Part shown: positions 1 through 64,000 of the stretch, piece after piece
How the letters are laid out: each line of letters starts with the position of its first letter
Numbering within the stretch: position 1 is the first letter of the stretch
From: Euhalothece natronophila Z-M001
GTDB taxonomy: Bacteria; Cyanobacteriota; Cyanobacteriia; Cyanobacteriales; Rubidibacteraceae
DNA length: 64,000 nucleotides
Reading direction: 5' to 3'
Assembly (NCBI RefSeq): GCF_007904085.1
Contig: NZ_CP042326.1
Span: forward strand, 186,001-250,000
Position numbers and translations under genes: made by a program
Notes under the pieces: model-generated
Databases searched by the model: none
What the model saw: only the letters and a program-made list of their open reading frames with translations
What the model was told of the DNA's origin: nothing

Positions 1-23
1 GGACAAGGAATGAGTAGTGAAAC

Positions 24-1052
24 ATGAAATTTAGTGTACTTGTTAATCAATTAACCCAAAAAACCCCCATCTCAGCTAATGAAGGAACAAACCCAGAAAT
101 TAAGGGAGTCAGCGCGATCGAAGATGCAACAGCAAATACCCTTTCCTACATTGAGGGAAAAAAGTTTGCTACTTTGATTAATCAAACCGAAGCTAGTGGT
201 TTAATTTTACCTCAAGATGAGACGTTACAGGCTCAAGCCACTGCAAGAGGAATTGCTTGGATGGCTAGTCCACAACCACGACTTTTATTTGCTCAAGCAA
301 TTGCCTTATTTTATCGCCCCTTCCAACCCACTCCTGATATTCATCCGAGTGCGGTAATTGATCCCTCGGCGGTACTTCAAGAAAATATTTATATCGGGCC
401 TAATGTGGTGATTTATCCTGAGGTAAGAATTAGTAGTGGGGTTTGTATTTATGGAAATGTGGTGATTTATCCTGAGGTAAGAATCAGCGATCGCGCGATT
501 CTCCATGCTAATTCTACAATCCATGAACGCAGTCAAATTGGTAAAGATTGTGTCATTCATAGTGGCGCAGTGATTGGCGGTGAAGGTTTTGGCTTTGTAC
601 CTACCCCTCAAGGTTGGTACAAAATGCAACAATCAGGCTGTGTAGTGCTAGAAGATGGGGTAGAAGTGGGGGCAAATAGCAATATTGATCGCCCAGCAGT
701 GGGAGAAACGCGAGTGGGGCGAAATACTAAATTTGATAATGCGGTTCACATTGGACACAGTTGTCAAGTTGGCGAAAATTGTGCTTTTGCTGCCCAAGTG
801 GTGCTTGCAGGGGGTGTAAAAGTGGGAAATAATGTCTTGATTGGAGGACAAAGCGCGATCGCGAATAATGTCACCATCGGAGATGGCGCAAGGGCAACCG
901 GTCATTCTGGAATTACCCGTGATGTGAAAGCAGGAGAAATTGTATCAGGATCCCCTGCAGTTCCTAATCATATTTATTTGCGATCTAGTGCCATTTATAA
1001 ACGCCTTCCTGAAATGTATCGAGCATTTAAAAGGCTAGCGCATAAAAAGTAA
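24..1052 (+). CDS. lpxD: UDP-3-O-acylglucosamine N-acyltransferase LpxD
   Basis: LpxD adds the second, N-linked acyl chain to UDP-3-O-acylglucosamine in lipid A synthesis in the cytoplasm. The 342-residue length is normal for the family. The N-terminal uridine-binding domain (about residues 1-100) is followed by a left-handed beta helix of hexapeptide repeats (about 105-300) and a C-terminal helical region. The conserved catalytic-type histidines sit in the stretch VHIGHSCQVG (His242 and His245). Residues 127-136 and 145-154 are identical (NVVIYPEVRI), spaced exactly one 18-residue helix coil. The ATG is preceded by a weak AGGAATGAG-like ribosome site. The assignment is secure; the genes upstream are outside the window. 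Confidence 0.95.
   Translation: MKFSVLVNQLTQKTPISANEGTNPEIKGVSAIEDATANTLSYIEGKKFATLINQTEASGLILPQDETLQAQATARGIAWMASPQPRLLFAQAIALFYRPFQPTPDIHPSAVIDPSAVLQENIYIGPNVVIYPEVRISSGVCIYGNVVIYPEVRISDRAILHANSTIHERSQIGKDCVIHSGAVIGGEGFGFVPTPQGWYKMQQSGCVVLEDGVEVGANSNIDRPAVGETRVGRNTKFDNAVHIGHSCQVGENCAFAAQVVLAGGVKVGNNVLIGGQSAIANNVTIGDGARATGHSGITRDVKAGEIVSGSPAVPNHIYLRSSAIYKRLPEMYRAFKRLAHKK
402..484 (+). repeat. 54-bp period direct repeat inside lpxD
   Basis: The 29 bases at 402-430 recur without mismatch at 456-484. The 54-bp offset equals 18 codons, one full coil of the LpxD beta helix, so the reading frame and the fold are both kept. Perfect nucleotide identity suggests a recent duplication or gene conversion. 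Confidence 0.85.
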
Positions 1053-1205
1053 GCTATTTTTTCCATAAGCAATCTTAATGTGACACTTGTCGCGGTGTTA
1101 ACGTAGCTATTTCCTTGAACCATTAAAATCCCTATAATAGAGTAAGGATGCAAAAGATATCCTAAAGTATTTCAAACTTATTCGCAAAAAGTGCTTTATA
1201 AACCT

Positions 1206-1865
1206 ATGATTTCCCCTAAATCTCTTTTCTACACTCTATTAATTGCTCCTCTTGCTTTTGTAGCAACCACTTTCCCTGCTCAAGCAGAAGAAGCCCAACC
1301 GACCCCAGGTGAAAGTTATACTAGTGCCTCATTCCTTTCTGAAGATGCTAGTATCTCAGATGAAGTTACCCCTGTTAGCTTTCAAGAAGTTGAAGAAGAT
1401 GAACTAGCGCAAGTCCAACAACGCGAAAGAATGCCTGCCCGTGAAGCCTTTAGCCCCAATTATATTGGAATTGGGTTAAATGTTGGTCTAGATGGTGATA
1501 CCGCTTTGGGGAATACCAACTTTGCGATTAATAGCAGATTACAGCTAACTCCAGAGATTTCATTTCGTCCCGGCGCTGTTATTGGTAGCAATGCCTCATT
1601 TTTAATTCCTGTTACTTATGACTTTACCCCTTCCCCCGGTGGTCGTGCAGATCAATTAAATCTTACTCCTTATATTGGTGGTGGGGCTTTGTTCGCTACT
1701 GGTGATGCCACAGACGATAACTTCGGTGGCTTAATTACAGCAGGAGTGGATATGCCCATTTCCCGTGAACTTACCGCTAATGCTGGCTTAAATGTTGGCT
1801 TTATTGATGGCAATACCGACTGGGGATTATTGTTAGGCGTAGGTTACAACATTCCTGGTAACTAA
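1206..1865 (+). CDS. secreted outer-membrane beta-barrel-like protein
   Basis: Function not known. The protein begins with a signal peptide (ISPKSLFYTLLIAPLAF... cleaved near AQAEE). An acidic, low-complexity linker follows (residues about 30-80). A C-terminal half of about 130 residues is rich in glycine and alternating hydrophobic residues (YIGIGLNVGLDGD, YIGGGALFATGD, LLLGVGYNIPG), as in small outer-membrane beta barrels. The frame is open from a GTG at 1191, but the ATG at 1206 puts the basic residue just before the hydrophobic core and is preferred. A strong hairpin terminator follows at 1905-1935, so the gene is probably monocistronic. Confidence 0.75.
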   Translation: MISPKSLFYTLLIAPLAFVATTFPAQAEEAQPTPGESYTSASFLSEDASISDEVTPVSFQEVEEDELAQVQQRERMPAREAFSPNYIGIGLNVGLDGDTALGNTNFAINSRLQLTPEISFRPGAVIGSNASFLIPVTYDFTPSPGGRADQLNLTPYIGGGALFATGDATDDNFGGLITAGVDMPISRELTANAGLNVGFIDGNTDWGLLLGVGYNIPGN

Positions 1866-1904
1866 ACTTTTTTGCAATAACCCGTAATATGTCTCATTAA
1901 TTAT

Positions 1905-1935
1905 CCCTAGCCATAAGAAGCTAGGGAAATTTTTT
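1905..1935 (+). terminator. rho-independent terminator
   Basis: CCCTAGC (1905-1911) pairs with GCTAGGG (1920-1926) across an 8-base loop, followed by AAATTTTTT. It ends the secreted-protein gene and sits against the 3' end of convergent moaD. Confidence 0.8.
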
Positions 1936-2191
1936 ATCCGCCGCTAACAGGGGGAATTAATACCACTTCATCCCCATCTTTTAAGATAGTGTCTGGATCC
2001 ACAAAATCAAGGTTAATGCCAAAACTGGTTATTTCACGCCACTGTTCTAGTTGCGGTTGTTCTTGGATAATTTGCTCTAATACAGTTTTCACTTCAGTCT
2101 GAGGGGGAAATTGGCGTTTAATCTCTTCTACCCCATAAGCCTCTTGATAGGCGGCAAACAGTTTGACAGTAATGGTGATTTGATTTGACAT
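1934..2191 (-). CDS. moaD: MoaD/ThiS-family sulfur carrier, molybdopterin synthase small subunit
   Basis: MoaD is a beta-grasp sulfur carrier whose C-terminal Gly-Gly is thiocarboxylated and donates sulfur to precursor Z during molybdopterin synthesis with MoaE. The 85-residue product ends in IPPVSGG, the required diglycine, and has the family pattern ITVKLFAAYQEAYG at its N-terminus. ThiS is shorter, and the sequence ITVKLFAAYQE favours MoaD. moaE is not in the window, but moeA, a MocA-like gene and XdhC are, so the genome clearly makes molybdenum cofactor. It lies 21 bp downstream of an orphan antitoxin on the same strand. Confidence 0.85.
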   Translation of the reverse strand: MSNQITITVKLFAAYQEAYGVEEIKRQFPPQTEVKTVLEQIIQEQPQLEQWREITSFGINLDFVDPDTILKDGDEVVLIPPVSGG

Positions 2192-2212
2192 TTTCTACAT
2201 TATGTGCTGTGC

Positions 2213-2434
2213 TTATCCTAAGCCATCTCCCACAGTAGAATCCCATAGTTGCATTTCTTGTTGGAAAGTAGAATCTTTTTCTTGCTCCTGATAAGAACGA
2301 GCAAGTTGCTTAGTAAACTCTCGCTTTTGTTCCTCAGCTAAAAGTTTATTAACAAACTGACTCCGATCAGATGCTTTTTGGTCAATGAATTTCACAAGCT
2401 TTTCATCGAGAGTAATTCTGATTTTAACACTCAT
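2213..2434 (-). CDS. orphan type II antitoxin-like ribbon-helix-helix protein
   Basis: A 73-residue protein starting MSVKIRITLDEKLVKFIDQK, the beta-strand plus first helix of a ribbon-helix-helix fold. A charged helical tail ends in LWDSTVGDGLG, a motif typical of cyanobacterial antitoxins paired with MazF/PemK toxins. The ATG at 2434 is preferred over the TTG one codon pair upstream. No toxin gene lies on either side: moaD follows at once and a TnpB gene lies divergently upstream. Probably a solitary antitoxin left after toxin loss or TnpB-element insertion. Confidence 0.6.
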   Translation of the reverse strand: MSVKIRITLDEKLVKFIDQKASDRSQFVNKLLAEEQKREFTKQLARSYQEQEKDSTFQQEMQLWDSTVGDGLG

Positions 2435-2463
2435 CAACTCGCCCTCTGTTTATTTCACCAAGA

Positions 2464-2517
2464 CTTGGCAGGATGCCCCAACTAAATCCGAAGGATTAGT
2501 TGTGGGAGGAATGCCAA
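2464..2517 (+). repeat. nested inverted repeat upstream of tnpB (candidate IS left end)
   Basis: An outer pair (CTTGGCA near 2464 with TGCCAAG ending near 2518) encloses an inner stem. The inner stem is CCCAACTAAATCC at 2477-2489 against GGATTAGTTGTGGG at 2493-2506. Its place about 50 bp before a tnpB start fits the subterminal palindrome of an IS200/IS605-type left end. It could equally be a local regulatory hairpin. Confidence 0.45.
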
Positions 2518-2566
2518 GCGACTCATTTGTATGCTAACATTTTCATTATGGTGAAAATTTAGTCTG

Positions 2567-3739
2567 ATGGAACAAACATTAACCTTGGTTGTAAAGCTAA
2601 ATGTAGAACCTGAGCAGGCCTCTCAACTTGAGGAAACTGCTCAGGCTTTTGCTAATGCTTGTACTTGGGTGAATGAGAACGTAAACCATCGTTTAACCAA
2701 TCGTAATTCCATTCAGGCTGTCTGCTATAACGATGTTAAGGAAAAGTTTGGATTAAAGGCTAACCATATTGTTCGTGCTTGTGCAAGAGTCGCCTCTAAC
2801 CGAAAGACTGCCAAACATAAAGGTCGGAAAGTTAAAGGGTTCAAACCAACTTCTTTCGATTGTGATGGTAGGACTTTCTCTTTTCGGGAAAAAGATTGGA
2901 CAGTTAGCGTCTCTACTCTTGGTAAGCGGTTAAGACTAGCCTTAAGAGCCAGCAATTACCATAAGGGTAAACTAACAGGGCGCAAGCCCACTTCGGCTCA
3001 AATTTGCAAACATAAAGATGGTCAATGGTATTGCCATATCCAAATCACCATTGATTATCCAGAACCCCAAAAAACTGACAAGGTTATTGGAGTTGACTTT
3101 GGGAGACGGGAAATAGCTAGGACATCCACTAATCAAGGATGGGATGGGAAAGAAGTTCAACAAAAAAGAGATAAGTTTTCTAGAGTAAGATCATCTCTTC
3201 AGAAAAAAGCGCGTCAGGGCACAAGATCATCTAGACGTAGATGTCGAGAGGTCTTGAAACGGTTATCAGGGCGTGAAAAGAGATATCAGAAGTGGATAAA
3301 CCACAACATTAGTAAAGCAATTATCTCAGAAGCAAAAGAGACTAACTCCGCAGTGGCAATTGAAGACTTAACTGGTATTCGTGAACGAACTAACCAGAAA
3401 CCCAGAAACAAGACTGAAAGAAGACGGTCTAACTCTTGGGCTTTCTATCAGTTAAGAACGTTCTTGGAATATAAAGGAATTAAAGAAGGAGTAAAGGTAA
3501 TTTCTATTCCTCCAGCCTATACCAGTCAGACTTGCCACTGTTGCAACCACATTGGAATAAGAACCAATAAAAGTTTTAAGTGTTCTAACTCCGAATGTGG
3601 TTGGGAAGGAGATGCAGATGATAATGCTTCTGAGATGATAGCTAAATGGGGGCGATCAATTGTAATGCGTCCTGGAGGCTCGGAGATTCTATCTTGTAGG
3701 ATTTCTAGGGCTACTGAAAGCCAAGGGGCTGTCATCTGA
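2567..3739 (+). CDS. tnpB: TnpB-family RNA-guided nuclease (OrfB), stand-alone
   Basis: TnpB proteins of IS200/IS605-type elements are RuvC nucleases guided by an RNA overlapping the element's right end. This 390-residue copy has RuvC-I Asp in IGVDFGRRE (about residue 177), RuvC-II Glu in AIEDLTGI (about 265), and a CxxC...CxxxxC zinc ribbon (CHCC and CSNSEC). RuvC-III Asp is in DADDNAS (about 345). No TnpA tyrosine transposase is near. The 3' end runs directly into hairpin A, whose first stem overlaps the stop codon. It differs from the other four TnpB sequences in the window, so it came from a separate lineage. It probably remains catalytically competent. Confidence 0.9.
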   Translation: MEQTLTLVVKLNVEPEQASQLEETAQAFANACTWVNENVNHRLTNRNSIQAVCYNDVKEKFGLKANHIVRACARVASNRKTAKHKGRKVKGFKPTSFDCDGRTFSFREKDWTVSVSTLGKRLRLALRASNYHKGKLTGRKPTSAQICKHKDGQWYCHIQITIDYPEPQKTDKVIGVDFGRREIARTSTNQGWDGKEVQQKRDKFSRVRSSLQKKARQGTRSSRRRCREVLKRLSGREKRYQKWINHNISKAIISEAKETNSAVAIEDLTGIRERTNQKPRNKTERRRSNSWAFYQLRTFLEYKGIKEGVKVISIPPAYTSQTCHCCNHIGIRTNKSFKCSNSECGWEGDADDNASEMIAKWGRSIVMRPGGSEILSCRISRATESQGAVI

Positions 3740-3796
3740 GGTCTCCTCAGATGTTTATACGCCCCGTCCATCCACATTGCCTAAGCAATTGGGTGG
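3725..3796 (+). repeat. two-hairpin element, copy A (candidate TnpB guide-RNA scaffold / right end)
   Basis: Outer stem GGGGC (3725-3729) with GCCCC (3761-3765) encloses CATCTGAGG (3733-3741), loop TCT, CCTCAGATG (3745-3753), then TTTATAC. After GTC comes a second, weaker hairpin (ATTGC 3776-3780 with GCAAT 3785-3789), then GGTGGGGAAG. The element overlaps the last codons of the tnpB gene. The same first hairpin recurs at 35.9, 37.4 and 50.65 kb. Guide RNAs of TnpB systems lie at this position; the assignment here is inferred. Confidence 0.5.
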
Positions 3797-3840
3797 GGAA
3801 GTTTACTTTTAAATCTAGTATATCTGAATTTTTCAGTACT

Positions 3841-5160
3841 CTAAGGAGATAATCTTGCTTTCTTAGCGCGAGTTTCTTCATACCAAGCTGCCAGTTGCGG
3901 AGTCCATTCTTGAAAATGCTGAAAGAGAAGTTCACAGAATTTTTGCGCTTCTAACTGAGCATCTTTTTTCCAGCGTAGATCAAGAAGGTGCATCAGCGAT
4001 CGCGCATTACAACTCATCACAAAATGTTGTCGCGCATCAAAGGGAATAATACCGCGAGCGTGTTCTTCTGCTAACCCTTCATTAATTCTTTGTTGATAAC
4101 GTTTACAGGCTTCTAAACACCATTCTAAATCAGCATTACGTTGTTCTTCTGTGTAAGAATAGCGTTTTCCTTGACGATTGGTATAATCTCCAACGGGGCG
4201 TAAATAAAATACTTCTTCCACATTTCTTTTCCCATCTACAACATCAAGAATACGCTTTCCTGTATATCGGAAGGAATTATGAACAACCATCCCATTTGCA
4301 ACAAAATTATGCCAAGGTTCTGCTACTTCTAAATCATAGGTAGTTTGTAAGCCTAAATATTCAACTTTCGCAACTTTAACAGGATGAGCTTTGATTCGAG
4401 ATTGTTTATTATCAGAAATTTTTTTGTCTAAAACAGCAATACCATTACATAAAATCCAGCAATCTTTTTGATTTTTAGTTACTTCTCCATCTGAAACTAA
4501 ACCAACTGCTTCACCCATTCGTTGCCAGCCCTCAGTTGTTAACAGTTTATGATTAGTTGTGCAATCTAAGGTTTTTCCATCCTCCAATGTCAAGCGGTAA
4601 ACAGGCTGAGTCCCACTACAGATGACATCTTTAATATGACTAGTTTCAAATTCTCCTGTCTCTTCATTTAAGACACGGAGGGGCATTTTTTGAAGGCGTT
4701 TTTTACAGTCACGGCGATAAGCACCTGGTTTCTCATTATTTCGTCCGCAAATTTTACGTTCTCGAACGGCTTTTTCTCCATTTGCCCATAAATCGTAAAG
4801 TTCAGAAATTTTGATTTTTCTGAGACTACCAGAGGCTTGAACAAAAGTGACTTCAGTATCACCGGCAAGACACTGCACATCGAAGCTCACACCAACTCTA
4901 TGAGTGCGAATTTGTTGCATCATGGAGTGAGGAAAAAATCCCACATTAAAAGTAATTTGAGGATGTTCTAGGGGCCCATAATGCCCTCTTTCTCCAGCTA
5001 ATAAATACTTAATAACATTTTCCCCTGCTTTGGCTTCATCAGGAGCGCGATCGCGCTTTTCCCATACTAAGTCCTCTGCATAATCTTGATGCATTGCTAA
5101 CCACATTACTTGCTGTGGATTGGGGGTTGCTTTGATGACTTCGACTCGAAATTTATCCAT
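3841..5160 (-). CDS. thyX: flavin-dependent thymidylate synthase ThyX with in-frame mini-intein
   Basis: ThyX methylates dUMP to dTMP using FAD and methylenetetrahydrofolate. The 439-residue product is a 240-residue ThyX interrupted by a 199-residue intein at residues 97-295. The N-extein ends RTHRVGVSFDVQ and the C-extein resumes SFRYTGKR, so the intein splits the conserved ThyX signature motif between Gln96 and Ser296, at the active site. The rest of the C-extein carries the ThyX C-terminal helices (SCNARSLMHLLDLR). The gene lies 25 bp downstream of dcd on the same strand; both supply dTMP. Without splicing the enzyme should be dead. Confidence 0.95.
   Translation of the reverse strand: MDKFRVEVIKATPNPQQVMWLAMHQDYAEDLVWEKRDRAPDEAKAGENVIKYLLAGERGHYGPLEHPQITFNVGFFPHSMMQQIRTHRVGVSFDVQCLAGDTEVTFVQASGSLRKIKISELYDLWANGEKAVRERKICGRNNEKPGAYRRDCKKRLQKMPLRVLNEETGEFETSHIKDVICSGTQPVYRLTLEDGKTLDCTTNHKLLTTEGWQRMGEAVGLVSDGEVTKNQKDCWILCNGIAVLDKKISDNKQSRIKAHPVKVAKVEYLGLQTTYDLEVAEPWHNFVANGMVVHNSFRYTGKRILDVVDGKRNVEEVFYLRPVGDYTNRQGKRYSYTEEQRNADLEWCLEACKRYQQRINEGLAEEHARGIIPFDARQHFVMSCNARSLMHLLDLRWKKDAQLEAQKFCELLFQHFQEWTPQLAAWYEETRAKKARLSP
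4276..4872 (-). other. ThyX mini-intein coding segment
   Basis: The intein spans 199 residues from Cys (CLAGDTEV, block A) to a C-terminal VVHN followed by Ser, the +1 nucleophile. Block B is recognisable in TLDCTTNHKL (the TxxH motif), block F in TTYDLEVAEPWHNF, and block G in NGMVVHN. No LAGLIDADG motif or other homing endonuclease is seen and the length leaves no room for one, so this is a splicing-only mini-intein. All canonical splicing residues are present, so it should be active. Confidence 0.93.
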
Positions 5161-5185
5161 ATTTTATCTCTATTAATTTTCCTTA

Positions 5186-5791
5186 TTAAATACGAGCTAA
5201 AGTAACGCGATCAGGCTGTTCTTGATATTTCCCTTTACGCTTTTCATAACTGACTGAACAAGGATCACCTTCTAAAAACACTAATTGAACAATTCCTTCA
5301 TTGGCATAAATCTTGCAATCAGCACTAGAAGAATTAGAAATTTCTAATGTCAAATAACCACGCCAACCTGCTTCTGCAGGGGTAATATTTGCGATTAAAC
5401 CACAACGTGCATAAGTCGATTTTCCAATACAAATTACGGTTACATTATCAGGAATATCTAACTTTTCTAATGCTACACCAAGTCCATAAGAATGGGCTGG
5501 TAAAATAAAATAACTACCAGTTTCATCTGTACATAATTCCGTAGGTTCTAAATTAGCGGGATTAAAATTTTTCGGATCAACAATCGTTCCTGGAATGTGT
5601 CGAAAAATCCGAAACTCATTGGGGGAGAGTCGAATGTCATAGCCAAAACTACTCAAGCCATAGGAAATGACTGGGAGATCATTCTCTAGCCTCCGAATCT
5701 GTTGCGATTCAAAGGGCGAAATCATCCCCTGACTTGCCTTCTCTTTAATCCATTCATCATTCTTCAACATCGCGCTTATATCCAGTGCCAT
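5186..5791 (-). CDS. dcd: dCTP deaminase
   Basis: Dcd converts dCTP to dUTP, the source of dUMP for thymidylate synthase. The 201-residue product has the family core: SYGLSSFGYDIRL near the N-terminus, GKSTYARCGLIANITPAEAGWRGYLTLEISN in the middle with the catalytic-loop Arg and Glu, and a C-terminal region rich in YQEQPDRVTLARI. Length fits the longer cyanobacterial/archaeal type. It is the first gene of a two-gene unit with thyX (25-bp gap), a sensible pairing because ThyX consumes the dUMP made from its product. Confidence 0.93.
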   Translation of the reverse strand: MALDISAMLKNDEWIKEKASQGMISPFESQQIRRLENDLPVISYGLSSFGYDIRLSPNEFRIFRHIPGTIVDPKNFNPANLEPTELCTDETGSYFILPAHSYGLGVALEKLDIPDNVTVICIGKSTYARCGLIANITPAEAGWRGYLTLEISNSSSADCKIYANEGIVQLVFLEGDPCSVSYEKRKGKYQEQPDRVTLARI

Positions 5792-5833
5792 TAAATCGCA
5801 TCCTACACTTTATCAGAACATCCTTTGTTAAAG

Positions 5834-5974
5834 CTAGTGTAGGCTGGCAAAAGCAGTATATTCGACATCGCAAACTGAATTAACTTGCCAGTTGGGATGT
5901 GGCTCAGGGAAAAGTTTACCATTAATGAGCTTCGCCACTACCCCAATAATCCCGTGCTTTCTTTTACTTCTCAG
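5834..5974 (-). pseudogene. short open frame, possible gene remnant
   Basis: A frame of 46 codons without a convincing start codon reads KHGIIGVVAKLING and EPHPNWQVNSVCDVEY, looks protein-like in composition, and ends at a TAG at 5834-5836. No family was recognised. It may be a decayed remnant between dcd and the CBS-protein gene, or a chance frame. Confidence 0.25.
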
Positions 5975-6003
5975 TTAAGAGACATATATGTTTCAGACAG
6001 AGT

Positions 6004-6462
6004 TTATTGATCTGCCATTGTTTTTACAATATCACCGCGAGTAATAATTCCGACCACCGCTTCTTTATCATCAACTACGGGTAAACGACGCACTTCTCGC
6101 TTGTGCATGACTTGCGCGGCTTCTTTGAGAGGTCGATCGCGCGTTATAGCAATGGGGCGATCACTCATCACTTCCCCCACGGTTTGCCCTAAAGCCTTAT
6201 GGAGTTCTTTCTCATATTGGGCTGGATTTTGTAAATAAATTACACTATCAAGAAACATAATATAAGGAGGTGTATCAACTCCAGTTTCTTGCCACATTAA
6301 ATCTGATTCGGATAGAACTCCTACTAACTTTCCTTCCTCATTCACTACAGGCAAGCCACTAATTTTCTTTTCTACCAGTAGTTTAATTGCTTCTTTGAGG
6401 GGAGTTTCGGGTTGAACCACTGCTGGATCCGTGGTCATTGCGTCTGCAACTGTTTTTACCAT
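6004..6462 (-). CDS. tandem CBS-domain protein
   Basis: A 152-residue cytoplasmic protein made of two CBS domains and little else. The first spans about residues 5-60 (VADAMTTDPAVVQPETPLKEAIKLL... KLVGVLSESDLM) and the second about 95-150 (VGEVMSDRPIAITRDRPLKEAAQVM... VVGIITRGDIVK). Paired CBS domains usually bind adenine nucleotides and sense energy state, but no output domain is present and the partner is unknown. Gene order gives no clue: dcd lies downstream and moeA is divergent. Family assignment is firm, function open. Confidence 0.88.
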   Translation of the reverse strand: MVKTVADAMTTDPAVVQPETPLKEAIKLLVEKKISGLPVVNEEGKLVGVLSESDLMWQETGVDTPPYIMFLDSVIYLQNPAQYEKELHKALGQTVGEVMSDRPIAITRDRPLKEAAQVMHKREVRRLPVVDDKEAVVGIITRGDIVKTMADQ

Positions 6463-6615
6463 GCGTCAATTTTACTTTTAATGATTCCGAGACATATTTA
6501 TTATTTTCCCATTCCATCGTCTGGACTGACAACTAATGTCTCTTGAGTTTCTTCCTCGCGCTAAGTTTGGAAAAATTGTTAAATTGAAACGCATAACTGC
6601 GAATTGCTAACGATT

Positions 6616-7833
6616 ATGTTCTCTGTTGAAGACACCGAAAAAATCATTTTAGATGCCATTCAACCACTGACGGCGACAGAAACTGTCACCCTAGATGCTG
6701 TAGCAGGAAGAATTTTAGCAACTCCTGTGAGCAGTGAGTTAGACTATCCCCATGAGGATAATTCAGCAATGGATGGTTATGCAGCGCGATCGCGCGATCT
6801 CTCTCAAGCGACCTCCGATCATCCTGTTACCTTAAACATTATAGAAGAAATCCCTGCAGGAGTTGCCCCCTCTCACCGTTTAGATAAAGGACAAGCAGCC
6901 CGAATTTTTACAGGTGGGATGCTTCCCCTTGGTGCAGATACGATTATTATGCAAGAAGAAACAGAACGAGAGGGCGATCAAGTCAAGGTTTTTTCTGCGC
7001 CAGAAAGTGGGCAATTTGTCCGAAAACAGGGGAGTTTTTATCAGGCAAAACAATGCTTATTACCTGTCAGTATTCCCATTAAAGCACCAGAAATTGCGAT
7101 TTTAGCGGCAATGCAATGTCGAGAAGTGTCCGTTTATTGTCGTCCTCGGATTACCATGTTTTCCAGTGGTAATGAGTTAGTGATGCCCAATGAGACGTTA
7201 AAGCGAGGACAATTAGTTGATTCTAATCAATATGCCTTAAAAGAACTGGTAAAACAACAAGGAGGGGTGGCAATTCCATTAGGAATTATTCGGGATGATA
7301 AAGAAGCCTTAAAAAGCGCGATCGCGCAAGCTATTTCTTCTTCTGATCTCGTTATTTCGACAGGTGGTGTTTCTGTTGGCGATTATGATTATATTGAGAG
7401 TATATTAACAGAATTAGGTGGAACCATTAAAATTAATTCGGTTGCCATTAAACCCGGAAAGCCCCTTACTTTTGCGACTTTTCCCAATTGTTACTATTTT
7501 GGTTTACCGGGAAACCCTGTTTCTGCTTTAGTTACCTTTTGGCGATTTGTTGCCCCAGCGATTAAAAAATTATCAGGTCAAACTAGCAATATTGAACCCA
7601 CTTTTGTTACGGCAAAAACTCAACAAGCATTAAAAGCTAATGGCAAACGAGAAACTTATTTATGGGGAAAAGTAAGCGCGATCGGTGGCGAGTATCAATT
7701 CCATTTAGCTGGAGGAAGCCACAGTTCTGGTAACTTAATTAATCTTGCTCAAACTAATGCTTTAGCCGTAATTCCAGTGGGAGAAACCCAAATTTCAGCA
7801 CAAAAAACTGTAACAGTTATGCTGATTAATTAG
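6616..7833 (+). CDS. moeA: molybdopterin molybdenumtransferase MoeA
   Basis: MoeA inserts molybdate into adenylated molybdopterin, the last step of molybdenum cofactor synthesis. The 405-residue product shows the domains in order: N-terminal MoeA domain I/II (DYPHEDNSAMDGYA, with the conserved Asp-Asn-Ser), the MoCF-binding domain (STGGVSVGDYDYI, about residue 245, and KPGKPLTFATF with GLPGNPVSAL), and a beta-barrel C-terminal domain IV. The frame opens with a TTG at 6604, but the ATG at 6616 gives the usual family N-terminus (FSVEDTEKIILDAI). The Mo hydroxylase operon at 26-31 kb is a likely beneficiary. Confidence 0.95.
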   Translation: MFSVEDTEKIILDAIQPLTATETVTLDAVAGRILATPVSSELDYPHEDNSAMDGYAARSRDLSQATSDHPVTLNIIEEIPAGVAPSHRLDKGQAARIFTGGMLPLGADTIIMQEETEREGDQVKVFSAPESGQFVRKQGSFYQAKQCLLPVSIPIKAPEIAILAAMQCREVSVYCRPRITMFSSGNELVMPNETLKRGQLVDSNQYALKELVKQQGGVAIPLGIIRDDKEALKSAIAQAISSSDLVISTGGVSVGDYDYIESILTELGGTIKINSVAIKPGKPLTFATFPNCYYFGLPGNPVSALVTFWRFVAPAIKKLSGQTSNIEPTFVTAKTQQALKANGKRETYLWGKVSAIGGEYQFHLAGGSHSSGNLINLAQTNALAVIPVGETQISAQKTVTVMLIN

Positions 7834-7952
7834 TAGTTTTTCATCAAGAAAGTTAGTAGCAGTATTCGTTCTACTCTTGGTAGAAGATCACTGCTATCAT
7901 GGATCATTGATAAAAAATGCTCTATGGGGAGTTTTTGATTAGAATGTAGAGA

Positions 7953-8321
7953 CTAGCGGGTAGGACTTTGTCCCGCCAAATTATCTAAATGGAGGGTAAC
8001 AGCAGCAAGATAGGCTTCATCTTCTATTGCTTCTGAGGATAAATGTCCAGCTTCGATCGCGCTATTGACTAAACTTTCCGCATCAATTTCTCCTGCAATA
8101 TAGGCTTGTTCAAATTGAGCATAAGCGGGAATCCCTTCTTCCGTTAAGTCCCCTCTATAGGCAGAAGAGACTAAGCTAAAGGCTTCTGTATCTCGAACAT
8201 TATTCTGCTGATGGTTATTAGTTACTTGTTCGGAGGTAGTTGTGGCTTCTGCAATAGCAACAGGGGTTACTCCCAAGGTTACAAATAGAGAACTTAAGCC
8301 TGTTAATATTAAGCGGCGCAT
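7953..8321 (-). CDS. small secreted protein of unknown function
   Basis: Not recognised. From the ATG at 8321 the protein has 122 residues with a clear signal peptide (MRRLILTGLSSLFVTLGVTPVAIAEA). A hydrophilic acidic region rich in Gln, Asn and Glu follows, and the tail is helical (EAYLAAVTLHLDNLAGQ). The frame continues ten codons upstream, but GGGAGG lies 8 bases before the ATG at 8321 and the signal peptide begins there. The mature part repeats short helices with Ala-Tyr/Glu-Ala pairs. It stands alone between moeA (convergent) and an unannotated stretch before the EcfT gene. Confidence 0.7.
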   Translation of the reverse strand: MRRLILTGLSSLFVTLGVTPVAIAEATTTSEQVTNNHQQNNVRDTEAFSLVSSAYRGDLTEEGIPAYAQFEQAYIAGEIDAESLVNSAIEAGHLSSEAIEDEAYLAAVTLHLDNLAGQSPTR

Positions 8322-8432
8322 GAGCTTTCCTCCCTTAATTATCTCTGCCAAAAGGATAATAATTAAGTGTTTTTTCTGACTTCTAACCTAAGAGATATAT
8401 GTTTTAACACAGATTTTACTGAGTTGTCATGG

Positions 8433-8468
8433 TTTTTAGCAGGAGGGCTGAGAATCCTACCACTACAA
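8433..8468 (+). repeat. IS-end-like remnant shared with 50.7 kb
   Basis: This stretch (TTTTTAGCAGGAGGGCTGAG followed by AATCCTACCACTACAA) is about 94 percent identical, in inverted orientation, to 50704-50738. The latter directly follows two-hairpin element D. It lies just beyond the stop codon of the EcfT-type gene and is probably the trace of an IS end. Confidence 0.5.
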
Positions 8469-8535
8469 CTCGCGCGTTCGTTTCGCTGTACGACTGCGCA
8501 GGATCACTCGTCAATTCTTATTTACAAAAACCTAG

Positions 8536-9408
8536 TCAAGCACTACCCCAAGCTAAGCGTCCGCCTAAAAAGAGGACAATTGCCCCAACTGCTACCCAGT
8601 CTCTTCCTCGGAGGGTTAAACGATGCCATTGTACTTGGTGTTCATTGGGGCTGGTGAAGCCTCGCACTTCCATAGCCACGGCAATTTGTTCTGCTCTCAA
8701 TAATAAGTTTTCCAATAGCTTTTCTGCAAGCATTAACCATAAGCCAAAGCTGCGACGGAGTCCTAATTTTTTCCAATTAATCGCTCGGGTACTCACAGAA
8801 CGCATCAGGTTTTGAATTTCCTCTAAAACAAGGGGAATAAAGCGTAAGGAAAGGGTGAGAGTTAAAATGATTTCTGTAACGGGAATCCCAAGCCGCTTTA
8901 AGGGCTTCATTAGGGTTTCTAACCCTGCTGTAATTTCTTCTGGTGCGGTGGTTAAAAGATAAAGATTGGTACTATAAATGAGGGTAAAAATTAGGGTACT
9001 AACCCGAATACCTAGTTCTAAAGATCGTCGCGTTACAGTTACTCCTTGGTCAATTAAAACATACTGATAGTCAGTAGGTTGAGGTAAATCGAGATCGCTA
9101 CTGGGTAATCGTGGTTGATGGTCAATGGCAAGTCCATCATCAAAGATACAGGTTAAAACGAAAATAAAAAGGCTAATAACAATTAACCAAACCATTTGCT
9201 GTCGCCAAACGCGTGCAGGAATTCTGGCAATAAAGGTTAGTAAAATTAAGGCAATTACTAAGCCAATTCGCCAAAAAGGATTAGCAAGAATTGGGGTAAT
9301 TAAAAACCCCATTAACCAAGCTAATTTAATGCGAGGATCAAGATAATGTAACCAGGTTTGAGGCTCTTCTAAGTATAAGCCAATGGGTAGCGATCGCAGT
9401 AAGTCCAT
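8536..9408 (-). CDS. EcfT/CbiQ-type energy-coupling factor transmembrane protein
   Basis: EcfT is the membrane coupling subunit of ECF vitamin or metal importers, linking two ATPases to a substrate-binding S component. The 290-residue protein has about five membrane segments (for example LAWLMGFLITPILA, IGLVIALILLTFIA, MVWLIVISLFIFVLTCIF, VSTLIFTLIYSTNLYLL) and the cytoplasmic coupling helices with Ala-Arg-like motifs (SVSTRAINW and AVAMEVRGF). A hydrophilic insert of about 40 residues (DHQPRLPSSDLDLPQP) sits between the third and fourth segments. No ATPase or S component is adjacent, so it is presumably a solitary shared subunit. It lies 9 bp downstream of der. Confidence 0.87.
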   Translation of the reverse strand: MDLLRSLPIGLYLEEPQTWLHYLDPRIKLAWLMGFLITPILANPFWRIGLVIALILLTFIARIPARVWRQQMVWLIVISLFIFVLTCIFDDGLAIDHQPRLPSSDLDLPQPTDYQYVLIDQGVTVTRRSLELGIRVSTLIFTLIYSTNLYLLTTAPEEITAGLETLMKPLKRLGIPVTEIILTLTLSLRFIPLVLEEIQNLMRSVSTRAINWKKLGLRRSFGLWLMLAEKLLENLLLRAEQIAVAMEVRGFTSPNEHQVQWHRLTLRGRDWVAVGAIVLFLGGRLAWGSA

Positions 9409-9417
9409 TTATTAATA

Positions 9418-10788
9418 TTATACTCTAGTTGCACGATTGAGGCTATTTTCTTCTACTTCACGGGGGCGTTTACCGCGCCAAATTAAACGTAAAGGTGTTC
9501 CTTGAAAGCCTAACTGTTCTCGGAATTGACGGTCAATATAACGGCGATAGGGATCATTAAATCGCTTGGGATCATTCACAAATAAGGCAATGGTTGGGGG
9601 TTGACTACTCACTTGAGTGCCATAATAAATTCTCCCTTGTTTTCCTTGACGAGTGGTGGGGGGAGAATACCAAGCGGTGGCTTCTTGAATCACCTCATTA
9701 ATCACGGCGGTACTAACGCGGCGGCGATGTTCTTGGGCAACTGTTTGAATTAAATCAAAGATACTTTTGACCCTTTTTCCTGTCAAGGCACTAACAAAAA
9801 TAATCGGCGACCAGTGCATAAAATAAACGCGATCGCGCAACATTTTCTCATACTCATAAATCGTGTGGGAATCTTTTTCTAAGGCATCCCATTTATTCAC
9901 CACAATAATTGCAGCTTTTCCTTCATCTTCTATCCGTCCTGCAAGTTTCATATCTTGATCAGTAATACTTTCTAAAGCATCAATCACCAAGAGAACTACA
10001 TCAGAACGCCGAATCGCTTTAAAAGCACGATTAATACTAAAAAATTCTGCCCCATAACGGATATTTTTCTTTTTCCGAATCCCTGCGGTGTCAATCAGGC
10101 GATATCTTTGTCCTTGATGTTCTATTTCTAAATCAATGGCATCTCTAGTTGTTCCTGAAATTGAACTGACAATGGAACGACTAACCCCTGTTAAGGCATT
10201 TAATAAACTAGATTTTCCCACATTCGGACGACCAATAATCGTAACATTAATTTGTTCTTCATCCGCTTCAGGTAACTCTTCCACAGGGGGAAAACAAGGG
10301 TAAACTGCATCTAATAAATCCCCTGTTCCACTGCCATGAATCCCAGAAACAGGATAGGGTTCTCCTAATCCTAATTCCCAAAATTCGGCAGCTTGAATTA
10401 ATCCTTGTTCAGGAGATTCGCATTTATTAACGGCTAAGAAAACAGGGACTGATTGTTGACGTAACCATTCGGCTATTTCTTCATCACTAGCGGTGGGCCC
10501 TGTTTGTCCATCCACAACAAAAATCGCTGCCACGGCTTCTGATAAGGCTAACATGGCTTGTTGGCGAATTTCAGGTAAAAATTCACTGTCATCATCAAAG
10601 ACAATGCCCCCTGTATCTACCACTAAAAAATCGCGATCGCGCCAAAAACTCGGTTCATACAGTCGATCTCGGGTGATTCCAGCTTCATCATGAACAATGG
10701 CGTTGCGACTCCCCGTTAAACGGTTAACTAACGTTGATTTTCCCACATTAGGGCGACCGATAATAGCAACAATGGGTAACTTTTTCAT
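9418..10788 (-). CDS. der: ribosome-associated GTPase Der (EngA)
   Basis: Der is an essential double-GTPase needed for 50S ribosome assembly. The product of about 456 residues has two tandem G domains: G1 motifs GRPNVGKST (residue about 12) and GRPNVGKSS (about 187), G3 motifs DTGG and DTAG, and G4 motifs NKCE and NKWD. A KH-like C-terminal domain with the usual basic end ([12 protein letters not shown]) follows. The upstream TTG at 10791 is less likely than the ATG at 10788. It is followed after 9 bp by the EcfT gene on the same strand, an arrangement implying co-transcription but no obvious functional link. Confidence 0.96.
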
Positions 10789-10878
10789 CAATCAATATGC
10801 GCCATTCACCTTGCGGTTTTAACGCACCCTCCTTAAACCTTTATTCTAATTTTCTTTTGGGAAATTGGTGGGAATATT

Positions 10879-11331
10879 TTAGAAGGGAATATCATCTAAA
10901 TTACTATCATCTTGAGACGTAGCTTCTGCTGGTTGGGATGGCTGTGACTGGGGAAACTGCACCACATTTTCTGAACTTGTGTCAGTATCAGTCTTGGCTT
11001 GGGAGGAAGGAGTAGGAACATTACCGCCACCGCCGACGCGATGAATGCGAGAAAGGGTAAACTCGGCACGTTTTTCCTTAAACCCTTCTTGACGTTCAAT
11101 AATGTTCATTCTCAGGCGACCTTCTAAAATTACCTGTTCCCCAGCTTGATAATTTTGAGAAACTTCAGTGCCTAAATCTCCCCAAGCAACCACTTTGAGG
11201 CTTGATGGGGGATCAGACTCTTTTAAACTGGGAAATTCCACCATCATATCGGCTAAGGGAGTTTGATTCTCTGGGGTATAACGTAACTGAGGTTGGCTGG
11301 TAATTGTTGCCATTAAAATACAACTATTCAT
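10879..11331 (-). CDS. ssb: single-stranded DNA-binding protein
   Basis: SSB coats single-stranded DNA in replication and repair and recruits partners by its acidic C-terminal tip. The 150-residue product has an OB fold (about residues 1-100: CILMATITSQPQLRYTPENQTPLADM... VILEGRLRMNI). A Gln/Ser/Pro-rich linker and the diagnostic tail DDIPF complete it. The N-terminal half is the cyanobacterial short variant that begins directly at the first strand. It lies upstream of der on the same strand with an 87-bp gap. Confidence 0.9.
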   Translation of the reverse strand: MNSCILMATITSQPQLRYTPENQTPLADMMVEFPSLKESDPPSSLKVVAWGDLGTEVSQNYQAGEQVILEGRLRMNIIERQEGFKEKRAEFTLSRIHRVGGGGNVPTPSSQAKTDTDTSSENVVQFPQSQPSQPAEATSQDDSNLDDIPF

Positions 11332-11408
11332 TTTATTCTCCGTAATTCAATTAATAAACTATACTTTAATTTTAGCAAATTTTGTCATTATTTTTCGACT
11401 CAAACTTC

Positions 11409-12173
11409 TTAAACAACAATCGGATCAAGCCAGCGCAAAACTTCTTTTTTCAGTTGCTCAATATCGCGATAAAACTGTTGTTTAAACCATTGTCCTAAGG
11501 CATCTAATGGGGAAAAACTACTGCCAGGATTCCAATTCCACTCTTTTGGATTAACAGGAGTTAGATGATTTCCAGAAAGCTGTAAATAAGAAATTAAACT
11601 GGGAGAATGCTGCTCAAGAATTGGCTTTAATTGTTCTGTTTGATCAATCGTATCGTTTTGGAATTGTACTAACAACGTTCGCGCTGGTTTATAGTCACTT
11701 CTTAGAATTTCGTAAGTTCGTTCTGGGGAAGGAGTAAATTCTAAATCAAATTCGACTAAATTATTTAGTTGTTCTACTAAGGGAACAGATTTTCGTGCTG
11801 GATAATTATTATAAGAAATTAATAAGTTTCCCGATCGCTGTACCTCATATAAACTATTAATCAGTAAATGCAATTTACACCCCATACTGTGTCCTAAGCC
11901 ATAGATGGGGAGATAGCGTCGGAATAACCCTGACCGTTGATAAGCCGTTTCAAAGCGGTTTAAAGCTCGCTGCGCGATCGCGCTATGATTCAAATCATTA
12001 AGAAAAGGGGTAGCAATAATCGCATATCCCTCCTCAGCTAGAGACTCCAACAGCCAACTGTACGTTACTTGTGGAGCAGTAGCAACAAAAGCCCCACCCA
12101 AAAAATGAATGATCCCTTTCGGCTGTGATGGTAACAATACTGAATTCCCTGCAATTTCTTCCCAATTAGCCAT
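11409..12173 (-). CDS. DUF1350 family alpha/beta-hydrolase-like protein
   Basis: A family shared by cyanobacteria and plastids, of unknown function. The 254-residue protein shows the hydrolase-like order: IIHFLGGAFVATAPQVTYSWLLE near the N-terminus, then GYAIIATPFLND, then a GLGHSMGCKLHLL nucleophile elbow with Ser in GHSMG (about residue 97). Whether it is an active hydrolase is not known. The ATG at 12173 is preferred to a TTG two codons upstream. It is divergent from the glutathione S-transferase gene, with a 66-bp shared upstream region. Confidence 0.85.
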   Translation of the reverse strand: MANWEEIAGNSVLLPSQPKGIIHFLGGAFVATAPQVTYSWLLESLAEEGYAIIATPFLNDLNHSAIAQRALNRFETAYQRSGLFRRYLPIYGLGHSMGCKLHLLINSLYEVQRSGNLLISYNNYPARKSVPLVEQLNNLVEFDLEFTPSPERTYEILRSDYKPARTLLVQFQNDTIDQTEQLKPILEQHSPSLISYLQLSGNHLTPVNPKEWNWNPGSSFSPLDALGQWFKQQFYRDIEQLKKEVLRWLDPIVV

Positions 12174-12239
12174 ACTCAATAACTCACTACGCCGTATTAA
12201 TGTTAACTTTTATGAAAGTAATGTTGCTGAAAAATTATC

Positions 12240-13034
12240 ATGTTAGAACTCTATCAATTTGAACTGTCTCAATATAGCGAAAAAGTCCGTTTCTTACTTG
12301 ATTATAAAGGGCTAGAATACCGTAAAATTGAAGTTACCCCTGGTGTCGGGCAAGTGGAAGTGTTCCAAATGTCAGGGCAAAGACAAGTCCCAGTGTTAAA
12401 AGACGGGGAAACTGTTGTCGCTGACTCCACCGAAATTGCCATGTACCTTGACCGCACCTACCCTGATCGTCCCTTAGTTCCCAGTAGTGCGAAAGAACGA
12501 GGATTAAGCCTAATGATGGAAGAATGGGCAGATGAGTCCATTGGCATCAAAAGCAGAAAAGCCTTTATTGGGGCTTTAAATCGCAATGAAGCCCTCCGCG
12601 CTGCGGTGTTACCCCCTGATACCCCTGATTTTGTAAAAAGCATTGTCAGTGGCATTCCCTCGGACTTATTAGAAACCATTGGCAGTGGCGTTGGTGTCGG
12701 CGGAGAAGCCTTAAAAGCGGCAGAAGGAAGTCTCAAACAAGATTTAGATGCTTTATGCTTAATTTTGGGAGAGCAGCCCTATCTTACGGGAAATACCCCC
12801 ACGTTAGCTGACTTTAGTGTCGCTGGTTTGAGCTTATTATTGAAATTCCCTGAAAAATCCTTCCTTGATCTCCCTGAACAACTCGCTGGAAAAGCCCTCC
12901 CGGGAATTGGGGATAACCCTGCTTATGAAGCCTTCTTTAATTGGCGCGATCGGCTTTATAATGATTACCGTCAAGCTACAGTTTCTACTAGCAGCACCAG
13001 CGCTTCCGCACCGAGTTCGATTGAGATTGAGTAA
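12240..13034 (+). CDS. glutathione S-transferase family protein
   Basis: A soluble GST-like protein of 264 residues. The N-terminal thioredoxin-fold domain (1-78) carries FELSQYSEKVRFLLDYKGL, with Ser at the usual catalytic region. The cis-Pro motif is RQVPVLKDG and the glutathione-binding DSTEIAMYLD follows. The C-terminal all-helical domain spans about 90-235 (LTGNTPTLADFSVAGLSLLL), with a Ser/Thr-rich disordered tail. Likely roles are peroxide or xenobiotic conjugation or isomerisation; no substrate can be read from the sequence. It is followed by a repeat-bearing gap of about 460 bp. Confidence 0.88.
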   Translation: MLELYQFELSQYSEKVRFLLDYKGLEYRKIEVTPGVGQVEVFQMSGQRQVPVLKDGETVVADSTEIAMYLDRTYPDRPLVPSSAKERGLSLMMEEWADESIGIKSRKAFIGALNRNEALRAAVLPPDTPDFVKSIVSGIPSDLLETIGSGVGVGGEALKAAEGSLKQDLDALCLILGEQPYLTGNTPTLADFSVAGLSLLLKFPEKSFLDLPEQLAGKALPGIGDNPAYEAFFNWRDRLYNDYRQATVSTSSTSASAPSSIEIE

Positions 13035-13148
13035 TTAAAATTTGTTACATGGAATCTAACAAATTCTGTTGCATACCGATCCCCCCTTCGCCCCTCTTAC
13101 TAAGGGCAGGGCTGTTTCATTCTCGGGGTTAAAATTGAAAGTAATCGC

Positions 13149-13380
13149 CTGAAACCCTTACATAGTAGGGAAATCGCGATTATTTTTTCTGATTTAACTT
13201 CTTCTTAAGAAAAAGGGGCTAAATTGCTTTCTTTTCCTAAAGTCTAGAATGAAGCACAAACCTGGAAGGGGATTTTGTCTCCCCATCTCCCTATCTCCCC
13301 ACCTCCCCACATGAGGGGAATTTCAGGAGAATGAAACGACCCTGGGGGGATTGGGGGGGATCGTCTAGTAGTGCTAGTTT
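13149..13380 (+). repeat. dispersed repeat R1, copy 1 (uninterrupted)
   Basis: About 232 bp, from GAAACCCTTACA to CTAGTAGTGCTAG. It matches the reverse complement of 53283-53615 along its whole length, including CTTCTTCTTAAGAAAAAG, GTCTAGAA, GTCTCCCCATCTCCC and ATTTCAGGAGAA. The 53-kb copy contains about 106 extra bases (a MITE) that this copy lacks. This element fills most of the gap between the GST gene and tocopherol cyclase; no gene was seen there. Confidence 0.8.
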
Positions 13381-13396
13381 ATCGAAATGTTATTAA

Positions 13397-14575
<1,179 letters not shown>

Positions 14576-14592
14576 GTTGATGATTATTAATT

Positions 14593-15837
14593 ATGAAACG
14601 AAATAAAGGTTATTGGTTATCTTTACTATTAACGGTAACAACACTTCCTGTTTTAGGTAGTTGTGCTGAATTAGCTTTTGATTCCCCCACAAATAATAAT
14701 TCGGAATCACCTGCTGAGTCTCCAGAGGAGGATTCAGAACTATTTTCTGAGAACTCTAATGAGAATAGTAATGATAATTCTGAGGAACGCCCCTTAAATC
14801 CCACGGCTGAGGATAGAAACTTTATTACGGATGTCGTGGAAGATACCAGTCCTGCAGTGGTACGAGTGGATGTGGAACGAGTGGTGGAAACGGAAATGCC
14901 TGAGATTTTTAATAATCCCTTTTTTGAGCGTTTCTTTGGGGATGCTATTCCTGAAAACCTTCCAGAAAGAAGACAAGAAGGACTAGGATCAGGATTTATT
15001 ATTGATAGTGATGGAACAATTTTAACTAATGCCCACGTGGTTGATAACGCTGATACCGTGATGATTGAGCTACGAGATGGGCGCAGTTATGAAGGGGAAG
15101 TTTTAGGAGAAGATCCCTTAACTGATATGGCGGTAATTCAAATTGATGCTGACGATTTGCCCACTATTCCTTTAGGGGATTCTGATGCGGTTAGACCGGG
15201 AGAATGGGCGATCGCGATCGGTAATCCTTTAGGCTTAGAAGAAACGGTGACAGTGGGCGTAATTAGTGGCACAGGGCGACCGGGTTCTGCCATTGGCGTT
15301 CCTGATAAACGAGTGCAGTTTATTCAAACTGATGCCGCTATTAACCCCGGTAATTCAGGAGGGCCCCTTTTAAATGCCCGTGGGGAAGTGATTGCCATTA
15401 ATACGGCAATGATTGGACAAGCCCAAGGCTTAGGATTTGCTGTTCCCATTAATACTGCGAGAGATGTTGCCCAACAGATTGTGGAAACAGGGCGAGTAGA
15501 ATATCCTTATGTGGGGGTTCGCATGGCAAGCCTCACTCCCGAAATTAAACGCCGTCTCGAAGAACAATTTGCACGGCAGGGTATCGAAATAGAAAGTGAT
15601 TCTGGAGTAGTGATTGTAGAAGTTGTTGAGGGATCCCCAGCAGCGCGATCGCGCTTACAACCCGGAGATATTATTAAAGAACTCAATGGGCAAACTGTCA
15701 CCGAATCAGAAGAAGTTCAGCGTCTTGTGGAACAGCAAAACATTGGCGATGAAGTAACGCTTTTGATTGAAAGAGCAGGAGACACTGAAGAAATTACGGT
15801 GGAATTAGAGGCGTTGCCTGTTGAAGATCAGCGTTAA
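14593..15837 (+). CDS. HtrA/Deg-family serine protease, lipoprotein
   Basis: Deg proteases degrade misfolded envelope or thylakoid-lumen proteins. The 414-residue product starts with a lipoprotein signal peptide (lipobox LGSC, Cys24), unusual for this family, then an acidic Asn/Glu/Ser linker to about residue 75. The trypsin-like domain has the full triad: His in TNAHVVD (about 151), Asp in DPLTDMAV (about 181), Ser in NPGNSGGPL (about 258). One C-terminal PDZ domain follows (about 300-400, with DIIKELNGQTV). A membrane-tethered HhoA/HhoB/HtrA paralogue is the best description. Confidence 0.92.
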   Translation: MKRNKGYWLSLLLTVTTLPVLGSCAELAFDSPTNNNSESPAESPEEDSELFSENSNENSNDNSEERPLNPTAEDRNFITDVVEDTSPAVVRVDVERVVETEMPEIFNNPFFERFFGDAIPENLPERRQEGLGSGFIIDSDGTILTNAHVVDNADTVMIELRDGRSYEGEVLGEDPLTDMAVIQIDADDLPTIPLGDSDAVRPGEWAIAIGNPLGLEETVTVGVISGTGRPGSAIGVPDKRVQFIQTDAAINPGNSGGPLLNARGEVIAINTAMIGQAQGLGFAVPINTARDVAQQIVETGRVEYPYVGVRMASLTPEIKRRLEEQFARQGIEIESDSGVVIVEVVEGSPAARSRLQPGDIIKELNGQTVTESEEVQRLVEQQNIGDEVTLLIERAGDTEEITVELEALPVEDQR

Positions 15838-15840
15838 CGG

Positions 15841-16464
15841 CTAGTCCCCTAATATTTCCGAACTATGATACCCGGTAACAATGCGTCTTCCATCTTTAAG
15901 TACATGAACCTCAATTTGGTCACTTCCCCAATTTAGTTGATCTTTGAGTGCGGGATTAAACACTCGCACTTGCTGATTGCGGGAAGACACTAGAGAAGTG
16001 GGATCATTAATCGCTTGGGAAGGAACATAAGGCCCATCAATGAGAATATCTAATTCATTAAGAAGGTCTGACGCTCCTTGTGGGGCTTTTCCTGATTGTA
16101 ACTCTTGCAGAGTAAAACCACTAAAGGACATCACATTTAAGCCTGCTGCCTTTAATTTTCGGGCAAGTTGAGTTAAAGCAGAGGCTTGCCAAAAGGGTTC
16201 TCCGCCTGAGAAGGTAACGCCCTGATTTTTAGGATTACTGAGGATTTGTTGGGCGACTTCCTCCACAGAAATCAGTTCATTAATTTCAAATGACCAAGAA
16301 TTGGGATTAAAACAACCAGAACAAGCGCGATCGCAGCCTTGAACCCAAACCACAGCCCTCACTCCTGGTCCATTCACTTGCGATTCATTTACATAGCCCA
16401 TAAGATTTAAGTATCCTGAAGGGATAGACGCATAAGGATGATTATTGATCGTTAATTCAGTCAT
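15841..16464 (-). CDS. nrdG: radical SAM protein, anaerobic ribonucleotide reductase activase type
   Basis: NrdG-type activases use a 4Fe-4S cluster and SAM to make the glycyl radical on class III ribonucleotide reductase. The 207-residue protein has the cluster motif CDRACSGC (Cys at about 44, 48 and 51), SAM-binding VTFSGGEPF, and the family sequence DILIDGPYV. No nrdD reductase gene is nearby, and cyanobacteria often carry this activase-like protein apart from any NrdD. The in vivo target is therefore uncertain. It is convergent with the HtrA gene, with only 3 bp between the stops. Confidence 0.85.
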   Translation of the reverse strand: MTELTINNHPYASIPSGYLNLMGYVNESQVNGPGVRAVVWVQGCDRACSGCFNPNSWSFEINELISVEEVAQQILSNPKNQGVTFSGGEPFWQASALTQLARKLKAAGLNVMSFSGFTLQELQSGKAPQGASDLLNELDILIDGPYVPSQAINDPTSLVSSRNQQVRVFNPALKDQLNWGSDQIEVHVLKDGRRIVTGYHSSEILGD

Positions 16465-16523
16465 TCTTAAAATCCTCCAAAATTAATTGTCTCTCTCAAT
16501 TAATTATCTTGACAAATTTAGGT

Positions 16524-17567
16524 ATGACCAAGGCAATTTCTCAACAAAAATTTTCTTTTCTTTCCTTTCTTCAAAAATTTAAAGGAAATACCGCTCTTTA
16601 CATCTATAAACGAATATTACAAGCAATACTGACACTTTTTTTAGCTTCAGTGCTTAGTTTTGCCATTATTCAACTTGCCCCTGGCGATTATCTCGACACA
16701 CTACGTCAAAATCCCCAAATTTCTAGCGAAACTATTCGAGATCTCGAACAACGATTTGGCTTAGATCAACCAGCCTTTGTCCAATACTGGTATTGGTTAG
16801 TAGGTATTATTACTCGTTTAGATTTTGGCACCAGCTTTGTTTATTCTCGCTCAGTAATAGATTTAATTCTAGAGCGAGTTCCAGCGACATTACTACTAAC
16901 TTTTGCCTCTATTTTCTTTACTTGGGCGATCGCGATTCCTTTAGGAATTTTTGGCGCAGTTAGACAAAATCAACCTTTAGATCGATTTCTACGAGTTCTG
17001 AGTTACTTAGGACAAGGATTTCCCAGTTTAATTACTGCCCTAATTTTACTATTTGTCGCTCAAGCTACATCTCCCTTGTTTCCTGTGGGGGGAATGACTA
17101 GCATTAATCACAATGAATTCTCACTTTTCGGAAGAATTTTAGATATTGGTTGGCACATGATCCTGCCAACAATTGCTCTTAGTGTCACTGGATTTGCGGG
17201 CTTACAACGAATTACTCGTGGGGAATTACTTGATGTGTTACGCCAAGACTATGTACAAACAGCAAGGGCAAAAGGCTTACCCGAAAACCGCGTAATTTAT
17301 GTTCATGCCCTCCGTAATGCCGTTAATCCTCTCATTACTCTCTTAGGATTTGAATTTGCGAACCTTCTGAGTGGGGCATTTATTGCCGAATTCTTCTTTA
17401 ATTGGCCAGGGTTAGGACGATTAATTTTACAAGCAGTGTTAGCTCAAGACCTATATTTAGTGATGGCTAGTTTAATGATTGGGGCTTTAATGTTAATTGT
17501 TGGCAATCTTTTAGCAGATTTGCTATTACAACAAGTTGATCCGAGGATTAAACTTGGTAACGATTAA
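16524..17567 (+). CDS. ABC transporter permease, DppB/OppB type
   Basis: A peptide/nickel-type ABC import permease of about 347 residues with six membrane segments. Its N-terminal signature (LQAILTLFLASVLSFAIIQLAPGD) is followed by the EAA coupling loop (TARAKGLPENRVIYVHALRNA) near residue 250. The C-terminal segments include FIAEFFFNWPGLGRLILQAV. The open frame starts at a TTG (16509); the ATG at 16524 is preferred. No partner permease, ATPase or binding protein is adjacent; holB follows after 6 bp. The other subunits are presumably elsewhere, as is common in cyanobacteria. Confidence 0.9.
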   Translation: MTKAISQQKFSFLSFLQKFKGNTALYIYKRILQAILTLFLASVLSFAIIQLAPGDYLDTLRQNPQISSETIRDLEQRFGLDQPAFVQYWYWLVGIITRLDFGTSFVYSRSVIDLILERVPATLLLTFASIFFTWAIAIPLGIFGAVRQNQPLDRFLRVLSYLGQGFPSLITALILLFVAQATSPLFPVGGMTSINHNEFSLFGRILDIGWHMILPTIALSVTGFAGLQRITRGELLDVLRQDYVQTARAKGLPENRVIYVHALRNAVNPLITLLGFEFANLLSGAFIAEFFFNWPGLGRLILQAVLAQDLYLVMASLMIGALMLIVGNLLADLLLQQVDPRIKLGND

Positions 17568-17573
17568 AACAAG

Positions 17574-18566
17574 ATGACGGTTTTCTCGCAATTAATTGGT
17601 CAGGAACAAGCAGTAGAATTATTAACCAGTGCAGTAAAAACACAACACATTGCCCCTGCTTATTTGTTTAGTGGGCCCCCGGGAGTGGGGCGTTATTTAG
17701 GCGCGATCGCGTTTAGCACTTTACTATTACAAGGGGAACAAAATTTATCCCTTGTCCGTCAAAAAGTGGAAGCAAAAAACCATCCTGACTTACTCACTGT
17801 TGAACCCACCTATCTACATCAGGGGAAACGCTACACAGAAGCCGAAGCCGAGGAAGCTGGCTTAAAACGCAAAGGATCACCTCAAATTCGGGTCGAGCAA
17901 ATTCGCGAAATTAGCCACTTTTTATCTCGTCCGCCTTTAGAAGCCCCCCGTGCCGTTGTCATCATTCAAGCCGCCCAGACTATGGCTGAAGCCGCCGCCA
18001 ATGCCCTCCTCAAAACCCTAGAAGAACCCGGACGGGCAACTATTATTTTAATTGCGCCTAGTCCTGATGCGCTTTTACCGACGCTAGTTTCTCGCTGTCA
18101 GCGTATTCCCTTTTCGCGGCTAGCCACTGCTGAATTAAAACAAGTCTTAGCACAAACCGAGCATAAGGACATTATAGAACAAGAAACTCTATGCGCGATC
18201 GCGCAAGGAAGTCCTGGGGAAGCCATTATTGCCAGTCAGCACTTACAAAATATTTCTTCTGACTTATTAGAGAAATTAGAAAAACTAATTCAATATGAGG
18301 AACAATCTTTTTTAAGTAACGTCACCTTTTCCCTAAGTTTAGCTAAAAAAATCGCCAATGAACTTGACTTTTTAACTCAACTTTGGTTAATTGATTACTT
18401 ACAACAATTATGCTGGAAAAACTACTTACAATCTAAAATTACAACTAACATTAAGTCTCAGTTACAATCCCTAGAAACAGCCCGTCAATATCTCAATAAT
18501 TATGTACAGCCCCGTTTAGTTTGGGAAATCACTTTGCTCGAAATCACTAGGACTTCCTTCCCCTAA
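17574..18566 (+). CDS. holB: DNA polymerase III clamp loader subunit delta'
   Basis: The delta' subunit is the rigid stator of the clamp loader that places the beta clamp on DNA. The 330-residue protein has an AAA+ fold: FSQLIGQEQAVELL at the start, a P-loop-like GPPGVGRYLG in which the usual Lys is Arg (delta' does not need ATPase activity), and the clamp-loader signature NALLKTLEEPG followed by LVSRCQRIPF, the SRC motif. The C-terminal collar is degenerate. It is 6 bp downstream of the permease gene. Confidence 0.9.
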   Translation: MTVFSQLIGQEQAVELLTSAVKTQHIAPAYLFSGPPGVGRYLGAIAFSTLLLQGEQNLSLVRQKVEAKNHPDLLTVEPTYLHQGKRYTEAEAEEAGLKRKGSPQIRVEQIREISHFLSRPPLEAPRAVVIIQAAQTMAEAAANALLKTLEEPGRATIILIAPSPDALLPTLVSRCQRIPFSRLATAELKQVLAQTEHKDIIEQETLCAIAQGSPGEAIIASQHLQNISSDLLEKLEKLIQYEEQSFLSNVTFSLSLAKKIANELDFLTQLWLIDYLQQLCWKNYLQSKITTNIKSQLQSLETARQYLNNYVQPRLVWEITLLEITRTSFP

Positions 18567-18638
18567 TTTTCACAAAACTAGCAATAAACTAGAGTCAACC
18601 TTGCTAATATAAATAGGTGTAGCCACTTCCTTACTGTA

Positions 18639-19121
18639 ATGTCTCATCGTTTTTCTTGGATTATTCCCAATCGTCTAGCCGTCGGTTCTTTTCCCAAATT
18701 AGATCAAGAAATCGCTTATTTAAGCCGAGTTGGAATTACCTCGATATTATGTTTAACTGAACCCGATGAAGTAAAAGTTCCCAAAGAAATTCATCACCGT
18801 TTTGTCTGGAAAAATGTTGCGATTCCTGATGGGGCAACAGGAGGCATTCCTGAAGTAGAGCATTTCCAACAAGCATGTAACATTCTAGCCCGTTGGCACA
18901 AAAAGAACCATAGCATCTATGTTCATTGTTTAGCAGGAGTGGGGCGTTCTCCCTCCGTTTGTGCGTTACATCTCATGCAAGTGGAAGGGCTTTCCCTCGA
19001 AGAAGCGATTGCAAAAGTGAAGGAAAGGCATCCTTATGCCCATCCTGATTCTGCCCAAATAAAAGTAATGAAGGAGTTTTTAGCTACTCAAGAACAAAAC
19101 CAAGTTCCAACTCAGCAGTAA
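18639..19121 (+). CDS. dual-specificity / tyrosine protein phosphatase
   Basis: A 160-residue cytoplasmic phosphatase of the cysteine-dependent type. The catalytic P-loop HCLAGVGRSPSV contains the CX5R motif (Cys about 105, Arg about 111). The general-acid Asp is probably in the loop around PDGATGG, and a typical DSP helix (LEEAIAKVKERHP) follows. The substrate is unknown: proteins, RNA 5' ends and phosphoinositides are all possible for small DSPs. It follows holB by 72 bp and probably has its own promoter. A partial R1 repeat follows its stop codon. Confidence 0.87.
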   Translation: MSHRFSWIIPNRLAVGSFPKLDQEIAYLSRVGITSILCLTEPDEVKVPKEIHHRFVWKNVAIPDGATGGIPEVEHFQQACNILARWHKKNHSIYVHCLAGVGRSPSVCALHLMQVEGLSLEEAIAKVKERHPYAHPDSAQIKVMKEFLATQEQNQVPTQQ

Positions 19122-19160
19122 CTCCCCCCCTCACCATCACCCCCTCTCCCCCTCACCATC

Positions 19161-19200
19161 ACCTCACCTAAGGGTAATTTCAGGAAAAGGAAACCACCCT
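19161..19200 (+). repeat. partial copy of dispersed repeat R1
   Basis: The sequence reading CACCTAAGGGTAATTTCAGG, then AAAAGGAAACCACCCT, matches the 3' part of R1 at 13149-13380. It is preceded by C-rich low-complexity sequence (CCCCTCACCATCACC repeats). It lies between the convergent phosphatase and gcvT genes. Confidence 0.55.
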
Positions 19201-19201
19201 G

Positions 19202-20317
19202 CTATTTTTTCGGAGGTGGATTATCGGTACGATAGAAGGGTTTTTTCACCACTTCTGCCGGATATTTCTTACCGCGAATGTCAATTTCTAGGGGTTGTCC
19301 CACTTTAGAGAGGGATTTAGGAAGATATCCGAGAGCAATGGCTTTTCCCAGTGTAGGCGACAAAGTGCCACTGGTGACAATTCCCACTTCTTCCCCCTCT
19401 AAAAAGATAGGATAGTCATGACGAGCAATCCCTCGCCCTTGCATTTCTAATCCGACTAAACGGCGTTGTACGCCTTCTGCTTTTTGTTTAGCTAGCACCT
19501 CTCTTCCGATAAAGTCTCCTTTATCATCAAGATGAACTAACCAACCTAAACCAGCTTCCAAGGGAGTGGTTGTCTCATCAATATCTTGGCTATACAAGGA
19601 TAAAGCCGCTTCAATGCGAAGAGTATCCCTTGCGCCTAACCCACAGGGAGTTGCGCCAGCTTCTAAGAGGGCTTCCCATAATTTTTTCCCCGCCGTAATT
19701 GGCAGCATAATTTCTACCCCATCTTCGCCAGTGTAGCCAGTTCGGGAGATAAAGGCAGATTCGCCAAAAATTGAGGCTTCAGTGTGGCTAAAGGCTTTAA
19801 GAGATGTAATATCTCCTTCTACTAGGGGAGTAAGGGTATGAATGGCTTTTGGCCCCTGTACAGCTAATAATATCTGTTCTTCCGAGACATCATTCAGTTG
19901 CACTGATGTTTTTTCGAGATTGTCCAGTAGCCACTTTTTATCTTTTTCGCAGGTAGAGGCGTTTACAATACCAACCCCACGATTATTCCCTTGATAATAG
20001 AAGATAAAATCATCAATGATTCCCCCTTGTGGGTTTAGTAGCACTGTATATTGCGACTCGCCAGGGGAAAGACGGGATAAGTCAGACGGAACAAGAAATT
20101 GTAATTGTTCAGTTAAGTTTTCTCCCGAAAGTAAAAACTTCCCCATGTGGGAGATATCAAACATCCCCACGGCTTCTCGCACCGCCGCGTGTTCTGTTTT
20201 TAAGCCTGAAAACTGCACTGGCATTTCCCAGCCAGCAAATTCTGTCATTCGAGCGTCCTGCTCGATAATTCGATCATATAAGGGTGTTCGTTTTGCTTGA
20301 TTTGAGGTTACTGTCAC
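19202..20317 (-). CDS. gcvT: glycine cleavage system T protein (aminomethyltransferase)
   Basis: GcvT transfers the methylene group from the lipoyl-bound aminomethyl intermediate to tetrahydrofolate, essential for photorespiratory glycine breakdown in cyanobacteria. The 371-residue length is standard. Family landmarks are TPLYDRIIEQDARMTEFAGWEMPVQF at the start, FDISHMGK, SRTGYTGEDGVEI, CGLGARDTLRIEAALSLY, and a C-terminal beta-barrel (VGIVTSGTLSPTLGKAIALGY). No gcvH or gcvP is adjacent and no glycine riboswitch was recognised upstream. Confidence 0.95.
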   Translation of the reverse strand: MTVTSNQAKRTPLYDRIIEQDARMTEFAGWEMPVQFSGLKTEHAAVREAVGMFDISHMGKFLLSGENLTEQLQFLVPSDLSRLSPGESQYTVLLNPQGGIIDDFIFYYQGNNRGVGIVNASTCEKDKKWLLDNLEKTSVQLNDVSEEQILLAVQGPKAIHTLTPLVEGDITSLKAFSHTEASIFGESAFISRTGYTGEDGVEIMLPITAGKKLWEALLEAGATPCGLGARDTLRIEAALSLYSQDIDETTTPLEAGLGWLVHLDDKGDFIGREVLAKQKAEGVQRRLVGLEMQGRGIARHDYPIFLEGEEVGIVTSGTLSPTLGKAIALGYLPKSLSKVGQPLEIDIRGKKYPAEVVKKPFYRTDNPPPKK

Positions 20318-20354
20318 GGTAATCTTTTTTAACGTTTCTTAATCTAGAGTTAGT

Positions 20355-20580
20355 TTAGCAGAATAAGCGAGAATTCCCCATCCACAATCTTTGATTTGGG
20401 TGGGGATGAATCGCTATCAATCGACCGGAGCAAAGCGTGAGGAGGTTCAACACCCCTGAGATTGATAACTTTCTGATCTGTTCTCTTATTACTTCCTGCG
20501 TGGCTTCTACCCTTATGTTTACAGTAAGAGAGAAGTTGCTGATGTTCTTCCTCAGTACATCTTATGGTTATTTGTTTCAT
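20355..20580 (-). pseudogene. TnpB-associated ribbon-helix-helix protein gene, frameshifted
   Basis: The start reads MKQITIRCTEEEHQQLLSYC then KHKGRS, the N-terminus of a small ribbon-helix-helix protein often found divergent from tnpB in cyanobacteria. After GRS the open frame becomes nonsense (HAGSNKRTDQ). Skipping one base near 20502 restores TQEVIREQIRKLSISG, the expected second helix. A one-base insertion has therefore broken the gene; the restored frame runs on to a TAA at 20355. It is divergent from tnpB at 20646, with 65 bp between the starts. Confidence 0.75.
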
Positions 20581-20645
20581 TAATTAATGTCAATGTGAAA
20601 GTTATGTGTTATATTAAAGGTAACACGGGTTAATTCATTAAAGTA

Positions 20646-21890
20646 ATGCGAGTTTCCTATCAATATCGCCTCAAACCTGACAAAGAGCAAGTAGCCAAGA
20701 TTGAAAAATGGCTAGAGATGCTTCGCTGTCAATACAACTATTTGTTAGGTCAAAGGTTCGACTGGTGGGAAACTCATCGCACGGCTGTTAACTCATGCCC
20801 TTTAATCTGTCATCTCCCAGAGTTATCTGATCGTCCCACTTATTTTTCGCAAAAACAAAGGCTAACTCAACTGAAAAAGGATAGACCTTGGTACAAAGAG
20901 GTTCAGTCACAAGTCCTTCAAGATTGTGTAAAAAGAGTTGACTTAGCTTTTCAGCGTTGGCTTAGAGGGGATAAGAATGGGAAGAAATCAGGTAAGCCAA
21001 GATTTAAGGGAAAAGGACGTTATCGAACAATTCTTTTTCCACAAGTCAAACCTGATTGTATTCAAGGTGACTACATCACCTTACCTAAGTTTAAGACAAT
21101 TCGGTTGATTAAACATCGTCCTCTACCCGATGGGTTCAAGATTAAAACCGCTCAGGTAACAAGGAAAGCTGATGGTTACTACTTAACGCTTTCTCTAGAA
21201 GATATCTCAGTTCCAGAGTCAACCATTAACATTGTTCCCACCTCAGAAAATACGTTGGGAATTGATCTGGGATTGAAGGACTTTTTGGTGACTTCTGAAG
21301 GCGAGAAAGTAGAAATTCCTCAGTTTTATCGAAAAGGACAAGATAGACTCAAAAAGCTACAGCAGAAGGTTTCTCGTCGTCAGAAAGGAAGTAAACGCTA
21401 TCAAAAAGCAGTTAAGCAACTTGGAAAACATCACCAAAAAGTTGCTAGACAGAGAAAAGACTTCCACTTTAACACCATTAAATCAATTCTCAGCAAAGGA
21501 GATGTTATTGCCCATGAAAAACTCAACATTAAGGGACTTGCCAAAACCAAACTAGCCAAATCCATCTATGATGCTGGTTGGGGGACATTTCTAAGTAGGT
21601 TAGCTGTCAAAGCTGAGAATGCTGGGCAGTTAACGGTAGAAGTTAATCCCAAAAATACATCACAGAATTGCTCAGGCTGTGGCAAGAAAGTTCCGAAGAA
21701 GCTATCAGAAAGAATCCATAATTGTCCTCATTGTGGTCTTTCTATAGATCGAGATGAAAACGCAGCCATAAATATAAGAAATTTGGCGGCAGGGATTTCC
21801 GTCAGTAGTAAAGCTCAGTCACGAACCGAAGCGCAAGCTGGTGCTGCTGAGAAGCTCCAACCATATTCCGTAGGAATTGGTTGTGGGTAA
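20646..21890 (+). CDS. tnpB: TnpB-family RNA-guided nuclease (OrfB)
   Basis: A 414-residue TnpB with an intact active site: RuvC-I Asp in GIDLGLKDF (about residue 206), RuvC-II Glu in AHEKLNIKGL (about 292), and zinc ribbon CSGCG...CPHCG. RuvC-III Asp is in DRDENAAINI (about 363). The N-terminal half has the usual basic helix-turn region (VSYQYRLKPDKEQ). No tyrosine transposase is present. A frameshifted ribbon-helix-helix gene lies divergently upstream. Its 3' flank lacks the two-hairpin element seen beside the TnpB at 2567. It is one of five TnpB loci here, all without TnpA. Confidence 0.92.
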   Translation: MRVSYQYRLKPDKEQVAKIEKWLEMLRCQYNYLLGQRFDWWETHRTAVNSCPLICHLPELSDRPTYFSQKQRLTQLKKDRPWYKEVQSQVLQDCVKRVDLAFQRWLRGDKNGKKSGKPRFKGKGRYRTILFPQVKPDCIQGDYITLPKFKTIRLIKHRPLPDGFKIKTAQVTRKADGYYLTLSLEDISVPESTINIVPTSENTLGIDLGLKDFLVTSEGEKVEIPQFYRKGQDRLKKLQQKVSRRQKGSKRYQKAVKQLGKHHQKVARQRKDFHFNTIKSILSKGDVIAHEKLNIKGLAKTKLAKSIYDAGWGTFLSRLAVKAENAGQLTVEVNPKNTSQNCSGCGKKVPKKLSERIHNCPHCGLSIDRDENAAINIRNLAAGISVSSKAQSRTEAQAGAAEKLQPYSVGIGCG

Positions 21891-21937
21891 TTCACCAAAG
21901 ATTGGACGAGGTTATGTCAAATGCTTTTGTCCTTAGT

Positions 21938-22003
21938 CTTTTTTTTGTTTGTCCTTTGTCCTTTGTAAACTAATGACTAATGACTAATGACTAATGACTA
22001 ATA
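21938..22003 (+). repeat. heptamer short tandem repeats
   Basis: Runs of TTTGTCC-type units are followed by at least four copies of GACTAAT. Similar pairs of repeats occur at 50160-50221, and the TTTGTCC type (inverted) before 13499. Such heptamer tracts are common in cyanobacterial intergenic DNA. Confidence 0.8.
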
Positions 22004-22014
22004 ACGAATAACTA

Positions 22015-22812
22015 TTAAGAATTATCCCCCCGAATCACTGCAACGGATTGGGCGGTTAAAAAAATGCCCAATAGAATATAACTGGCAAAGACAATTAAGC
22101 TATTGGTGTCTAAAAGCCCTTGTACTAAAGTTTCATAATTAGAGATTAAAGAAATATGTTCTAAGGCATTGCCAAATACGCCGGGAACTTGGTTGGCAAT
22201 TAAATCAGTGATCCAAAGAAATAAAACCACAGCAAAAGTGAGAATAGCGGCAAAAATTGTGCTTTCTGTGAGAGAAGAGATAAACATTCCCAAAGCTAAA
22301 ACTGAGGCGGCTAATAAAATTAAAGCAGCATGGGCTAATAAGGGAACCGCAGGGGGAACAGGAGGGGTTGCGGCATTAAAGATAAAAATTTCGTAACCGA
22401 GAATGGGAATAATCATAGTAATAAAAAAGGTAAGAACAGCTAAGAGTTTTCCCACAGCAACCACCCAGTTAGTGATGGGAGAAGTAGCAATTAATTCTAA
22501 AGTTCCCCGTTTCCGTTCCTCAGTGTATAACGCCATGGAAAGAACGGGAAGAATAAATAAGACTATTCCACCTAAAAATTCAAAGTAGAATTTAATAAAT
22601 TGATAAGCAACATCAGTAGGGGGAACAGGAACTCCCATTTGTTCCCGTTGGCTAACTTGTTGAATAATTCCTTCTGGTCCTAATAAAATGGAGACAAAAA
22701 AGAATCCCGAAATTAGCCAAAAAACAGTAGTAATTCCATAGGCAAGAGGGGAGGTTAAATAACTGGTTAATTCCCGACGGAAAATCGCTAGTAGATTATT
22801 AATTAAAATCAT
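22015..22812 (-). CDS. ABC-2 type transporter permease (GldF-like)
   Basis: A 265-residue membrane protein with six predicted spans. The first follows an amphipathic start (MILINNLLAIFRRELTSYLTSPLAYGI). The cytoplasmic loop contains ALYTEERKRGTLELIATSP, the signature of the ABC-2 permease family related to gliding protein GldF and copper-export NosY-like permeases. It lies 8 bp downstream of its ATPase gene, and together they form an exporter. The substrate cannot be read from the sequence; cyanobacterial homologues are often linked to an auxiliary GldG-like protein, absent here. Confidence 0.88.
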   Translation of the reverse strand: MILINNLLAIFRRELTSYLTSPLAYGITTVFWLISGFFFVSILLGPEGIIQQVSQREQMGVPVPPTDVAYQFIKFYFEFLGGIVLFILPVLSMALYTEERKRGTLELIATSPITNWVVAVGKLLAVLTFFITMIIPILGYEIFIFNAATPPVPPAVPLLAHAALILLAASVLALGMFISSLTESTIFAAILTFAVVLFLWITDLIANQVPGVFGNALEHISLISNYETLVQGLLDTNSLIVFASYILLGIFLTAQSVAVIRGDNS

Positions 22813-22820
22813 TTTCTCGG

Positions 22821-23801
22821 TTATTCATTATTTGTTTTTACTAACTGCTTATTAGCGTCTTCAGTTTCAGCTTGATTGGTTAATTCTAAAAAGACATCTT
22901 CTAAAGTAGGTTTTTCGCGTTGCATTTCATAAAGATGTAGCCCAGAGTTAACAATGAAAGTGGCTATTTTATCCCCCGGTTCGGTATCGGGAACGCAGGT
23001 AATTTGAACTTGATAGCGATCGCTGTTTTCTAGGGGAGACACCGTAACAGAAGAAATCTCAGGGAGAGTATTAAGGGTACTTTTAACTACATCTATATCC
23101 CCACCGACATTGAGAGTATAACCACCACCGCCAGCAAGTTCCTTCATTAAATGATCAGGGGTATTGCTGGTAACTACCTTTCCATTAGAAATAATGGTAA
23201 CGCGATCGCTGATGACACTAGCTTCCGAGAGAAGATGAGTAGAAAGAATAATTGTATGTTTTCCAGCTAAACTTTTAATTAAATTTCGGACTTCAATCAT
23301 TTGACGGGGATCGAGTCCGATGGTGGGTTCATCTAAAATAATCACAGGGGGATCATGAACAATGGCTTGGGCAATTCCCACCCGTTGACGATATCCTTTA
23401 GAGAGTTTACGGATTAGGGTGTGGCGTTTTTCTTCTAAGAAACAGCGTTCAATGGTGGTATTAACACGGTAAGCGCGATCGCGCCTTGGGACTCCTTTTA
23501 ATTCGGTAACAAACCCTAAAAACCCCTTGACTGTCATATCTAAATATAAAGGGGGACGTTCTGGTAGGTAACCAATGCGTTTACGCACTGCCAAAGAATG
23601 TTGATGAACTTCATATTCGCCAATTGTTGCAGTTCCTGCGGTTGCTGGAATATAACCACTTAAAATTCGCATAGTTGTTGTTTTTCCAGCGCCATTTGGG
23701 CCAAGAAAGCCTAAAATTTCTCCTTCTCGCACAGAAAAGGTAACATCAGAGATAGCAGGAGTGGAACCAAAAAACTTGCTGAGATTTTTAACTTCAATCA
23801 T
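22821..23801 (-). CDS. ABC transporter ATP-binding protein (GldA-like)
   Basis: The ATPase partner of the permease at 22015. The 326-residue protein has Walker A GPNGAGKTT (about residue 35), Q-loop around LPERPPL, signature LSKGYRQRVG (about 134), Walker B VIILDEPT, and the switch His in STHLLSEA. The C-terminal extension of about 100 residues (from 220) is typical of ABC-2 exporter ATPases. It is transcribed first of the pair; its start codon lies 29 bp from the divergent porin gene start, so the two share a very short promoter region. Confidence 0.92.
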   Translation of the reverse strand: MIEVKNLSKFFGSTPAISDVTFSVREGEILGFLGPNGAGKTTTMRILSGYIPATAGTATIGEYEVHQHSLAVRKRIGYLPERPPLYLDMTVKGFLGFVTELKGVPRRDRAYRVNTTIERCFLEEKRHTLIRKLSKGYRQRVGIAQAIVHDPPVIILDEPTIGLDPRQMIEVRNLIKSLAGKHTIILSTHLLSEASVISDRVTIISNGKVVTSNTPDHLMKELAGGGGYTLNVGGDIDVVKSTLNTLPEISSVTVSPLENSDRYQVQITCVPDTEPGDKIATFIVNSGLHLYEMQREKPTLEDVFLELTNQAETEDANKQLVKTNNE

Positions 23802-23829
23802 AAAAAGCTACAAGGGAAAGGAATCATTG

Positions 23830-25335
23830 ATGCGCTATTATTATCTATTCTGGATTACCTTAAATGTTACTTTACTGACGATACTTTCCTCAGCACAAGC
23901 ACAAGCCGATTCCTCTATCCCTTCCCCCGTTACGCCTGTTGTGGAACTAGAAGATATTCATCCCACCGATTGGGCTTTTAATAGTTTACAGCAACTGCAC
24001 GAACGTTACCAGTGTCTGCAAGGCTATCCAGATCAAACCTTTCGTGGTGAACAACCCATCACGCGCTACGAGTTTGCTGCCCTCCTCAACCGTTGTTTAA
24101 GTCAATTAGAAGAAACTCCCACTGCCGAAGAAGAAGCCATGATTGAACGCCTAGAAACCGAGTTTATCCGAGAATTGGCGGTAATGAGGGGACGAGTTGA
24201 TGCTGCAACAGCTAGAGTGCGAGAATTAGAAGTTACCCAATTTTCCCCCCATACTCAGTTACGAGGAGTCGTTAATTTAGTTCTAACCAATTCTTCACAA
24301 GCAGGAGAAAATCAAGAAACTGTTTTACAGGGGAGAACTAGGCTTAACTTTGAAAGTAGTTTTACGGGGCGCGATCGACTGTTAACCCGTTTAACTGCTG
24401 GTAATAGTATCACCCCTGATCTGGCTTCTGGCAGTGGTGAATTTACCCAAACCCATCAATGGCGCGGTAATAGCGATAATGACTTTTTTTTAGACAAACT
24501 CACCTATCGCTTCCCTCTCAGTGACCAAACCCTCGCCATGATTAGCATAACTGGCGGCGAACATCGGGATTATCAAATGGCAGCTAATCCGTTTTTTGAG
24601 GACGGAAACGCTGGCACTACTACTCTTTCTACCTTCGCTCAACGTAACCCCATTCTTAACCTCGGCGGGGGAACAGGAATCGCCTTTTCTCAAGAGATTA
24701 CCCCCTCTGTGTCCTTCGGTGCAGGGTATTATACCCCAGAAGCCAATGATCCCGAAAAAGCACTATTTAATAGCTCTTATAGCACAGGAGTTGGTCTAAC
24801 ATGGGATGCAAGGGAAAACCTTGCTTTCAGTTTTAATTATTTACATAGCTACTTTGAACAGGGAGATTTTGGTTTTAATGATGGTCTTGATCTAACGTCT
24901 CCTGTGGTGGGAACAGCAATTGCAAATGAGACATTACGTCAATTTCCCATCGTTAGCAACGCTTATGGCTTAGAACTATTTTGGCAGCCGCAGGAAAAAT
25001 TCGGAATCGGCGGACAAGTTGGCTATACTGATATTAAAGCTCTTGATCATGGAGATGGAGAAATCTGGAATTATTCCCTCTCTCTGGTCTTCCCTGATCT
25101 CGGTCAAGAAAATAACTTAGGGGGAATTATTATCGGCGCACAGCCTTATTTAGGTAATTTCATTGCTCAAAACTTTCCAAAAGCGACCCCTTGGCATTTG
25201 GAAGGATTTTATCAATGGCAAGTGACTGATAATGTTTCGCTAACCCCTGGTCTGATCTGGAATATTAATCCGAATCAAGATGAAACTGAAGCTGATGTTA
25301 TCACCAGTGTCATGCGGATGACAATTAGCTTTTAA
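23830..25335 (+). CDS. SLH-domain carbohydrate/iron-type porin (OprB family)
   Basis: Cyanobacterial outer membrane porins of this type anchor to peptidoglycan by one SLH domain and form a 16-strand barrel. From ATG 23830 the protein has 501 residues: signal peptide (LFWITLNVTLLTILSSAQAQA), SLH domain (about 40-90; LEDIHPTDWAFNSLQQL... ITRYEFAALLNRCL), a short coiled coil (EAMIERLETEFIRELAVMRG), then a barrel of about 350 residues ending in aromatic TISF, the usual outer-membrane signal. The frame is open 69 bases upstream into the divergent ATPase gene. The second ATG starts the signal peptide and is preferred. Confidence 0.9.
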   Translation: MRYYYLFWITLNVTLLTILSSAQAQADSSIPSPVTPVVELEDIHPTDWAFNSLQQLHERYQCLQGYPDQTFRGEQPITRYEFAALLNRCLSQLEETPTAEEEAMIERLETEFIRELAVMRGRVDAATARVRELEVTQFSPHTQLRGVVNLVLTNSSQAGENQETVLQGRTRLNFESSFTGRDRLLTRLTAGNSITPDLASGSGEFTQTHQWRGNSDNDFFLDKLTYRFPLSDQTLAMISITGGEHRDYQMAANPFFEDGNAGTTTLSTFAQRNPILNLGGGTGIAFSQEITPSVSFGAGYYTPEANDPEKALFNSSYSTGVGLTWDARENLAFSFNYLHSYFEQGDFGFNDGLDLTSPVVGTAIANETLRQFPIVSNAYGLELFWQPQEKFGIGGQVGYTDIKALDHGDGEIWNYSLSLVFPDLGQENNLGGIIIGAQPYLGNFIAQNFPKATPWHLEGFYQWQVTDNVSLTPGLIWNINPNQDETEADVITSVMRMTISF

Positions 25336-25451
25336 GGAGTGTTCTCTAAATTGGTACTTGATCAATTGGATTGTAATTAGTAGAGTTATGAGTAACAGGG
25401 TAGAATCACCTTATGACTACCTAAAGCAATATCCCTCTCACCAAGGTTGTC

Positions 25452-25946
25452 ATGCAACAACTGATTGAAGTGTTAATCGAGAATTATGGGTTTGAACTGC
25501 AAGGGGAAACACCTCAAGAACTAGCTCAACGCTGGCTAGAGAATTATGAACCCAGATGGGTACGTTTGGCCATTATTGAAGCCCTTTATTTAGGACGATA
25601 TAAAGTTTTTTCCGTTGAGCAAATTCTATCTTTGTGGGCTCGTCGCGGTCAATCTAAAATTCATTTTACCCATGAGTTTGAGCATCTTATCTGTCGGCGC
25701 TTACCAAAAGCCTTAAGAGAGTTTTCAGAAGAAGCAGCGGAAGAAATGAAGGAAGTGTCCCCACCACAACCGCTTTCAGAACCCTCTCCTGTTGAAGATG
25801 AGGAATTAATTACTGAGGAAGCTGAAGAAGAAAACGAAGAAGAAGAAGAAATTGAACCATTTAGTATTGACCGTTTTACCCCGTTATTTGACCGCACTCA
25901 TTTTTATTCTAAATTGAAGGCGGTCGCTGATTATCAGAACCATTAG
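25452..25946 (+). CDS. conserved cyanobacterial hypothetical protein with acidic tail
   Basis: Not assigned to a named family. The 164-residue protein has a well-ordered N-terminal half with the pattern LAQRWLENYEPRWVRLAIIE and LYLGRYKVFSVEQILSLW, which looks like a compact helical domain. A Glu-rich low-complexity linker (about residues 100-140) and a short C-terminal helix (IDRFTPLFDRTHFYSKLKAV) complete it. The form recalls a DNA- or protein-binding adaptor. It stands alone between the porin and the convergent molybdenum operon. Confidence 0.7.
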   Translation: MQQLIEVLIENYGFELQGETPQELAQRWLENYEPRWVRLAIIEALYLGRYKVFSVEQILSLWARRGQSKIHFTHEFEHLICRRLPKALREFSEEAAEEMKEVSPPQPLSEPSPVEDEELITEEAEEENEEEEEIEPFSIDRFTPLFDRTHFYSKLKAVADYQNH

Positions 25947-26015
25947 GGTTGACGCTCTCCCATTAAATCAAAGAGGATTAAGACGAGAATTAAGCGATTT
26001 CAACGGTATCGCAAC

Positions 26016-26606
26016 TTAGCAATTTAAAAGTTTTTCCCAGTCTTGCGGTGTGTCAATATCAATTGCCCCTTCTGGAAATGGAACTTTGACAACCTCTGCA
26101 TCATAACGATTAATAATGGGTTTTGCCCCCATATCCCCTTGCAGTGTCATCAGTTCTGGAATTAAACTCTGATCGAATAATGCAGGCACTCCCACAATGC
26201 CATCATATTGAGATGCCACAATCCGACGATCGCTGTTGCGATAATGAGTCACTAACTGTTGAATGACCTCTGGTGACACTAAGGGTTGATCACCTAACAT
26301 CACGATTAACGCATCTAATAGAGTCGCCATTTCCTGAATTTTACTGACCCCACATTGTAGGGAACTTGCCATTCCCTGTGACCATTTTTCATTGAGCGCG
26401 ATCGCGACAGGCAAAGGCGTTAGTAGCGGTTCAATTTGGGAAGCAAATGCCCCTAAAACCACCACAATCGGTTGGCAACCTGATGCAAGTGCCACTTCCG
26501 TAAGATGCTGAAGGAGTGGCTTGCCGTGATAAGACAGAAGTTGCTTCGGTTGCGAAAACCGTGTCGCAGCCCCTGCTGCTAAGAGGATGATTCCAATTTC
26601 ACCCAT
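26016..26606 (-). CDS. mocA: MocA/MobA-like nucleotidyltransferase for molybdenum cofactor
   Basis: Enzymes of this family attach CMP (MocA) or GMP (MobA) to molybdenum cofactor. The 196-residue protein starts with the NTP-binding signature LLAAGAATRFSQPKQLL and has the metal-binding region VMLGDQPLVSPE. It ends with FPEGAIDIDTPQDW, typical of MocA. Its place as last gene of a molybdenum hydroxylase operon, overlapping XdhC by 28 bp, favours MocA making MCD for the hydroxylase. Cytidylyl versus guanylyl specificity is inferred from context. Confidence 0.85.
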   Translation of the reverse strand: MGEIGIILLAAGAATRFSQPKQLLSYHGKPLLQHLTEVALASGCQPIVVVLGAFASQIEPLLTPLPVAIALNEKWSQGMASSLQCGVSKIQEMATLLDALIVMLGDQPLVSPEVIQQLVTHYRNSDRRIVASQYDGIVGVPALFDQSLIPELMTLQGDMGAKPIINRYDAEVVKVPFPEGAIDIDTPQDWEKLLNC

Positions 26607-27742
26607 GAATGTTCTAGCCTCCGGTGAATGCTACCAGCGCGATCGCGCAAGGAATTACTGGATCCGCCTCCAATCACCGCTTGAATTTCTGCAACAATTG
26701 AGAGGGCAATTTCTTCTGGGGTTTCTGCTGCCAGATCCAATCCCACAGGATTATAAACCCGTTGTTGATTAGTCATAGCAATTTCCAATTGTGCCAAATC
26801 CTTCCATAAATGCTGCATCCGATGTTGGGGTCCTAAAACTCCCAAATAACGAACCGCAGAAGGAATCAAATGCTTGAGAAACGCGAAATCACTAATATAA
26901 CGGTGAGTCATAACAACCGCAACTGCTTGCGACGTTAATAGATGCTGATAGTCGTCTGGATGATCAGGATTGCATTCCAATAACTGATCTGCCTCGGAAA
27001 AGCGATCGCGAATCAGATAGTCTGGTCGATGATCAATTACTGTTACCTGCCAACCCAGTTGTTTGGCAAATTGAACCACCGGAATTGCATCAAAGCCGGC
27101 CCCAAATACCAGTAACGGTAACGGTGGCGCAATCACTTCAAACAGAACACTGATTGATCCCTCTTGCCAGCTATAAGATTGAATAAACGGTTGATGGGCA
27201 GTGATTGCCTTTTGGGTATCAGCAATTAGCGTTTCCGTAATCTCAGTTTCCCCGATCTGGTTAATGACTGTTCCATCGGCTTTCAACATAATTCGGGAAC
27301 CGACGGTTAGCTGGGAGATTCCCTCTACTGCAAATACAGTCGCGATCGCGCCGTATTGATGAGACTGCCAACACTCCTGAATAAAGGTTAGTTGAGAGGC
27401 CGCCTTTTCATCACTGAGGGATTCAATCAGGACATCTACCATACCATTACATCCTAAACCAAACCCCACTAATAAATCTTGTTCGTGGTCGGTGGTATCA
27501 TAACGCACCACTGTGGGATCACTGTTGCCTTGCAGGTGCGGTTGTGCCCGTGCTAACACATCTGCTTCTAAACAGCCTCCACTAATGGCACTGATCATCT
27601 CTCCCTGTTGTGTCAAAAGCATACGAGCTCCAGCCCGGCGATACACGGAACCGCTAGTTTGAACCACCGTTGCCATTGCAGTGTGTTCTCCTGCCTGTTG
27701 ACACTGCTCAAAAACTTGTAAGATGCGCTGTAATTCTCTCAT
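26579..27742 (-). CDS. xdhC: XdhC/CoxI family molybdenum cofactor chaperone
   Basis: XdhC proteins bind and sulfurate molybdenum cofactor and hand it to xanthine dehydrogenase-type enzymes. The 387-residue protein has the N-terminal XdhC/CoxI domain (ATVVQTSGSVYRRAGARMLL... ISGGCLEADV) and a C-terminal Rossmann domain beginning LLVFGAGFDAIPVVQFAKQLGW (about residue 210), followed by TVIDHRPDYL. It is the fourth gene of the operon: 10 bp after the large subunit and overlapping the nucleotidyltransferase by 28 bp. Confidence 0.92.
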   Translation of the reverse strand: MRELQRILQVFEQCQQAGEHTAMATVVQTSGSVYRRAGARMLLTQQGEMISAISGGCLEADVLARAQPHLQGNSDPTVVRYDTTDHEQDLLVGFGLGCNGMVDVLIESLSDEKAASQLTFIQECWQSHQYGAIATVFAVEGISQLTVGSRIMLKADGTVINQIGETEITETLIADTQKAITAHQPFIQSYSWQEGSISVLFEVIAPPLPLLVFGAGFDAIPVVQFAKQLGWQVTVIDHRPDYLIRDRFSEADQLLECNPDHPDDYQHLLTSQAVAVVMTHRYISDFAFLKHLIPSAVRYLGVLGPQHRMQHLWKDLAQLEIAMTNQQRVYNPVGLDLAAETPEEIALSIVAEIQAVIGGGSSNSLRDRAGSIHRRLEHSWVKLESSS

Positions 27743-27752
27743 TGAAAGTTCT

Positions 27753-29885
27753 CTAGCCCATCAACTGATCGGGGGTAATGGGTAACTGTCGGATGCGTTT
27801 GCCCGTGGCATGATAAATAGCATTCCCAACTGCGGCAGCCACGCCAGTAATCCCAATTTCTCCCACGCCGCGCACGCCTAAGGAATTAAAGTTTAAATCG
27901 GGTTCCCCAACAAAAGTAACGTCAATGCGAGGAATATCTGCATTCACGGGAATATGATAGGTCGCCAAATCATAAACCACAGGATAACCGGTTTCGGGAT
28001 CGAAATGACAGGCTTCCATTAAGGCATCCCCAATGCCCATCGTGACTGCCCCGCGAACTTGGCTAGCAGCCGCTTTGGCATTCATGACTTGTCCAATATT
28101 CATCACCGACACCCAACGGGTAATCTGTAGTTGCCCAATTTCCTCATCCACCATCACTTCACAAAAATGCGCTCCCCAAGACTGGAATGCCCATTGCTTA
28201 CTTTCCTCACTCGGAGAAGCAGTTGCCGTGGCTTCAAAATAGTCTTGCCCTAGCTGTTGCAATTGGGAACAAGCCTCTGAAACAGTGCGAGACTTGGCAT
28301 TTTCTAAAACCTGTTGGCAAGCCTCCGTAACTGCCGGGGCCAAAGAAGCAGTCATCATGGAACCGCCAGCAACCCCTCCATTCGGGAAATTGGAGTCTCC
28401 TAATTCCACCTGAATGTGATCCACCGAGATCCCCAATGCTTCCGCAGCAGTCATCGCCACCATGGTGTAAGAACCTGTGCCAATATCATTCCCGGAAGTC
28501 ATTACCTTGACCTTGCCATCACCGCATAACTGTACGGTAACGGAAGTACCAATCCGATTCCCTGGAAACGTAGCAGCTGCCATTCCCCATCCCACTAGTT
28601 TCCCCTCACGGTACTGGGCACGGGGTTGCAAGGAACGATTTTGCCAACCGAACCGTTCTGCGCCGACTTTTAGACAATCGGCAAAATGTTTCGCTGAGAA
28701 AGGTAATCCTTTACGCTGATGTTCGGTGGTTTCATTTTTCAACCGCAATTCAATGGGATCAATATTGAGCTTCCAAGCTAACTCATCCATGGCTGATTCT
28801 AAAGCCCACATTCCCGGTGTTTCCCCAGGGGCACGCATAAATGTCGGAACCCCCACATTTAAAACCGTAATGTCTTGCTGAGTAAATAAGTTAGGGGAAG
28901 CATACATCACAGGAGTCACACTGGTACAAGGTTCATTGAAAACTTCCACAGGAGAAGTGCAAGATTTGGCATAGTGAGAAATTCCCAGTAACGTCCCTTC
29001 TGCAGTGGCAGCTAATTGCAGGGTTTGCTCGGTTTCAGAACGATGACCGGTGTTTGCCGTCATCTGACGACGGGTAACCACTAGTTTTAACGGACGCTGA
29101 ATTTCACGGGCAGCAGCTGCACACAAAATACTATGAGACCAAGGGCAGGTTTTCGAGCCAAATGCTCCCCCAATATAGGGGGTTATCACTCTAACATTTT
29201 CCGCAGGAATATTAAATAATTGCCCATAAGTTCGTTGCGATCCCTTGACATACTGCGAGGGTTCATAAACCGTCAGAGACTCCCCGTCGTGCCAATGGGC
29301 GATAATGGCATGAGGTTCCATGGGAGATTGAAGTTCTGTGGCAGTTTCATAAACTGCTTCCACACTCACCGCCGCCTCGTTGATGCCAGTTTTGATATCC
29401 CCTGTGGCAAATTCCCCTTTCCGAAAGACCATCTCTTCCCCAAACATGGAGGTAGCTGGTTCATAGTTAGCTTCCTTGGCATCCACTAAGGGGGGTTCTG
29501 CTTCATATTCCACTTGGATTAAGTGCGCGGCTTCCCGTGCCTGTTCCCATGTCTCAGCGACCACTAACCCAATAATTTGTCCCCCATAGTGAATTTTGTC
29601 ATCTGAAAGAGGCAAACGAGATTCATAGATTTTGGAATTGATGAAATTATTATCGGGTTGATAGACTTGCGGGGGATTATGATGGGTAAAAACTGCCTGT
29701 ACCCCTGGTGCTTGTTTCGCTGCGGAAGGATTGATGGCTTGAATTCGACCATTGGCGATCGCGCTGGTTACCAAATAGCCGTGAACCATTTCGGGAATGG
29801 CATGTTCGGCACTATAGGTAGCTTGCCCAGTTACCTTGGCAAAACCATCTTTGCGAGTAACTGAAGTTCCAACAACTTGATTCAT
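27753..29885 (-). CDS. molybdenum hydroxylase large subunit (xanthine dehydrogenase / aldehyde oxidoreductase family)
   Basis: The 710-residue catalytic subunit binds molybdopterin cytosine dinucleotide and hydroxylates purines or aldehydes. The N-terminal domain has VTGQATYSAEHAIPEMVHGYLV. Cofactor loops include GGAFGSK (about residue 240), RAPGETPG (about 350) and NDIGTGSYT (about 465). The conserved catalytic Glu is in GVGEIGITG (about 685). It resembles the periplasmic aldehyde oxidoreductase PaoC type rather than the long XdhB, but the substrate is not predictable. It overlaps the FAD subunit gene by 4 bp. Confidence 0.93.
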   Translation of the reverse strand: MNQVVGTSVTRKDGFAKVTGQATYSAEHAIPEMVHGYLVTSAIANGRIQAINPSAAKQAPGVQAVFTHHNPPQVYQPDNNFINSKIYESRLPLSDDKIHYGGQIIGLVVAETWEQAREAAHLIQVEYEAEPPLVDAKEANYEPATSMFGEEMVFRKGEFATGDIKTGINEAAVSVEAVYETATELQSPMEPHAIIAHWHDGESLTVYEPSQYVKGSQRTYGQLFNIPAENVRVITPYIGGAFGSKTCPWSHSILCAAAAREIQRPLKLVVTRRQMTANTGHRSETEQTLQLAATAEGTLLGISHYAKSCTSPVEVFNEPCTSVTPVMYASPNLFTQQDITVLNVGVPTFMRAPGETPGMWALESAMDELAWKLNIDPIELRLKNETTEHQRKGLPFSAKHFADCLKVGAERFGWQNRSLQPRAQYREGKLVGWGMAAATFPGNRIGTSVTVQLCGDGKVKVMTSGNDIGTGSYTMVAMTAAEALGISVDHIQVELGDSNFPNGGVAGGSMMTASLAPAVTEACQQVLENAKSRTVSEACSQLQQLGQDYFEATATASPSEESKQWAFQSWGAHFCEVMVDEEIGQLQITRWVSVMNIGQVMNAKAAASQVRGAVTMGIGDALMEACHFDPETGYPVVYDLATYHIPVNADIPRIDVTFVGEPDLNFNSLGVRGVGEIGITGVAAAVGNAIYHATGKRIRQLPITPDQLMG

Positions 29886-30877
29886 GTTTCACTTCCCCTC
29901 TCGGCGGACAATTTAAGAGCTCGTTCCATGGCTCGTTTACTCAGATCAACTTTAAAATGATTGTGAGATAGCGGTTGTGCATCTTGCAATGCCATCTCGG
30001 TTGCCTGTTGCCAAGTTTCGGCATCTGCTGACTTTCCTTGAAGATAGGCTTCTGTTTCCCATAATCGCCACGGTTTGTGGGCTACCCCTCCCAAGGCAAG
30101 ATAGGCTTTTTGAATGACATTATTGGTCACCGAAACCATGGCTGCCACTGAGACAAGGGCAAAGGAAAAAGAAGCGCGATCGCGCAGTTTCAAATAAACA
30201 CCTGTTTTCGCAGTAGGATGGGGAGGTAATTTAACCGCAGTAATGAGTTCCCCGACTTCCAAATGGCTATCCCATTGAGGCGTTTCTCCCGGCAAACGGT
30301 GAAATTGACTCACGGGAATTTCTCGCACGCCATTGCTTCCTTCCACTTCCACCACAGCATCCAGAGCCGTCAGTGCCACTGCCATATCAGAGGGATGAAC
30401 GGCAATGCAGTGTTCACTCGCTCCTAAAATAGCGTGCATCCGGTTAATCCCCTCTCTAGCAGAACAGCCGCTGTGAGGTTGCCGTTTATTACAAGCAAAG
30501 GCAGTGTCATAGTAGTAAGGGCAACGAGTGCGCTGGAGTAAGTTTCCGCCCACTGTTGCCACATTACGAATCTGTTGTGATGCCCCCGATAAGATCGCTC
30601 GCGACAATAGAGGATAATCTTGTCGAATGCGGGGATGATTGGCAACGGCAGTATTAGTGACCAGTGCCCCAATTTTTACGCCGCCATCCGAAGTGGACTC
30701 AATTTGATTGAGATCCAACCGAGAAACATCAATCAGCCTCGAAGGCTCATCTAAAAACGCCTTTAACCGATCCACTACATTGGTGCCACCAGCAATATAT
30801 AAAGAATCCTGTTGCGCGATCGCGTTTTGGACAGCCTCTTGTGTGGAGTGGGCACGAACATAACCAAATTGTTTCAT
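29882..30877 (-). CDS. molybdenum hydroxylase FAD-binding subunit
   Basis: The 331-residue middle subunit passes electrons from the FeS clusters to the terminal acceptor through FAD. It has the FAD-binding core LYIAGGTNVVDRLK (about 28), and the ATVGGNLLQRTRCPYY region (about 107) with a Cys-rich insert (YDTAFACNKRQPHSGCSARE) that in PaoB-type subunits binds an extra 4Fe-4S cluster. The C-terminal CO-dehydrogenase flavoprotein domain follows (LGGVAHKPWRLWETEAYL). It overlaps both neighbours by 4 bp, indicating translational coupling. Confidence 0.92.
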   Translation of the reverse strand: MKQFGYVRAHSTQEAVQNAIAQQDSLYIAGGTNVVDRLKAFLDEPSRLIDVSRLDLNQIESTSDGGVKIGALVTNTAVANHPRIRQDYPLLSRAILSGASQQIRNVATVGGNLLQRTRCPYYYDTAFACNKRQPHSGCSAREGINRMHAILGASEHCIAVHPSDMAVALTALDAVVEVEGSNGVREIPVSQFHRLPGETPQWDSHLEVGELITAVKLPPHPTAKTGVYLKLRDRASFSFALVSVAAMVSVTNNVIQKAYLALGGVAHKPWRLWETEAYLQGKSADAETWQQATEMALQDAQPLSHNHFKVDLSKRAMERALKLSAERGSET

Positions 30878-31449
30878 CTTGAGCCATCCTCCACGAGAAT
30901 ATTGGCATCAGGGGAGGGAGGAGTTTGCCCCGAGGCTTGTTGCACGGCAGCGACAATGCCATTGTAAGCCCCACAGCGACAAAGATTACCACTGAGTCGT
31001 TCTCGAATTTCTGCCTCTGATAAGGTTTCTAGTTCTGGAGGAGTCGTTAAATCAGGGGTAATAGCACTCACATTTCCTTGTTTCACCTCATCTAACAAGG
31101 CGACGGTAGCGCAAATTTGTCCAGGGGTACAATAACCGCACTGAAAGCCATCATGCTCTAAAAATGCAGTTTGCACCGGATGAAGTTCCTCTTGGTTGCC
31201 TAAACCTTCAATGGTAGTAATCTGCTTTCCTTCTTGCATAATGGCTAAGGAAAGGCAGGAGTAAACTCGCTCTCCATCAATCAAGACAGTACAAGCCCCA
31301 CATTGACCGTGGTCACAGCCCTTTTTACTTCCTGTCAACCCTAACCGTTCTCGTAGTAAATCCAATAGCGTCACTCGCGGCTCAATGCTAACGGTATAGG
31401 AGCCATCATTAATGGTTAGTGTGACTGGAATTTGTCCTGCTATCTGCAT
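30874..31449 (-). CDS. molybdenum hydroxylase 2Fe-2S subunit
   Basis: The 191-residue small subunit carries two 2Fe-2S clusters. The plant-ferredoxin-type cluster uses CDHGQCGACTV plus a later Cys (YSCLS). The helical-bundle cluster uses CGYCTPGQI (about 110) and LCRCGAYNG (about 160). There is no Tat signal, unlike PaoA, suggesting a cytoplasmic enzyme. It is the first gene of the five-gene operon, and the 5' flank carries a MITE (31540-31689) about 90 bp upstream. No regulator gene is adjacent. Confidence 0.93.
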   Translation of the reverse strand: MQIAGQIPVTLTINDGSYTVSIEPRVTLLDLLRERLGLTGSKKGCDHGQCGACTVLIDGERVYSCLSLAIMQEGKQITTIEGLGNQEELHPVQTAFLEHDGFQCGYCTPGQICATVALLDEVKQGNVSAITPDLTTPPELETLSEAEIRERLSGNLCRCGAYNGIVAAVQQASGQTPPSPDANILVEDGSR

Positions 31450-31539
31450 TAATCACTGTTTTTGCTAGTTTATTGTGTCACAGAATCTGATTAAATATAC
31501 TTTCTTTTCAAATACAGCTTTTGCTTTTTACTAATTATA

Positions 31540-31689
31540 TATAGCAATCCTAAATCAGTTGTAAATTTTTAGTTGGGATCCCCCCTTTAATTCCCCCCTT
31601 ACTAAGGGGGGTGGGGGGGAAGCCTTCGGCACGGCTTTCAGCCTACGTAATGTTGAGCTAGTTTTTACAAATGAGATCATATTGCTATA
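31540..31689 (+). mobile_element. TATAGCAAT-type MITE, copy 1
   Basis: A 150-bp element bounded by TATAGCAATCC and its inverse ATTGCTATA. The inside carries a long C/G hairpin (GATCCCCCC...CCTTACTAAGGGGGG). The same sequence in reverse orientation lies at 50292-50418, and diverged relatives lie at 52.9-53.3 and 58.1-58.4 kb. The TA-bounded ends resemble IS630/Tc1-derived MITEs. The rest of the gap 31450-31827 holds no gene I could see. Confidence 0.8.
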
Positions 31690-31827
31690 GTATTTTAAAG
31701 AAGTCATTTGCTACCAATTATGGATATCGAATGAACTTCTCGCAAGTTGCCCTTTTCTCAAGACTCTATTTACAAAACTAATACTTTCAGCCTACATTGA
31801 TGGGAAATTGCCTAGTTTTACCCCCTA

Positions 31828-32361
31828 TTAAGCGTTAATACGACGAATTTCAGAATAAAATAACACCCAGCTTTGTTGGTTAGTGTCATGTTCTTCCCAT
31901 ACGGTTCGTAGTCGTAAGTTAGGATGAGCAAACCATAACCGTTCTTTGAGTAGGCTATTATTTGCGGTTTTGCTAGACAGGGTTAAGGCTTCATCTTCTC
32001 CTAAGACAAAATCACCCACAGTAGGAGTTTGGTCACTGTTCATTAGTTTTTGCACAAATTGACCCTTTTGCTGATCATAAGGAATGAGCGCAATTAAACT
32101 GGCTCCTTTTTCTGACTGAGTTTCGTCTTCCCAAGTGATTTTTGCGCCAGCTAAGGACAGTAAATTGGCATCTGAGGGGGGATTTAGTTGACTGGAAACT
32201 TCTTGCCGCAAAGCCGCGATCGCGCTATCTTCTCCCCCGAGTAATTCTACTGTTAACTCTGCTTTCCCATTATCCACACTCTTTTGCGCTAAATTATACC
32301 GAGTGCGTTGGGTGAACCATTTACCTTCGCTTTGTTCAAAAAAGGTTTTAATATCCATCAT
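31828..32361 (-). CDS. CpcS/CpeS-type phycobiliprotein lyase
   Basis: These lipocalin-fold lyases attach phycobilins to Cys84-type sites of phycobiliproteins in phycobilisome assembly. The 177-residue protein opens with the family signature MDIKTFFEQSEGKWFTQRT and keeps the conserved Trp/Arg pattern to LRLRTVWEE and the closing VLFYSEIRRI. Which phycobiliprotein it serves (CpcS, CpeS or CpcU-like) is unresolved. It is the last gene of a three-gene unit with the HEAT and VanY genes, 16 bp behind the HEAT gene. Confidence 0.85.
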   Translation of the reverse strand: MMDIKTFFEQSEGKWFTQRTRYNLAQKSVDNGKAELTVELLGGEDSAIAALRQEVSSQLNPPSDANLLSLAGAKITWEDETQSEKGASLIALIPYDQQKGQFVQKLMNSDQTPTVGDFVLGEDEALTLSSKTANNSLLKERLWFAHPNLRLRTVWEEHDTNQQSWVLFYSEIRRINA

Positions 32362-32377
32362 TATCTATCTAATTCAA

Positions 32378-33040
32378 TTAATTTCTGAGTTTTTCTAGAG
32401 AAATGGTAGCAGCTTTGCTCACTTGGGGATGGCTATCTTTTTGTAAATAGTTTAAGGCGGAAACACTTTGCTCTGTGGGTAAATTCCCGAGGGCTTCGGC
32501 TAATCGTTGGCGAACTAACCAATCTTCTGACTGCACAAACCGTAACATTTCTTCTACGGAGTCGGTACTTTTAATTTCTCCTAAAGCAGCGATCGCGGCT
32601 TGTTGTAACACCACTTCTTCACTGTTGAGGGCTTGTAAAAGTACCTCTTTCGCCTTAGGATTTTGTAAATTCCCTAAAGAGACTGCCGCACTAAAACGCA
32701 CTAACCAATGGGTATCCTCATAAAACAATCGTACCAATGGATCAAACGCTCGGGGGTCTTGAAGATAGCCTAAAGCCCCTGCTGCATCAGCACGAATCCC
32801 ATAATCCTCATCTTCTAGGAATCCTAATAAGAGAGGATAACATTCCACGGTTGGTTTAATCCCCAAAGCAAACACTGCCATTGAACGAATTTGCAAACTC
32901 TGATCATACAAGACTTTTTTAATCAGAGGAACCGCTTGTTCGGGATCAACTTCTCTTAACTGCGCTAAACCCACCATCCGATCGCGCTGATTGGGGCTTT
33001 CTAACTGTTGCGACAACTGCTCTAAATTAACTTCACTCAT
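32378..33040 (-). CDS. HEAT-repeat protein, NblB / lyase E-F family
   Basis: A 220-residue all-helical protein of about six HEAT repeats (for example AVPLIKKVLYDQSLQIRSMAVFALG and DPLVRLFYEDTHWLVRFSAAVSLG). In cyanobacteria, proteins of this shape act as phycobilin lyases (CpcE/F) or as NblB in phycobilisome breakdown. The neighbouring CpcS-type lyase supports a phycobilisome role. The length fits NblB better than CpcE. It starts one base after the VanY stop codon, implying coupled translation. Confidence 0.82.
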   Translation of the reverse strand: MSEVNLEQLSQQLESPNQRDRMVGLAQLREVDPEQAVPLIKKVLYDQSLQIRSMAVFALGIKPTVECYPLLLGFLEDEDYGIRADAAGALGYLQDPRAFDPLVRLFYEDTHWLVRFSAAVSLGNLQNPKAKEVLLQALNSEEVVLQQAAIAALGEIKSTDSVEEMLRFVQSEDWLVRQRLAEALGNLPTEQSVSALNYLQKDSHPQVSKAATISLEKLRN

Positions 33041-33041
33041 C

Positions 33042-33791
33042 TTAATTTCCGTAAAATATTTCTAAACTTTCCTGATTACCAACATACCGCCAATGCCAGG
33101 GTTCATAACTCACCCCTTGGGGGTTATCTTTTGGAAAGGAAAGCTCAAAACTATAACGCGCTGCATTTTCTTCTAACCATTGAAACGCCTCAGTTTTTGC
33201 AAAATCCTCTTGAAAATGAGTGGTTGGGGCTTCGCGATCGCCAATATCAATGGCATAGCCAGTATGATGTTCACTATATCCTGGAGGCGCACTAACTTGA
33301 GCTCTTTCTCGGGGAACTTCGCCGCGTTCTGCTTTCACCCCGAAAAAAATATCTTCCTGTTCCTCAACAGAGCGATATCCTGATAAAGGCACTAAAGACA
33401 CCCCATCTTCTTGCGCTGCTTCTTGCATCTCTACAAATTTTTCTGCTGCTGGTGTTCTTAATTTAATCGTACTACCTGAACTTAGTGCGGTTAAACTCTC
33501 AGGAGGTGCTTCTTCATAGGGAAAATGCCCTAATAGATCCTCTCTTCTTTCTTCCTGCGACATCTCTTCAGAAACTTCCGAAATTGTTTCCTCAGTTTCC
33601 AGCGCCGAAGAAAATGTTTCTACCATTGGTTCCCAAAAAGAACTACCTAAGATCACTACTATTACAGTGAATCCTATTGCCATAGCACCACCCCGCCGTA
33701 AAGAATTCCGTTTCCTTCGACGAACTGGGGTAACGTCCCTAACGGCTTCTGGAATTTCATCAGGGGACGTTTGATTATTCCTGACAGACAA
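33042..33791 (-). CDS. M15-family D-Ala-D-Ala carboxypeptidase (VanY-like), membrane-anchored
   Basis: A zinc peptidase that trims D-Ala from peptidoglycan stems. The 249-residue protein has a basic cytoplasmic N-terminus, one membrane anchor (about residues 36-55, MAIGFTVIVVILGSSFW), an acidic linker, then the VanY domain: SGYRSVEEQEDIFF, the zinc motif SEHHTGYAIDIGD (His and Asp ligands), and EPWHWRYVG with the third His. The start is a TTG at 33791, supported by GGAGG seven bases upstream; a later ATG would lie inside the membrane anchor. Confidence 0.9.
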   Translation of the reverse strand: MSVRNNQTSPDEIPEAVRDVTPVRRRKRNSLRRGGAMAIGFTVIVVILGSSFWEPMVETFSSALETEETISEVSEEMSQEERREDLLGHFPYEEAPPESLTALSSGSTIKLRTPAAEKFVEMQEAAQEDGVSLVPLSGYRSVEEQEDIFFGVKAERGEVPRERAQVSAPPGYSEHHTGYAIDIGDREAPTTHFQEDFAKTEAFQWLEENAARYSFELSFPKDNPQGVSYEPWHWRYVGNQESLEIFYGN

Positions 33792-34048
33792 GGTTTTTCC
33801 TCCAGCAATGTGATAATCAAGCCTTTAACAGTTTAGCAATGGATCTCCCCCTAATTTCCCTAAAACTTTCCTGAGAAGAAAAAGGACTTTTACTAAGTTT
33901 TATTGCGATGTTTTTATTTTTCTTTTATATTAGGGGATGGAGAGTTACAAAAATTTACTTTAGTTTTAAGTAAGCGCAACAATTTGATGGGCAATTCTAA
34001 TCGTACTGACTCTCACCACCAACTCATCACTTTTTAAAAATTGGAAAA

Positions 34049-34594
34049 ATGCTTCAAAAAATACTCAATTTATCAACTAAACTTTTTCGATCTAACCTTA
34101 GTGCTAATTATTGGTCACAAGCCGCTTGGACAATTTTAAGGGTCATTGTGGGCGTAATGATGGTTCACAATGGACTCGATAAATTATCCGATGTCGAAAA
34201 CTTTGCTACAGCTTATGTGGAATTTATTGGGCTGCCATTTCCCATCTTCTTTACTTATGTGGCGGCTTATACCGAGTTAATTGGTGCGCCTCTTGTCGCG
34301 ATCGGCTTTTTAACACGCCCTGCTGCTTTAGGTTTAGTCGGGACAATGGCAGTTGCAATGTACCACCACATTTTGGTAGCTGGCTTGAGCATTCCTTACC
34401 TAGAACTATCAGCAATTTATGCTAGTTGCTTCTTGTTCTTTTTGATTAATGGTGCTGGCTTATTCTCCGTTGATAACTTTATTAGTGGCTGGTTAAGCAG
34501 TCAATTCCTCTCGCTAGAGCAGCAACCTGAACAGATCCGCCAAGATGCTCCACAGGTTACTGACAAAAGCGAAGAAAGTGTTATGTCCAACTAG
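34049..34594 (+). CDS. DoxX-family membrane protein
   Basis: A 181-residue protein of the DoxX/SURF4 superfamily with four membrane spans (TILRVIVGVMMVHNGLDKL, FTYVAAYTELIGAPLVAIGFL, LGLVGTMAVAMYHHILVAG, SAIYASCFLFFLINGAG). The conserved HNGLDKL and YTELIGAPLVAIGFLTRPA motifs are present. DoxX proteins have roles in respiration-linked redox or oxidative-stress complexes, but the specific role here is unknown. A Gln/Glu-rich soluble tail of about 30 residues is added. A hairpin terminator follows at 34621. Confidence 0.88.
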   Translation: MLQKILNLSTKLFRSNLSANYWSQAAWTILRVIVGVMMVHNGLDKLSDVENFATAYVEFIGLPFPIFFTYVAAYTELIGAPLVAIGFLTRPAALGLVGTMAVAMYHHILVAGLSIPYLELSAIYASCFLFFLINGAGLFSVDNFISGWLSSQFLSLEQQPEQIRQDAPQVTDKSEESVMSN

Positions 34595-34620
34595 GCTTTA
34601 AAAGCTAATTAGACAAAACT

Positions 34621-34656
34621 GGAGAGTGATTCGGGGGATCGCTCTCCTTAATTTTA
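34621..34656 (+). terminator. probable terminator after doxX
   Basis: GGAGAGTGATT (from 34621) pairs with GATCGCTCTCC (ending 34648), including G-U pairs, and is followed by TTAATTTT. Confidence 0.6.
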
Positions 34657-34680
34657 GGTAAACAAATTTCTGCGCGATCG

Positions 34681-34995
34681 TCAATAGTTACTTAAGAACT
34701 TTTTAGCATCAGCGGGACTTAAACCTTCAGAACCAACAGTATAATTCTCAAAGAGTTGGCCCTTAATAAAGATTTTTATCCGTTTAGCTAACCTTAACTT
34801 AATAATTGGCAGTTCTAATAAGGGAATAATATCTCTTATTAGGTTGGCTACTTCTTTACTAGGACAATCCACCCGAAATGTCCCCCAACGTCGCTTGATT
34901 TTACATTTTTTTAAGACTTCCAGACGCTCTGATTCTGACTTATTTTCTCGGTAATAGCTCCAGATTAGTCGCATGAGTTGTGGATATTTTTTCAT
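34681..34995 (-). CDS. small basic protein of unknown function
   Basis: Not recognised. From the ATG at 34995 the protein has 104 residues, is strongly basic and mixes helix and strand: KKYPQLMRLIWSYYRENKSE, then KIKRRWGTFRVDCPSKEVANLI, ending GLSPADAKKFL. No membrane segment or signal is visible. The frame continues eight codons upstream to a TTG. It is convergent with doxX. The composition would suit a nucleic-acid-binding or transposon-associated protein, but nothing stronger can be said. Confidence 0.55.
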   Translation of the reverse strand: MKKYPQLMRLIWSYYRENKSESERLEVLKKCKIKRRWGTFRVDCPSKEVANLIRDIIPLLELPIIKLRLAKRIKIFIKGQLFENYTVGSEGLSPADAKKFLSNY

Positions 34996-35272
34996 GGCTC
35001 GGATCACCCTTTCCCTCAAAAATAAAATAATAAAGATAACTTCTTCACTTGTCTTTATTTAATCTAAAATTCTAAGCAATGAGGGAATTCTGTAAGAACT
35101 TTTAACGAGATTTTGTAAATATTAACTTTCCCTAAGTAGTAAAAGGTTGATAACAGGGGGATTTCAAGAATATTTGATTCTTTTAAAAGGTAAAGATTGT
35201 ATAAATTTAAAGTAAATTTCCTCCTCATTGGGCTAATTGATGCCACACTGCTGAGGAGGGAGGTTGGTTCGC

Positions 35273-35413
35273 TTATTCCACGGTGTAAGCCACTTGAAGA
35301 GCCCAAATAATTAATCCCGCGATCGCGCCCAAAATTAACACAGAAGAAACAGCAACGACTACTGGCTTATCAGCGCCAGGAAACTTCATAATTCCGCGAT
35401 TGAGATCAGACAT
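35273..35413 (-). CDS. 46-residue single-span membrane protein
   Basis: A short gene with an ATG at 35413 and an AAGGAG site 9-14 bases upstream. The product begins MSDLNRGIMKFPGADKPVVV and continues into a clean membrane helix (AVSSVLILGAIAGLIIWAL), ending QVAYTVE. It looks like the many tiny single-span subunits of photosynthetic complexes. I cannot match it to a named one; a Psb35-like or similar photosystem-associated protein is possible. A HIP1 site lies inside the gene (about 35321), the last one before a 25-kb stretch without any. Confidence 0.75.
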   Translation of the reverse strand: MSDLNRGIMKFPGADKPVVVAVSSVLILGAIAGLIIWALQVAYTVE

Positions 35414-35477
35414 GACTTTTACACTCCTTAATTAAAGCCCTTCTCACAATTGACACTCTTACCACTAAATCAAAGAT

Positions 35478-35573
35478 TATAGCGGGAGATTCTTGCTTCT
35501 TTTCCTCTTAACTAGACAGTTCCAAAGATGAAACTATCCCCGTCAGACCGAATCCACAAGCATTTTAGTTTTA
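35478..35573 (-). mobile_element. remnant IS right end (family 1 TnpB)
   Basis: On the minus strand it reads from TGTGGATTCGGTCTGACGGG to AGAATCTCCCGCTATAAT. It aligns with the 3' end of the TnpB gene and right end at 37518-37614, which carries TCTGACGGGGATGG, CTAGTCAAGAG and GGAATCTCCCGTC. It therefore looks like the displaced end of the element whose 5' TnpB part lies at 36306-37223. Confidence 0.6.
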
Positions 35574-35848
35574 ATTCCACGAGTTGCCCGACCGCAGAAG
35601 GATCTGAATTCTGATTTGGTTGTAATGACCTTGCTCTTCAGAGATTTAAGCTGGTCGAGACCCGTCACCATTACATTTTCGAGGGTGATATTTGTCGCGA
35701 CGTACTCTCATTGGGAGGTTTTTGAAATCTCTTACGGGCATTACTGCTTCTTTTATATTAGCACAATTCAAACCAATTAAGACGGTCGCTCTAACCGGTC
35801 GGGTAGGTCGAACCCTTATATTCTAACTGTTACGTGTGAACTCACCCG

Positions 35849-35921
35849 CGACTAAGCTCCTTGCGTCGCTGTAGTCGGACGGGGCGTATAAACATCTGAG
35901 GAAACCTCAGATGACAGCCCC
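35849..35921 (-). repeat. two-hairpin element, copy B
   Basis: Read on the minus strand: GGGGC (35917-35921), CATCTGAGG (35905-35913), loop TTT, CCTCAGATG (35893-35901), TTTATAC, GCCCC (35881-35885), GTC. A second hairpin follows, CGACTA (35872-35877) with TAGTCG (35849-35854). The loop of the second hairpin contains a module (AGCGACGCAAGGAGCTT) also present at 38.99 kb. First hairpin identical to copy A except for the loop. Confidence 0.55.
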
Positions 35922-36334
35922 TTGGCTTCTTCCTTATCCTTCCAAAGGACAGATAAGGTAACGGGAGTTCTCCGTTTGGATGAGGAACTTTTGCCATCAT
36001 CCAACTGACCGTCATTTCTGCGATTCAGTTTAAGTTTCTTAGCCCAGTATCTAGCACCAATATTATAACTAGCCGATAAATCGCAGTTATATTGTTTGCC
36101 ACTAGAAAACGTAGCTAGGGAGTAATTCTTTTTGCTTCGTTTAACTTTTCCACTGCCATCAAAAGCCCAACTGGAAGTCCCACGAGGATAAACAAACTCT
36201 GTCTTTCCTCCTACTTCAGTAAACTTTTCTTGAGTTAAATTAACCAACGCACGATTTAACCAGCCATGAAAACGTTGTTTTAAGGTCGAGCCTTTACGCC
36301 CTCCCTTAACCACCATCCAACATTTCTTTTCCAA
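35852..36334 (-). pseudogene. C-terminal TnpB fragment, family 2, out of frame with its neighbour
   Basis: A 160-codon frame carrying the C-terminal third of a TnpB (KGSTLKQRFHGWLNRALVNL, FVYPRGTSSWAFDGSGKVKR, then NCDLSASYNIGARYW). The RuvC-III Asp aligns in NCDLSAS. The zinc-ribbon cysteines are absent. It overlaps the 36306 frame by 29 bp in another phase. Its sequence does not fit as the missing end of that protein, whose relative at 37508 continues differently. Two-hairpin element B overlaps its 3' end, as element A overlaps the TnpB at 2567. Probably the end of a different TnpB element inserted into or recombined with the first. Confidence 0.7.
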
Positions 36335-37223
36335 GCATTCCCTTAGCTGTAATGCGGTAATCCAAATCTTCCATGAAGATCATGTCACCACCATCACACA
36401 AAGCATGAGCCTGCTTATAGTGGAAATCTTTTCGTGTGTTGCTAACCTTGTGGTGCATTCTTGCTACCTTGATGCGTTGTTTCTCGTAATTCTTTGACCG
36501 TCTCTGTTTTCTAGAAAGTCTGCGTTGGAGTAATTTCAACTTCCTTTGCATTTCCTTAAAAAACTTGGGTGGCTTGACGAGAACACCATCACTGGTTGCT
36601 AAGAACTTCTCTAATCCGATATCAACTCCTATAGCATGACCATGAGGGGGTGGCGCTGGTACTTCTACATCTAATTGAAGACATACTGAAACATACCATC
36701 GATCTGCTTTTCTGATGACTCGAACCTGTTTAACTTGGAATCCATCTGGGATTGGACGATGAACATTGATTCTGATTTTCCCCACTTTGGGTAAGCTAAT
36801 TTGCCCACCTGTAATTGGGTTTTCCTTGAATTGAGGAAAAAGAATCGACTTCAATTGTCCAAACTTTTTGAATCTAGGAAAGCCGTATCCTCTTTCTCTA
36901 AAAAAGTCCCATGCTCGATGTAGTTGCTTAATGGTTTGTTGCAACACCTGAGAGGGGACTTCTTTTAATCTAGGAAATTTTTTCTTGGCTTTTGGAAGTT
37001 GATTAAGCTGATTTAATTCGCTAGGAAATTTAGCATCAGCAGGAATGATATACTCCGAAACTAAACTGCATCGGTCGATACTACACTTTCGACTATTGCA
37101 CCAATGTTTGATTTCTCGAAGAGAGTAATTGTAAGCACTTCGACAAACTTCCATTATCTCAGAGAGTTTTTCTTTTTGAGATTGATCGGGAGAGATTCGG
37201 TACTGGTAGTTGAAAGTTAACAT
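36306..37223 (-). pseudogene. TnpB N-terminal and central part, family 1, truncated
   Basis: This 305-residue frame is closely related to the 455-residue TnpB at 37508. It has the same N-terminus style (LTFNYQYRISPDQSQKEKL), the motif SLVSEYIIPADAKFP, RuvC-I GVDIGLEKFLATSDG and RuvC-II MIFMEDLDYRI. It stops at GKEMLDGG where the relative continues with the zinc ribbon and RuvC-III. A foreign TnpB 3' fragment follows in a different frame, and a family-1 right end lies beyond it at 35478. The gene is therefore interrupted and probably dead as a nuclease. Confidence 0.8.
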
Positions 37224-37247
37224 CGACCTGATTGATTGGTAAATTCT

Positions 37248-37340
37248 TTATTGTAGGATGTTTATCATAGGTTGTCAACTTGTTAATTGTTAGTTTAAGG
37301 ATGTCCTTACGGACTTTTATTTGTTTGGTGACGATTCATG
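37248..37340 (-). mobile_element. candidate IS left end, family 1, copy 1
   Basis: Just upstream of the truncated TnpB start, the minus strand reads ATGAATCGTCACCAAAC, then AAAGTCCGTAAGGACATCC. The region upstream of the TnpB at 37508 (38905-38977) reads ATGAATCGTGACCAAA, then AAAGTCCGTTAGGACATCC. Conserved position and the GTCC/GGAC hairpin suggest matching IS left ends. Confidence 0.6.
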
Positions 37341-37341
37341 A

Positions 37342-37442
37342 GGGGCTGTCATCTGACTGGAGCGACACAGCGAAGCGAGGAAGTGAAGCTCTCCTCAGAT
37401 GTTTATACGCCCCGTCACCCCGTTAACCTGACGGTATAACGG
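37342..37442 (+). repeat. two-hairpin element, copy C, with expanded loop
   Basis: GGGGC (37342-37346) and GCCCC (37409-37413) enclose CATCTGA (37350-37356) and TCAGATG (37395-37401). Instead of a 7-base apex there are 38 bases, rich in AGCGAAGCGAGG-type sequence. After GTC a second hairpin follows: CCGTTA (37420-37425) with TAACGG (37437-37442). No TnpB gene reads into it; it abuts the outer edge of the family-1 left end. Confidence 0.55.
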
Positions 37443-37507
37443 AGCGGAGCAAAGCGTGAGCATCTTCTCGTCACATTAAGATAATTGACATTCTCTCCCG
37501 TCAAACG

Positions 37508-38875
37508 CTACGCGCTATGACGGGAGATTCCTAGCCTCACGACTAAGTTTCCTGTCTCAGGCTCTTGACTAGACGAAGTTTCCTCCATCCCCGTCAGATC
37601 GCCTCCACAGGCAATTTGTTTATTCTCTAACCTCTGCCCGAGGTCGGAGAGTCCTTTAGGTCTGCTTTCCAAGCTCCGCTTTCCGATGCGCGGGAAACCC
37701 GCGCTCGGGTCGGAGCTCGATGCGCGGGAAACCCGCGCTCGGGTCAGACCTCTATTTCTAATCACTTCAGCACTTACAACATCTCTTGAACCAATGTAAC
37801 CGCATTCAGGACAATGATGAACTCTAACATCTAATGTTTTCTTTCCTGTATGCGCTCCACATTGAGAACATTCTTGGGAAGTGCCATCTTTGTCAACTTT
37901 GGCAAAGTAAACATCACGTTTCCAACAAACCCACTCCAGAATGTTCACAAACTGACCAAAACCTGCATCCGCAGCGTGTTTAGACAACATCCCCCGTTGC
38001 CACGAACGAAAGTTGATATCTTCGACAAAGATCATTCCTGCTCCATCACACAATTGATGGGCAAGTTGGAAGTGCCAATTCTTACGAGCATCAGAGATAC
38101 GTTGGTGAACTCTTGCTATCTTGCGATTCAGTTTATGGCGGTTATTCGACCCTTTTTGTTTGTTCTTAAGCCTACGTTGGAGCAATCTCAGCTTCCTTTG
38201 TAGAGACTCTAAAAACCGAGGTCGCTTAACTTCTAAACCATCGGAAGTAGCAACAAATTTATCAAAGCCCAAATCTAACCCTCTTGGGTGTCCATGAGGG
38301 AAGGGTTGAGGAACTTCTACATCTAGTTGAAGGGATAACATGACGAAATAACCAGAGGCTTTTCTAATCACTCTTACCTGCTTCACCTTAAATCCTTCTG
38401 GGATGTCTCTAGACTTTCTGAACCTAACCCAACCTAATTGAGGTAGTTTAATTTGATTTCCTTTTAATACTTCTCCCCTGATCTGAGGAATCAGATAAGA
38501 CCTTAGACGATATTTGTTCTTAAATCTAGGAAAACCAAACCCTCTAGACTTCATGTCAGAAAAAGCCCGATCCAATGTCCTTAAAACTTGCTGGAGAACT
38601 TGAGCATTAACTGACTTCAGTCGTTCACTGTCTTTCTTAGCCTCAGTTAAAGCCTTCGCTTGCCTTGAATAACTAGGATAAGGTTCATCAGCAGGAATAA
38701 TATATTCCTTTTCAATCGAACAAGCATTAACAGGACATTTTCGAGAGTTGATCCAATCCTTTCTTTCCCTAAGAGCATAATTCCAAACCGTTCGGCAAAC
38801 ACCGAGCGTCTGCTCAATCATGTCGATTTGTAATTGGTTTGGTTCTAACTTAAATTCGTAAGAAAGGGTAAACAT
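37508..38875 (-). CDS. tnpB: TnpB-family RNA-guided nuclease (OrfB), family 1
   Basis: A 455-residue TnpB, longer than usual because of a C-terminal Ser/Arg-rich tail. RuvC-I Asp is in RGLDLGFDKF (about residue 200), RuvC-II Glu in IFVEDINFRS (about 282), and the zinc ribbon is CSQCG...CPEC. The RuvC-III Asp is in GSRDVVSAEVI, where the usual Asn is Ser. The tail from about residue 375 encodes two copies of a 27-bp palindromic repeat and overlaps the right-end hairpin, so it is probably a read-through product. The N-terminus matches the truncated copy at 36306; the left-end hairpin lies at 38905-38977. Confidence 0.87.
   Translation of the reverse strand: MFTLSYEFKLEPNQLQIDMIEQTLGVCRTVWNYALRERKDWINSRKCPVNACSIEKEYIIPADEPYPSYSRQAKALTEAKKDSERLKSVNAQVLQQVLRTLDRAFSDMKSRGFGFPRFKNKYRLRSYLIPQIRGEVLKGNQIKLPQLGWVRFRKSRDIPEGFKVKQVRVIRKASGYFVMLSLQLDVEVPQPFPHGHPRGLDLGFDKFVATSDGLEVKRPRFLESLQRKLRLLQRRLKNKQKGSNNRHKLNRKIARVHQRISDARKNWHFQLAHQLCDGAGMIFVEDINFRSWQRGMLSKHAADAGFGQFVNILEWVCWKRDVYFAKVDKDGTSQECSQCGAHTGKKTLDVRVHHCPECGYIGSRDVVSAEVIRNRGLTRARVSRASSSDPSAGFPRIGKRSLESRPKGLSDLGQRLENKQIACGGDLTGMEETSSSQEPETGNLVVRLGISRHSA
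37685..37745 (-). repeat. 27-bp palindromic direct repeat, two copies
   Basis: GATGCGCGGGAAACCCGCGC followed by TCGGGTC occurs at 37685-37711 and again at 37719-37745 without mismatch. Each copy contains the stem GCGCGGG-AAA-CCCGCGC. They lie in the 3' tail of the tnpB gene, in the region expected to encode the guide-RNA scaffold. Confidence 0.8.
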
Positions 38876-38904
38876 TGGATTTTGAACTTTAATAATTCCA
38901 GTTT

Positions 38905-38977
38905 AACGGATTCTACACGATTTAACAACTAATGTACGGATGTCCTAACGGACTTTTTTCTTTTGGTCACGATTCAT
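38905..38977 (-). mobile_element. candidate IS left end, family 1, copy 2
   Basis: The sequence upstream of the TnpB at 37508. On the minus strand ATGAATCGTGACC starts near 38977, and AAGTCCGTTAGGACATCC follows with a GTCC/GGAC hairpin. It matches 37248-37340 in order and spacing. Confidence 0.6.
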
Positions 38978-39075
38978 CTACCCGTTAAGCTCCTTTCGTC
39001 GCTATAACGGGAGTCCTCTCGTGACATATCTGATAGAGTGTAAATTTGTAACCCTAACCTTTTAATTAGTAAATG

Positions 39076-39104
39076 TTGACGTTTTAAAGTGGATAGGCTA
39101 GACT
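39076..39104 (+). promoter_or_regulatory. sigma-70-type promoter for the rml genes
   Basis: TTGACG (39076-39081), a 17-base spacer, then TAGACT (39099-39104) place a transcription start near 39111, about 86 bases before the rmlB ATG. It is the first good promoter after the TnpB cluster. Confidence 0.5.
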
Positions 39105-39196
39105 GCTCCCAGATTAAACTGGTTCCCCTTGTAATAGGGAAGTTAGGCGTTGACGGTTATTCAACTAAACATTTCTTCGAAGTCTTGACTCAATCC

Positions 39197-40339
39197 ATGA
39201 AAATACTTGTAACTGGCGGTGCGGGCTTTATTGGCTCTGCTGTTGTGCGGCAGTTTATTGCCGAAACAGAGCACACCGTAATTAATGTTGATGCCTTGAC
39301 CTATGCTGGCAATCTTGAATCACTTAGTGATGTTCGGGATCACCCGCGACATATTTTCGAGCATGTTGATATCACCAATCATGACTCCCTCACAAGTGTA
39401 TTTCAGAAACATCAGCCAGGGGCAGTCATGCATTTGGCAGCTGAATCGCATGTGGATCGTTCTATTGATGGGTCCGCCGAGTTTATTAACACCAATATTG
39501 TGGGCACTTATCTGCTGCTTGAGTGTTCACGGGAGTACTGGAATAGACTTCCTGCAAATGATCGGCAAAGTGTAGCGAAGGGTGAGAAGTCAGGTGGAGT
39601 CACCAAAGAATCCTTTCGCTTTCATCACATTTCCACTGATGAGGTGTATGGCGATCTAACAGTCAATGACCCTCCTTTCACAGAAGAAACTCCCTATGCG
39701 CCAAGCTCACCGTATTCCGCCAGCAAAGCCAGCAGTGATCATTTGGTTCGTGCTTGGTATCGCACTTATGGTTTGCCGATCATAGTCACTAACTGTTCCA
39801 ACAACTATGGTCCCTACCAGTTTCCAGAGAAATTGATTCCACTAATGATTCTCAATGCACTGGATTGCAAGCCACTGCCGGTGTATGGACGTGGAGAGAA
39901 TATTCGGGATTGGCTCTATGTGGAGGATCATGCACGAGCATTGCGTTATGTTTTGGCGCATGGCGTCGTCGGCCGCACCTACAATATCGGCGGGCTTAAT
40001 GAGAAGACCAATCTCGAGGTCGTGAACAGCATTTGCGACCTTCTCGATGAATTAAGGCCATTGAGTGGTCTCCCCGAGATCTCACAGGCGCCTGACAAGT
40101 TATCCAAGTCCTACAAATCCCTCATCACATTCGTTACTGATCGACTCGGCCATGATCATCGTTACGCCATTGATAATTCGCGTATCGCCAACGAGCTAGG
40201 TTGGCAACCCCTCGAGAGCTTTGAAACGGGCCTGCGGAAGACAGTACAATGGTATTTAGATAACACCACATGGGTTGAAAGGGTTCGCTTGGGCACCTAT
40301 CGCGATTGGATCGCCACCGAATACACCAAAGGGGGCTAG
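39197..40339 (+). CDS. rmlB: dTDP-glucose 4,6-dehydratase
   Basis: RmlB makes dTDP-4-keto-6-deoxyglucose, the second step of dTDP-L-rhamnose synthesis. From ATG 39197 the protein has 380 residues: NAD-binding [26 protein letters not shown] with active-site region, [13 protein letters not shown], and the catalytic [14 protein letters not shown] (Tyr and Lys). [20 protein letters not shown] follows. An extra segment of about 25 residues ([20 protein letters not shown]) is present as in proteobacterial RmlB. The open frame extends 36 codons upstream, but that part includes the promoter. rmlD follows after 5 bp. Confidence 0.96.
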
Positions 40340-40344
40340 GTTTG

Positions 40345-41256
40345 ATGAAAATCCTTCTGCTAGGTTGTCAGGGTCAGGTCGGCTGGGAGTTACAACGCTC
40401 ATTGGCTCCCTTGGGTGAAGTGATCGCACTGATACGCCACAACACTGATGGTCTCTGTGGCGATTTAAATCAGCCAACAGCCCTGGCAAGAACTATCAAG
40501 ACGTTGACACCCAATGTGATTGTGAATGCCGCTGCTTACACCGCAGTGGATCAGGCTGAGTCGGAATCTGATCTAGCACAAGCTATCAATGCGGTCGGGC
40601 CAAGTGTTTTAGCCCGTGAGACCCAAAAGCTTGGGGCATTGCTAGTACATTACTCCACGGATTACGTATTTGATGGGTCCGGTGCCAAACCTTGGCGCGA
40701 GGATGACCGGACAGTTCCTCTCAATGTTTATGGACAGACCAAGCGTGCGGGGGAACGGGCTATTCAGGAAAGCGACTGCCGGCATCTTATCTTCCGTACT
40801 AGCTGGGTCTATGCCTCTAGGGGCAAAAATTTTATTCGGACCATGCTGCGCCTCGCAGCGGAACGCGATGCACTGCAGGTCATCGACGATCAGTATGGCG
40901 CGCCAACAGGCGCTGCGCTGATCGCGGATGTGACGGCGCAGGCATTGCCACTGGCATTGCGCAAGCCGGAGCTTGAGGGGCTATATCATTTAGCAGCGTC
41001 TGGTGAGACAACTTGGCACGGCTATGCCTGTCGGGTCATCGAACAGGCACGTCAAGCCGGGTGGCCCGTGAAAATAGCCGAACAGGACGTCTGGCCAATC
41101 GCTACAGATGCATTTCCAGTAGTAGCGCAACGTCCCAATAACTCCCGTCTCGATTGCACCCGTCTGGAAGAGGCTTTCGGGCTGTACCTTCCGGCTTGGC
41201 AACGGGGGGTGGATCATACCCTAGCTGAAATACTCGATTGTGGAGGAATTGCTTGA
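40345..41256 (+). CDS. rmlD: dTDP-4-dehydrorhamnose reductase
   Basis: RmlD reduces dTDP-4-keto-rhamnose to dTDP-L-rhamnose, the last step. The 303-residue product has the Rossmann start MKILLLGCQGQVGWELQRSL, the family motif NAAAYTAVDQAE, the STDYVFDG segment, and the catalytic YGQTKRAGE (Tyr, Lys). A C-terminal substrate-binding part includes RPNNSRLDC. The open frame starts 13 codons earlier inside rmlB, but the ATG at 40345 gives the standard N-terminus. Codon use is GC-richer than the surrounding genome. rmlC starts 2 bp after its stop. Confidence 0.95.
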   Translation: MKILLLGCQGQVGWELQRSLAPLGEVIALIRHNTDGLCGDLNQPTALARTIKTLTPNVIVNAAAYTAVDQAESESDLAQAINAVGPSVLARETQKLGALLVHYSTDYVFDGSGAKPWREDDRTVPLNVYGQTKRAGERAIQESDCRHLIFRTSWVYASRGKNFIRTMLRLAAERDALQVIDDQYGAPTGAALIADVTAQALPLALRKPELEGLYHLAASGETTWHGYACRVIEQARQAGWPVKIAEQDVWPIATDAFPVVAQRPNNSRLDCTRLEEAFGLYLPAWQRGVDHTLAEILDCGGIA

Positions 41257-41258
41257 AT

Positions 41259-41804
41259 ATGCATGTGACCCCAACCGCCATTCCCGAAATATTGCTCATT
41301 GAGCCAACTGTGTTCGGCGACGAGCGCGGGTTCTTCATGGAAACGTGGCAACGGTGCAAGTTCGCCGAGGCCGGCATCGACTATGATTTTGTGCAAGACA
41401 ATCACAGCCGTTCGGTATATGGCACACTTCGAGGCTTGCATTACCAAATTTGCAAGCCACAAGGGAAATTAGTTCGCGTCACGCGAGGTGAAGTGTTCGA
41501 TGTAGCTGTGGATTTACGGCAGCATTCACCAACTTTCGGTCAATGGGTCGGTGAAATGCTTTCGTCAGACAACAAGCGCATGTTGTGGGTACCACCAGGT
41601 TTTGCACATGGCTTTTATGTCACCAGTGACACTGCTGAGTTTCAATACAAGTGTACAGATTACTACTCGCCAGAATGCGAGCGTAGCATTCACTGGAATG
41701 ATCCGAAGATTGGGATCGCTTGGCCAATTCAGGGGCTACCCTTGGTGTCTGAAAAAGATGAACAAGCCGACCTATTTGAACATGCCGAGTATTTTGCTTA
41801 TTGA
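41259..41804 (+). CDS. rmlC: dTDP-4-dehydrorhamnose 3,5-epimerase
   Basis: RmlC epimerises C3 and C5 of the keto-sugar before RmlD acts. The 181-residue cupin protein has EPTVFGDERGFFMETW, the catalytic-His region LRGLHYQICKPQGKLVRV, GEVFDVAVDLR with the catalytic Asp, and WVPPGFAHGFYV. GGAGG lies 13-17 bases before the ATG at 41259. The order rmlB-D-C with near-zero gaps fits one transcript. Just after the stop lies a bulged hairpin resembling the right end of the TnpB element at 50.9-52.2 kb. Confidence 0.95.
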   Translation: MHVTPTAIPEILLIEPTVFGDERGFFMETWQRCKFAEAGIDYDFVQDNHSRSVYGTLRGLHYQICKPQGKLVRVTRGEVFDVAVDLRQHSPTFGQWVGEMLSSDNKRMLWVPPGFAHGFYVTSDTAEFQYKCTDYYSPECERSIHWNDPKIGIAWPIQGLPLVSEKDEQADLFEHAEYFAY

Positions 41805-41805
41805 G

Positions 41806-41832
41806 CCTCTTCTGCCTAAAGGCGAGAAGATT
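41806..41832 (-). repeat. right-end-like hairpin after rmlC
   Basis: On the minus strand GAATCTTCTCGCCTTTAGGC continues AGAAGAGGCTCAA. It is the same shape as 52134-52165, with TTCT/AGAA replacing CCCC/GGGG and the same bulged C. It may also help terminate rmlC transcription, though no T-run follows on the plus strand. Confidence 0.5.
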
Positions 41833-41874
41833 CCCTTGTAGAATCTTGACAAAAAGTCACCTTTAGCGGTGATT

Positions 41875-41981
41875 TATAGTCGTTCCAATTCAGTTCCGTA
41901 GTGCAGCCATCTTGGCTACTACTAGGGAGCAAGATGCTCCCACTACTTTTAGGTTGCTGTTTTTTATTTGGAATCACTATA
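41875..41981. mobile_element. TTCCAA-type MITE, copy 1
   Basis: A 107-bp element between rmlC and rmlA with inverted ends TATAGTCGTTCCAA and TTGGAATCACTATA. Its ends match those of the 106-bp insert at 53427-53532. The TA at each edge suits a TA target duplication. The remaining gap to rmlA (41982-42128) holds no gene. Confidence 0.75.
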
Positions 41982-42128
41982 CATCGTATTAACCTGTGGT
42001 ATAGATAACGCCGACGTTGCTAGGAAATCTCCAAGGGAAAAGAAGCAGGAAGTGGACATCAGACCTTTATCAGGTTTCTAGGAACTATGATAAGTTTGAG
42101 TAAGTTCCTCATAACGGACTGATGGAGC

Positions 42129-43013
42129 ATGAAGCAACGAAAAGGTATTATATTAGCCGGTGGTAACAGCACTCGACTGTACCCGGTTACGCAAGTTATT
42201 TCGAAGCAGCTTTTGCCTGTATTTGATAAACCGATGATCTACTACCCACTATGCACGCTGATGATGGCGGGTATACGAGAGATTCTAATCATTTCCACGC
42301 CAGAAGACACACCTTTGTTTCAAAAACTTTTGGGTGACGGGAGTCAGTGGGGACTGCAATTAGAATACGCCGTGCAAGCGCAGCCCAATGGCTTGGCAGA
42401 GGCATTTGTCATTGGTGCAGATTTCGTCAAAGATCACCCCAGTGCTCTAATCTTGGGCGACAACATTTTTCATGGACATGATCTTGGAGCATTACTTCAG
42501 GCAGCCAACAAACGACCAAGCGGTGCAACCGTTTTTGCATACGCGGTCACCGATCCTGAACGCTACGGCGTGGTTGGTTTTGATGAAACTGGGCATGCAA
42601 CCAGCCTAGAAGAAAAACCGAAACAACCTCGGTCGCGCTACGCAGTCACTGGTTTGTATTTTTACGATGAAAAAGTTATTGACATTGCCAAGGGTATCCA
42701 ACCCTCCGCTCGTGGAGAACTTGAGATCACAGACGTGAATCTCGCATACCTAGAGCAGGGCGCGCTCAACGTCGAGGTAATGGGGCGTGGCATGGCTTGG
42801 CTGGATACAGGCACACATGAATCACTAAACGCTGCCAGCGCTTTTATTGAGACTTTGGAGACACGGCAGGGGTTGAAGGTTTGTTCGCCCGAAGAAACGG
42901 CGTATCGGATGGGGTTTATCGATGCTGAGGGGGTTCGATTGCTTGCAGAGCCTCTGGCAAAAAACGGGTATGGCCAGTACCTATTGCAGATGTTGGATGA
43001 CAATATTTTTTGA
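42129..43013 (+). CDS. rmlA: glucose-1-phosphate thymidylyltransferase
   Basis: RmlA condenses glucose-1-phosphate with dTTP, the first step of dTDP-rhamnose synthesis. The 294-residue product has the nucleotide signature [36 protein letters not shown], the metal-binding [10 protein letters not shown], and [22 protein letters not shown]. Length and motifs match the short proteobacterial/cyanobacterial type. Unlike rmlB-D-C, which are almost fused, it stands 324 bp away, separated by a MITE. Ancestrally it was probably part of the same operon. Confidence 0.96.
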
Positions 43014-43170
43014 TCTTAGCCCTCTTCTGTCACTTTCTGTAAATCTGTCGCTGTAAGGCTTATGAACAGTGGATTCTTCAATTGCGCTAATCAGAAATAT
43101 TTGGTACTAATAATTATTAGTGCAATCACGCACTTAGAAAAAGCTTCGGAAGATTTAATTGATTTTTCTA

Positions 43171-43252
43171 TTCGGAGACTGACAAAAGAGCGATAACTCA
43201 TTATTTGATTTGTTACTTCTTGGTTCGGAGATTGACAGAAGAGGGATTACCT
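43171..43252 (+). repeat. imperfect direct repeat, 53-bp period
   Basis: TTCGGAGACTGACAAAAGAG (43171) and TTCGGAGATTGACAGAAGAG (43224) recur with the following bases GCGATAACT / GGATTACCT. It lies in the gene-free gap between rmlA and the giant surface-protein gene. I see no other feature there before the terminator at 43280. Confidence 0.6.
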
Positions 43253-43279
43253 GTGCAACACACTCTCCTAATTTAACGC

Positions 43280-43310
43280 AAAAAAGAGGGTAACCCTCAG
43301 GCTACCCTCT
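43280..43310 (-). terminator. rho-independent terminator of the giant RCC1-repeat gene
   Basis: On the minus strand AGAGGGTA (43303-43310) pairs with TACCCTCT (43285-43292), and a run of six T follows. It lies beyond the frameshifted fourth repeat unit, showing that the original gene end was there. Confidence 0.8.
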
Positions 43311-43335
43311 CTATATCACTCTCCTCACCTATAAT

Positions 43336-43482
43336 CTAGACAGTTGTTGTTTCAGTTCCCAGATCGCGTCCTTCCTCGGCACCAAAGTTAATCCAGTGTT
43401 CTAGAGCACTAGAGAGCACATCGCCTTGCACTGCTTGTTCTAGGTCTGGATGCGCTCCCAAGTAGCTCTCGGCATCAAAACT
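43336..43482 (-). pseudogene. orphaned fourth C-terminal repeat of the giant surface protein
   Basis: A frame directly continuing from the stop codon of the giant gene but in another phase. It reads [18 protein letters not shown], then SSALEHWINFGAEEGRDLG, and stops at 43336. It is a good copy of the YL..NPDV..AV.......HF..G..EGR module that occurs three times at the end of the in-frame protein. Loss of two bases in GAGAG (leaving GAG) near 43482-43486 would explain the shift. Confidence 0.8.
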
Positions 43483-46400
43483 CTAGTAACTCTTGTGTAG
43501 CAGCTCGACCTTCTTCTGCACCATGCAAGGCAAAATGTTCAAATCCTGAGCCGAAATCATCATTTTCTACCGCGTCTAGAACATCAGAATATTCATTCAA
43601 GTAGAAGGCTTCATCATAAGGAATATTGCTTCCTTCTCGTGGTTCTTTAAAACCATGATTGAGATAGTGGTCAAGGGCACTTTGAAAAATCTCATCTTCT
43701 CCTACTGCATCAGCCACATCTGAGTTTTCACTAAGATAGCTAGTCGGGTCAAAGTTTTGTAAAATATCTGTTGGGATTCGATTTTCTCCCAATCCAAATT
43801 GCTGAAAATGGTCTAATCCTGAGTCAAAATCATCATTTTCCACTGCTTGCAGAACATCAGGATTTTGATCTAGGTAGAGTGATTCGTTAAAGATAGATTC
43901 TGAGTTGACTGCAAGGGGAATGTCAGGTAAATCAAGCTCAGGCTCGGGTTCAGGCTCAGGTTCAGGCTCGGGTTCGGGGTCAGGCTCAGGGTCGGGGTCA
44001 GGGTCAGGCTCTGGCTCAGGTTCAGGCTCAGGTTCAGGCTCAGGGTCGGGGTCAGGGTCAGGCTCGGGTTCGGGTTCAGGGTCGGGGTCAGGGTCAGGTT
44101 CAGGCTCAGGGTCGGGGTCAGGGTCAGGTTCAGGCTCTGGCTCTGGAGATGCACTAAAGAAAATTTCGGTATCATCTTCTACTTGTTCGGTGAGAAATTC
44201 TCCATCTGAGTAATCTCCTTCGAGGGTAATTGTTGAATCCACTTCACCATCATCATTAGCGTCAATTTCAAGGATGGTTGACCCTTCAGTTACTGTTAAC
44301 TGTTCCTCGTCAAATGAAGTGTTACGCACTCGGAGGGTATCATCTGCTTCAAAGCCAATAATGCTTTTTTCATCTAGTTCTTCTAACGTTCCTTCTACAA
44401 CATTAGGTGTGTCCCCTCCTAGATTAAAGGTATCAGGAGTGGCGACGGCTCGATTTTCTCCTTCGGGAATGAAAGCATTTTCAGCATTGCTTAATTCTAG
44501 GGAAAAGCTAGTTTCTCTTAATAAGTCAGGGCTGGAAAATACGTCGATTTCAATTGTGGCGGTTTGTTGATTCTCTTCAAAGGTTAATTCCCCTTCTTTC
44601 TGTTCAAAGTCACTATCAGCAACGGCGGTTCCATTGTTGGTGGTGTAATTAACGGTGACAGGGTCTTGGGCTGGTTCGGTAAGGGTTACTTCAAAGTCAA
44701 TGGTGGTGTCTTCCTCAGCAGAAACTTGATGAGTTACATCTTCTATTTCTAATTCGGGTTGGGCAACTGTGATGGTTTCTGGAGCATATTCCCACTCTGG
44801 AACTTGGGTTTCTCCTTCAATTACGCCGTAAATGTAGTAATCGTTATTAGATAGCCCTTCTGGTATTTCCCATTCCAATGTACCACTGTCATTGCTTCCA
44901 ACTGTAATCTGGTCAATGGACTCTCCTGTCAAAGTATCTTCTTGGGTATCGTAAAAAAGCTCTAGATTGGCTTCTTCTGCTAAATTCCCGACTTCGTAGT
45001 CAATCTCAATGGTTTCTCCAGGCACAACCATCTCGGGGGAATCTTGAGCTAAGTTTAGCTCTAATCCGACTGAGGTAGCTAAATCAAAGGCACTTAATTC
45101 GAGTCCCTCTGGCGGTTCATCCATGGTGCCAAAACGCCAATCTCCAGCATCGAGTTGTTGAAAATCAGCAGCAATGACTTGTGAGGTTTCATCACTATAT
45201 TCTACAACCGGTTGTAGAGCGTCTTCTTCTTCTGGGGTGAGGCGATTTTCATTGGGGTCTTCTAAGGCGAAAGCGGGGGCTGCTTCTGAATCATCCCATT
45301 GTGCATTAAAGATGACAGCTGCGGTCTCATCATCAATCTCGAAGGTAGCGCTTTCTTCTAGTGATGGTTCGTTGGATTGAACTTCTGTATTTGACTGTAA
45401 ACTCGCTGAGTTGCTACTTAGGGTATTTAGAGATCTGACATCATCTTCCTCTTCCACTTCATCTAATTCATTACTTCCGATGGTGGTAACACTCCCATCA
45501 AAGTTCAGCCGTAAGCCAATTCCTATGGGATCACTTTCTTGTTCTCCGAAGGAAAAGATATCAGCTAAAGAGGGAACCTCAATTTCTCCCCAACCTGCTA
45601 TGTAATTGTCTTCAGCGGCGTTTTCTGTACCAAAGTTAAAACGGAATTCCCCATTGCCTAATTCGGTGCCAGCAAAGTTGTCAAAGGAAATCCAATCTGG
45701 TAACCAATCTGGTTGTAAACCAGAAACGTCAGGAACATTAACAGTGGAATTACCTTGGGCTACTAATCCAAATTCAGGGGAGCTCCCTTCTTCTTGGGTA
45801 GCGGAGGCTCGAATCATACCCTTAAAATCAATGAAATTTTGGAGAAAATCAAAATCCCCATCTAAGTTAAAAGTGGCTTGATCTCTTTCCCCACTAGCAG
45901 ATTGCAATAACTCCACTTTGGCATCAATGTCAGCGCTCAGTAGTGACCCTCCTAAAATTTCTAGATCAGCTCCGCCTTCTAGTTTGGTTTGAGTTGGTGA
46001 TGTGCTAAACCCTCCTTCTAGTCCTAGTTCGACTAAGTTGGGAACATCTAGATCGAGCTCAAACCCAAATGACCAGTCGTCGAAAAGTTGTTGCGGATCA
46101 GGGCCAGCGGTCAGGGCCAGATCACCTTTTAGGGAGGGAAAGCCATCTCCTAGATTTCCAACTTCACCACTAATCTCTTGTAGAAAGACACCTGTGTTGG
46201 CAATGGGTTGGTTTAATTCGCTAGCACCTAACCCCAATTGGTCAAATATGCCTAAACCTGATTCTTCTAAATCCAGTGCAAAACTCCCTTCAATGTTACC
46301 AAAGGGAGTCCCAATTCCTCCTTCTCCTTCTACCTCAATCCCATCAAAGGTGTCTATTTCCACGTCAACTTCATTTAATCCCCAGTCTCCAATTCCTAAA

Positions 46401-49288
46401 CCAATATTTTCTGCTCCAAACTTTCCACTGACATCTAAGCCAGAAGAGGAGATTTGTAGCCGGTTGGAATCGGTTAAATCAGCGCTGAACCCAAAGTCAT
46501 TGAAGGCTTCTATGGTGAGGTCAGCTTCTCCTTGTAGTTGTAGGGCAGGTTCAAGGGGGAAGGCAGTTAGTTCAAAGCTATCGAGTTCAAGGTCTAAGCC
46601 GAAAGCATTAAAGTTAAATTCCTCTTGTTGTTCCAAGACAGTGATGCCATCACTGGGGTTTTGCTCTGGTTCAAAGCTAAAGTCGAATTCTCCATCGAAT
46701 AGGGGAGGAAGTTCAGGGAATTGGTCAGGAAATTGGTCACGGAGTTGGTCAGAGACTTCAATGATTGCCTCTCCGCCAATTGTTGCTTGAGTCGGATCTA
46801 ATTTATAGAATAGTTCACCATCGGCTTCTAGCCATGGTTGAAATGATTGGTCATTGTCTGGTATTAACCCTAATTCAATGTTGCCTACTGCGCGCTGATG
46901 TCCTGGTTCGATTTCATCAAAGCCTTGTTCTGCTCTTAATTGAAAAGGCTCAATGGTGATGACTCCATCTTCGTCGGGTTCGGGGTCATCTGGAGGATCA
47001 TCGCTGGTAAACTCGACTGAAAATTCCTCTGGTTCACTGGTGATTCCTGATTCTGGGTCTTCAACAATGACCTCGAAGTCAAAGCTGTCGCCCTCTTGTA
47101 CTGTTTCTTCTTCTTCGAGGATGACTTCGCCACTGTTGAAGTCAATGCTAAATTCGGGGATGTCATCGACTATGGAGAATACAAGGTCGTCTTCTTCACT
47201 CTCTCCTGGGTTGGCTTCTACGGTGAAGAGGGTGTCTCCCTCTGCTACGGTGTTAATATTAATGGAAAAAGGGTCTTGAGGGATGATTTCAGGGGCGGTG
47301 GGGTCGTCAGGATCATCGGGGTCGTCTGGGGGGTCATCAGGGTCAAGTTCTCCTTCTACAAAGGGGCTGGCAATAGTAGCAACTCCTTCACTGAGCTCGT
47401 CTGCTACGTCACTACTGTCGCCACCTTCGTCATCACGTCCCCAAGTGACAACGGAGCCATCCTCTTTCAACGCCGCAAAGGCAAAACGAGTAGAAAAGAT
47501 TTGCTCCACTCCTGAACTGAGGTCATCTGCTACCTCACTGCTGTCGCCACCCCAGTCATCATCTCCCCAAGTAACTACCGAGCCATCTCCCTTCAATGCC
47601 GCAAAGGCTCTCTCATTAGAAAAGATATCCTTAACCCCTGACTCTAGTTGCTCTGAGACATCTTCAATTTCTTCTATAACTTGCTCTTGTTCATCGAAAT
47701 CGAATTCGGAGCTAACAATAGAACTCTTGCCCCCCCTGCTAGAGTCTCCCCAAGTGACAACGGAGCCATCATCTTTCAACGCTGCAAAGGCGCTATTAGT
47801 AGAAAAGATTTGCTCCACTCCTGAACTGAGGTCATCTGCTACCTCACTGCTATCGCCACCGTTGTCATCAGCTCCCCAAGTGACAACGGGGCCATCCTCT
47901 TTCAACGCCGCAAAGGCCCAACGATTAGCAAAGATTTGTTCCACTCCTGAACTGAGGTCATCTGCTACCTCACTGCTGTCGCCACCCCAGTCATCATCTC
48001 CCCAAGTAACTACCGAGCCATCTTCTTTCAACGCTGCAAAAGCCCAACCATTAGAAAAGATTTGCTCTACTCCTGATACGTCAATGCTGTTGCTAGCGGC
48101 ACCCGCTCCCCAAGTGATAACTGAGCCATCATCTTTTAACGCTGCAAAGGCACTATCAGTAGAAAAAATTTGCTCCACTCCTGAATTGAGCTCATTTGCT
48201 ACGTCAATGCTGTTGCCACCCTCGAAATCATCTCCCCAAGTGACAACCGAGCCATCACCTTTCAAGGCTGCAAAAGCCCCTTTAGTAGAAAAGACATCTT
48301 GCACATTGTTTAATTCCCCTCCTGGTACTCCTGTTACAAATTGCATCCCTTCACCAGTGAGGTCGCCACCGCCTGAATTACTTCCCCAAGTGACAACGGA
48401 GCCATCATCTTTCAACGCTGCAAAGGCATTATCAGTAGAAAAAATTTGCTCCACTCCTGAACTAAGTTCATCGGCTACCTCACTGCTGTTGCCACCAGCA
48501 CCGCCACCTCCCCAAGTGACAACCGAGTCATCTTCTTTCAACGCTGCAAAAGCCCCTTTAGTAGAAAAGATTTGTTGCACTCCTGAACTGAGCTCATCTG
48601 CCACCTCACTACTGTTGCCACCTCTAGCGCTAACTCCCCAAGTGACAACGGAGCCATCATCTTTCAACGCTGCAAAGGCTCTATCATTCCTCCACTCCCC
48701 ACTAGTTCGCCTAGACGGTGTTGGTGTCGCTGCTGGGATCCGTTGAAAGCCGTTAAACGACTCCACTAAGCTAGAGTTGTGTTGCTCCACAACAATTTCT
48801 TCTCCATCAACCGTCACATACCCCGTATCATCCGTTTCCCGTAGCGTCTCTAATTCCGTCTCCGTTAATTCTTCTCCCAATGCTAAAGCAGAGAAAATTG
48901 CTCCCTCATCCCCTGGGGTATTCTCCTCATTCACCACATTATCCAGATGATGCCCTAACTCTTCTGTTAGCACCCTCATTGCCCCATCTTCACTCGCTGA
49001 AGCTAACCAATCCTCATTCAGGTAAATCGTTTCATTACTGCGAGCATACGCTCCCGCCGCTCCTGATATATTAGAATCAGATAACACCTCGATTTCTGGC
49101 AGTTGGGAAAAGTCTCCTTCTTGCCACTGAGTGACTAATGTTTCTAGTGAGTCGGGAGTATCGTCTAGGAGTAGTGCTTCTTGGGCAGCACTAATTAAAC
49201 GTCCACTGGTTGCGGCTTCGGTGAGAAATTCTTGCCAAGTGTTAAAAAGAGGGTCAAGGGAAAATTCTAAATTCGCAGGATCAGACAT
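43475..49288 (-). CDS. giant acidic surface protein: RCC1 repeats, Calx-beta, Pro-rich stalk, C-terminal repeats
   Basis: A 1937-residue acidic extracellular protein with no classical signal peptide. Order: N-terminal region with [11 protein letters not shown] (about 115), which resembles a degenerate metallopeptidase helix; ten RCC1-like repeats of the form [14 protein letters not shown] (about 205-650); a cadherin-like segment; a long beta-rich region (about 790-1250); a Calx-beta domain ([20 protein letters not shown]); a [10 protein letters not shown] stalk; and three NPDV-type repeats. ATG 49288 has GGAG nine bases upstream and is preferred to 49324. A fourth repeat is out of frame. A cell-surface adhesin or S-layer-associated role is inferred. 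Confidence 0.8.
43936..44150 (-). repeat. Pro-Glu/Pro-Asp coding tandem repeat
   Basis: About 70 codons of alternating PEPE, PDPD and PEPD, with a 6-base basic unit (GGCTCA / GGGTCG on the plus strand). This is a rigid stalk between the Calx-beta part and the C-terminal repeat module, and a likely slippage site. The opposite strand therefore shows an artificial Gly-Ser frame. Confidence 0.85.
47370..48690 (-). repeat. RCC1-like repeat array, ten units
   Basis: Ten copies of a unit of about 43 residues centred on FAALK[DEG]DGSVVTWG and ending SGVEQIFS. Many are nearly identical at the nucleotide level (for example GACAACGGAGCCATC around 47450, 47760 and 48650). Such units form beta-propeller blades; ten exceeds the usual seven. 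Confidence 0.85.
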
Positions 49289-49324
49289 TGACTTAACTCC
49301 TTCTGAAAGAGAGATGAGAATCAA

Positions 49325-49741
49325 ATTAAAAACTAAAACTACACTAGCAAATTCAATTAAATTTATGCCTTAAAGGGGAGTGTGATTGTGATCGCTATTA
49401 GCGAACAGTTTTTGATACCGTTTTTAAGTTTGCGTAGAGAGTCTAAAAATCCTGAACCGATTGTGAAGAGAGGGTTACAAGACTTTCACTTTGATTTTGT
49501 GAGAGAGTCTTTTTTGTCAAATGAGTTGCTGAAAAGCTCCAGATAGATGTATCGTTTTCTGATTCCCTGTACGAGGAGTTTTTAAGTGATTGGACTCCAA
49601 TTATTAATTAGAATTTAAATCAGTTAAAATAGTGTTTTGATGGGAGATTTGGCAAATTTTGGATCACTAAGCAATTACTCGTAGAAGAATTGTTATAAAT
49701 CTTAACATTGTAGGAAAGTGGGATGTAGCTTTGCGATATCA
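49325..49741. other. gene-free stretch upstream of the giant gene
   Basis: No gene, repeat or RNA was recognised. It probably holds the promoter of the giant surface protein. It is AT-rich with several T-runs. Confidence 0.5.
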
Positions 49742-49790
49742 GTGGCCAGTGACCAGTGACCAGTGACCAGTGACCAGTTACCAGTTACCA
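49742..49790 (+). repeat. GACCAGT heptamer tandem repeat
   Basis: About six units of GACCAGT (later units GTTACCA) in a row. It is another heptamer tract typical of cyanobacteria, directly after the 3' end of the Rpn fragment. Confidence 0.85.
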
Positions 49791-49796
49791 TAAGTA

Positions 49797-50159
49797 TTAA
49801 TTACTTGTAATTAGTTTTCTAACTTCCTCCACAGGTAGTTCAGTGAGTTCAGCTACTTGTTCCACGTCCATTCCCTGACTCAAAAGGTTTTGTGCTAAAC
49901 GCTTCTGCGCCATCTCCATCCCACGCTGTTCACCGCGCTGTTCACCAATCTCAATCCCACGCTGTTCACCGCGCTGTTCACCAATCTCAATCCCACGCTG
50001 TTCACCACGTTGTTCACCAATTTCAATTCCTTTCTGAGTGGCTTCTTCTAGACGTTGTCTATAAATCGTTGATAACTGCATGAGAAATTCTCCCTCTTCT
50101 GGTTCTAAGTTTTCTTGTTCCTCTCGCCTTACTTCTAAAATAGCAATTAAGATTGTCTG
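49797..50159 (-). pseudogene. C-terminal fragment of an Rpn/PD-(D/E)XK-type transposase-like nuclease
   Basis: An open frame of 120 codons reading ILEVRREEQENLEPEEGEF, then MQLSTIYRQRLEEATQKG. Three copies of GIEIGEQRGEQR follow, then LLSQGMDVEQVAELTELPVE. This is the tail of Rpn-family proteins (recombination-promoting nucleases); their PD-(D/E)XK catalytic domain, normally about 200 residues, is missing. The frame ends abruptly at heptamer repeats (50160 onward), so the gene is 5'-truncated and was probably deleted by repeat recombination. The 36-bp unit repeats three times. Confidence 0.75.
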
Positions 50160-50221
50160 TCCTTTGTCTTTCGTCCTTTGTCCTTTGTATCTCCAATGAC
50201 TAATGACTAATGACTAATGAC
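50160..50221 (+). repeat. TTTGTCC and GACTAAT heptamer repeats
   Basis: Four TTTGTCC-like units, then at least three GACTAAT units, in the same order as at 21938-22003. They lie at the break point of the truncated Rpn gene. Confidence 0.8.
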
Positions 50222-50291
50222 ATATAAATGGTACGAGTCAAGGGAAGTTAGTGAGGGGTTAAGGATTGAGTTCATTCTCTCATCTTTTGGC

Positions 50292-50418
50292 TATGGCAAT
50301 ATGATCTCATTTGTAAAAACTAGTTCAACATTACGATCCCCCCCACCCCCCCTTACTAAGGGGGGAATTAAAGGGGGGATCCCAACTAAAAATTTACAAC
50401 TAATTTAGGATTGCTATA
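50292..50418 (-). mobile_element. TATAGCAAT-type MITE, copy 2
   Basis: A 127-bp copy, inverted relative to 31540-31689, sharing TTTACAA, the GATCCCCCC/GGGGGGATC hairpin and the terminal TAGCAATCCTAAAT. The left end here has TATGGCAAT. Confidence 0.8.
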
Positions 50419-50423
50419 TATTA

Positions 50424-50640
50424 CGTGACATACTCCCCAACCAATCTTTCGATGTGGTTGGGGCTTCTCACCAACTCCACCTATCGGTTCGGATACGAGT
50501 CGGAGCTTTATTTTACTTCTCCCGGATGCCCCTCGGTTGAAGGTTTCTCAGAAATTAATTCTGTATCAATTAGTAGGTGGCGATTAGCTCTTGAATATAA
50601 TGCCTACTCTATTTATCTTACCACAACTGGGCTGATTCAT
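50424..50640 (-). mobile_element. decayed miniature IS200/IS605-type element
   Basis: On the minus strand the left edge reads ATGAATC, as in the family-1 left ends. The right edge is a CCCCAACCA...TGGTTGGGG hairpin followed by AGTATGTCAC, the standard form of TnpB-element right ends. About 217 bp, without coding sequence. Two-hairpin element D abuts its left edge. Confidence 0.5.
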
Positions 50641-50642
50641 GA

Positions 50643-50714
50643 GGGGCTGTCATCTGGGGTCTCCCCAGATGTTTATACGCCCCGTCTACCGACTAAATTA
50701 AAATTGTAGTCGTA
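50643..50714 (+). repeat. two-hairpin element, copy D, with compensatory change
   Basis: GGGGC (50643-50647) and GCCCC (50679-50683) enclose CATCTGGGG (50651-50659), loop TCT, CCCCAGATG (50663-50671). Relative to copies A and B one A-T pair has become G-C on both sides of the stem. After GTC a second hairpin follows (CGACTA 50690-50695 with TAGTCG 50707-50712). No TnpB reads into it. Confidence 0.6.
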
Positions 50715-50883
50715 GGATTCTCAGCCCTTCTGCTAAAAGTCGCCGTAAAGCCTCTTTCTTTTAAGAAGAGGAGATAAGGCGAGTGAGTTGAAGGCTTCGA
50801 TCGCCTGAGAACGAACAAATCCTCACCCTTGGCTCCGGCGATCAATCTCTGTTATCATAAATTTATGCCAACGAGGTAGCGTA

Positions 50884-52029
50884 GTGTTTGTCCTTGAGTA
50901 TAAGGTAAAAGCCAAACCGTCCCAATATCAAGCCATTGACGGTGCCATTCGCACTGTCCAATTTGTGCGTAATAAATGCGTTCGTTATTGGATGGATCAT
51001 CAAGGTGTTAATAAATACGACTTAAGCAGACTGTGTAAACAGTTGGCACAAGAGTTTGACTTTGCGGGGCGGCTCAATTCTCAAGCTAGACAAGCATCCT
51101 CAGAACGGGCTTGGTCAGCGATTCATCGGTTTTATAAAAATTGTCAGAATGGTATTAAAGGGAAACAAGGTTATCCAACTTTCCAAAAGAATAACCGTTC
51201 TGTTGAATATAAAACCTCGGGATGGAAGCTCGACCCCAATACCAAAAAACACATTACGTTTACCGATAAGAATGGAATCGGGCGATTAAAGTTAATTGGC
51301 AGTCGAGACATTTATTTCTATTCTCCTAAGGACATTAAGCGAGTTCGGTTAGTCCGCAGGGCTGATGGGTATTACTGCCAGTTTTGTATTAATACTGATG
51401 TAACTGAAAAGATAGAGCCCTCTAATCAAAACATTGGTTTAGATGTTGGCTTAGAGTCTTTCTATACGGATTCCAATGGTCATAAAGAGCCTAATCCTCG
51501 TTTTTTCCGTAAAGGAGAAAAGGAATTAAAACAATGTCAACGTCGCCTGTCTAAAAAAGAGAAGGGCTCGTCTAATCGCAGAAAAGCAAGACAACGATTA
51601 GCCAAGAAACACCTGAGAATAAGTAGGCAACGTAAAGAACATGCGAAGAGACTCGCACGTTGCGTAATCACATCTAACGATGTCGTCGCCTATGAAGACT
51701 TACGGGTTAGAAACTTGGTGAAAAATCATAACCTTGCTAAATCAATATCAGATGTTGGCTGGTATCAATTTCGAGTATGGCTAGAGTATTTCGCCCAAAA
51801 GTTTGGGAAGGTAACAGTGGCAGTTCCGCCTCAGTACACCAGCCAAAAATGCTCTAATTGTGGTCGAATTGTTAAAAAGTCGCTATCAACTAGAACTCAT
51901 GCTTGCCAATGTGGGGCTAACTTAGATCGTGATGAGAACGCGGCAATCAACATTCTGAGAGAAGGACTCCGTACGATCGGGCAGATCGGAACGGCCCCCT
52001 CTCTTTCTCCCCCAGTGGGGGAGATGTAA
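50884..52029 (+). CDS. tnpB: TnpB-family RNA-guided nuclease (OrfB)
   Basis: A 381-residue TnpB with all catalytic landmarks: RuvC-I IGLDVGLESF (about residue 184), RuvC-II Glu in VAYEDLRVRN (about 265), zinc ribbon CSNCG...CQCG, RuvC-III DRDENAAINIL (about 345). It is the common cyanobacterial type beginning FVLEYKVKAKPSQYQAID and starts at GTG. The frame ends in LSPPVGEM encoded by C/G-rich repeat sequence. The right-end hairpin lies about 110 bp downstream (52137-52157). Again no tyrosine transposase. It is probably functional as a nuclease. Confidence 0.92.
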   Translation: MFVLEYKVKAKPSQYQAIDGAIRTVQFVRNKCVRYWMDHQGVNKYDLSRLCKQLAQEFDFAGRLNSQARQASSERAWSAIHRFYKNCQNGIKGKQGYPTFQKNNRSVEYKTSGWKLDPNTKKHITFTDKNGIGRLKLIGSRDIYFYSPKDIKRVRLVRRADGYYCQFCINTDVTEKIEPSNQNIGLDVGLESFYTDSNGHKEPNPRFFRKGEKELKQCQRRLSKKEKGSSNRRKARQRLAKKHLRISRQRKEHAKRLARCVITSNDVVAYEDLRVRNLVKNHNLAKSISDVGWYQFRVWLEYFAQKFGKVTVAVPPQYTSQKCSNCGRIVKKSLSTRTHACQCGANLDRDENAAINILREGLRTIGQIGTAPSLSPPVGEM

Positions 52030-52133
52030 GAGGGGGAAACGCTTGGGGAGATGGAACCGCTACTGTTGTTGGAGAAGTCCAATCGCAGCAAGTCCCGTCG
52101 CCTTGTGAACCTAGTTCATAAGTTAGAACCAAG

Positions 52134-52165
52134 AATCCCCTCGCCTTTAGGCAGGGGAGTGTCAA
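52134..52165 (+). mobile_element. right end of the TnpB element
   Basis: GAATCCCCTCGCCTTTAGGC followed by AGGGGAGTGTCAA. The stem CCCC-T-(bulged C)-GCC with GGC-AGGGG and the closing GTGTCAA are characteristic of IS200/IS605-type right ends in cyanobacteria. Confidence 0.7.
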
Positions 52166-52193
52166 TTAAGTTTGTGAAGGTATTGCGTTAATT

Positions 52194-52904
52194 ATGGTTA
52201 ATCTATCTCCTCAGTTTTTCAAGCAGTCAATGGAAGTGCAAGAAATTGCGATTACTCTTGTTGTTAAGGGCTTGAATCCAGCAATGTTGACGTTAGAAAA
52301 TTGTCATGCTTGGGGGGTGATTCCCGAAGACTGGGAATTATCGAAGAATCCTATGATCAGTTCACAACAAGCCCGCTTAAATTTCAAAAATGGGGTTAAT
52401 GTTATGGCAAAACCCCATCAAATTAATTTTGCTGAACCGATTCCTGTAAAGGGGGTGGAGGGGATGAAGTTTGCGGCGGTTGCCAAGCAATTTGTGGATC
52501 AATTGACACAGGTAAACTATCAGCAGCTCCGCATTGAACCAAGACTCATTATTGTGTTTAATCATCAAGAGAATGATCTAAGGAATTATCCCCGTGAGTT
52601 TATTTTAGATTATTTGATGGCTTCAGGGCCTTGGTTAAATGTGGGTGAGCGCTCTCCTCAGATTGCGGTTAATTTTACATATCAGTTTCCAGAGTATCAA
52701 TTGCAATTAAATATTCAAGAAGGATATTCCCAACAAAGTAATCAGTCATCTGTGCGAGGTTTGGTTTTTTCTGGGAGTTTTATTTATCCGATTAATGAGA
52801 AGAAAAGCCGAGAGTCTATAAAGGGTGAAATTGATACTTGGAGCAATCAGCTTAATCAATTTCAAACAATTGTGAAGGAGCAATTTTTGGGGAAAAAAGG
52901 TTAA
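52194..52904 (+). CDS. hypothetical protein of unknown function
   Basis: Not recognised. A 236-residue soluble protein: LSPQFFKQSMEVQEIAITLV at the start, then LENCHAWGVIPEDWELSKNP, a central region with mixed strands (FAEPIPVKGVEGMKFAAVAK, LRIEPRLIIVF), then FQFPEYQLQLNIQEGY-like strands and a helical end. The layout recalls proteins that pair two beta-rich halves. No signal peptide or membrane segment. It starts 29 bp after the right end of the TnpB element and is followed by a tandem MITE array. Confidence 0.6.
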   Translation: MVNLSPQFFKQSMEVQEIAITLVVKGLNPAMLTLENCHAWGVIPEDWELSKNPMISSQQARLNFKNGVNVMAKPHQINFAEPIPVKGVEGMKFAAVAKQFVDQLTQVNYQQLRIEPRLIIVFNHQENDLRNYPREFILDYLMASGPWLNVGERSPQIAVNFTYQFPEYQLQLNIQEGYSQQSNQSSVRGLVFSGSFIYPINEKKSRESIKGEIDTWSNQLNQFQTIVKEQFLGKKG

Positions 52905-52912
52905 GTGTGATT

Positions 52913-53282
52913 TCATTAGATCCCCCCTAACCCCCCTTATTAAAGGGGGGGAACGAAGGTGAAAGTTTACAACTGATTTAGGATTACTAGATAACAGTTT
53001 TCATACTATTGCTATAGCAAGATGATTTGGTTGGTAAAAAGTAGTTGTAAGTTTCGATCCCCCCTAACCCCCCTTATTAAAGGGGGGAACTAAGGTGCAG
53101 GTTTACAACTGAATTAGGATTACTAGATAACAGTTTTCATACTATAGCAAGATGATTTGGTTGGTAAAAAGTAGTTGTAAGTTTCGATCCCCCCTAACCC
53201 CCCTTATTAAAGGGGGGAACGAAGGTGCAGGTTTACAACTGAATTAGGATTGCTAGATAACAGTTTTCATACTATTGCTATG
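52913..53282. repeat. tandem array of a 130-bp MITE-like unit
   Basis: Units starting TATAGCAAGATGATTTGGTT occur at 53013 and 53143, exactly 130 bp apart, ending at 53282; a partial unit fills 52913-53012. Each has a GATCCCCCCTAACCCCCC / TTATTAAAGGGGGG hairpin and TTTACAACTGAATTAGGATT. They are relatives of the TATAGCAAT MITEs at 31.5 and 50.3 kb. Confidence 0.85.
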
Positions 53283-53615
53283 AACTAGTGCTACTAGAGG
53301 ATCCCCCTAACCCACCAGGGTTGTTTCTTTCTCCTGAAATTCTTCTCAGGTGGGGAGATTGGGGGACAAGGGAGATGGGGAGACAAAAGGTGTTTCTAGC
53401 TTGGTTTGTGCTTTGTTCTAGACTTGATAGTTATTCCAATTTAGTGCCGTACACTTCCTAGTTTGTCATTTAACAGCAGATTAGGGAGTTTTAGAAATTT
53501 AATTCTGTCAGTTTTTATTGGGAATGATTATAGAAAAGAAAAGTAATTTAGTCGCTTTTTCTTAAGAAGAAGTGAAATTAGGGAAAATAATCGCCCCACC
53601 CTGTAAGGGTTTCAG
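53283..53615 (-). repeat. dispersed repeat R1, copy 2 (interrupted)
   Basis: The reverse complement of 13149-13380 with 106 additional bases inside (53427-53532). Shared blocks include AACTAGTGCTACTAG at its left edge, GTCTCCCCATCTCCC, CTTCTTCTTAAGAAAAAG and GAAACCCTTACAG. Confidence 0.8.
53427..53532. mobile_element. TTCCAA-type MITE, copy 2, nested in R1
   Basis: Bounded by ATAGTTATTCCAA and TTGGGAATGATTATAG-like inverted ends matching the element at 41875-41981. Removing it restores the continuity of R1 copy 1 at 13149-13380, leaving a TA at the joint. Confidence 0.8.
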
Positions 53616-53626
53616 ATAACATCACT

Positions 53627-53655
53627 AAAAAAACTGTACCCACTAGGGGTACAGT
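53627..53655 (-). terminator. rho-independent terminator of the RTX/S-layer-like gene
   Basis: On the minus strand ACTGTACCC (53647-53655) pairs with GGGTACAGT (53633-53641) across a 5-base loop, followed by seven T. Confidence 0.85.
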
Positions 53656-53710
53656 TAAAGCATTTTAGATGTCAGTTAACTTTTAATGCTACTGAGAGTG
53701 TTTAGAAGCT

Positions 53711-56700
53711 CTAAACAATGTTATCTGTACCTAAATCACCTTCATCTACACCTGGCAAGACAATTTGGAAGTCGAGACCTTCAGTAGAGTCAATGACAAC
53801 ACCGTCGTTAGCACCATCGGTAATGAAGTCCGCCAAATCATCAAAACCAAGCTGCTCGATAAGCTCAGGAAACGCCGCGTCAAAATCGCTAGTATCAATG
53901 TCGTCAGGATCATTAAGAGCATTAGGATCAAAATCAGAATCAGTATCAGACAGAGTACGATCACCAAAGGGTGTGACATCAATACCGGTGAAGGTATTGT
54001 TAATACCAAATGCCGTTAAATCGAGTTCAGTAACATCATCAACGGTGACATCACCATCATCTATAGCTCGGAAATTATTAATTACCCAAATCGTTGACTC
54101 ACTAGCAGCATCTTCTTCAAATACAAATCGTGTGTTGAAGTCATCACCACCGGGTAGTTCGAAGAAAAGGTTGTACTCATTGCCAATAATGGTTGTATCG
54201 TCGCCATCAGCATCTGCAGTGTTAAAACCAGAAGCAAAGTTTCCGCCAAAACCAGAAATATCAATTGTATTTAGAGCTGGATCAAGAGTTGATTCTTGAT
54301 CAGCACTTCGGTCTGCCGCATTAGCTAAAATTAGACGATCGCCGCCATTTAAGCCAGAATCACCACCCGTAATAGTGAGTACATCGGGTAAGAATTCGTC
54401 AGCATCAAAGTCATTATTAGGAGTAGTGTTATCAAAGCGAGCTTCGCCCTCTCCATCGAGTAACTCTAACTGGAAGAGATATTGATAAGGACTTCCTCCA
54501 CTATCTAACTCAATTTCGATGTCACTATAATCTTGGATAGTGAGGATATTATTCTGAACCGGCTGATTATTATCATCTAGAATAGGCTGAAAGCCTCCAC
54601 TACCATCCGGCTCTTCTAGATTACCCCAACCTGTACCCTCAGGATTATTGCCACGATTAATTCCAGTGTCATCAACAAAAGTGATATCGATATTATCGTT
54701 TTCGCCGTCGGCAATTAGTTCAATATTTGTTACATCCGTAAACACATCGGCATCTGGAGCATAAATTCGAACAGTTACCCCATCTGGTAAGCCTTCGAGA
54801 CGGAGGTCGCCATCCAGATTTTGAATGTCATAGAATGCCCCAAAACCAGAAGCGTCGTATGTGCCTGAAAATTCTGCTTGATCAGCTCCTTGAAAAGGAG
54901 TTTCTTCAGCAAGGTCCTCGTCACGATCTAAACGAAGACCAAATTGAACAGATTCAAAGTCACTCACATCAGGATTAACATCATCCTCTGGGTTTCCATA
55001 GAGAATTAAAGAATCGTCTTCACCCTCTCCGCCGGTTAAAGTGTCATCATTTCCTTCAGTGAGTAACTCTGCATTGAGAGCTAAGGTAAGCGTTGCTGGC
55101 TGAAAGTCTCCTTCATCATCTTCTTCACCTAACTCTGAGCCATCAATTTCTAGGGGCTCATCGTTTTCCGCCATTGAACTGACATGAATGTTGAAGTCTT
55201 GACTGCCAACGAGTTCTAATGTGGTGACATTAGGGAGGACAGCATTGAGGACAGAATTTTCGGTGTCACGACGACCATCAGAGACTAACTCTAGAGTCTC
55301 AACATTATCATCCTCTTCAAGATCTAATTCAGCAACAAAGAGTTCTCCATTAACACGAGCTGTATTATCAAGAATTAACTCCAGCTCACTCTCTGGGGCA
55401 TCTTCAATCGCAATCGTGCCAAAATCCTGATCATCATTACTGTTTCCTGAACCAATGGTTTGATTTTTCCCGCTGATAATAATGTCAGTATCTGCCTCAA
55501 ATTGACTTACAGTTGTATCAGCTGGCAAGAAAGTATTTGGATTTCCATCACCAGTAGTGTCGAAGAAAGCCTCAGTGGCAATAATAATTTCTTCTAGCCC
55601 TGAGAGATTTCCTTCTTCGATGTTCTGACTGGTTTGGTTAGTTTGTGGTCCTGGGTCAAAGTTATTTCCTGCGATGACGAAGCGTTGGATATTCTCAACT
55701 TCATTAAAATTACTTCCCGGAACTGTGTTGGGATCAGTATCTGTGTTAACTTCTAAAGTATTTTCACCGTCGCCACCATCAATAGAGATATTTTCTTTAA
55801 CCGTTGCATCGCTCAAATTAATGCGGTCATCTTGAGCGCCACCGACAATCTCTAACTCGAAGTCAGGATCAAGTGATAAGGTAGGAGAAATTCCTAAATT
55901 TAAGTTTGAGCCACCATCACCGAGTAGGTATTCAAAGGTAACTGGCTCTTCAGCATCAGCAAGATACTTATCAATGGATTCTGCAGTTAACTGAGCTCCT
56001 AGTTTTAGCTCATTCTCAAAGCCTGCGGCATTAAAGGTTTGTACGTCAACTAAGCCACTCTGAGCTAAGCGATCATCAACGGTTTCAGGAACAGAGAAAC
56101 CGACATCACCAGTAATGTCATCATCACCATCTCGCTCCCCTAGTCCTAAGTACAAGGCACCGCTGCCGTTGGACTCAACATTAACTGTTTCTAGGGTGTT
56201 ATTTGTAGAAGATAGAGCCTGTAACCAGCTGGTATTACCGACTTCAACATCAAATTCTTGGATGCCACCCCGTGCTCCCATAGAGCCAACGACCATCACG
56301 CCACCTTCTTCGGTGCGACCAGCGCCATCAAGAACAATGTTGGTGGCAATATCACCTTCAATGGGGGCGCCAACTTCTTGATTAAAGGTTAAAGTGCCTC
56401 GGGATGGAACTTGATCATCAATAAAGAGGAAGCTATCCTCTTCAAAAGTTCGTCCCTCTCCATCTGTCAGGGTGATGGTATTATCTGGGTTGAGAGATGC
56501 TTGTACATTTTCTAAGCCTTCAGTGGCTTCTAGTTCTTCGTTGAGTGCAGCCACAAAATCGTCATAACTGCTGTTGATGGGATTGCCATCCTCATCTTCA
56601 CGAGGAACCCGAATTTCAAACTCTTCACCATCTAAAAGGAAAGTTAGCCCATTTACTGGGAAATTTTCCAGACTATCAGGATTTTCGACATCCTCAAGGG

Positions 56701-57766
56701 TCAGTGTCAAACTGGAATCTGTAGCATCTGCCGCAAGGGAAGCAGGGTCAAAGAATGCCGCATAACTGACACCGGGATCAGTATCACGCATTCCGAAAGT
56801 GACATCATCAGATCTTTCGCGGATATCTTCAATCAGTAAATCGGCACGACTATTCTCGCTCCACCATTGCTCTACGCCGCTATTATTTTCAGCATCAATG
56901 TTAGTGCCCTGACTGAATAAATCGTCGGCTTCAAGAAATTGGAGTCCACCAATGAAAGAGAAGTCAATATCGCTAATAACCGGGAAACTACCATTGGCTC
57001 CTAATTCTGTCTCAATATCAATATCAAAAGAGTCTTGTAACGCTTCAAATAACAGGTTATCCGCTGCATCAGTATTTTGAAACTGGCTACGGATGTAAAT
57101 TTCCTGAATATTGTCAGTGATCGAAGAAATGCTGGGAGCTCCTGCGGTGTCAGTTAAATCCGCTTCTAAGATGTTGTTACCACCTCTTCCATCAAGGACA
57201 TCTCCAGACTCAAAGGTGTTGAATACTGTACCACCATCTTGTTCAAGAGGTGCCACGAAGACATCATCGCCAGAAGTACCCGTTAAGTTATCGGAACCTC
57301 GGGTAAGCATAAAGTCTCCACCTACCCCTTCTTCGACTCCTGGGCGATTTTCTGCAAAGCCAAAATTAATCCAGTGTTCTAAGGCACTGTTAAAAACACC
57401 CTCATTAACGGCGTTTGCTACGTCTGGGTTGGCGGATAGGTAGCTAGAAGAACTGAAGAAATCAAATCCTGTCCCTGCTAACCGACCTTCTGCAGCTCCA
57501 AAGGCTAAGAAGTGTTCTAATGCGCTGTCAATAAAGCCATCGTCAATGGCATCTGCTACGTCTGGGTATGCATCAAGATAATCTTCTGGGGCGAAATCAT
57601 TTAAGAGGCTGTTAGGGGCGCGACCTTCAGCTACCCCATTTTGTAGAAAGTGTGTTAACCCTGAAGCAACAACTCCATCATTGACAGCATCCCGTACATC
57701 TTCATTGTTATTTAAGTAATAATCTTCGTCGAAAAAACGTTGTGCTTGTTCTCTTGTCAATACCAT
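53711..57766 (-). CDS. giant acidic RTX/S-layer-like surface protein
   Basis: A 1351-residue very acidic protein without a signal peptide, as expected for type I (RTX-style) secretion. The N-terminal 140 residues hold three NPDV-type repeats (for example YLDAYPDVADAIDDGFIDSA and ALEHFLAFGAAEGR). A GSDNLTGTSGDDVFVAP hemolysin-type start follows (about 155), then about 1150 residues of Asp/Asn/Gly-rich beta sequence with calcium-binding-like stretches (GGDGENTLEV, GNSNDDQDFG). The C-terminus (LGTDNIV) has the small-hydrophobic ending of RTX-secreted proteins. An S-layer or large adhesin role is inferred; no transporter is adjacent. Confidence 0.75.
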   Translation of the reverse strand: MVLTREQAQRFFDEDYYLNNNEDVRDAVNDGVVASGLTHFLQNGVAEGRAPNSLLNDFAPEDYLDAYPDVADAIDDGFIDSALEHFLAFGAAEGRLAGTGFDFFSSSSYLSANPDVANAVNEGVFNSALEHWINFGFAENRPGVEEGVGGDFMLTRGSDNLTGTSGDDVFVAPLEQDGGTVFNTFESGDVLDGRGGNNILEADLTDTAGAPSISSITDNIQEIYIRSQFQNTDAADNLLFEALQDSFDIDIETELGANGSFPVISDIDFSFIGGLQFLEADDLFSQGTNIDAENNSGVEQWWSENSRADLLIEDIRERSDDVTFGMRDTDPGVSYAAFFDPASLAADATDSSLTLTLEDVENPDSLENFPVNGLTFLLDGEEFEIRVPREDEDGNPINSSYDDFVAALNEELEATEGLENVQASLNPDNTITLTDGEGRTFEEDSFLFIDDQVPSRGTLTFNQEVGAPIEGDIATNIVLDGAGRTEEGGVMVVGSMGARGGIQEFDVEVGNTSWLQALSSTNNTLETVNVESNGSGALYLGLGERDGDDDITGDVGFSVPETVDDRLAQSGLVDVQTFNAAGFENELKLGAQLTAESIDKYLADAEEPVTFEYLLGDGGSNLNLGISPTLSLDPDFELEIVGGAQDDRINLSDATVKENISIDGGDGENTLEVNTDTDPNTVPGSNFNEVENIQRFVIAGNNFDPGPQTNQTSQNIEEGNLSGLEEIIIATEAFFDTTGDGNPNTFLPADTTVSQFEADTDIIISGKNQTIGSGNSNDDQDFGTIAIEDAPESELELILDNTARVNGELFVAELDLEEDDNVETLELVSDGRRDTENSVLNAVLPNVTTLELVGSQDFNIHVSSMAENDEPLEIDGSELGEEDDEGDFQPATLTLALNAELLTEGNDDTLTGGEGEDDSLILYGNPEDDVNPDVSDFESVQFGLRLDRDEDLAEETPFQGADQAEFSGTYDASGFGAFYDIQNLDGDLRLEGLPDGVTVRIYAPDADVFTDVTNIELIADGENDNIDITFVDDTGINRGNNPEGTGWGNLEEPDGSGGFQPILDDNNQPVQNNILTIQDYSDIEIELDSGGSPYQYLFQLELLDGEGEARFDNTTPNNDFDADEFLPDVLTITGGDSGLNGGDRLILANAADRSADQESTLDPALNTIDISGFGGNFASGFNTADADGDDTTIIGNEYNLFFELPGGDDFNTRFVFEEDAASESTIWVINNFRAIDDGDVTVDDVTELDLTAFGINNTFTGIDVTPFGDRTLSDTDSDFDPNALNDPDDIDTSDFDAAFPELIEQLGFDDLADFITDGANDGVVIDSTEGLDFQIVLPGVDEGDLGTDNIV

Positions 57767-57782
57767 AATGCTTAATTTACCT

Positions 57783-58130
57783 CACACCGAATAGTTTTAT
57801 TTACCGTAACATCAGGAGTACCAATTTTCAATTTTCCTTAAAACTCCCTAAACTTTTAATCAGAGGTGAACTGTAGCTCCAAAATCAAGCCAGATAAGGC
57901 AACCACGCAAGAGAGCTAGCTGGGTAAAGGTAATTATTTACCCCTCTGAAGTTCGCTTCTCTCGGGAGATTGAATTGATTTTGCAGGAACTAACTCCGAA
58001 TCTTAGCTCTTTATTTTTTGCTTGTCAACACTTTTTCGCAAGGCGTGGACGGTTTATGTTTTGGACATGCTATTTCCTATCTCCCCCTCTCCTGCGTTGC
58101 TATTAGCGTGGTATCTTGACTCGCTTAACT
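57783..58130. other. gene-free stretch upstream of the RTX/S-layer-like gene
   Basis: No gene was seen. It is the presumed promoter and leader region of the giant gene; GTGAGG lies about 20 bases before the ATG. It leads into MITE-type repeats from about 58130. Confidence 0.5.
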
Positions 58131-58423
58131 TGTGATCCCCCCTAGCCCCCCTTATTAAAGGGGACAAGATCCCCCCTAACCCCCCTTATTAAAGGGGGGA
58201 ACTGAGGTGGCAGTTTACAAGTAATTTAGGATTGCTATAGTAATATGATCTCATTGGTAAACACTCGCTTAACTTGTGATCCCCCCTAACCCCCCTTATT
58301 AAAGGGGGGAACTCACGATCTCCCCCTAATCTTCCTGATTCAAGGGGACAAGATCCCCCCTAGCCCCCCTTATTAAAGGGGGGAACTGAAGTGGCAGTTT
58401 ACAAGTAATTTGAGATTGCTATT
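58131..58423. repeat. compound MITE-like C/G hairpin repeats
   Basis: At least four GATCCCCCCTAACCCCCC / TTATTAAAGGGG blocks with TTTACAAGTAATTTAGGATT and ATTGCTATAG (58231-58240), related to the arrays at 31.5, 50.3 and 52.9 kb. The last unit ends with GAGATTGCTAT only 8-14 bases before the GtrA start codon. Confidence 0.75.
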
Positions 58424-58436
58424 TTGAGGTTTGATT

Positions 58437-58835
58437 TTGCTTAACTGGAAATTAATTAAGTTTTTAGTTGCGGGAGCCACAACGACATTAGTTAATGTAT
58501 TACTAATTTTCTTTTTTGTAGAAGTTATGGGCTTAAATACGCCCTCTCTCCGTAACCTGGCTAATATTATTGCGATTGAATTATCAGTACTGTTAACCTT
58601 TTTTATTTATAGAGTCTGGGTTTGGCCAATGAAAGAATTTAATTTTCGGGATATCTTATTCAGACAAATTCCGATGTTTCACATGGTAGCAGGGTTAGCG
58701 ATTAGTCTGAGAGTGTTAATTTTATTTCCGCTTCTAGATTATATTGGGGTGAATTACATCATTAATACAATAATCGGAATTGCGGTTGGCTCAGTGTTAA
58801 ATTATTTTGTCAGCGATCGTTTTATTTTTCGGTAA
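58437..58835 (+). CDS. GtrA-family membrane protein (flippase-like)
   Basis: GtrA proteins are small four-span membrane proteins thought to flip polyprenyl-phosphate sugars. This product of about 132 residues has LIKFLVAGATTTLVNVLLIF as first span and the closing GIAVGSVLNYFVSDRFIF, the family signature. The start is a TTG, either 58431 or 58437; GAGGT seven bases upstream favours 58437. It faces a GtrB-like glycosyltransferase across 120 bp. The two are normally neighbours in glucosyl-decoration systems, so a joint role is likely. Confidence 0.85.
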   Translation: MLNWKLIKFLVAGATTTLVNVLLIFFFVEVMGLNTPSLRNLANIIAIELSVLLTFFIYRVWVWPMKEFNFRDILFRQIPMFHMVAGLAISLRVLILFPLLDYIGVNYIINTIIGIAVGSVLNYFVSDRFIFR

Positions 58836-58875
58836 CGTCTTCCTTCGGATTGGGGAGATAGGGAGACAAGTCATT

Positions 58876-58987
58876 ATACCAATTTTGATAACAATAGTTA
58901 CACTAGATCCCCTCTTCGCCCCCCTTTACTAATACCAACTCTGATAACAATAGTTACACTAGATCCCCCCTTCGCCCCCCTTTACTA
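58876..58987 (+). repeat. 56-bp tandem duplication within a C-rich repeat
   Basis: The block beginning ATACCAATTTTGATAACAAT (58876) recurs at 58932 with two changes. The second copy runs into the coding end of the glycosyltransferase at 58959. Both contain AGATCCCC and TTCGCCCCCCTTTACTAA. Confidence 0.8.
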
Positions 58988-59945
58988 AGGGGGGTTGGGG
59001 GCGATCATGATCGAAACCATAGCAATCTCGGACGAGGTAAAGGGGGCGGCCTTTTACTTCTTGGTAAAGACGGCTGAGATACTCTCCAATCATACCAAGG
59101 CTAATTAGTTGCAATCCGCCTAAAAAGAGAATGGTAACGATTAATGAGGCATATCCGGGAACATCAACTCCCCAAATTAAGGTACGAATAATCAAAAAAC
59201 TGCCATAAAGAAAGGCTAGGAAGGAAAATGTAATGCCGAGATAACTCCAAATTTTTAAAGGAAGTGAACTAAAAGAAGTAATGCCATCAAGGGCAAAGTT
59301 CCACAAACGCCAATAATTCCATGTCGTAGAGCCTTTATAGCGGGGAGTGCGTTCGTACAAAACAGCAGTTTGTCGGAATCCTACCCAAGCAAATAATCCT
59401 TTCATAAAACGGGTTCGCTCTGGCATCTGTTTTAGTGCTTCTACTACCTGCCGATCTAATAAACGAAAATCACCGGTATTGAGGGGAATGGGAACTTCGC
59501 TTAAGTGTTGGGCGATCTGATAAAAAGCATAAGCACTCCAGCGTTTGAGCCAACTTTCTCCGTGGCGCGATCGTCGTGTGGCATAAACGACATCGTAACC
59601 TTCACGCCACTTTGCCACCAGTTGCTCAATTAACTCTGGTGGATCTTGGAGATCAGCATCCATCGGAATCACTGCATCGCCAATGGCATAGTCGATTCCT
59701 GCTGTTAATGCGATTTCTTTGCCAAAGTTACGGGATAAGTTAATGACTTTTATTTGAGGATTGATTTTGTGGTGTTGAATCAGACAATTGAGAGTGTCAT
59801 CTTTACTGCTATCGTTGACACAAATAATTTCAAATGTCAGGTTGAGTTGATCAATCACTGCGAGTAATCGCTTTAATAACAGGTCGATATTATCTTGCTC
59901 GTTGTAACACGGGATTACCACGGAAAGCGTAATGTTTTGAATCAC
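58959..59945 (-). CDS. GtrB-like polyprenyl-phosphate glycosyltransferase (GT2)
   Basis: These enzymes transfer a sugar to undecaprenyl phosphate for later envelope glycosylation. The 328-residue protein has a GT2 domain (LSVVIPCYNEQDNI, DSSKDDT, MDADLQDPPE with the DxD-type metal site, the GDFRLLDR segment), followed by two membrane spans (SYLGITFSFLAFLYGSFLII and VTILFLGGLQLISLGMIGEY) and the family's YLSRLYQEVKGRP end. The last about 18 residues (DHDRPQPPLVKGGEGGI) are encoded by a C-rich repeat. Start is a GTG at 59945. Confidence 0.9.
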   Translation of the reverse strand: MIQNITLSVVIPCYNEQDNIDLLLKRLLAVIDQLNLTFEIICVNDSSKDDTLNCLIQHHKINPQIKVINLSRNFGKEIALTAGIDYAIGDAVIPMDADLQDPPELIEQLVAKWREGYDVVYATRRSRHGESWLKRWSAYAFYQIAQHLSEVPIPLNTGDFRLLDRQVVEALKQMPERTRFMKGLFAWVGFRQTAVLYERTPRYKGSTTWNYWRLWNFALDGITSFSSLPLKIWSYLGITFSFLAFLYGSFLIIRTLIWGVDVPGYASLIVTILFLGGLQLISLGMIGEYLSRLYQEVKGRPLYLVRDCYGFDHDRPQPPLVKGGEGGI

Positions 59946-60010
59946 TTTGGACGAATTAGTTAATTAGCAAGTCTTGTTTTCTTCTCCAAAAAAAAGCAAC
60001 AATGAACGAT

Positions 60011-62164
60011 TTACCGCTCAGTCGCTGGAAGATAGGTATCAACATGAAAGCGCTTGATATGTTTAGGCTCTTGTTGCCAGTATACACCGTTGAAGCCTCT
60101 TTGATTTAGGGAACAGTTTACATCATCAAGAAAGATGAAAGCGTGAGCTCCAGCGTCGAAACCTGCACTCTCAACACGCACTGATAGACTATCTAACTGG
60201 TTTGACCATTCAACACTTTCCTCAGAAGCAAGTTCCTCGGTGACAACATTCCCATCCTTAAGAACAATCAGATAACTATCACGAAAATCAAGGTTAAGAA
60301 CTTTCTTGGCACCTTTACTTGCTAAAGCATCAATTGTCTCCTCAGATAAGTTTTTTGAGCCATCGTCCTTAATTGCTAAAACCATTGTACAGTCTTCACC
60401 ACATGAGGCAATTAACTCGGCAAGGCTCGGGTTTTCTTCTGTTGTAACTTGGCGATCTCTCCAATCATTCGGCAGGGGATCATCGGCAAACCAAGAGCCG
60501 TTGACCACCACTAGGCTATAATGTGCCTTGAAGTGGCTTTTGTTTCCAGCTGCTATATAACAGGCATGGCTGCTACTCAGGTACATTGTATCGTCGCGTA
60601 GCTGGTTTTGACTGATGTCAGATTTGAGGCGCTCTGTAAAAGGCTCCATTGCTTCATTATTAGGACGTGCAAAATAGAAAGAATTAGTGGTTCCACCATT
60701 TAAGATCGCGGCAAAGCCTAGTTGGTATTGGATCTCATCATCTAAGTCTTGGGGGGGGATTGCACGTATGTGCTTAAGGCTCGATGGCCACTGTGCGGCT
60801 AACTCCTCATATTGTGCGCGCTTTTCAGGGAGGGGGGCAGTCCAATCCCGCATTAGAGCCGGAACACTTGAGAGATCTACGAGTTGAAGTGCAAGGGCAA
60901 AGGATAAAATCATCACGGTTTGCTTGGAACCGAGTCGAGACGCGATCGCGAAAATACTCCAAACAATGAGAACTAGCCCTGTAATCCAGCCAAAGCGCCC
61001 GCTAGACTGAAATGTAGATAAGAACAATAGATCTTGCACAGTTGGTGGCAAGCCTATATTAAAAAGGACATTTTCGCCAAAGGTGACTCGGGATGAGAGT
61101 GCAAAAATGAAAGCCGCGATCGCGACTACCCCTAATTTTTTAAATCGCTGATCAAAACTGGACTGGGCTGTTGTGGACTGCCATAAGGCGAGGGCAAACG
61201 CGACCACAATTACCCCCATCAGTCCTACTCCCAAATAAAGAAATCCCTCATGTTGTTCAGTTTGGAAGGGTTGGGCAGGGATAAATCTAGACCAATCCTC
61301 GGTTTGGGGATTCCAGAGAGCATTAAGGTTCATTGAGAACACCCCAAACCCGCCCCCACCAGAGCTTCCACTTTCAAAATAACCCAGTAGATATAGTTCG
61401 ACTCCCAGAACCAAGATAATTGTCATCATGAGGAACATGGTTCTTGGGGAAATGGGGGGAGTTTTAGATTTCCTCGCTACAAAGTTCTTCACCGTTTGCC
61501 ATCGGCTCCCTATATCTATTTCAGCGAGGATCCTGCTCCCAAGAATCAGGGAAACCATAGCAGCGAGATAGGCGTGGATTGCAAAGGCAGTTGCTACTAA
61601 CCCTACCCCAAGGAAGACTGCAGTTTTACGTTTGACGGTTAAAGCAACCCCCATTGCTGCTAGTAATAGCCAATGAGCAACGAGTGTATCATGACCGAGT
61701 CGATGGTACATGGGGGGCCAACAGAGCAGGAGCAGAGCCCCAACGACGCTCACTGATGGTGAGCAAGTCAGTCGTCGCAGCACCACATAGCTGATTACCC
61801 CTTGTAAAATGATACAGATGAGAAACCACCATCCTTGAAACTGTAAAAGGGAAACTTGTCCCGCTAGAAGTGCTTTAAGGGGAATTGCTAGCAGCGGAAG
61901 TGAATCAGTATAGACAATTGAATTTCCCACAGGTGCTCCGAGGTTCTCAAACCGACCAGGGGGCCAATGCCATGGCTCATTAAGGAAGGCCATCCATCCG
62001 ATAAAGTGTTGTCCCCAGTCTCCCTGTAACAGCCATCCGAAGGAGAAGGGGTTTAATAGCCGTATCTCGAATAGACAAAAGTAGAGCGCGATCGAGGCTA
62101 CAAACACAAGCGCGATCGCGCTTTCAGTTTTCAATAAGCGGATTTTGGAAGACTTATTTATCAT
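60011..62164 (-). CDS. large multi-spanning membrane protein of the glycan module (DUF6311-like)
   Basis: A 717-residue protein with about ten to eleven membrane spans in the first 420 residues (starting ALVFVASIALYFCLFEIRLL), followed by a soluble C-terminal half. The loop after the first span (LLQGDWGQHFIGWMAFLNEP) resembles the acceptor/donor loop of GT-C fold glycosyltransferases, with Asp in GDWGQH. A match to the DUF6311 family is likely from overall form. The location between GtrB-like and GT2-GT4 genes suggests it is the sugar transferase acting on GtrA/GtrB-supplied lipid-linked sugar. The substrate is unknown. Confidence 0.78.
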   Translation of the reverse strand: MINKSSKIRLLKTESAIALVFVASIALYFCLFEIRLLNPFSFGWLLQGDWGQHFIGWMAFLNEPWHWPPGRFENLGAPVGNSIVYTDSLPLLAIPLKALLAGQVSLLQFQGWWFLICIILQGVISYVVLRRLTCSPSVSVVGALLLLCWPPMYHRLGHDTLVAHWLLLAAMGVALTVKRKTAVFLGVGLVATAFAIHAYLAAMVSLILGSRILAEIDIGSRWQTVKNFVARKSKTPPISPRTMFLMMTIILVLGVELYLLGYFESGSSGGGGFGVFSMNLNALWNPQTEDWSRFIPAQPFQTEQHEGFLYLGVGLMGVIVVAFALALWQSTTAQSSFDQRFKKLGVVAIAAFIFALSSRVTFGENVLFNIGLPPTVQDLLFLSTFQSSGRFGWITGLVLIVWSIFAIASRLGSKQTVMILSFALALQLVDLSSVPALMRDWTAPLPEKRAQYEELAAQWPSSLKHIRAIPPQDLDDEIQYQLGFAAILNGGTTNSFYFARPNNEAMEPFTERLKSDISQNQLRDDTMYLSSSHACYIAAGNKSHFKAHYSLVVVNGSWFADDPLPNDWRDRQVTTEENPSLAELIASCGEDCTMVLAIKDDGSKNLSEETIDALASKGAKKVLNLDFRDSYLIVLKDGNVVTEELASEESVEWSNQLDSLSVRVESAGFDAGAHAFIFLDDVNCSLNQRGFNGVYWQQEPKHIKRFHVDTYLPATER

Positions 62165-62172
62165 AAATTCCT

Positions 62173-62337
62173 TTAATACTGACCACAGATAAAATCTCCT
62201 CCTTGAACTGGAATCTTATTAAATTGCCCATTTCTATAAAAATACATCGGCTGTCTATCAAAAGGACAATAATGGGTGACAATACTTTTACGGGTCAACT
62301 TATTGCGATTTAATAATTGTTTCAACTTTTTGGACAA
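62173..62337 (-). CDS. possible small protein overlapping the glycosyltransferase stop
   Basis: A 54-codon frame with TTG start: LSKKLKQLLNRNKLTRKS, then VTHYCPFDRQPMYFYRNG, ending GGDFICGQY. It overlaps the end of the glycosyltransferase gene by 38 bases and fills the gap to the next gene. No family recognised; the composition (Tyr, Cys, Pro-rich) is protein-like. It may be a real gene or a fragment of an old one. Confidence 0.3.
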   Translation of the reverse strand: MSKKLKQLLNRNKLTRKSIVTHYCPFDRQPMYFYRNGQFNKIPVQGGDFICGQY

Positions 62338-64000
62338 AATTATCTCGCGAACATTCTAACTGAATTTTGTTTAAAGCAGCATTTCTTAAACTTTCCCATA
62401 GTTTTTGGTTAAAATAAACTTGAGTACATTTTTCTGCAAAGGTTTTGGGGTCGTCACCTACTAGCACTTCTTGTTGATCTTCCCAACCGATTTGAGAGGC
62501 AATCATTGAAGTAGTCACAATTGGTAGTCCATAAGCAGCGGCATGATGAACTTTAAATGGAATTCCTGCAGCAAAACGAGTTGGTGCAACAAAAACTCTG
62601 GCACAATTATAAATTTCTTCTAAAGATTCTACTTTCCCCAACACCTGCAAAGAATCACTTTGTAAATCCCAAATTTTTTGGCATTTGTTAAAGCCAACAA
62701 CTTTAAATGTTAAATCATTGCCAATTTTTTCTTGAAGTAACGGAAATACTTCTTTAGCAAACCAGACAACTGAATCAGCATTAGGAGAATTAATGTTGTG
62801 AATTGCACCCACAAAAACAATTCCTGTTCGCTCTTCAAATTTTTTAGCAGTAGGCTTTAGATCAACTGTATGCCCTAGTGTATAGACAGAATTTACTCCT
62901 GCATTCGTAAAATGTTCTTGCTCTTTTTCCGAAACAGTGATAACTGTATCAGCATTTTCTGCTAGTTGCATTTCTGTCTGAACTAATAATTTTTTTTCAT
63001 TTTGAGAAACTGTCTTTCCTAGAAGTTGACGTTTTTTGACCTCTCGTAAAGCATAAATTGCTTCCGCGTCGTAAATAATTCGAGTTTTTTCAAACCATTG
63101 GGAATTACGGTTTAAAATTGGATTCAAAATTTCCATATTATGGGGACGGCTAATAAAAATTAAATCATAGCAGTGAGCGCGTTGATTTAGAAATTCTTCT
63201 AGTCCTTCAATTCCTTGATGAAGAACTAGCTCAACCACTTTTGGAATATCCTCATAGGCTTCCTGCCAACTTTCTTCTGGAAAACCAAGAGGGTAAAAGG
63301 TGACACAGTAATTTAAATCCACTAGAGCTTGCAAAATATCTCGTGATCTAGGAAACCCAGACCCTAAAAAAGCATGAGGAACTCTATCATCAATATACAA
63401 AATATGATTAGAATTACGAGAATGGCTTCGTGCTAAAACAATATTTTCTGGAGCTGGTGGTAAATGATAATTAGCTAGTTGTTGCGAATGCTTTTGAGTA
63501 AAAATAGATTGATGAGCCTTCTGAAGATTAATTGCTGAGTCATTGGATTGGGCGCTGGCAAATTCAAAGTGAACAATTGCTGCGTTGGGTTCGTACACAA
63601 CTCGCTTACCTTGCTCCCAAAGCCTCAGACAATAATCCGTTTCTTCATAATAAGCTGGTTTATAATCTTCATCAAACCCACCCATTTCTAAAAACAAGTT
63701 TCGTTCTGTTAGTAGAAAAGCTCCTGAACAATAATCTACATCACGCCGAAACATATAGGGATAATCAAAGGGATTACCTCCTCTTCCGTATCCTAAACAA
63801 GAACCATCATTCCAAATGATGCTACCTGCCTCTTGTAGCTGACCATCTAAGAAGATAATTTTCCCCCCAACTGCTCCAATATCATTGGCACTAGAGTAAG
63901 TGTCTAGGGCGGCAGATAATGTTCCTGGCAAGATTTGAGCATCATTATTGAGTAAGAGCAAATAAGAGCCTTTTGCGACTTTTGAGGCTTGGTTTATGGC
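62300..64000 (-). CDS. two-domain glycosyltransferase GT2-GT4, 5' end beyond the window
   Basis: The frame is open to the right edge of the window (AINQASKVAKGSYLLLLNND), so the gene is partial. The visible part of about 566 residues begins inside a GT2 domain (LLLNNDAQILPGTL, then GGFDEDYKPAYYEETDYCLRL). It continues into a GT4 domain of GT-B type (GIVFVGAIHNINSPNADSVV, VFVAPTRFAAGIPFKVHHAA, IVTTSMIASQIG). The fused architecture is typical of enzymes building surface polysaccharide. Genes on both sides are also in the envelope glycan module. Confidence 0.88.
   Translation of the reverse strand, partial: AINQASKVAKGSYLLLLNNDAQILPGTLSAALDTYSSANDIGAVGGKIIFLDGQLQEAGSIIWNDGSCLGYGRGGNPFDYPYMFRRDVDYCSGAFLLTERNLFLEMGGFDEDYKPAYYEETDYCLRLWEQGKRVVYEPNAAIVHFEFASAQSNDSAINLQKAHQSIFTQKHSQQLANYHLPPAPENIVLARSHSRNSNHILYIDDRVPHAFLGSGFPRSRDILQALVDLNYCVTFYPLGFPEESWQEAYEDIPKVVELVLHQGIEGLEEFLNQRAHCYDLIFISRPHNMEILNPILNRNSQWFEKTRIIYDAEAIYALREVKKRQLLGKTVSQNEKKLLVQTEMQLAENADTVITVSEKEQEHFTNAGVNSVYTLGHTVDLKPTAKKFEERTGIVFVGAIHNINSPNADSVVWFAKEVFPLLQEKIGNDLTFKVVGFNKCQKIWDLQSDSLQVLGKVESLEEIYNCARVFVAPTRFAAGIPFKVHHAAAYGLPIVTTSMIASQIGWEDQQEVLVGDDPKTFAEKCTQVYFNQKLWESLRNAALNKIQLECSRDNFVQKVETIIKSQ

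Follow-up and report, generated by a model that had tools for sequence, protein, structure and literature searches.

An old IS630-type MITE joined to TA within a MITE-like repeat of Euhalothece natronophila Z-M001

The repeat R1 occurs twice in the window analysed here (64,000 nucleotides, positions 186,001 to 250,000 of contig NZ_CP042326.1 of Euhalothece natronophila Z-M001), and one copy carries about a hundred bases that the other does not have. This raises the question whether the extra DNA came in or was lost elsewhere and, if it came in, what it is and which enzyme moved it. R1 copy 1, which has ISAs1-type ends and represents the empty site, lies at 13106–13345 on the plus strand (limits set by eye). 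Copy 2 is inverted relative to it and was matched to it by blastn in two blocks with an unmatched stretch between them, 13240–13398 with 53425–53264 (78% identity) and 13149–13236 with 53615–53533 (81%). It comprises one half at 53264–53425 and another at 53533–53615, both on the minus strand; the second is truncated at its outer end, and copy 2 lacks roughly 43 bases from the beginning of the repeat, including one outer end, as measured from the start of homology at 13149 and the by-eye start of R1 at 13106. Read by eye against copy 1, the filled site is GA, element, TA. An earlier reading made from the sequence only had described 106 bases (53427–53532) absent from copy 1. The absence is confirmed, and the element proper is delimited to exactly 53428–53530 (103 bp, plus strand). 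This insert has inverted ends TAGTTATTCC and TAATCATTCC, contains no transposase gene, and is bordered by GA at 53426–53427 and TA at 53531–53532.

R1 copies from the whole genome were compared across this site. With half of R1 copy 2 and the adjoining flank as the query, the genome search gave at least 37 matches (40 of 62 candidates scored), a few of which are neighbouring tandem repeats and not R1, and 13 R1-containing pieces, both window copies included, were aligned. Window copy 1 and three others (L064, L066 and L067) run across the site without a gap, and all four have TA at the joint. Taken with the IS-like ends of the additional bases, this continuity establishes that copy 2 carries an insertion. 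The sequence-only reading had taken insert-free copies that also lack the flanking blocks as a sign of deletion; the four insert-free copies keep both blocks, in agreement with the order it proposed, R1 first and the insert later. Its placing of the insertion at TA is likewise supported by the joint in the four copies, and a TA does remain on the right, although the left target copy now reads GA, which we interpret as a decayed TA. The converse, that the original R1 contained these bases and the other copies have lost them, could draw on the deletions that span the site in six aligned copies (L072, L074, L075, L076, L083 and L086), but those deletions take away R1 on both sides as well. It has almost no probability left against four copies that read straight through with TA at the joint and extra bases that bear both ends of an IS630-type element. 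Another piece in the alignment, L007, is a partial R1 copy, and in L015 R1 is interrupted at a different point, at TTAA, by a young MITE described below, with window copy 1 as the empty counterpart.

The insert shares its ends with a transposase-coding element. This element (L113), located in the congener G005, is 920 bp long, and its facing TATAGTCATTCCAA ends enclose two overlapping ORFs, similar to PF01710 (HTH_Tnp_IS630, E = 1e-36) and PF13358 (DDE_3, E = 2e-32) respectively. ORF2 exceeds the cut-off of the NCBIfam IS630 model (112.3 versus 100 bits), while ORF1 alone is far under it (19.8 versus 100 bits). An eight-A run lies where the two frames overlap, and the two ORFs are probably joined by programmed frameshifting. 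The two ends of L113 are identical at 17 of their first 18 bases and then diverge. The 30-bp ends of the insert match the corresponding L113 ends at 26/30 and 25/30 positions, compared with 16/30 and 17/30 when the ends are crossed; none of 20,000 mononucleotide shuffles reached 26/30 or 25/30. This match bears out the earlier attribution of the insertion to IS630/Tc1-type transposition. A trace of the transposase gene persists in one end block: the L113 ORF ends with VYGT-stop, the insert reads VYGT at the same place (53428–53456, minus strand), and the 103-bp element at 41877–41979, considered below, reads YGT. Judged by its ends, the insert may have originated from such an element by internal deletion.

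ORF2 matches at E ≤ 1e-30 were found in 26 of 100 genomes, Z-M001 not among them; G005 was the only one of five congeners to have any. Thirty loci with ORF2 relatives, L113 included, were inspected. Facing TATAG ends 904–983 bp apart were present at 18 of them and absent from 12, some of the latter being cut by contig ends; TATAGT..TTCCAA at both ends was seen at the L113 place only. In a genome contig collection, 235 stretches matched the search pattern for ORF2 and none was confirmed. Two further genomes, G097 (L195 and L202) and G081 (L191 and L196, a single place), have the same end beside coding DNA that is 62–78% identical to the L113 transposase; G081 belongs to the same order as Z-M001, and Cyanobacteria bacterium UBA2566 bears the same ends.

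The sequence-only reading had matched the ends of the insert to an independent element at 41875–41981. That element is confirmed and is as long as the insert, 103 bp at 41877–41979 (plus strand) plus two TA copies at 41875–41876 and 41980–41981. It belongs to a young, high-copy subfamily. The pattern TATAGTNNTTCCAAWTMA, which describes the ends of this subfamily, occurs 96 times in the Z-M001 genome (0 times for the reversed control) and is present in 16 of 99 other genomes searched. Ninety of the 96 ends pair up face to face. The pairs span 107 bp in 42 cases, and the remaining three of the 45 measure 109, 110 and 1252 bp. Forty-six copies with both ends were recovered, 28 of which are identical, and the window copy differs from these by one base; the set required the pattern at both ends and leaves out L051, L093, L094, L096 and L098. 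A direct search with the 41877 element, in which 40 of 68 candidates were scored, gives a lower bound on copy number. Six ends (L093–L098) are unpaired. In four of these cases the second end of a MITE copy has changed, and L094 and L096 have no good second end inside the fetched stretch. The L095 copy differs at 23 positions and is old.

Insertion of the young element at TA with duplication can be read directly: the window has GTGATT-TA-[element]-TA-CATCG, compared with GTGAGT-TA-CATCG in two copies (L171 and L177) of the same repeat in the congener G001, orthology not being implied. Nineteen of the 46 insertions lie at TTAA, a context that accounts for 13.7% of TA sites across the window (binomial, 4e-6); this bias may be overstated since the background is the whole window and not intergenic DNA only. 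The host repeat of the window copy (41850–41876 and 41980–42124; GCGGTGA..TACATCG..GCCGACGTTGCTAGG..CATAACGG) has nine matches of about 140 bp in G001 (81–89% identity) and seven in G003 (79–86%); Rfam at gathering thresholds gave no match over the whole window, this repeat included. The 1252-bp pair corresponds to a resident IS630 of group B, which has nine DDE_3 places of equal score, inserted in a young MITE copy (L051 1297–2548; G000:C1:2950009–2951260). As the IS630 sits within the MITE, that MITE copy predates the group B jump. The 41877 element had no match in plasmid and phage collections, from which records near this genome may be left out.

One could suppose that the insert and the 41877 element are a single recently active MITE family and that the insertion into R1 is recent. 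Both are 103 bp long with ends of one kind, which agree at 20/28 and 18/28 positions, and even the middles are slightly more alike than expected by chance (19/47, reached by 1.5% of shuffles). The insert, however, occurs in full at a single place in the genome, as against 28 identical copies among the 46 of the young subfamily, and one of its target copies is decayed, so that this supposition is very improbable. The similarity of the ends reported earlier stands; the middles place the two in different subfamilies. The elements at 53428 and 41877 have their ends in common and hardly their bodies, and are neither one MITE nor of one age. Searching the 3.52-Mb genome (5 contigs) for the insert returned a single complete copy and a partial match of 39 bp, the latter directly adjoining a young MITE at C1:2726796; there was no match at E ≤ 0.001 in 59 other genomes, in each of which up to 14 candidates were scored. 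The insertion is old, because one TA has decayed, no other full copy was found in the genome, and its ends are 83–87% identical to those of the nearest full-length relative; the insert is a singleton in a subfamily of its own and not part of the recent burst. The two stretches also differ in folding. At 41875–41981 the DNA folds far better than shuffles (z = −4.3), whereas 53425–53533 folds no better (z = 0.4), and a strong hairpin is therefore no feature of the insert. The middle of the young MITE consists of two hairpins, AGCC..GGCT and GGGAGCA..TGCTCCC, the second of which was counted 48 times near a MITE end and never elsewhere in the Z-M001 DNA examined, by a loose test.

Which transposase moves these elements was examined among the resident enzymes. 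The Z-M001 genome has 31 DDE_3 matches. L113 ORF2 gave seven matches only, at 31% identity and all in group A, an IS630 group with other ends; this search found no transposase of the L113 lineage in the genome. The IS630-type element that shares the ends of the insert is thus known from a congener, and none was found in Z-M001 itself. Among the 45 facing pairs, none encloses a gene except for the group B interruption. The resident IS630 groups A (350-aa ORF), B (196-aa) and C (269-aa) were rejected as partners, their ends being different once the element limits were worked out, as were the single DDE_3 loci L040–L044, L054 and L055, with a best end match to the MITE of 15/20. Barring gaps in the genome copy or an enzyme too diverged for these searches, the burst of young elements is currently an orphan.

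These results give some room to the proposal that a resident IS630 group with dissimilar ends, and not an L113-like transposase, mobilised the MITE ends. The young subfamily expanded recently in a genome with 31 DDE_3 matches and no L113-like transposase found, and in the resident group L040, L044 and L055 one end agrees with one MITE end at 14/20 positions. On the other hand, both ends of the insert match L113 far better, and groups A, B and C have ends unlike those of the MITE. We consider this proposal unlikely for the ends in general. For the recent burst taken separately, the transposase of a resident IS630 with other ends, or a plasmid- or phage-borne transposase since lost, is a somewhat better, still tentative, candidate. 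If the enzyme has indeed been lost, high-copy MITEs would be a record of vanished enzymes.

Our preferred reading, to which we assign a probability of roughly 0.93, is that the 103-bp insert is an old IS630-type MITE, mobilised in trans and joined to a TA inside the MITE-like R1. The insert would consist of two ends of the IS630 family (Tc1/mariner type) from between which nearly all of the transposase gene has gone. A transposase supplied in trans would have bound these ends and cut the element out, and the excised element would have been joined to a TA in R1, with duplication of the TA. The cut-and-paste reaction was presumably carried out by an enzyme of the L113 type. One of the target TAs would later have decayed to GA, and a related subfamily with ends of the same kind, represented at 41877–41979, has spread recently. 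Among the findings that sit less well with this reading is that just one of the two target copies is still an intact TA.

The host of the insert appears to have a transposon ancestry of its own. Three ORFs in the Z-M001 genome match PF13808, which we take to be the marker of ISAs1 transposases. In the elements that surround these ORFs, both ends read GCAGGGCTGTTTCATTCT; R1 has this sequence at one end, and its other end in window copy 1 shows two changes relative to it. The R1 end CAGGGCTGTTTCATTCTC matches the two ends of L182 at 18/18 and 17/18 positions, and L183 and L184 behave likewise. R1 shares this end with the ISAs1-like elements and differs from them in being only about 240 bp long with no coding content noticed. 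Target duplications in the ISAs1 family are of 8–10 bp. Direct repeats of 10 bp were seen by eye on both sides of R1 copies L064 (TTAATAAAGG) and L066 (TTAATAAGCG); none was seen around window copy 1. On these sequence features R1 is most plausibly a MITE-like element derived from an ISAs1-type IS. Since R1 appears to be MITE-like itself, with ISAs1-type ends, the nested arrangement observed in copy 2 is that of a MITE in a MITE.

Nezha, a cyanobacterial MITE as is the insert, is IS630-related and has a TA duplication; the likeness is one of description, lengths and ends aside. MITEs of cyanobacteria have already been published, as a review indicates (PMC10969869). In a search at the level of titles we found no paper evidently describing the present end type, which is no proof of absence. 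The closest parallel for mechanism is ISY100 (ISTcSa) of Synechocystis PCC6803, an element of the IS630/Tc1/mariner group which is described as choosing TA and duplicating it (34 of 39 products were normal), with ends of 24 bp and mini-elements that are no less active than the whole element when they retain 30 bp per end (PMC2170065). ISY100 resembles the insert and L113 in its TA target and duplication, short inverted ends and cyanobacterial host, and L113 in size (947 versus 920 bp); it differs in coding for its own 282-aa transposase, whereas the insert codes for none and L113 has two overlapping frames (PMC2170065). The insertion is essentially ordinary transposon biology, by a mechanism known from ISY100. 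As a natural record, the locus documents the behaviour of IS630-type MITEs in a cyanobacterium with unusual completeness: filled sites can be set beside empty ones, the target preference is visible, transposase codons remain at the element's end, and a sister species holds a full-length relative. The orphan burst is a good system in which to ask who moves a MITE that has lost its own enzyme.

Related elements were observed in other genomes. In G014 (for example C10:2578–2705), 262 ends of the same motif were counted, many of them facing at 128 bp, and a MITE burst of this kind on a larger scale is probable there. G014 also has seven matches to L113 ORF2, with no intact end pair at the two ORF2 loci inspected. 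In the filamentous cyanobacterium ESFC-1, MITEs of 129–131 bp (L186, L190, L192 and L194) have L113-like ends and another middle. Within the window, 52900–53282 holds tandem repeats of about 130–136 bp with GATCCCCCCTAACCCCCC and TTTACAACTGAATTAGGATT; a further resident IS630 (L040 and L044) has ends, TATAGCAATCCTAAATCAGTTGTAAA, that TTTACAACTGAATTAGGATT resembles.
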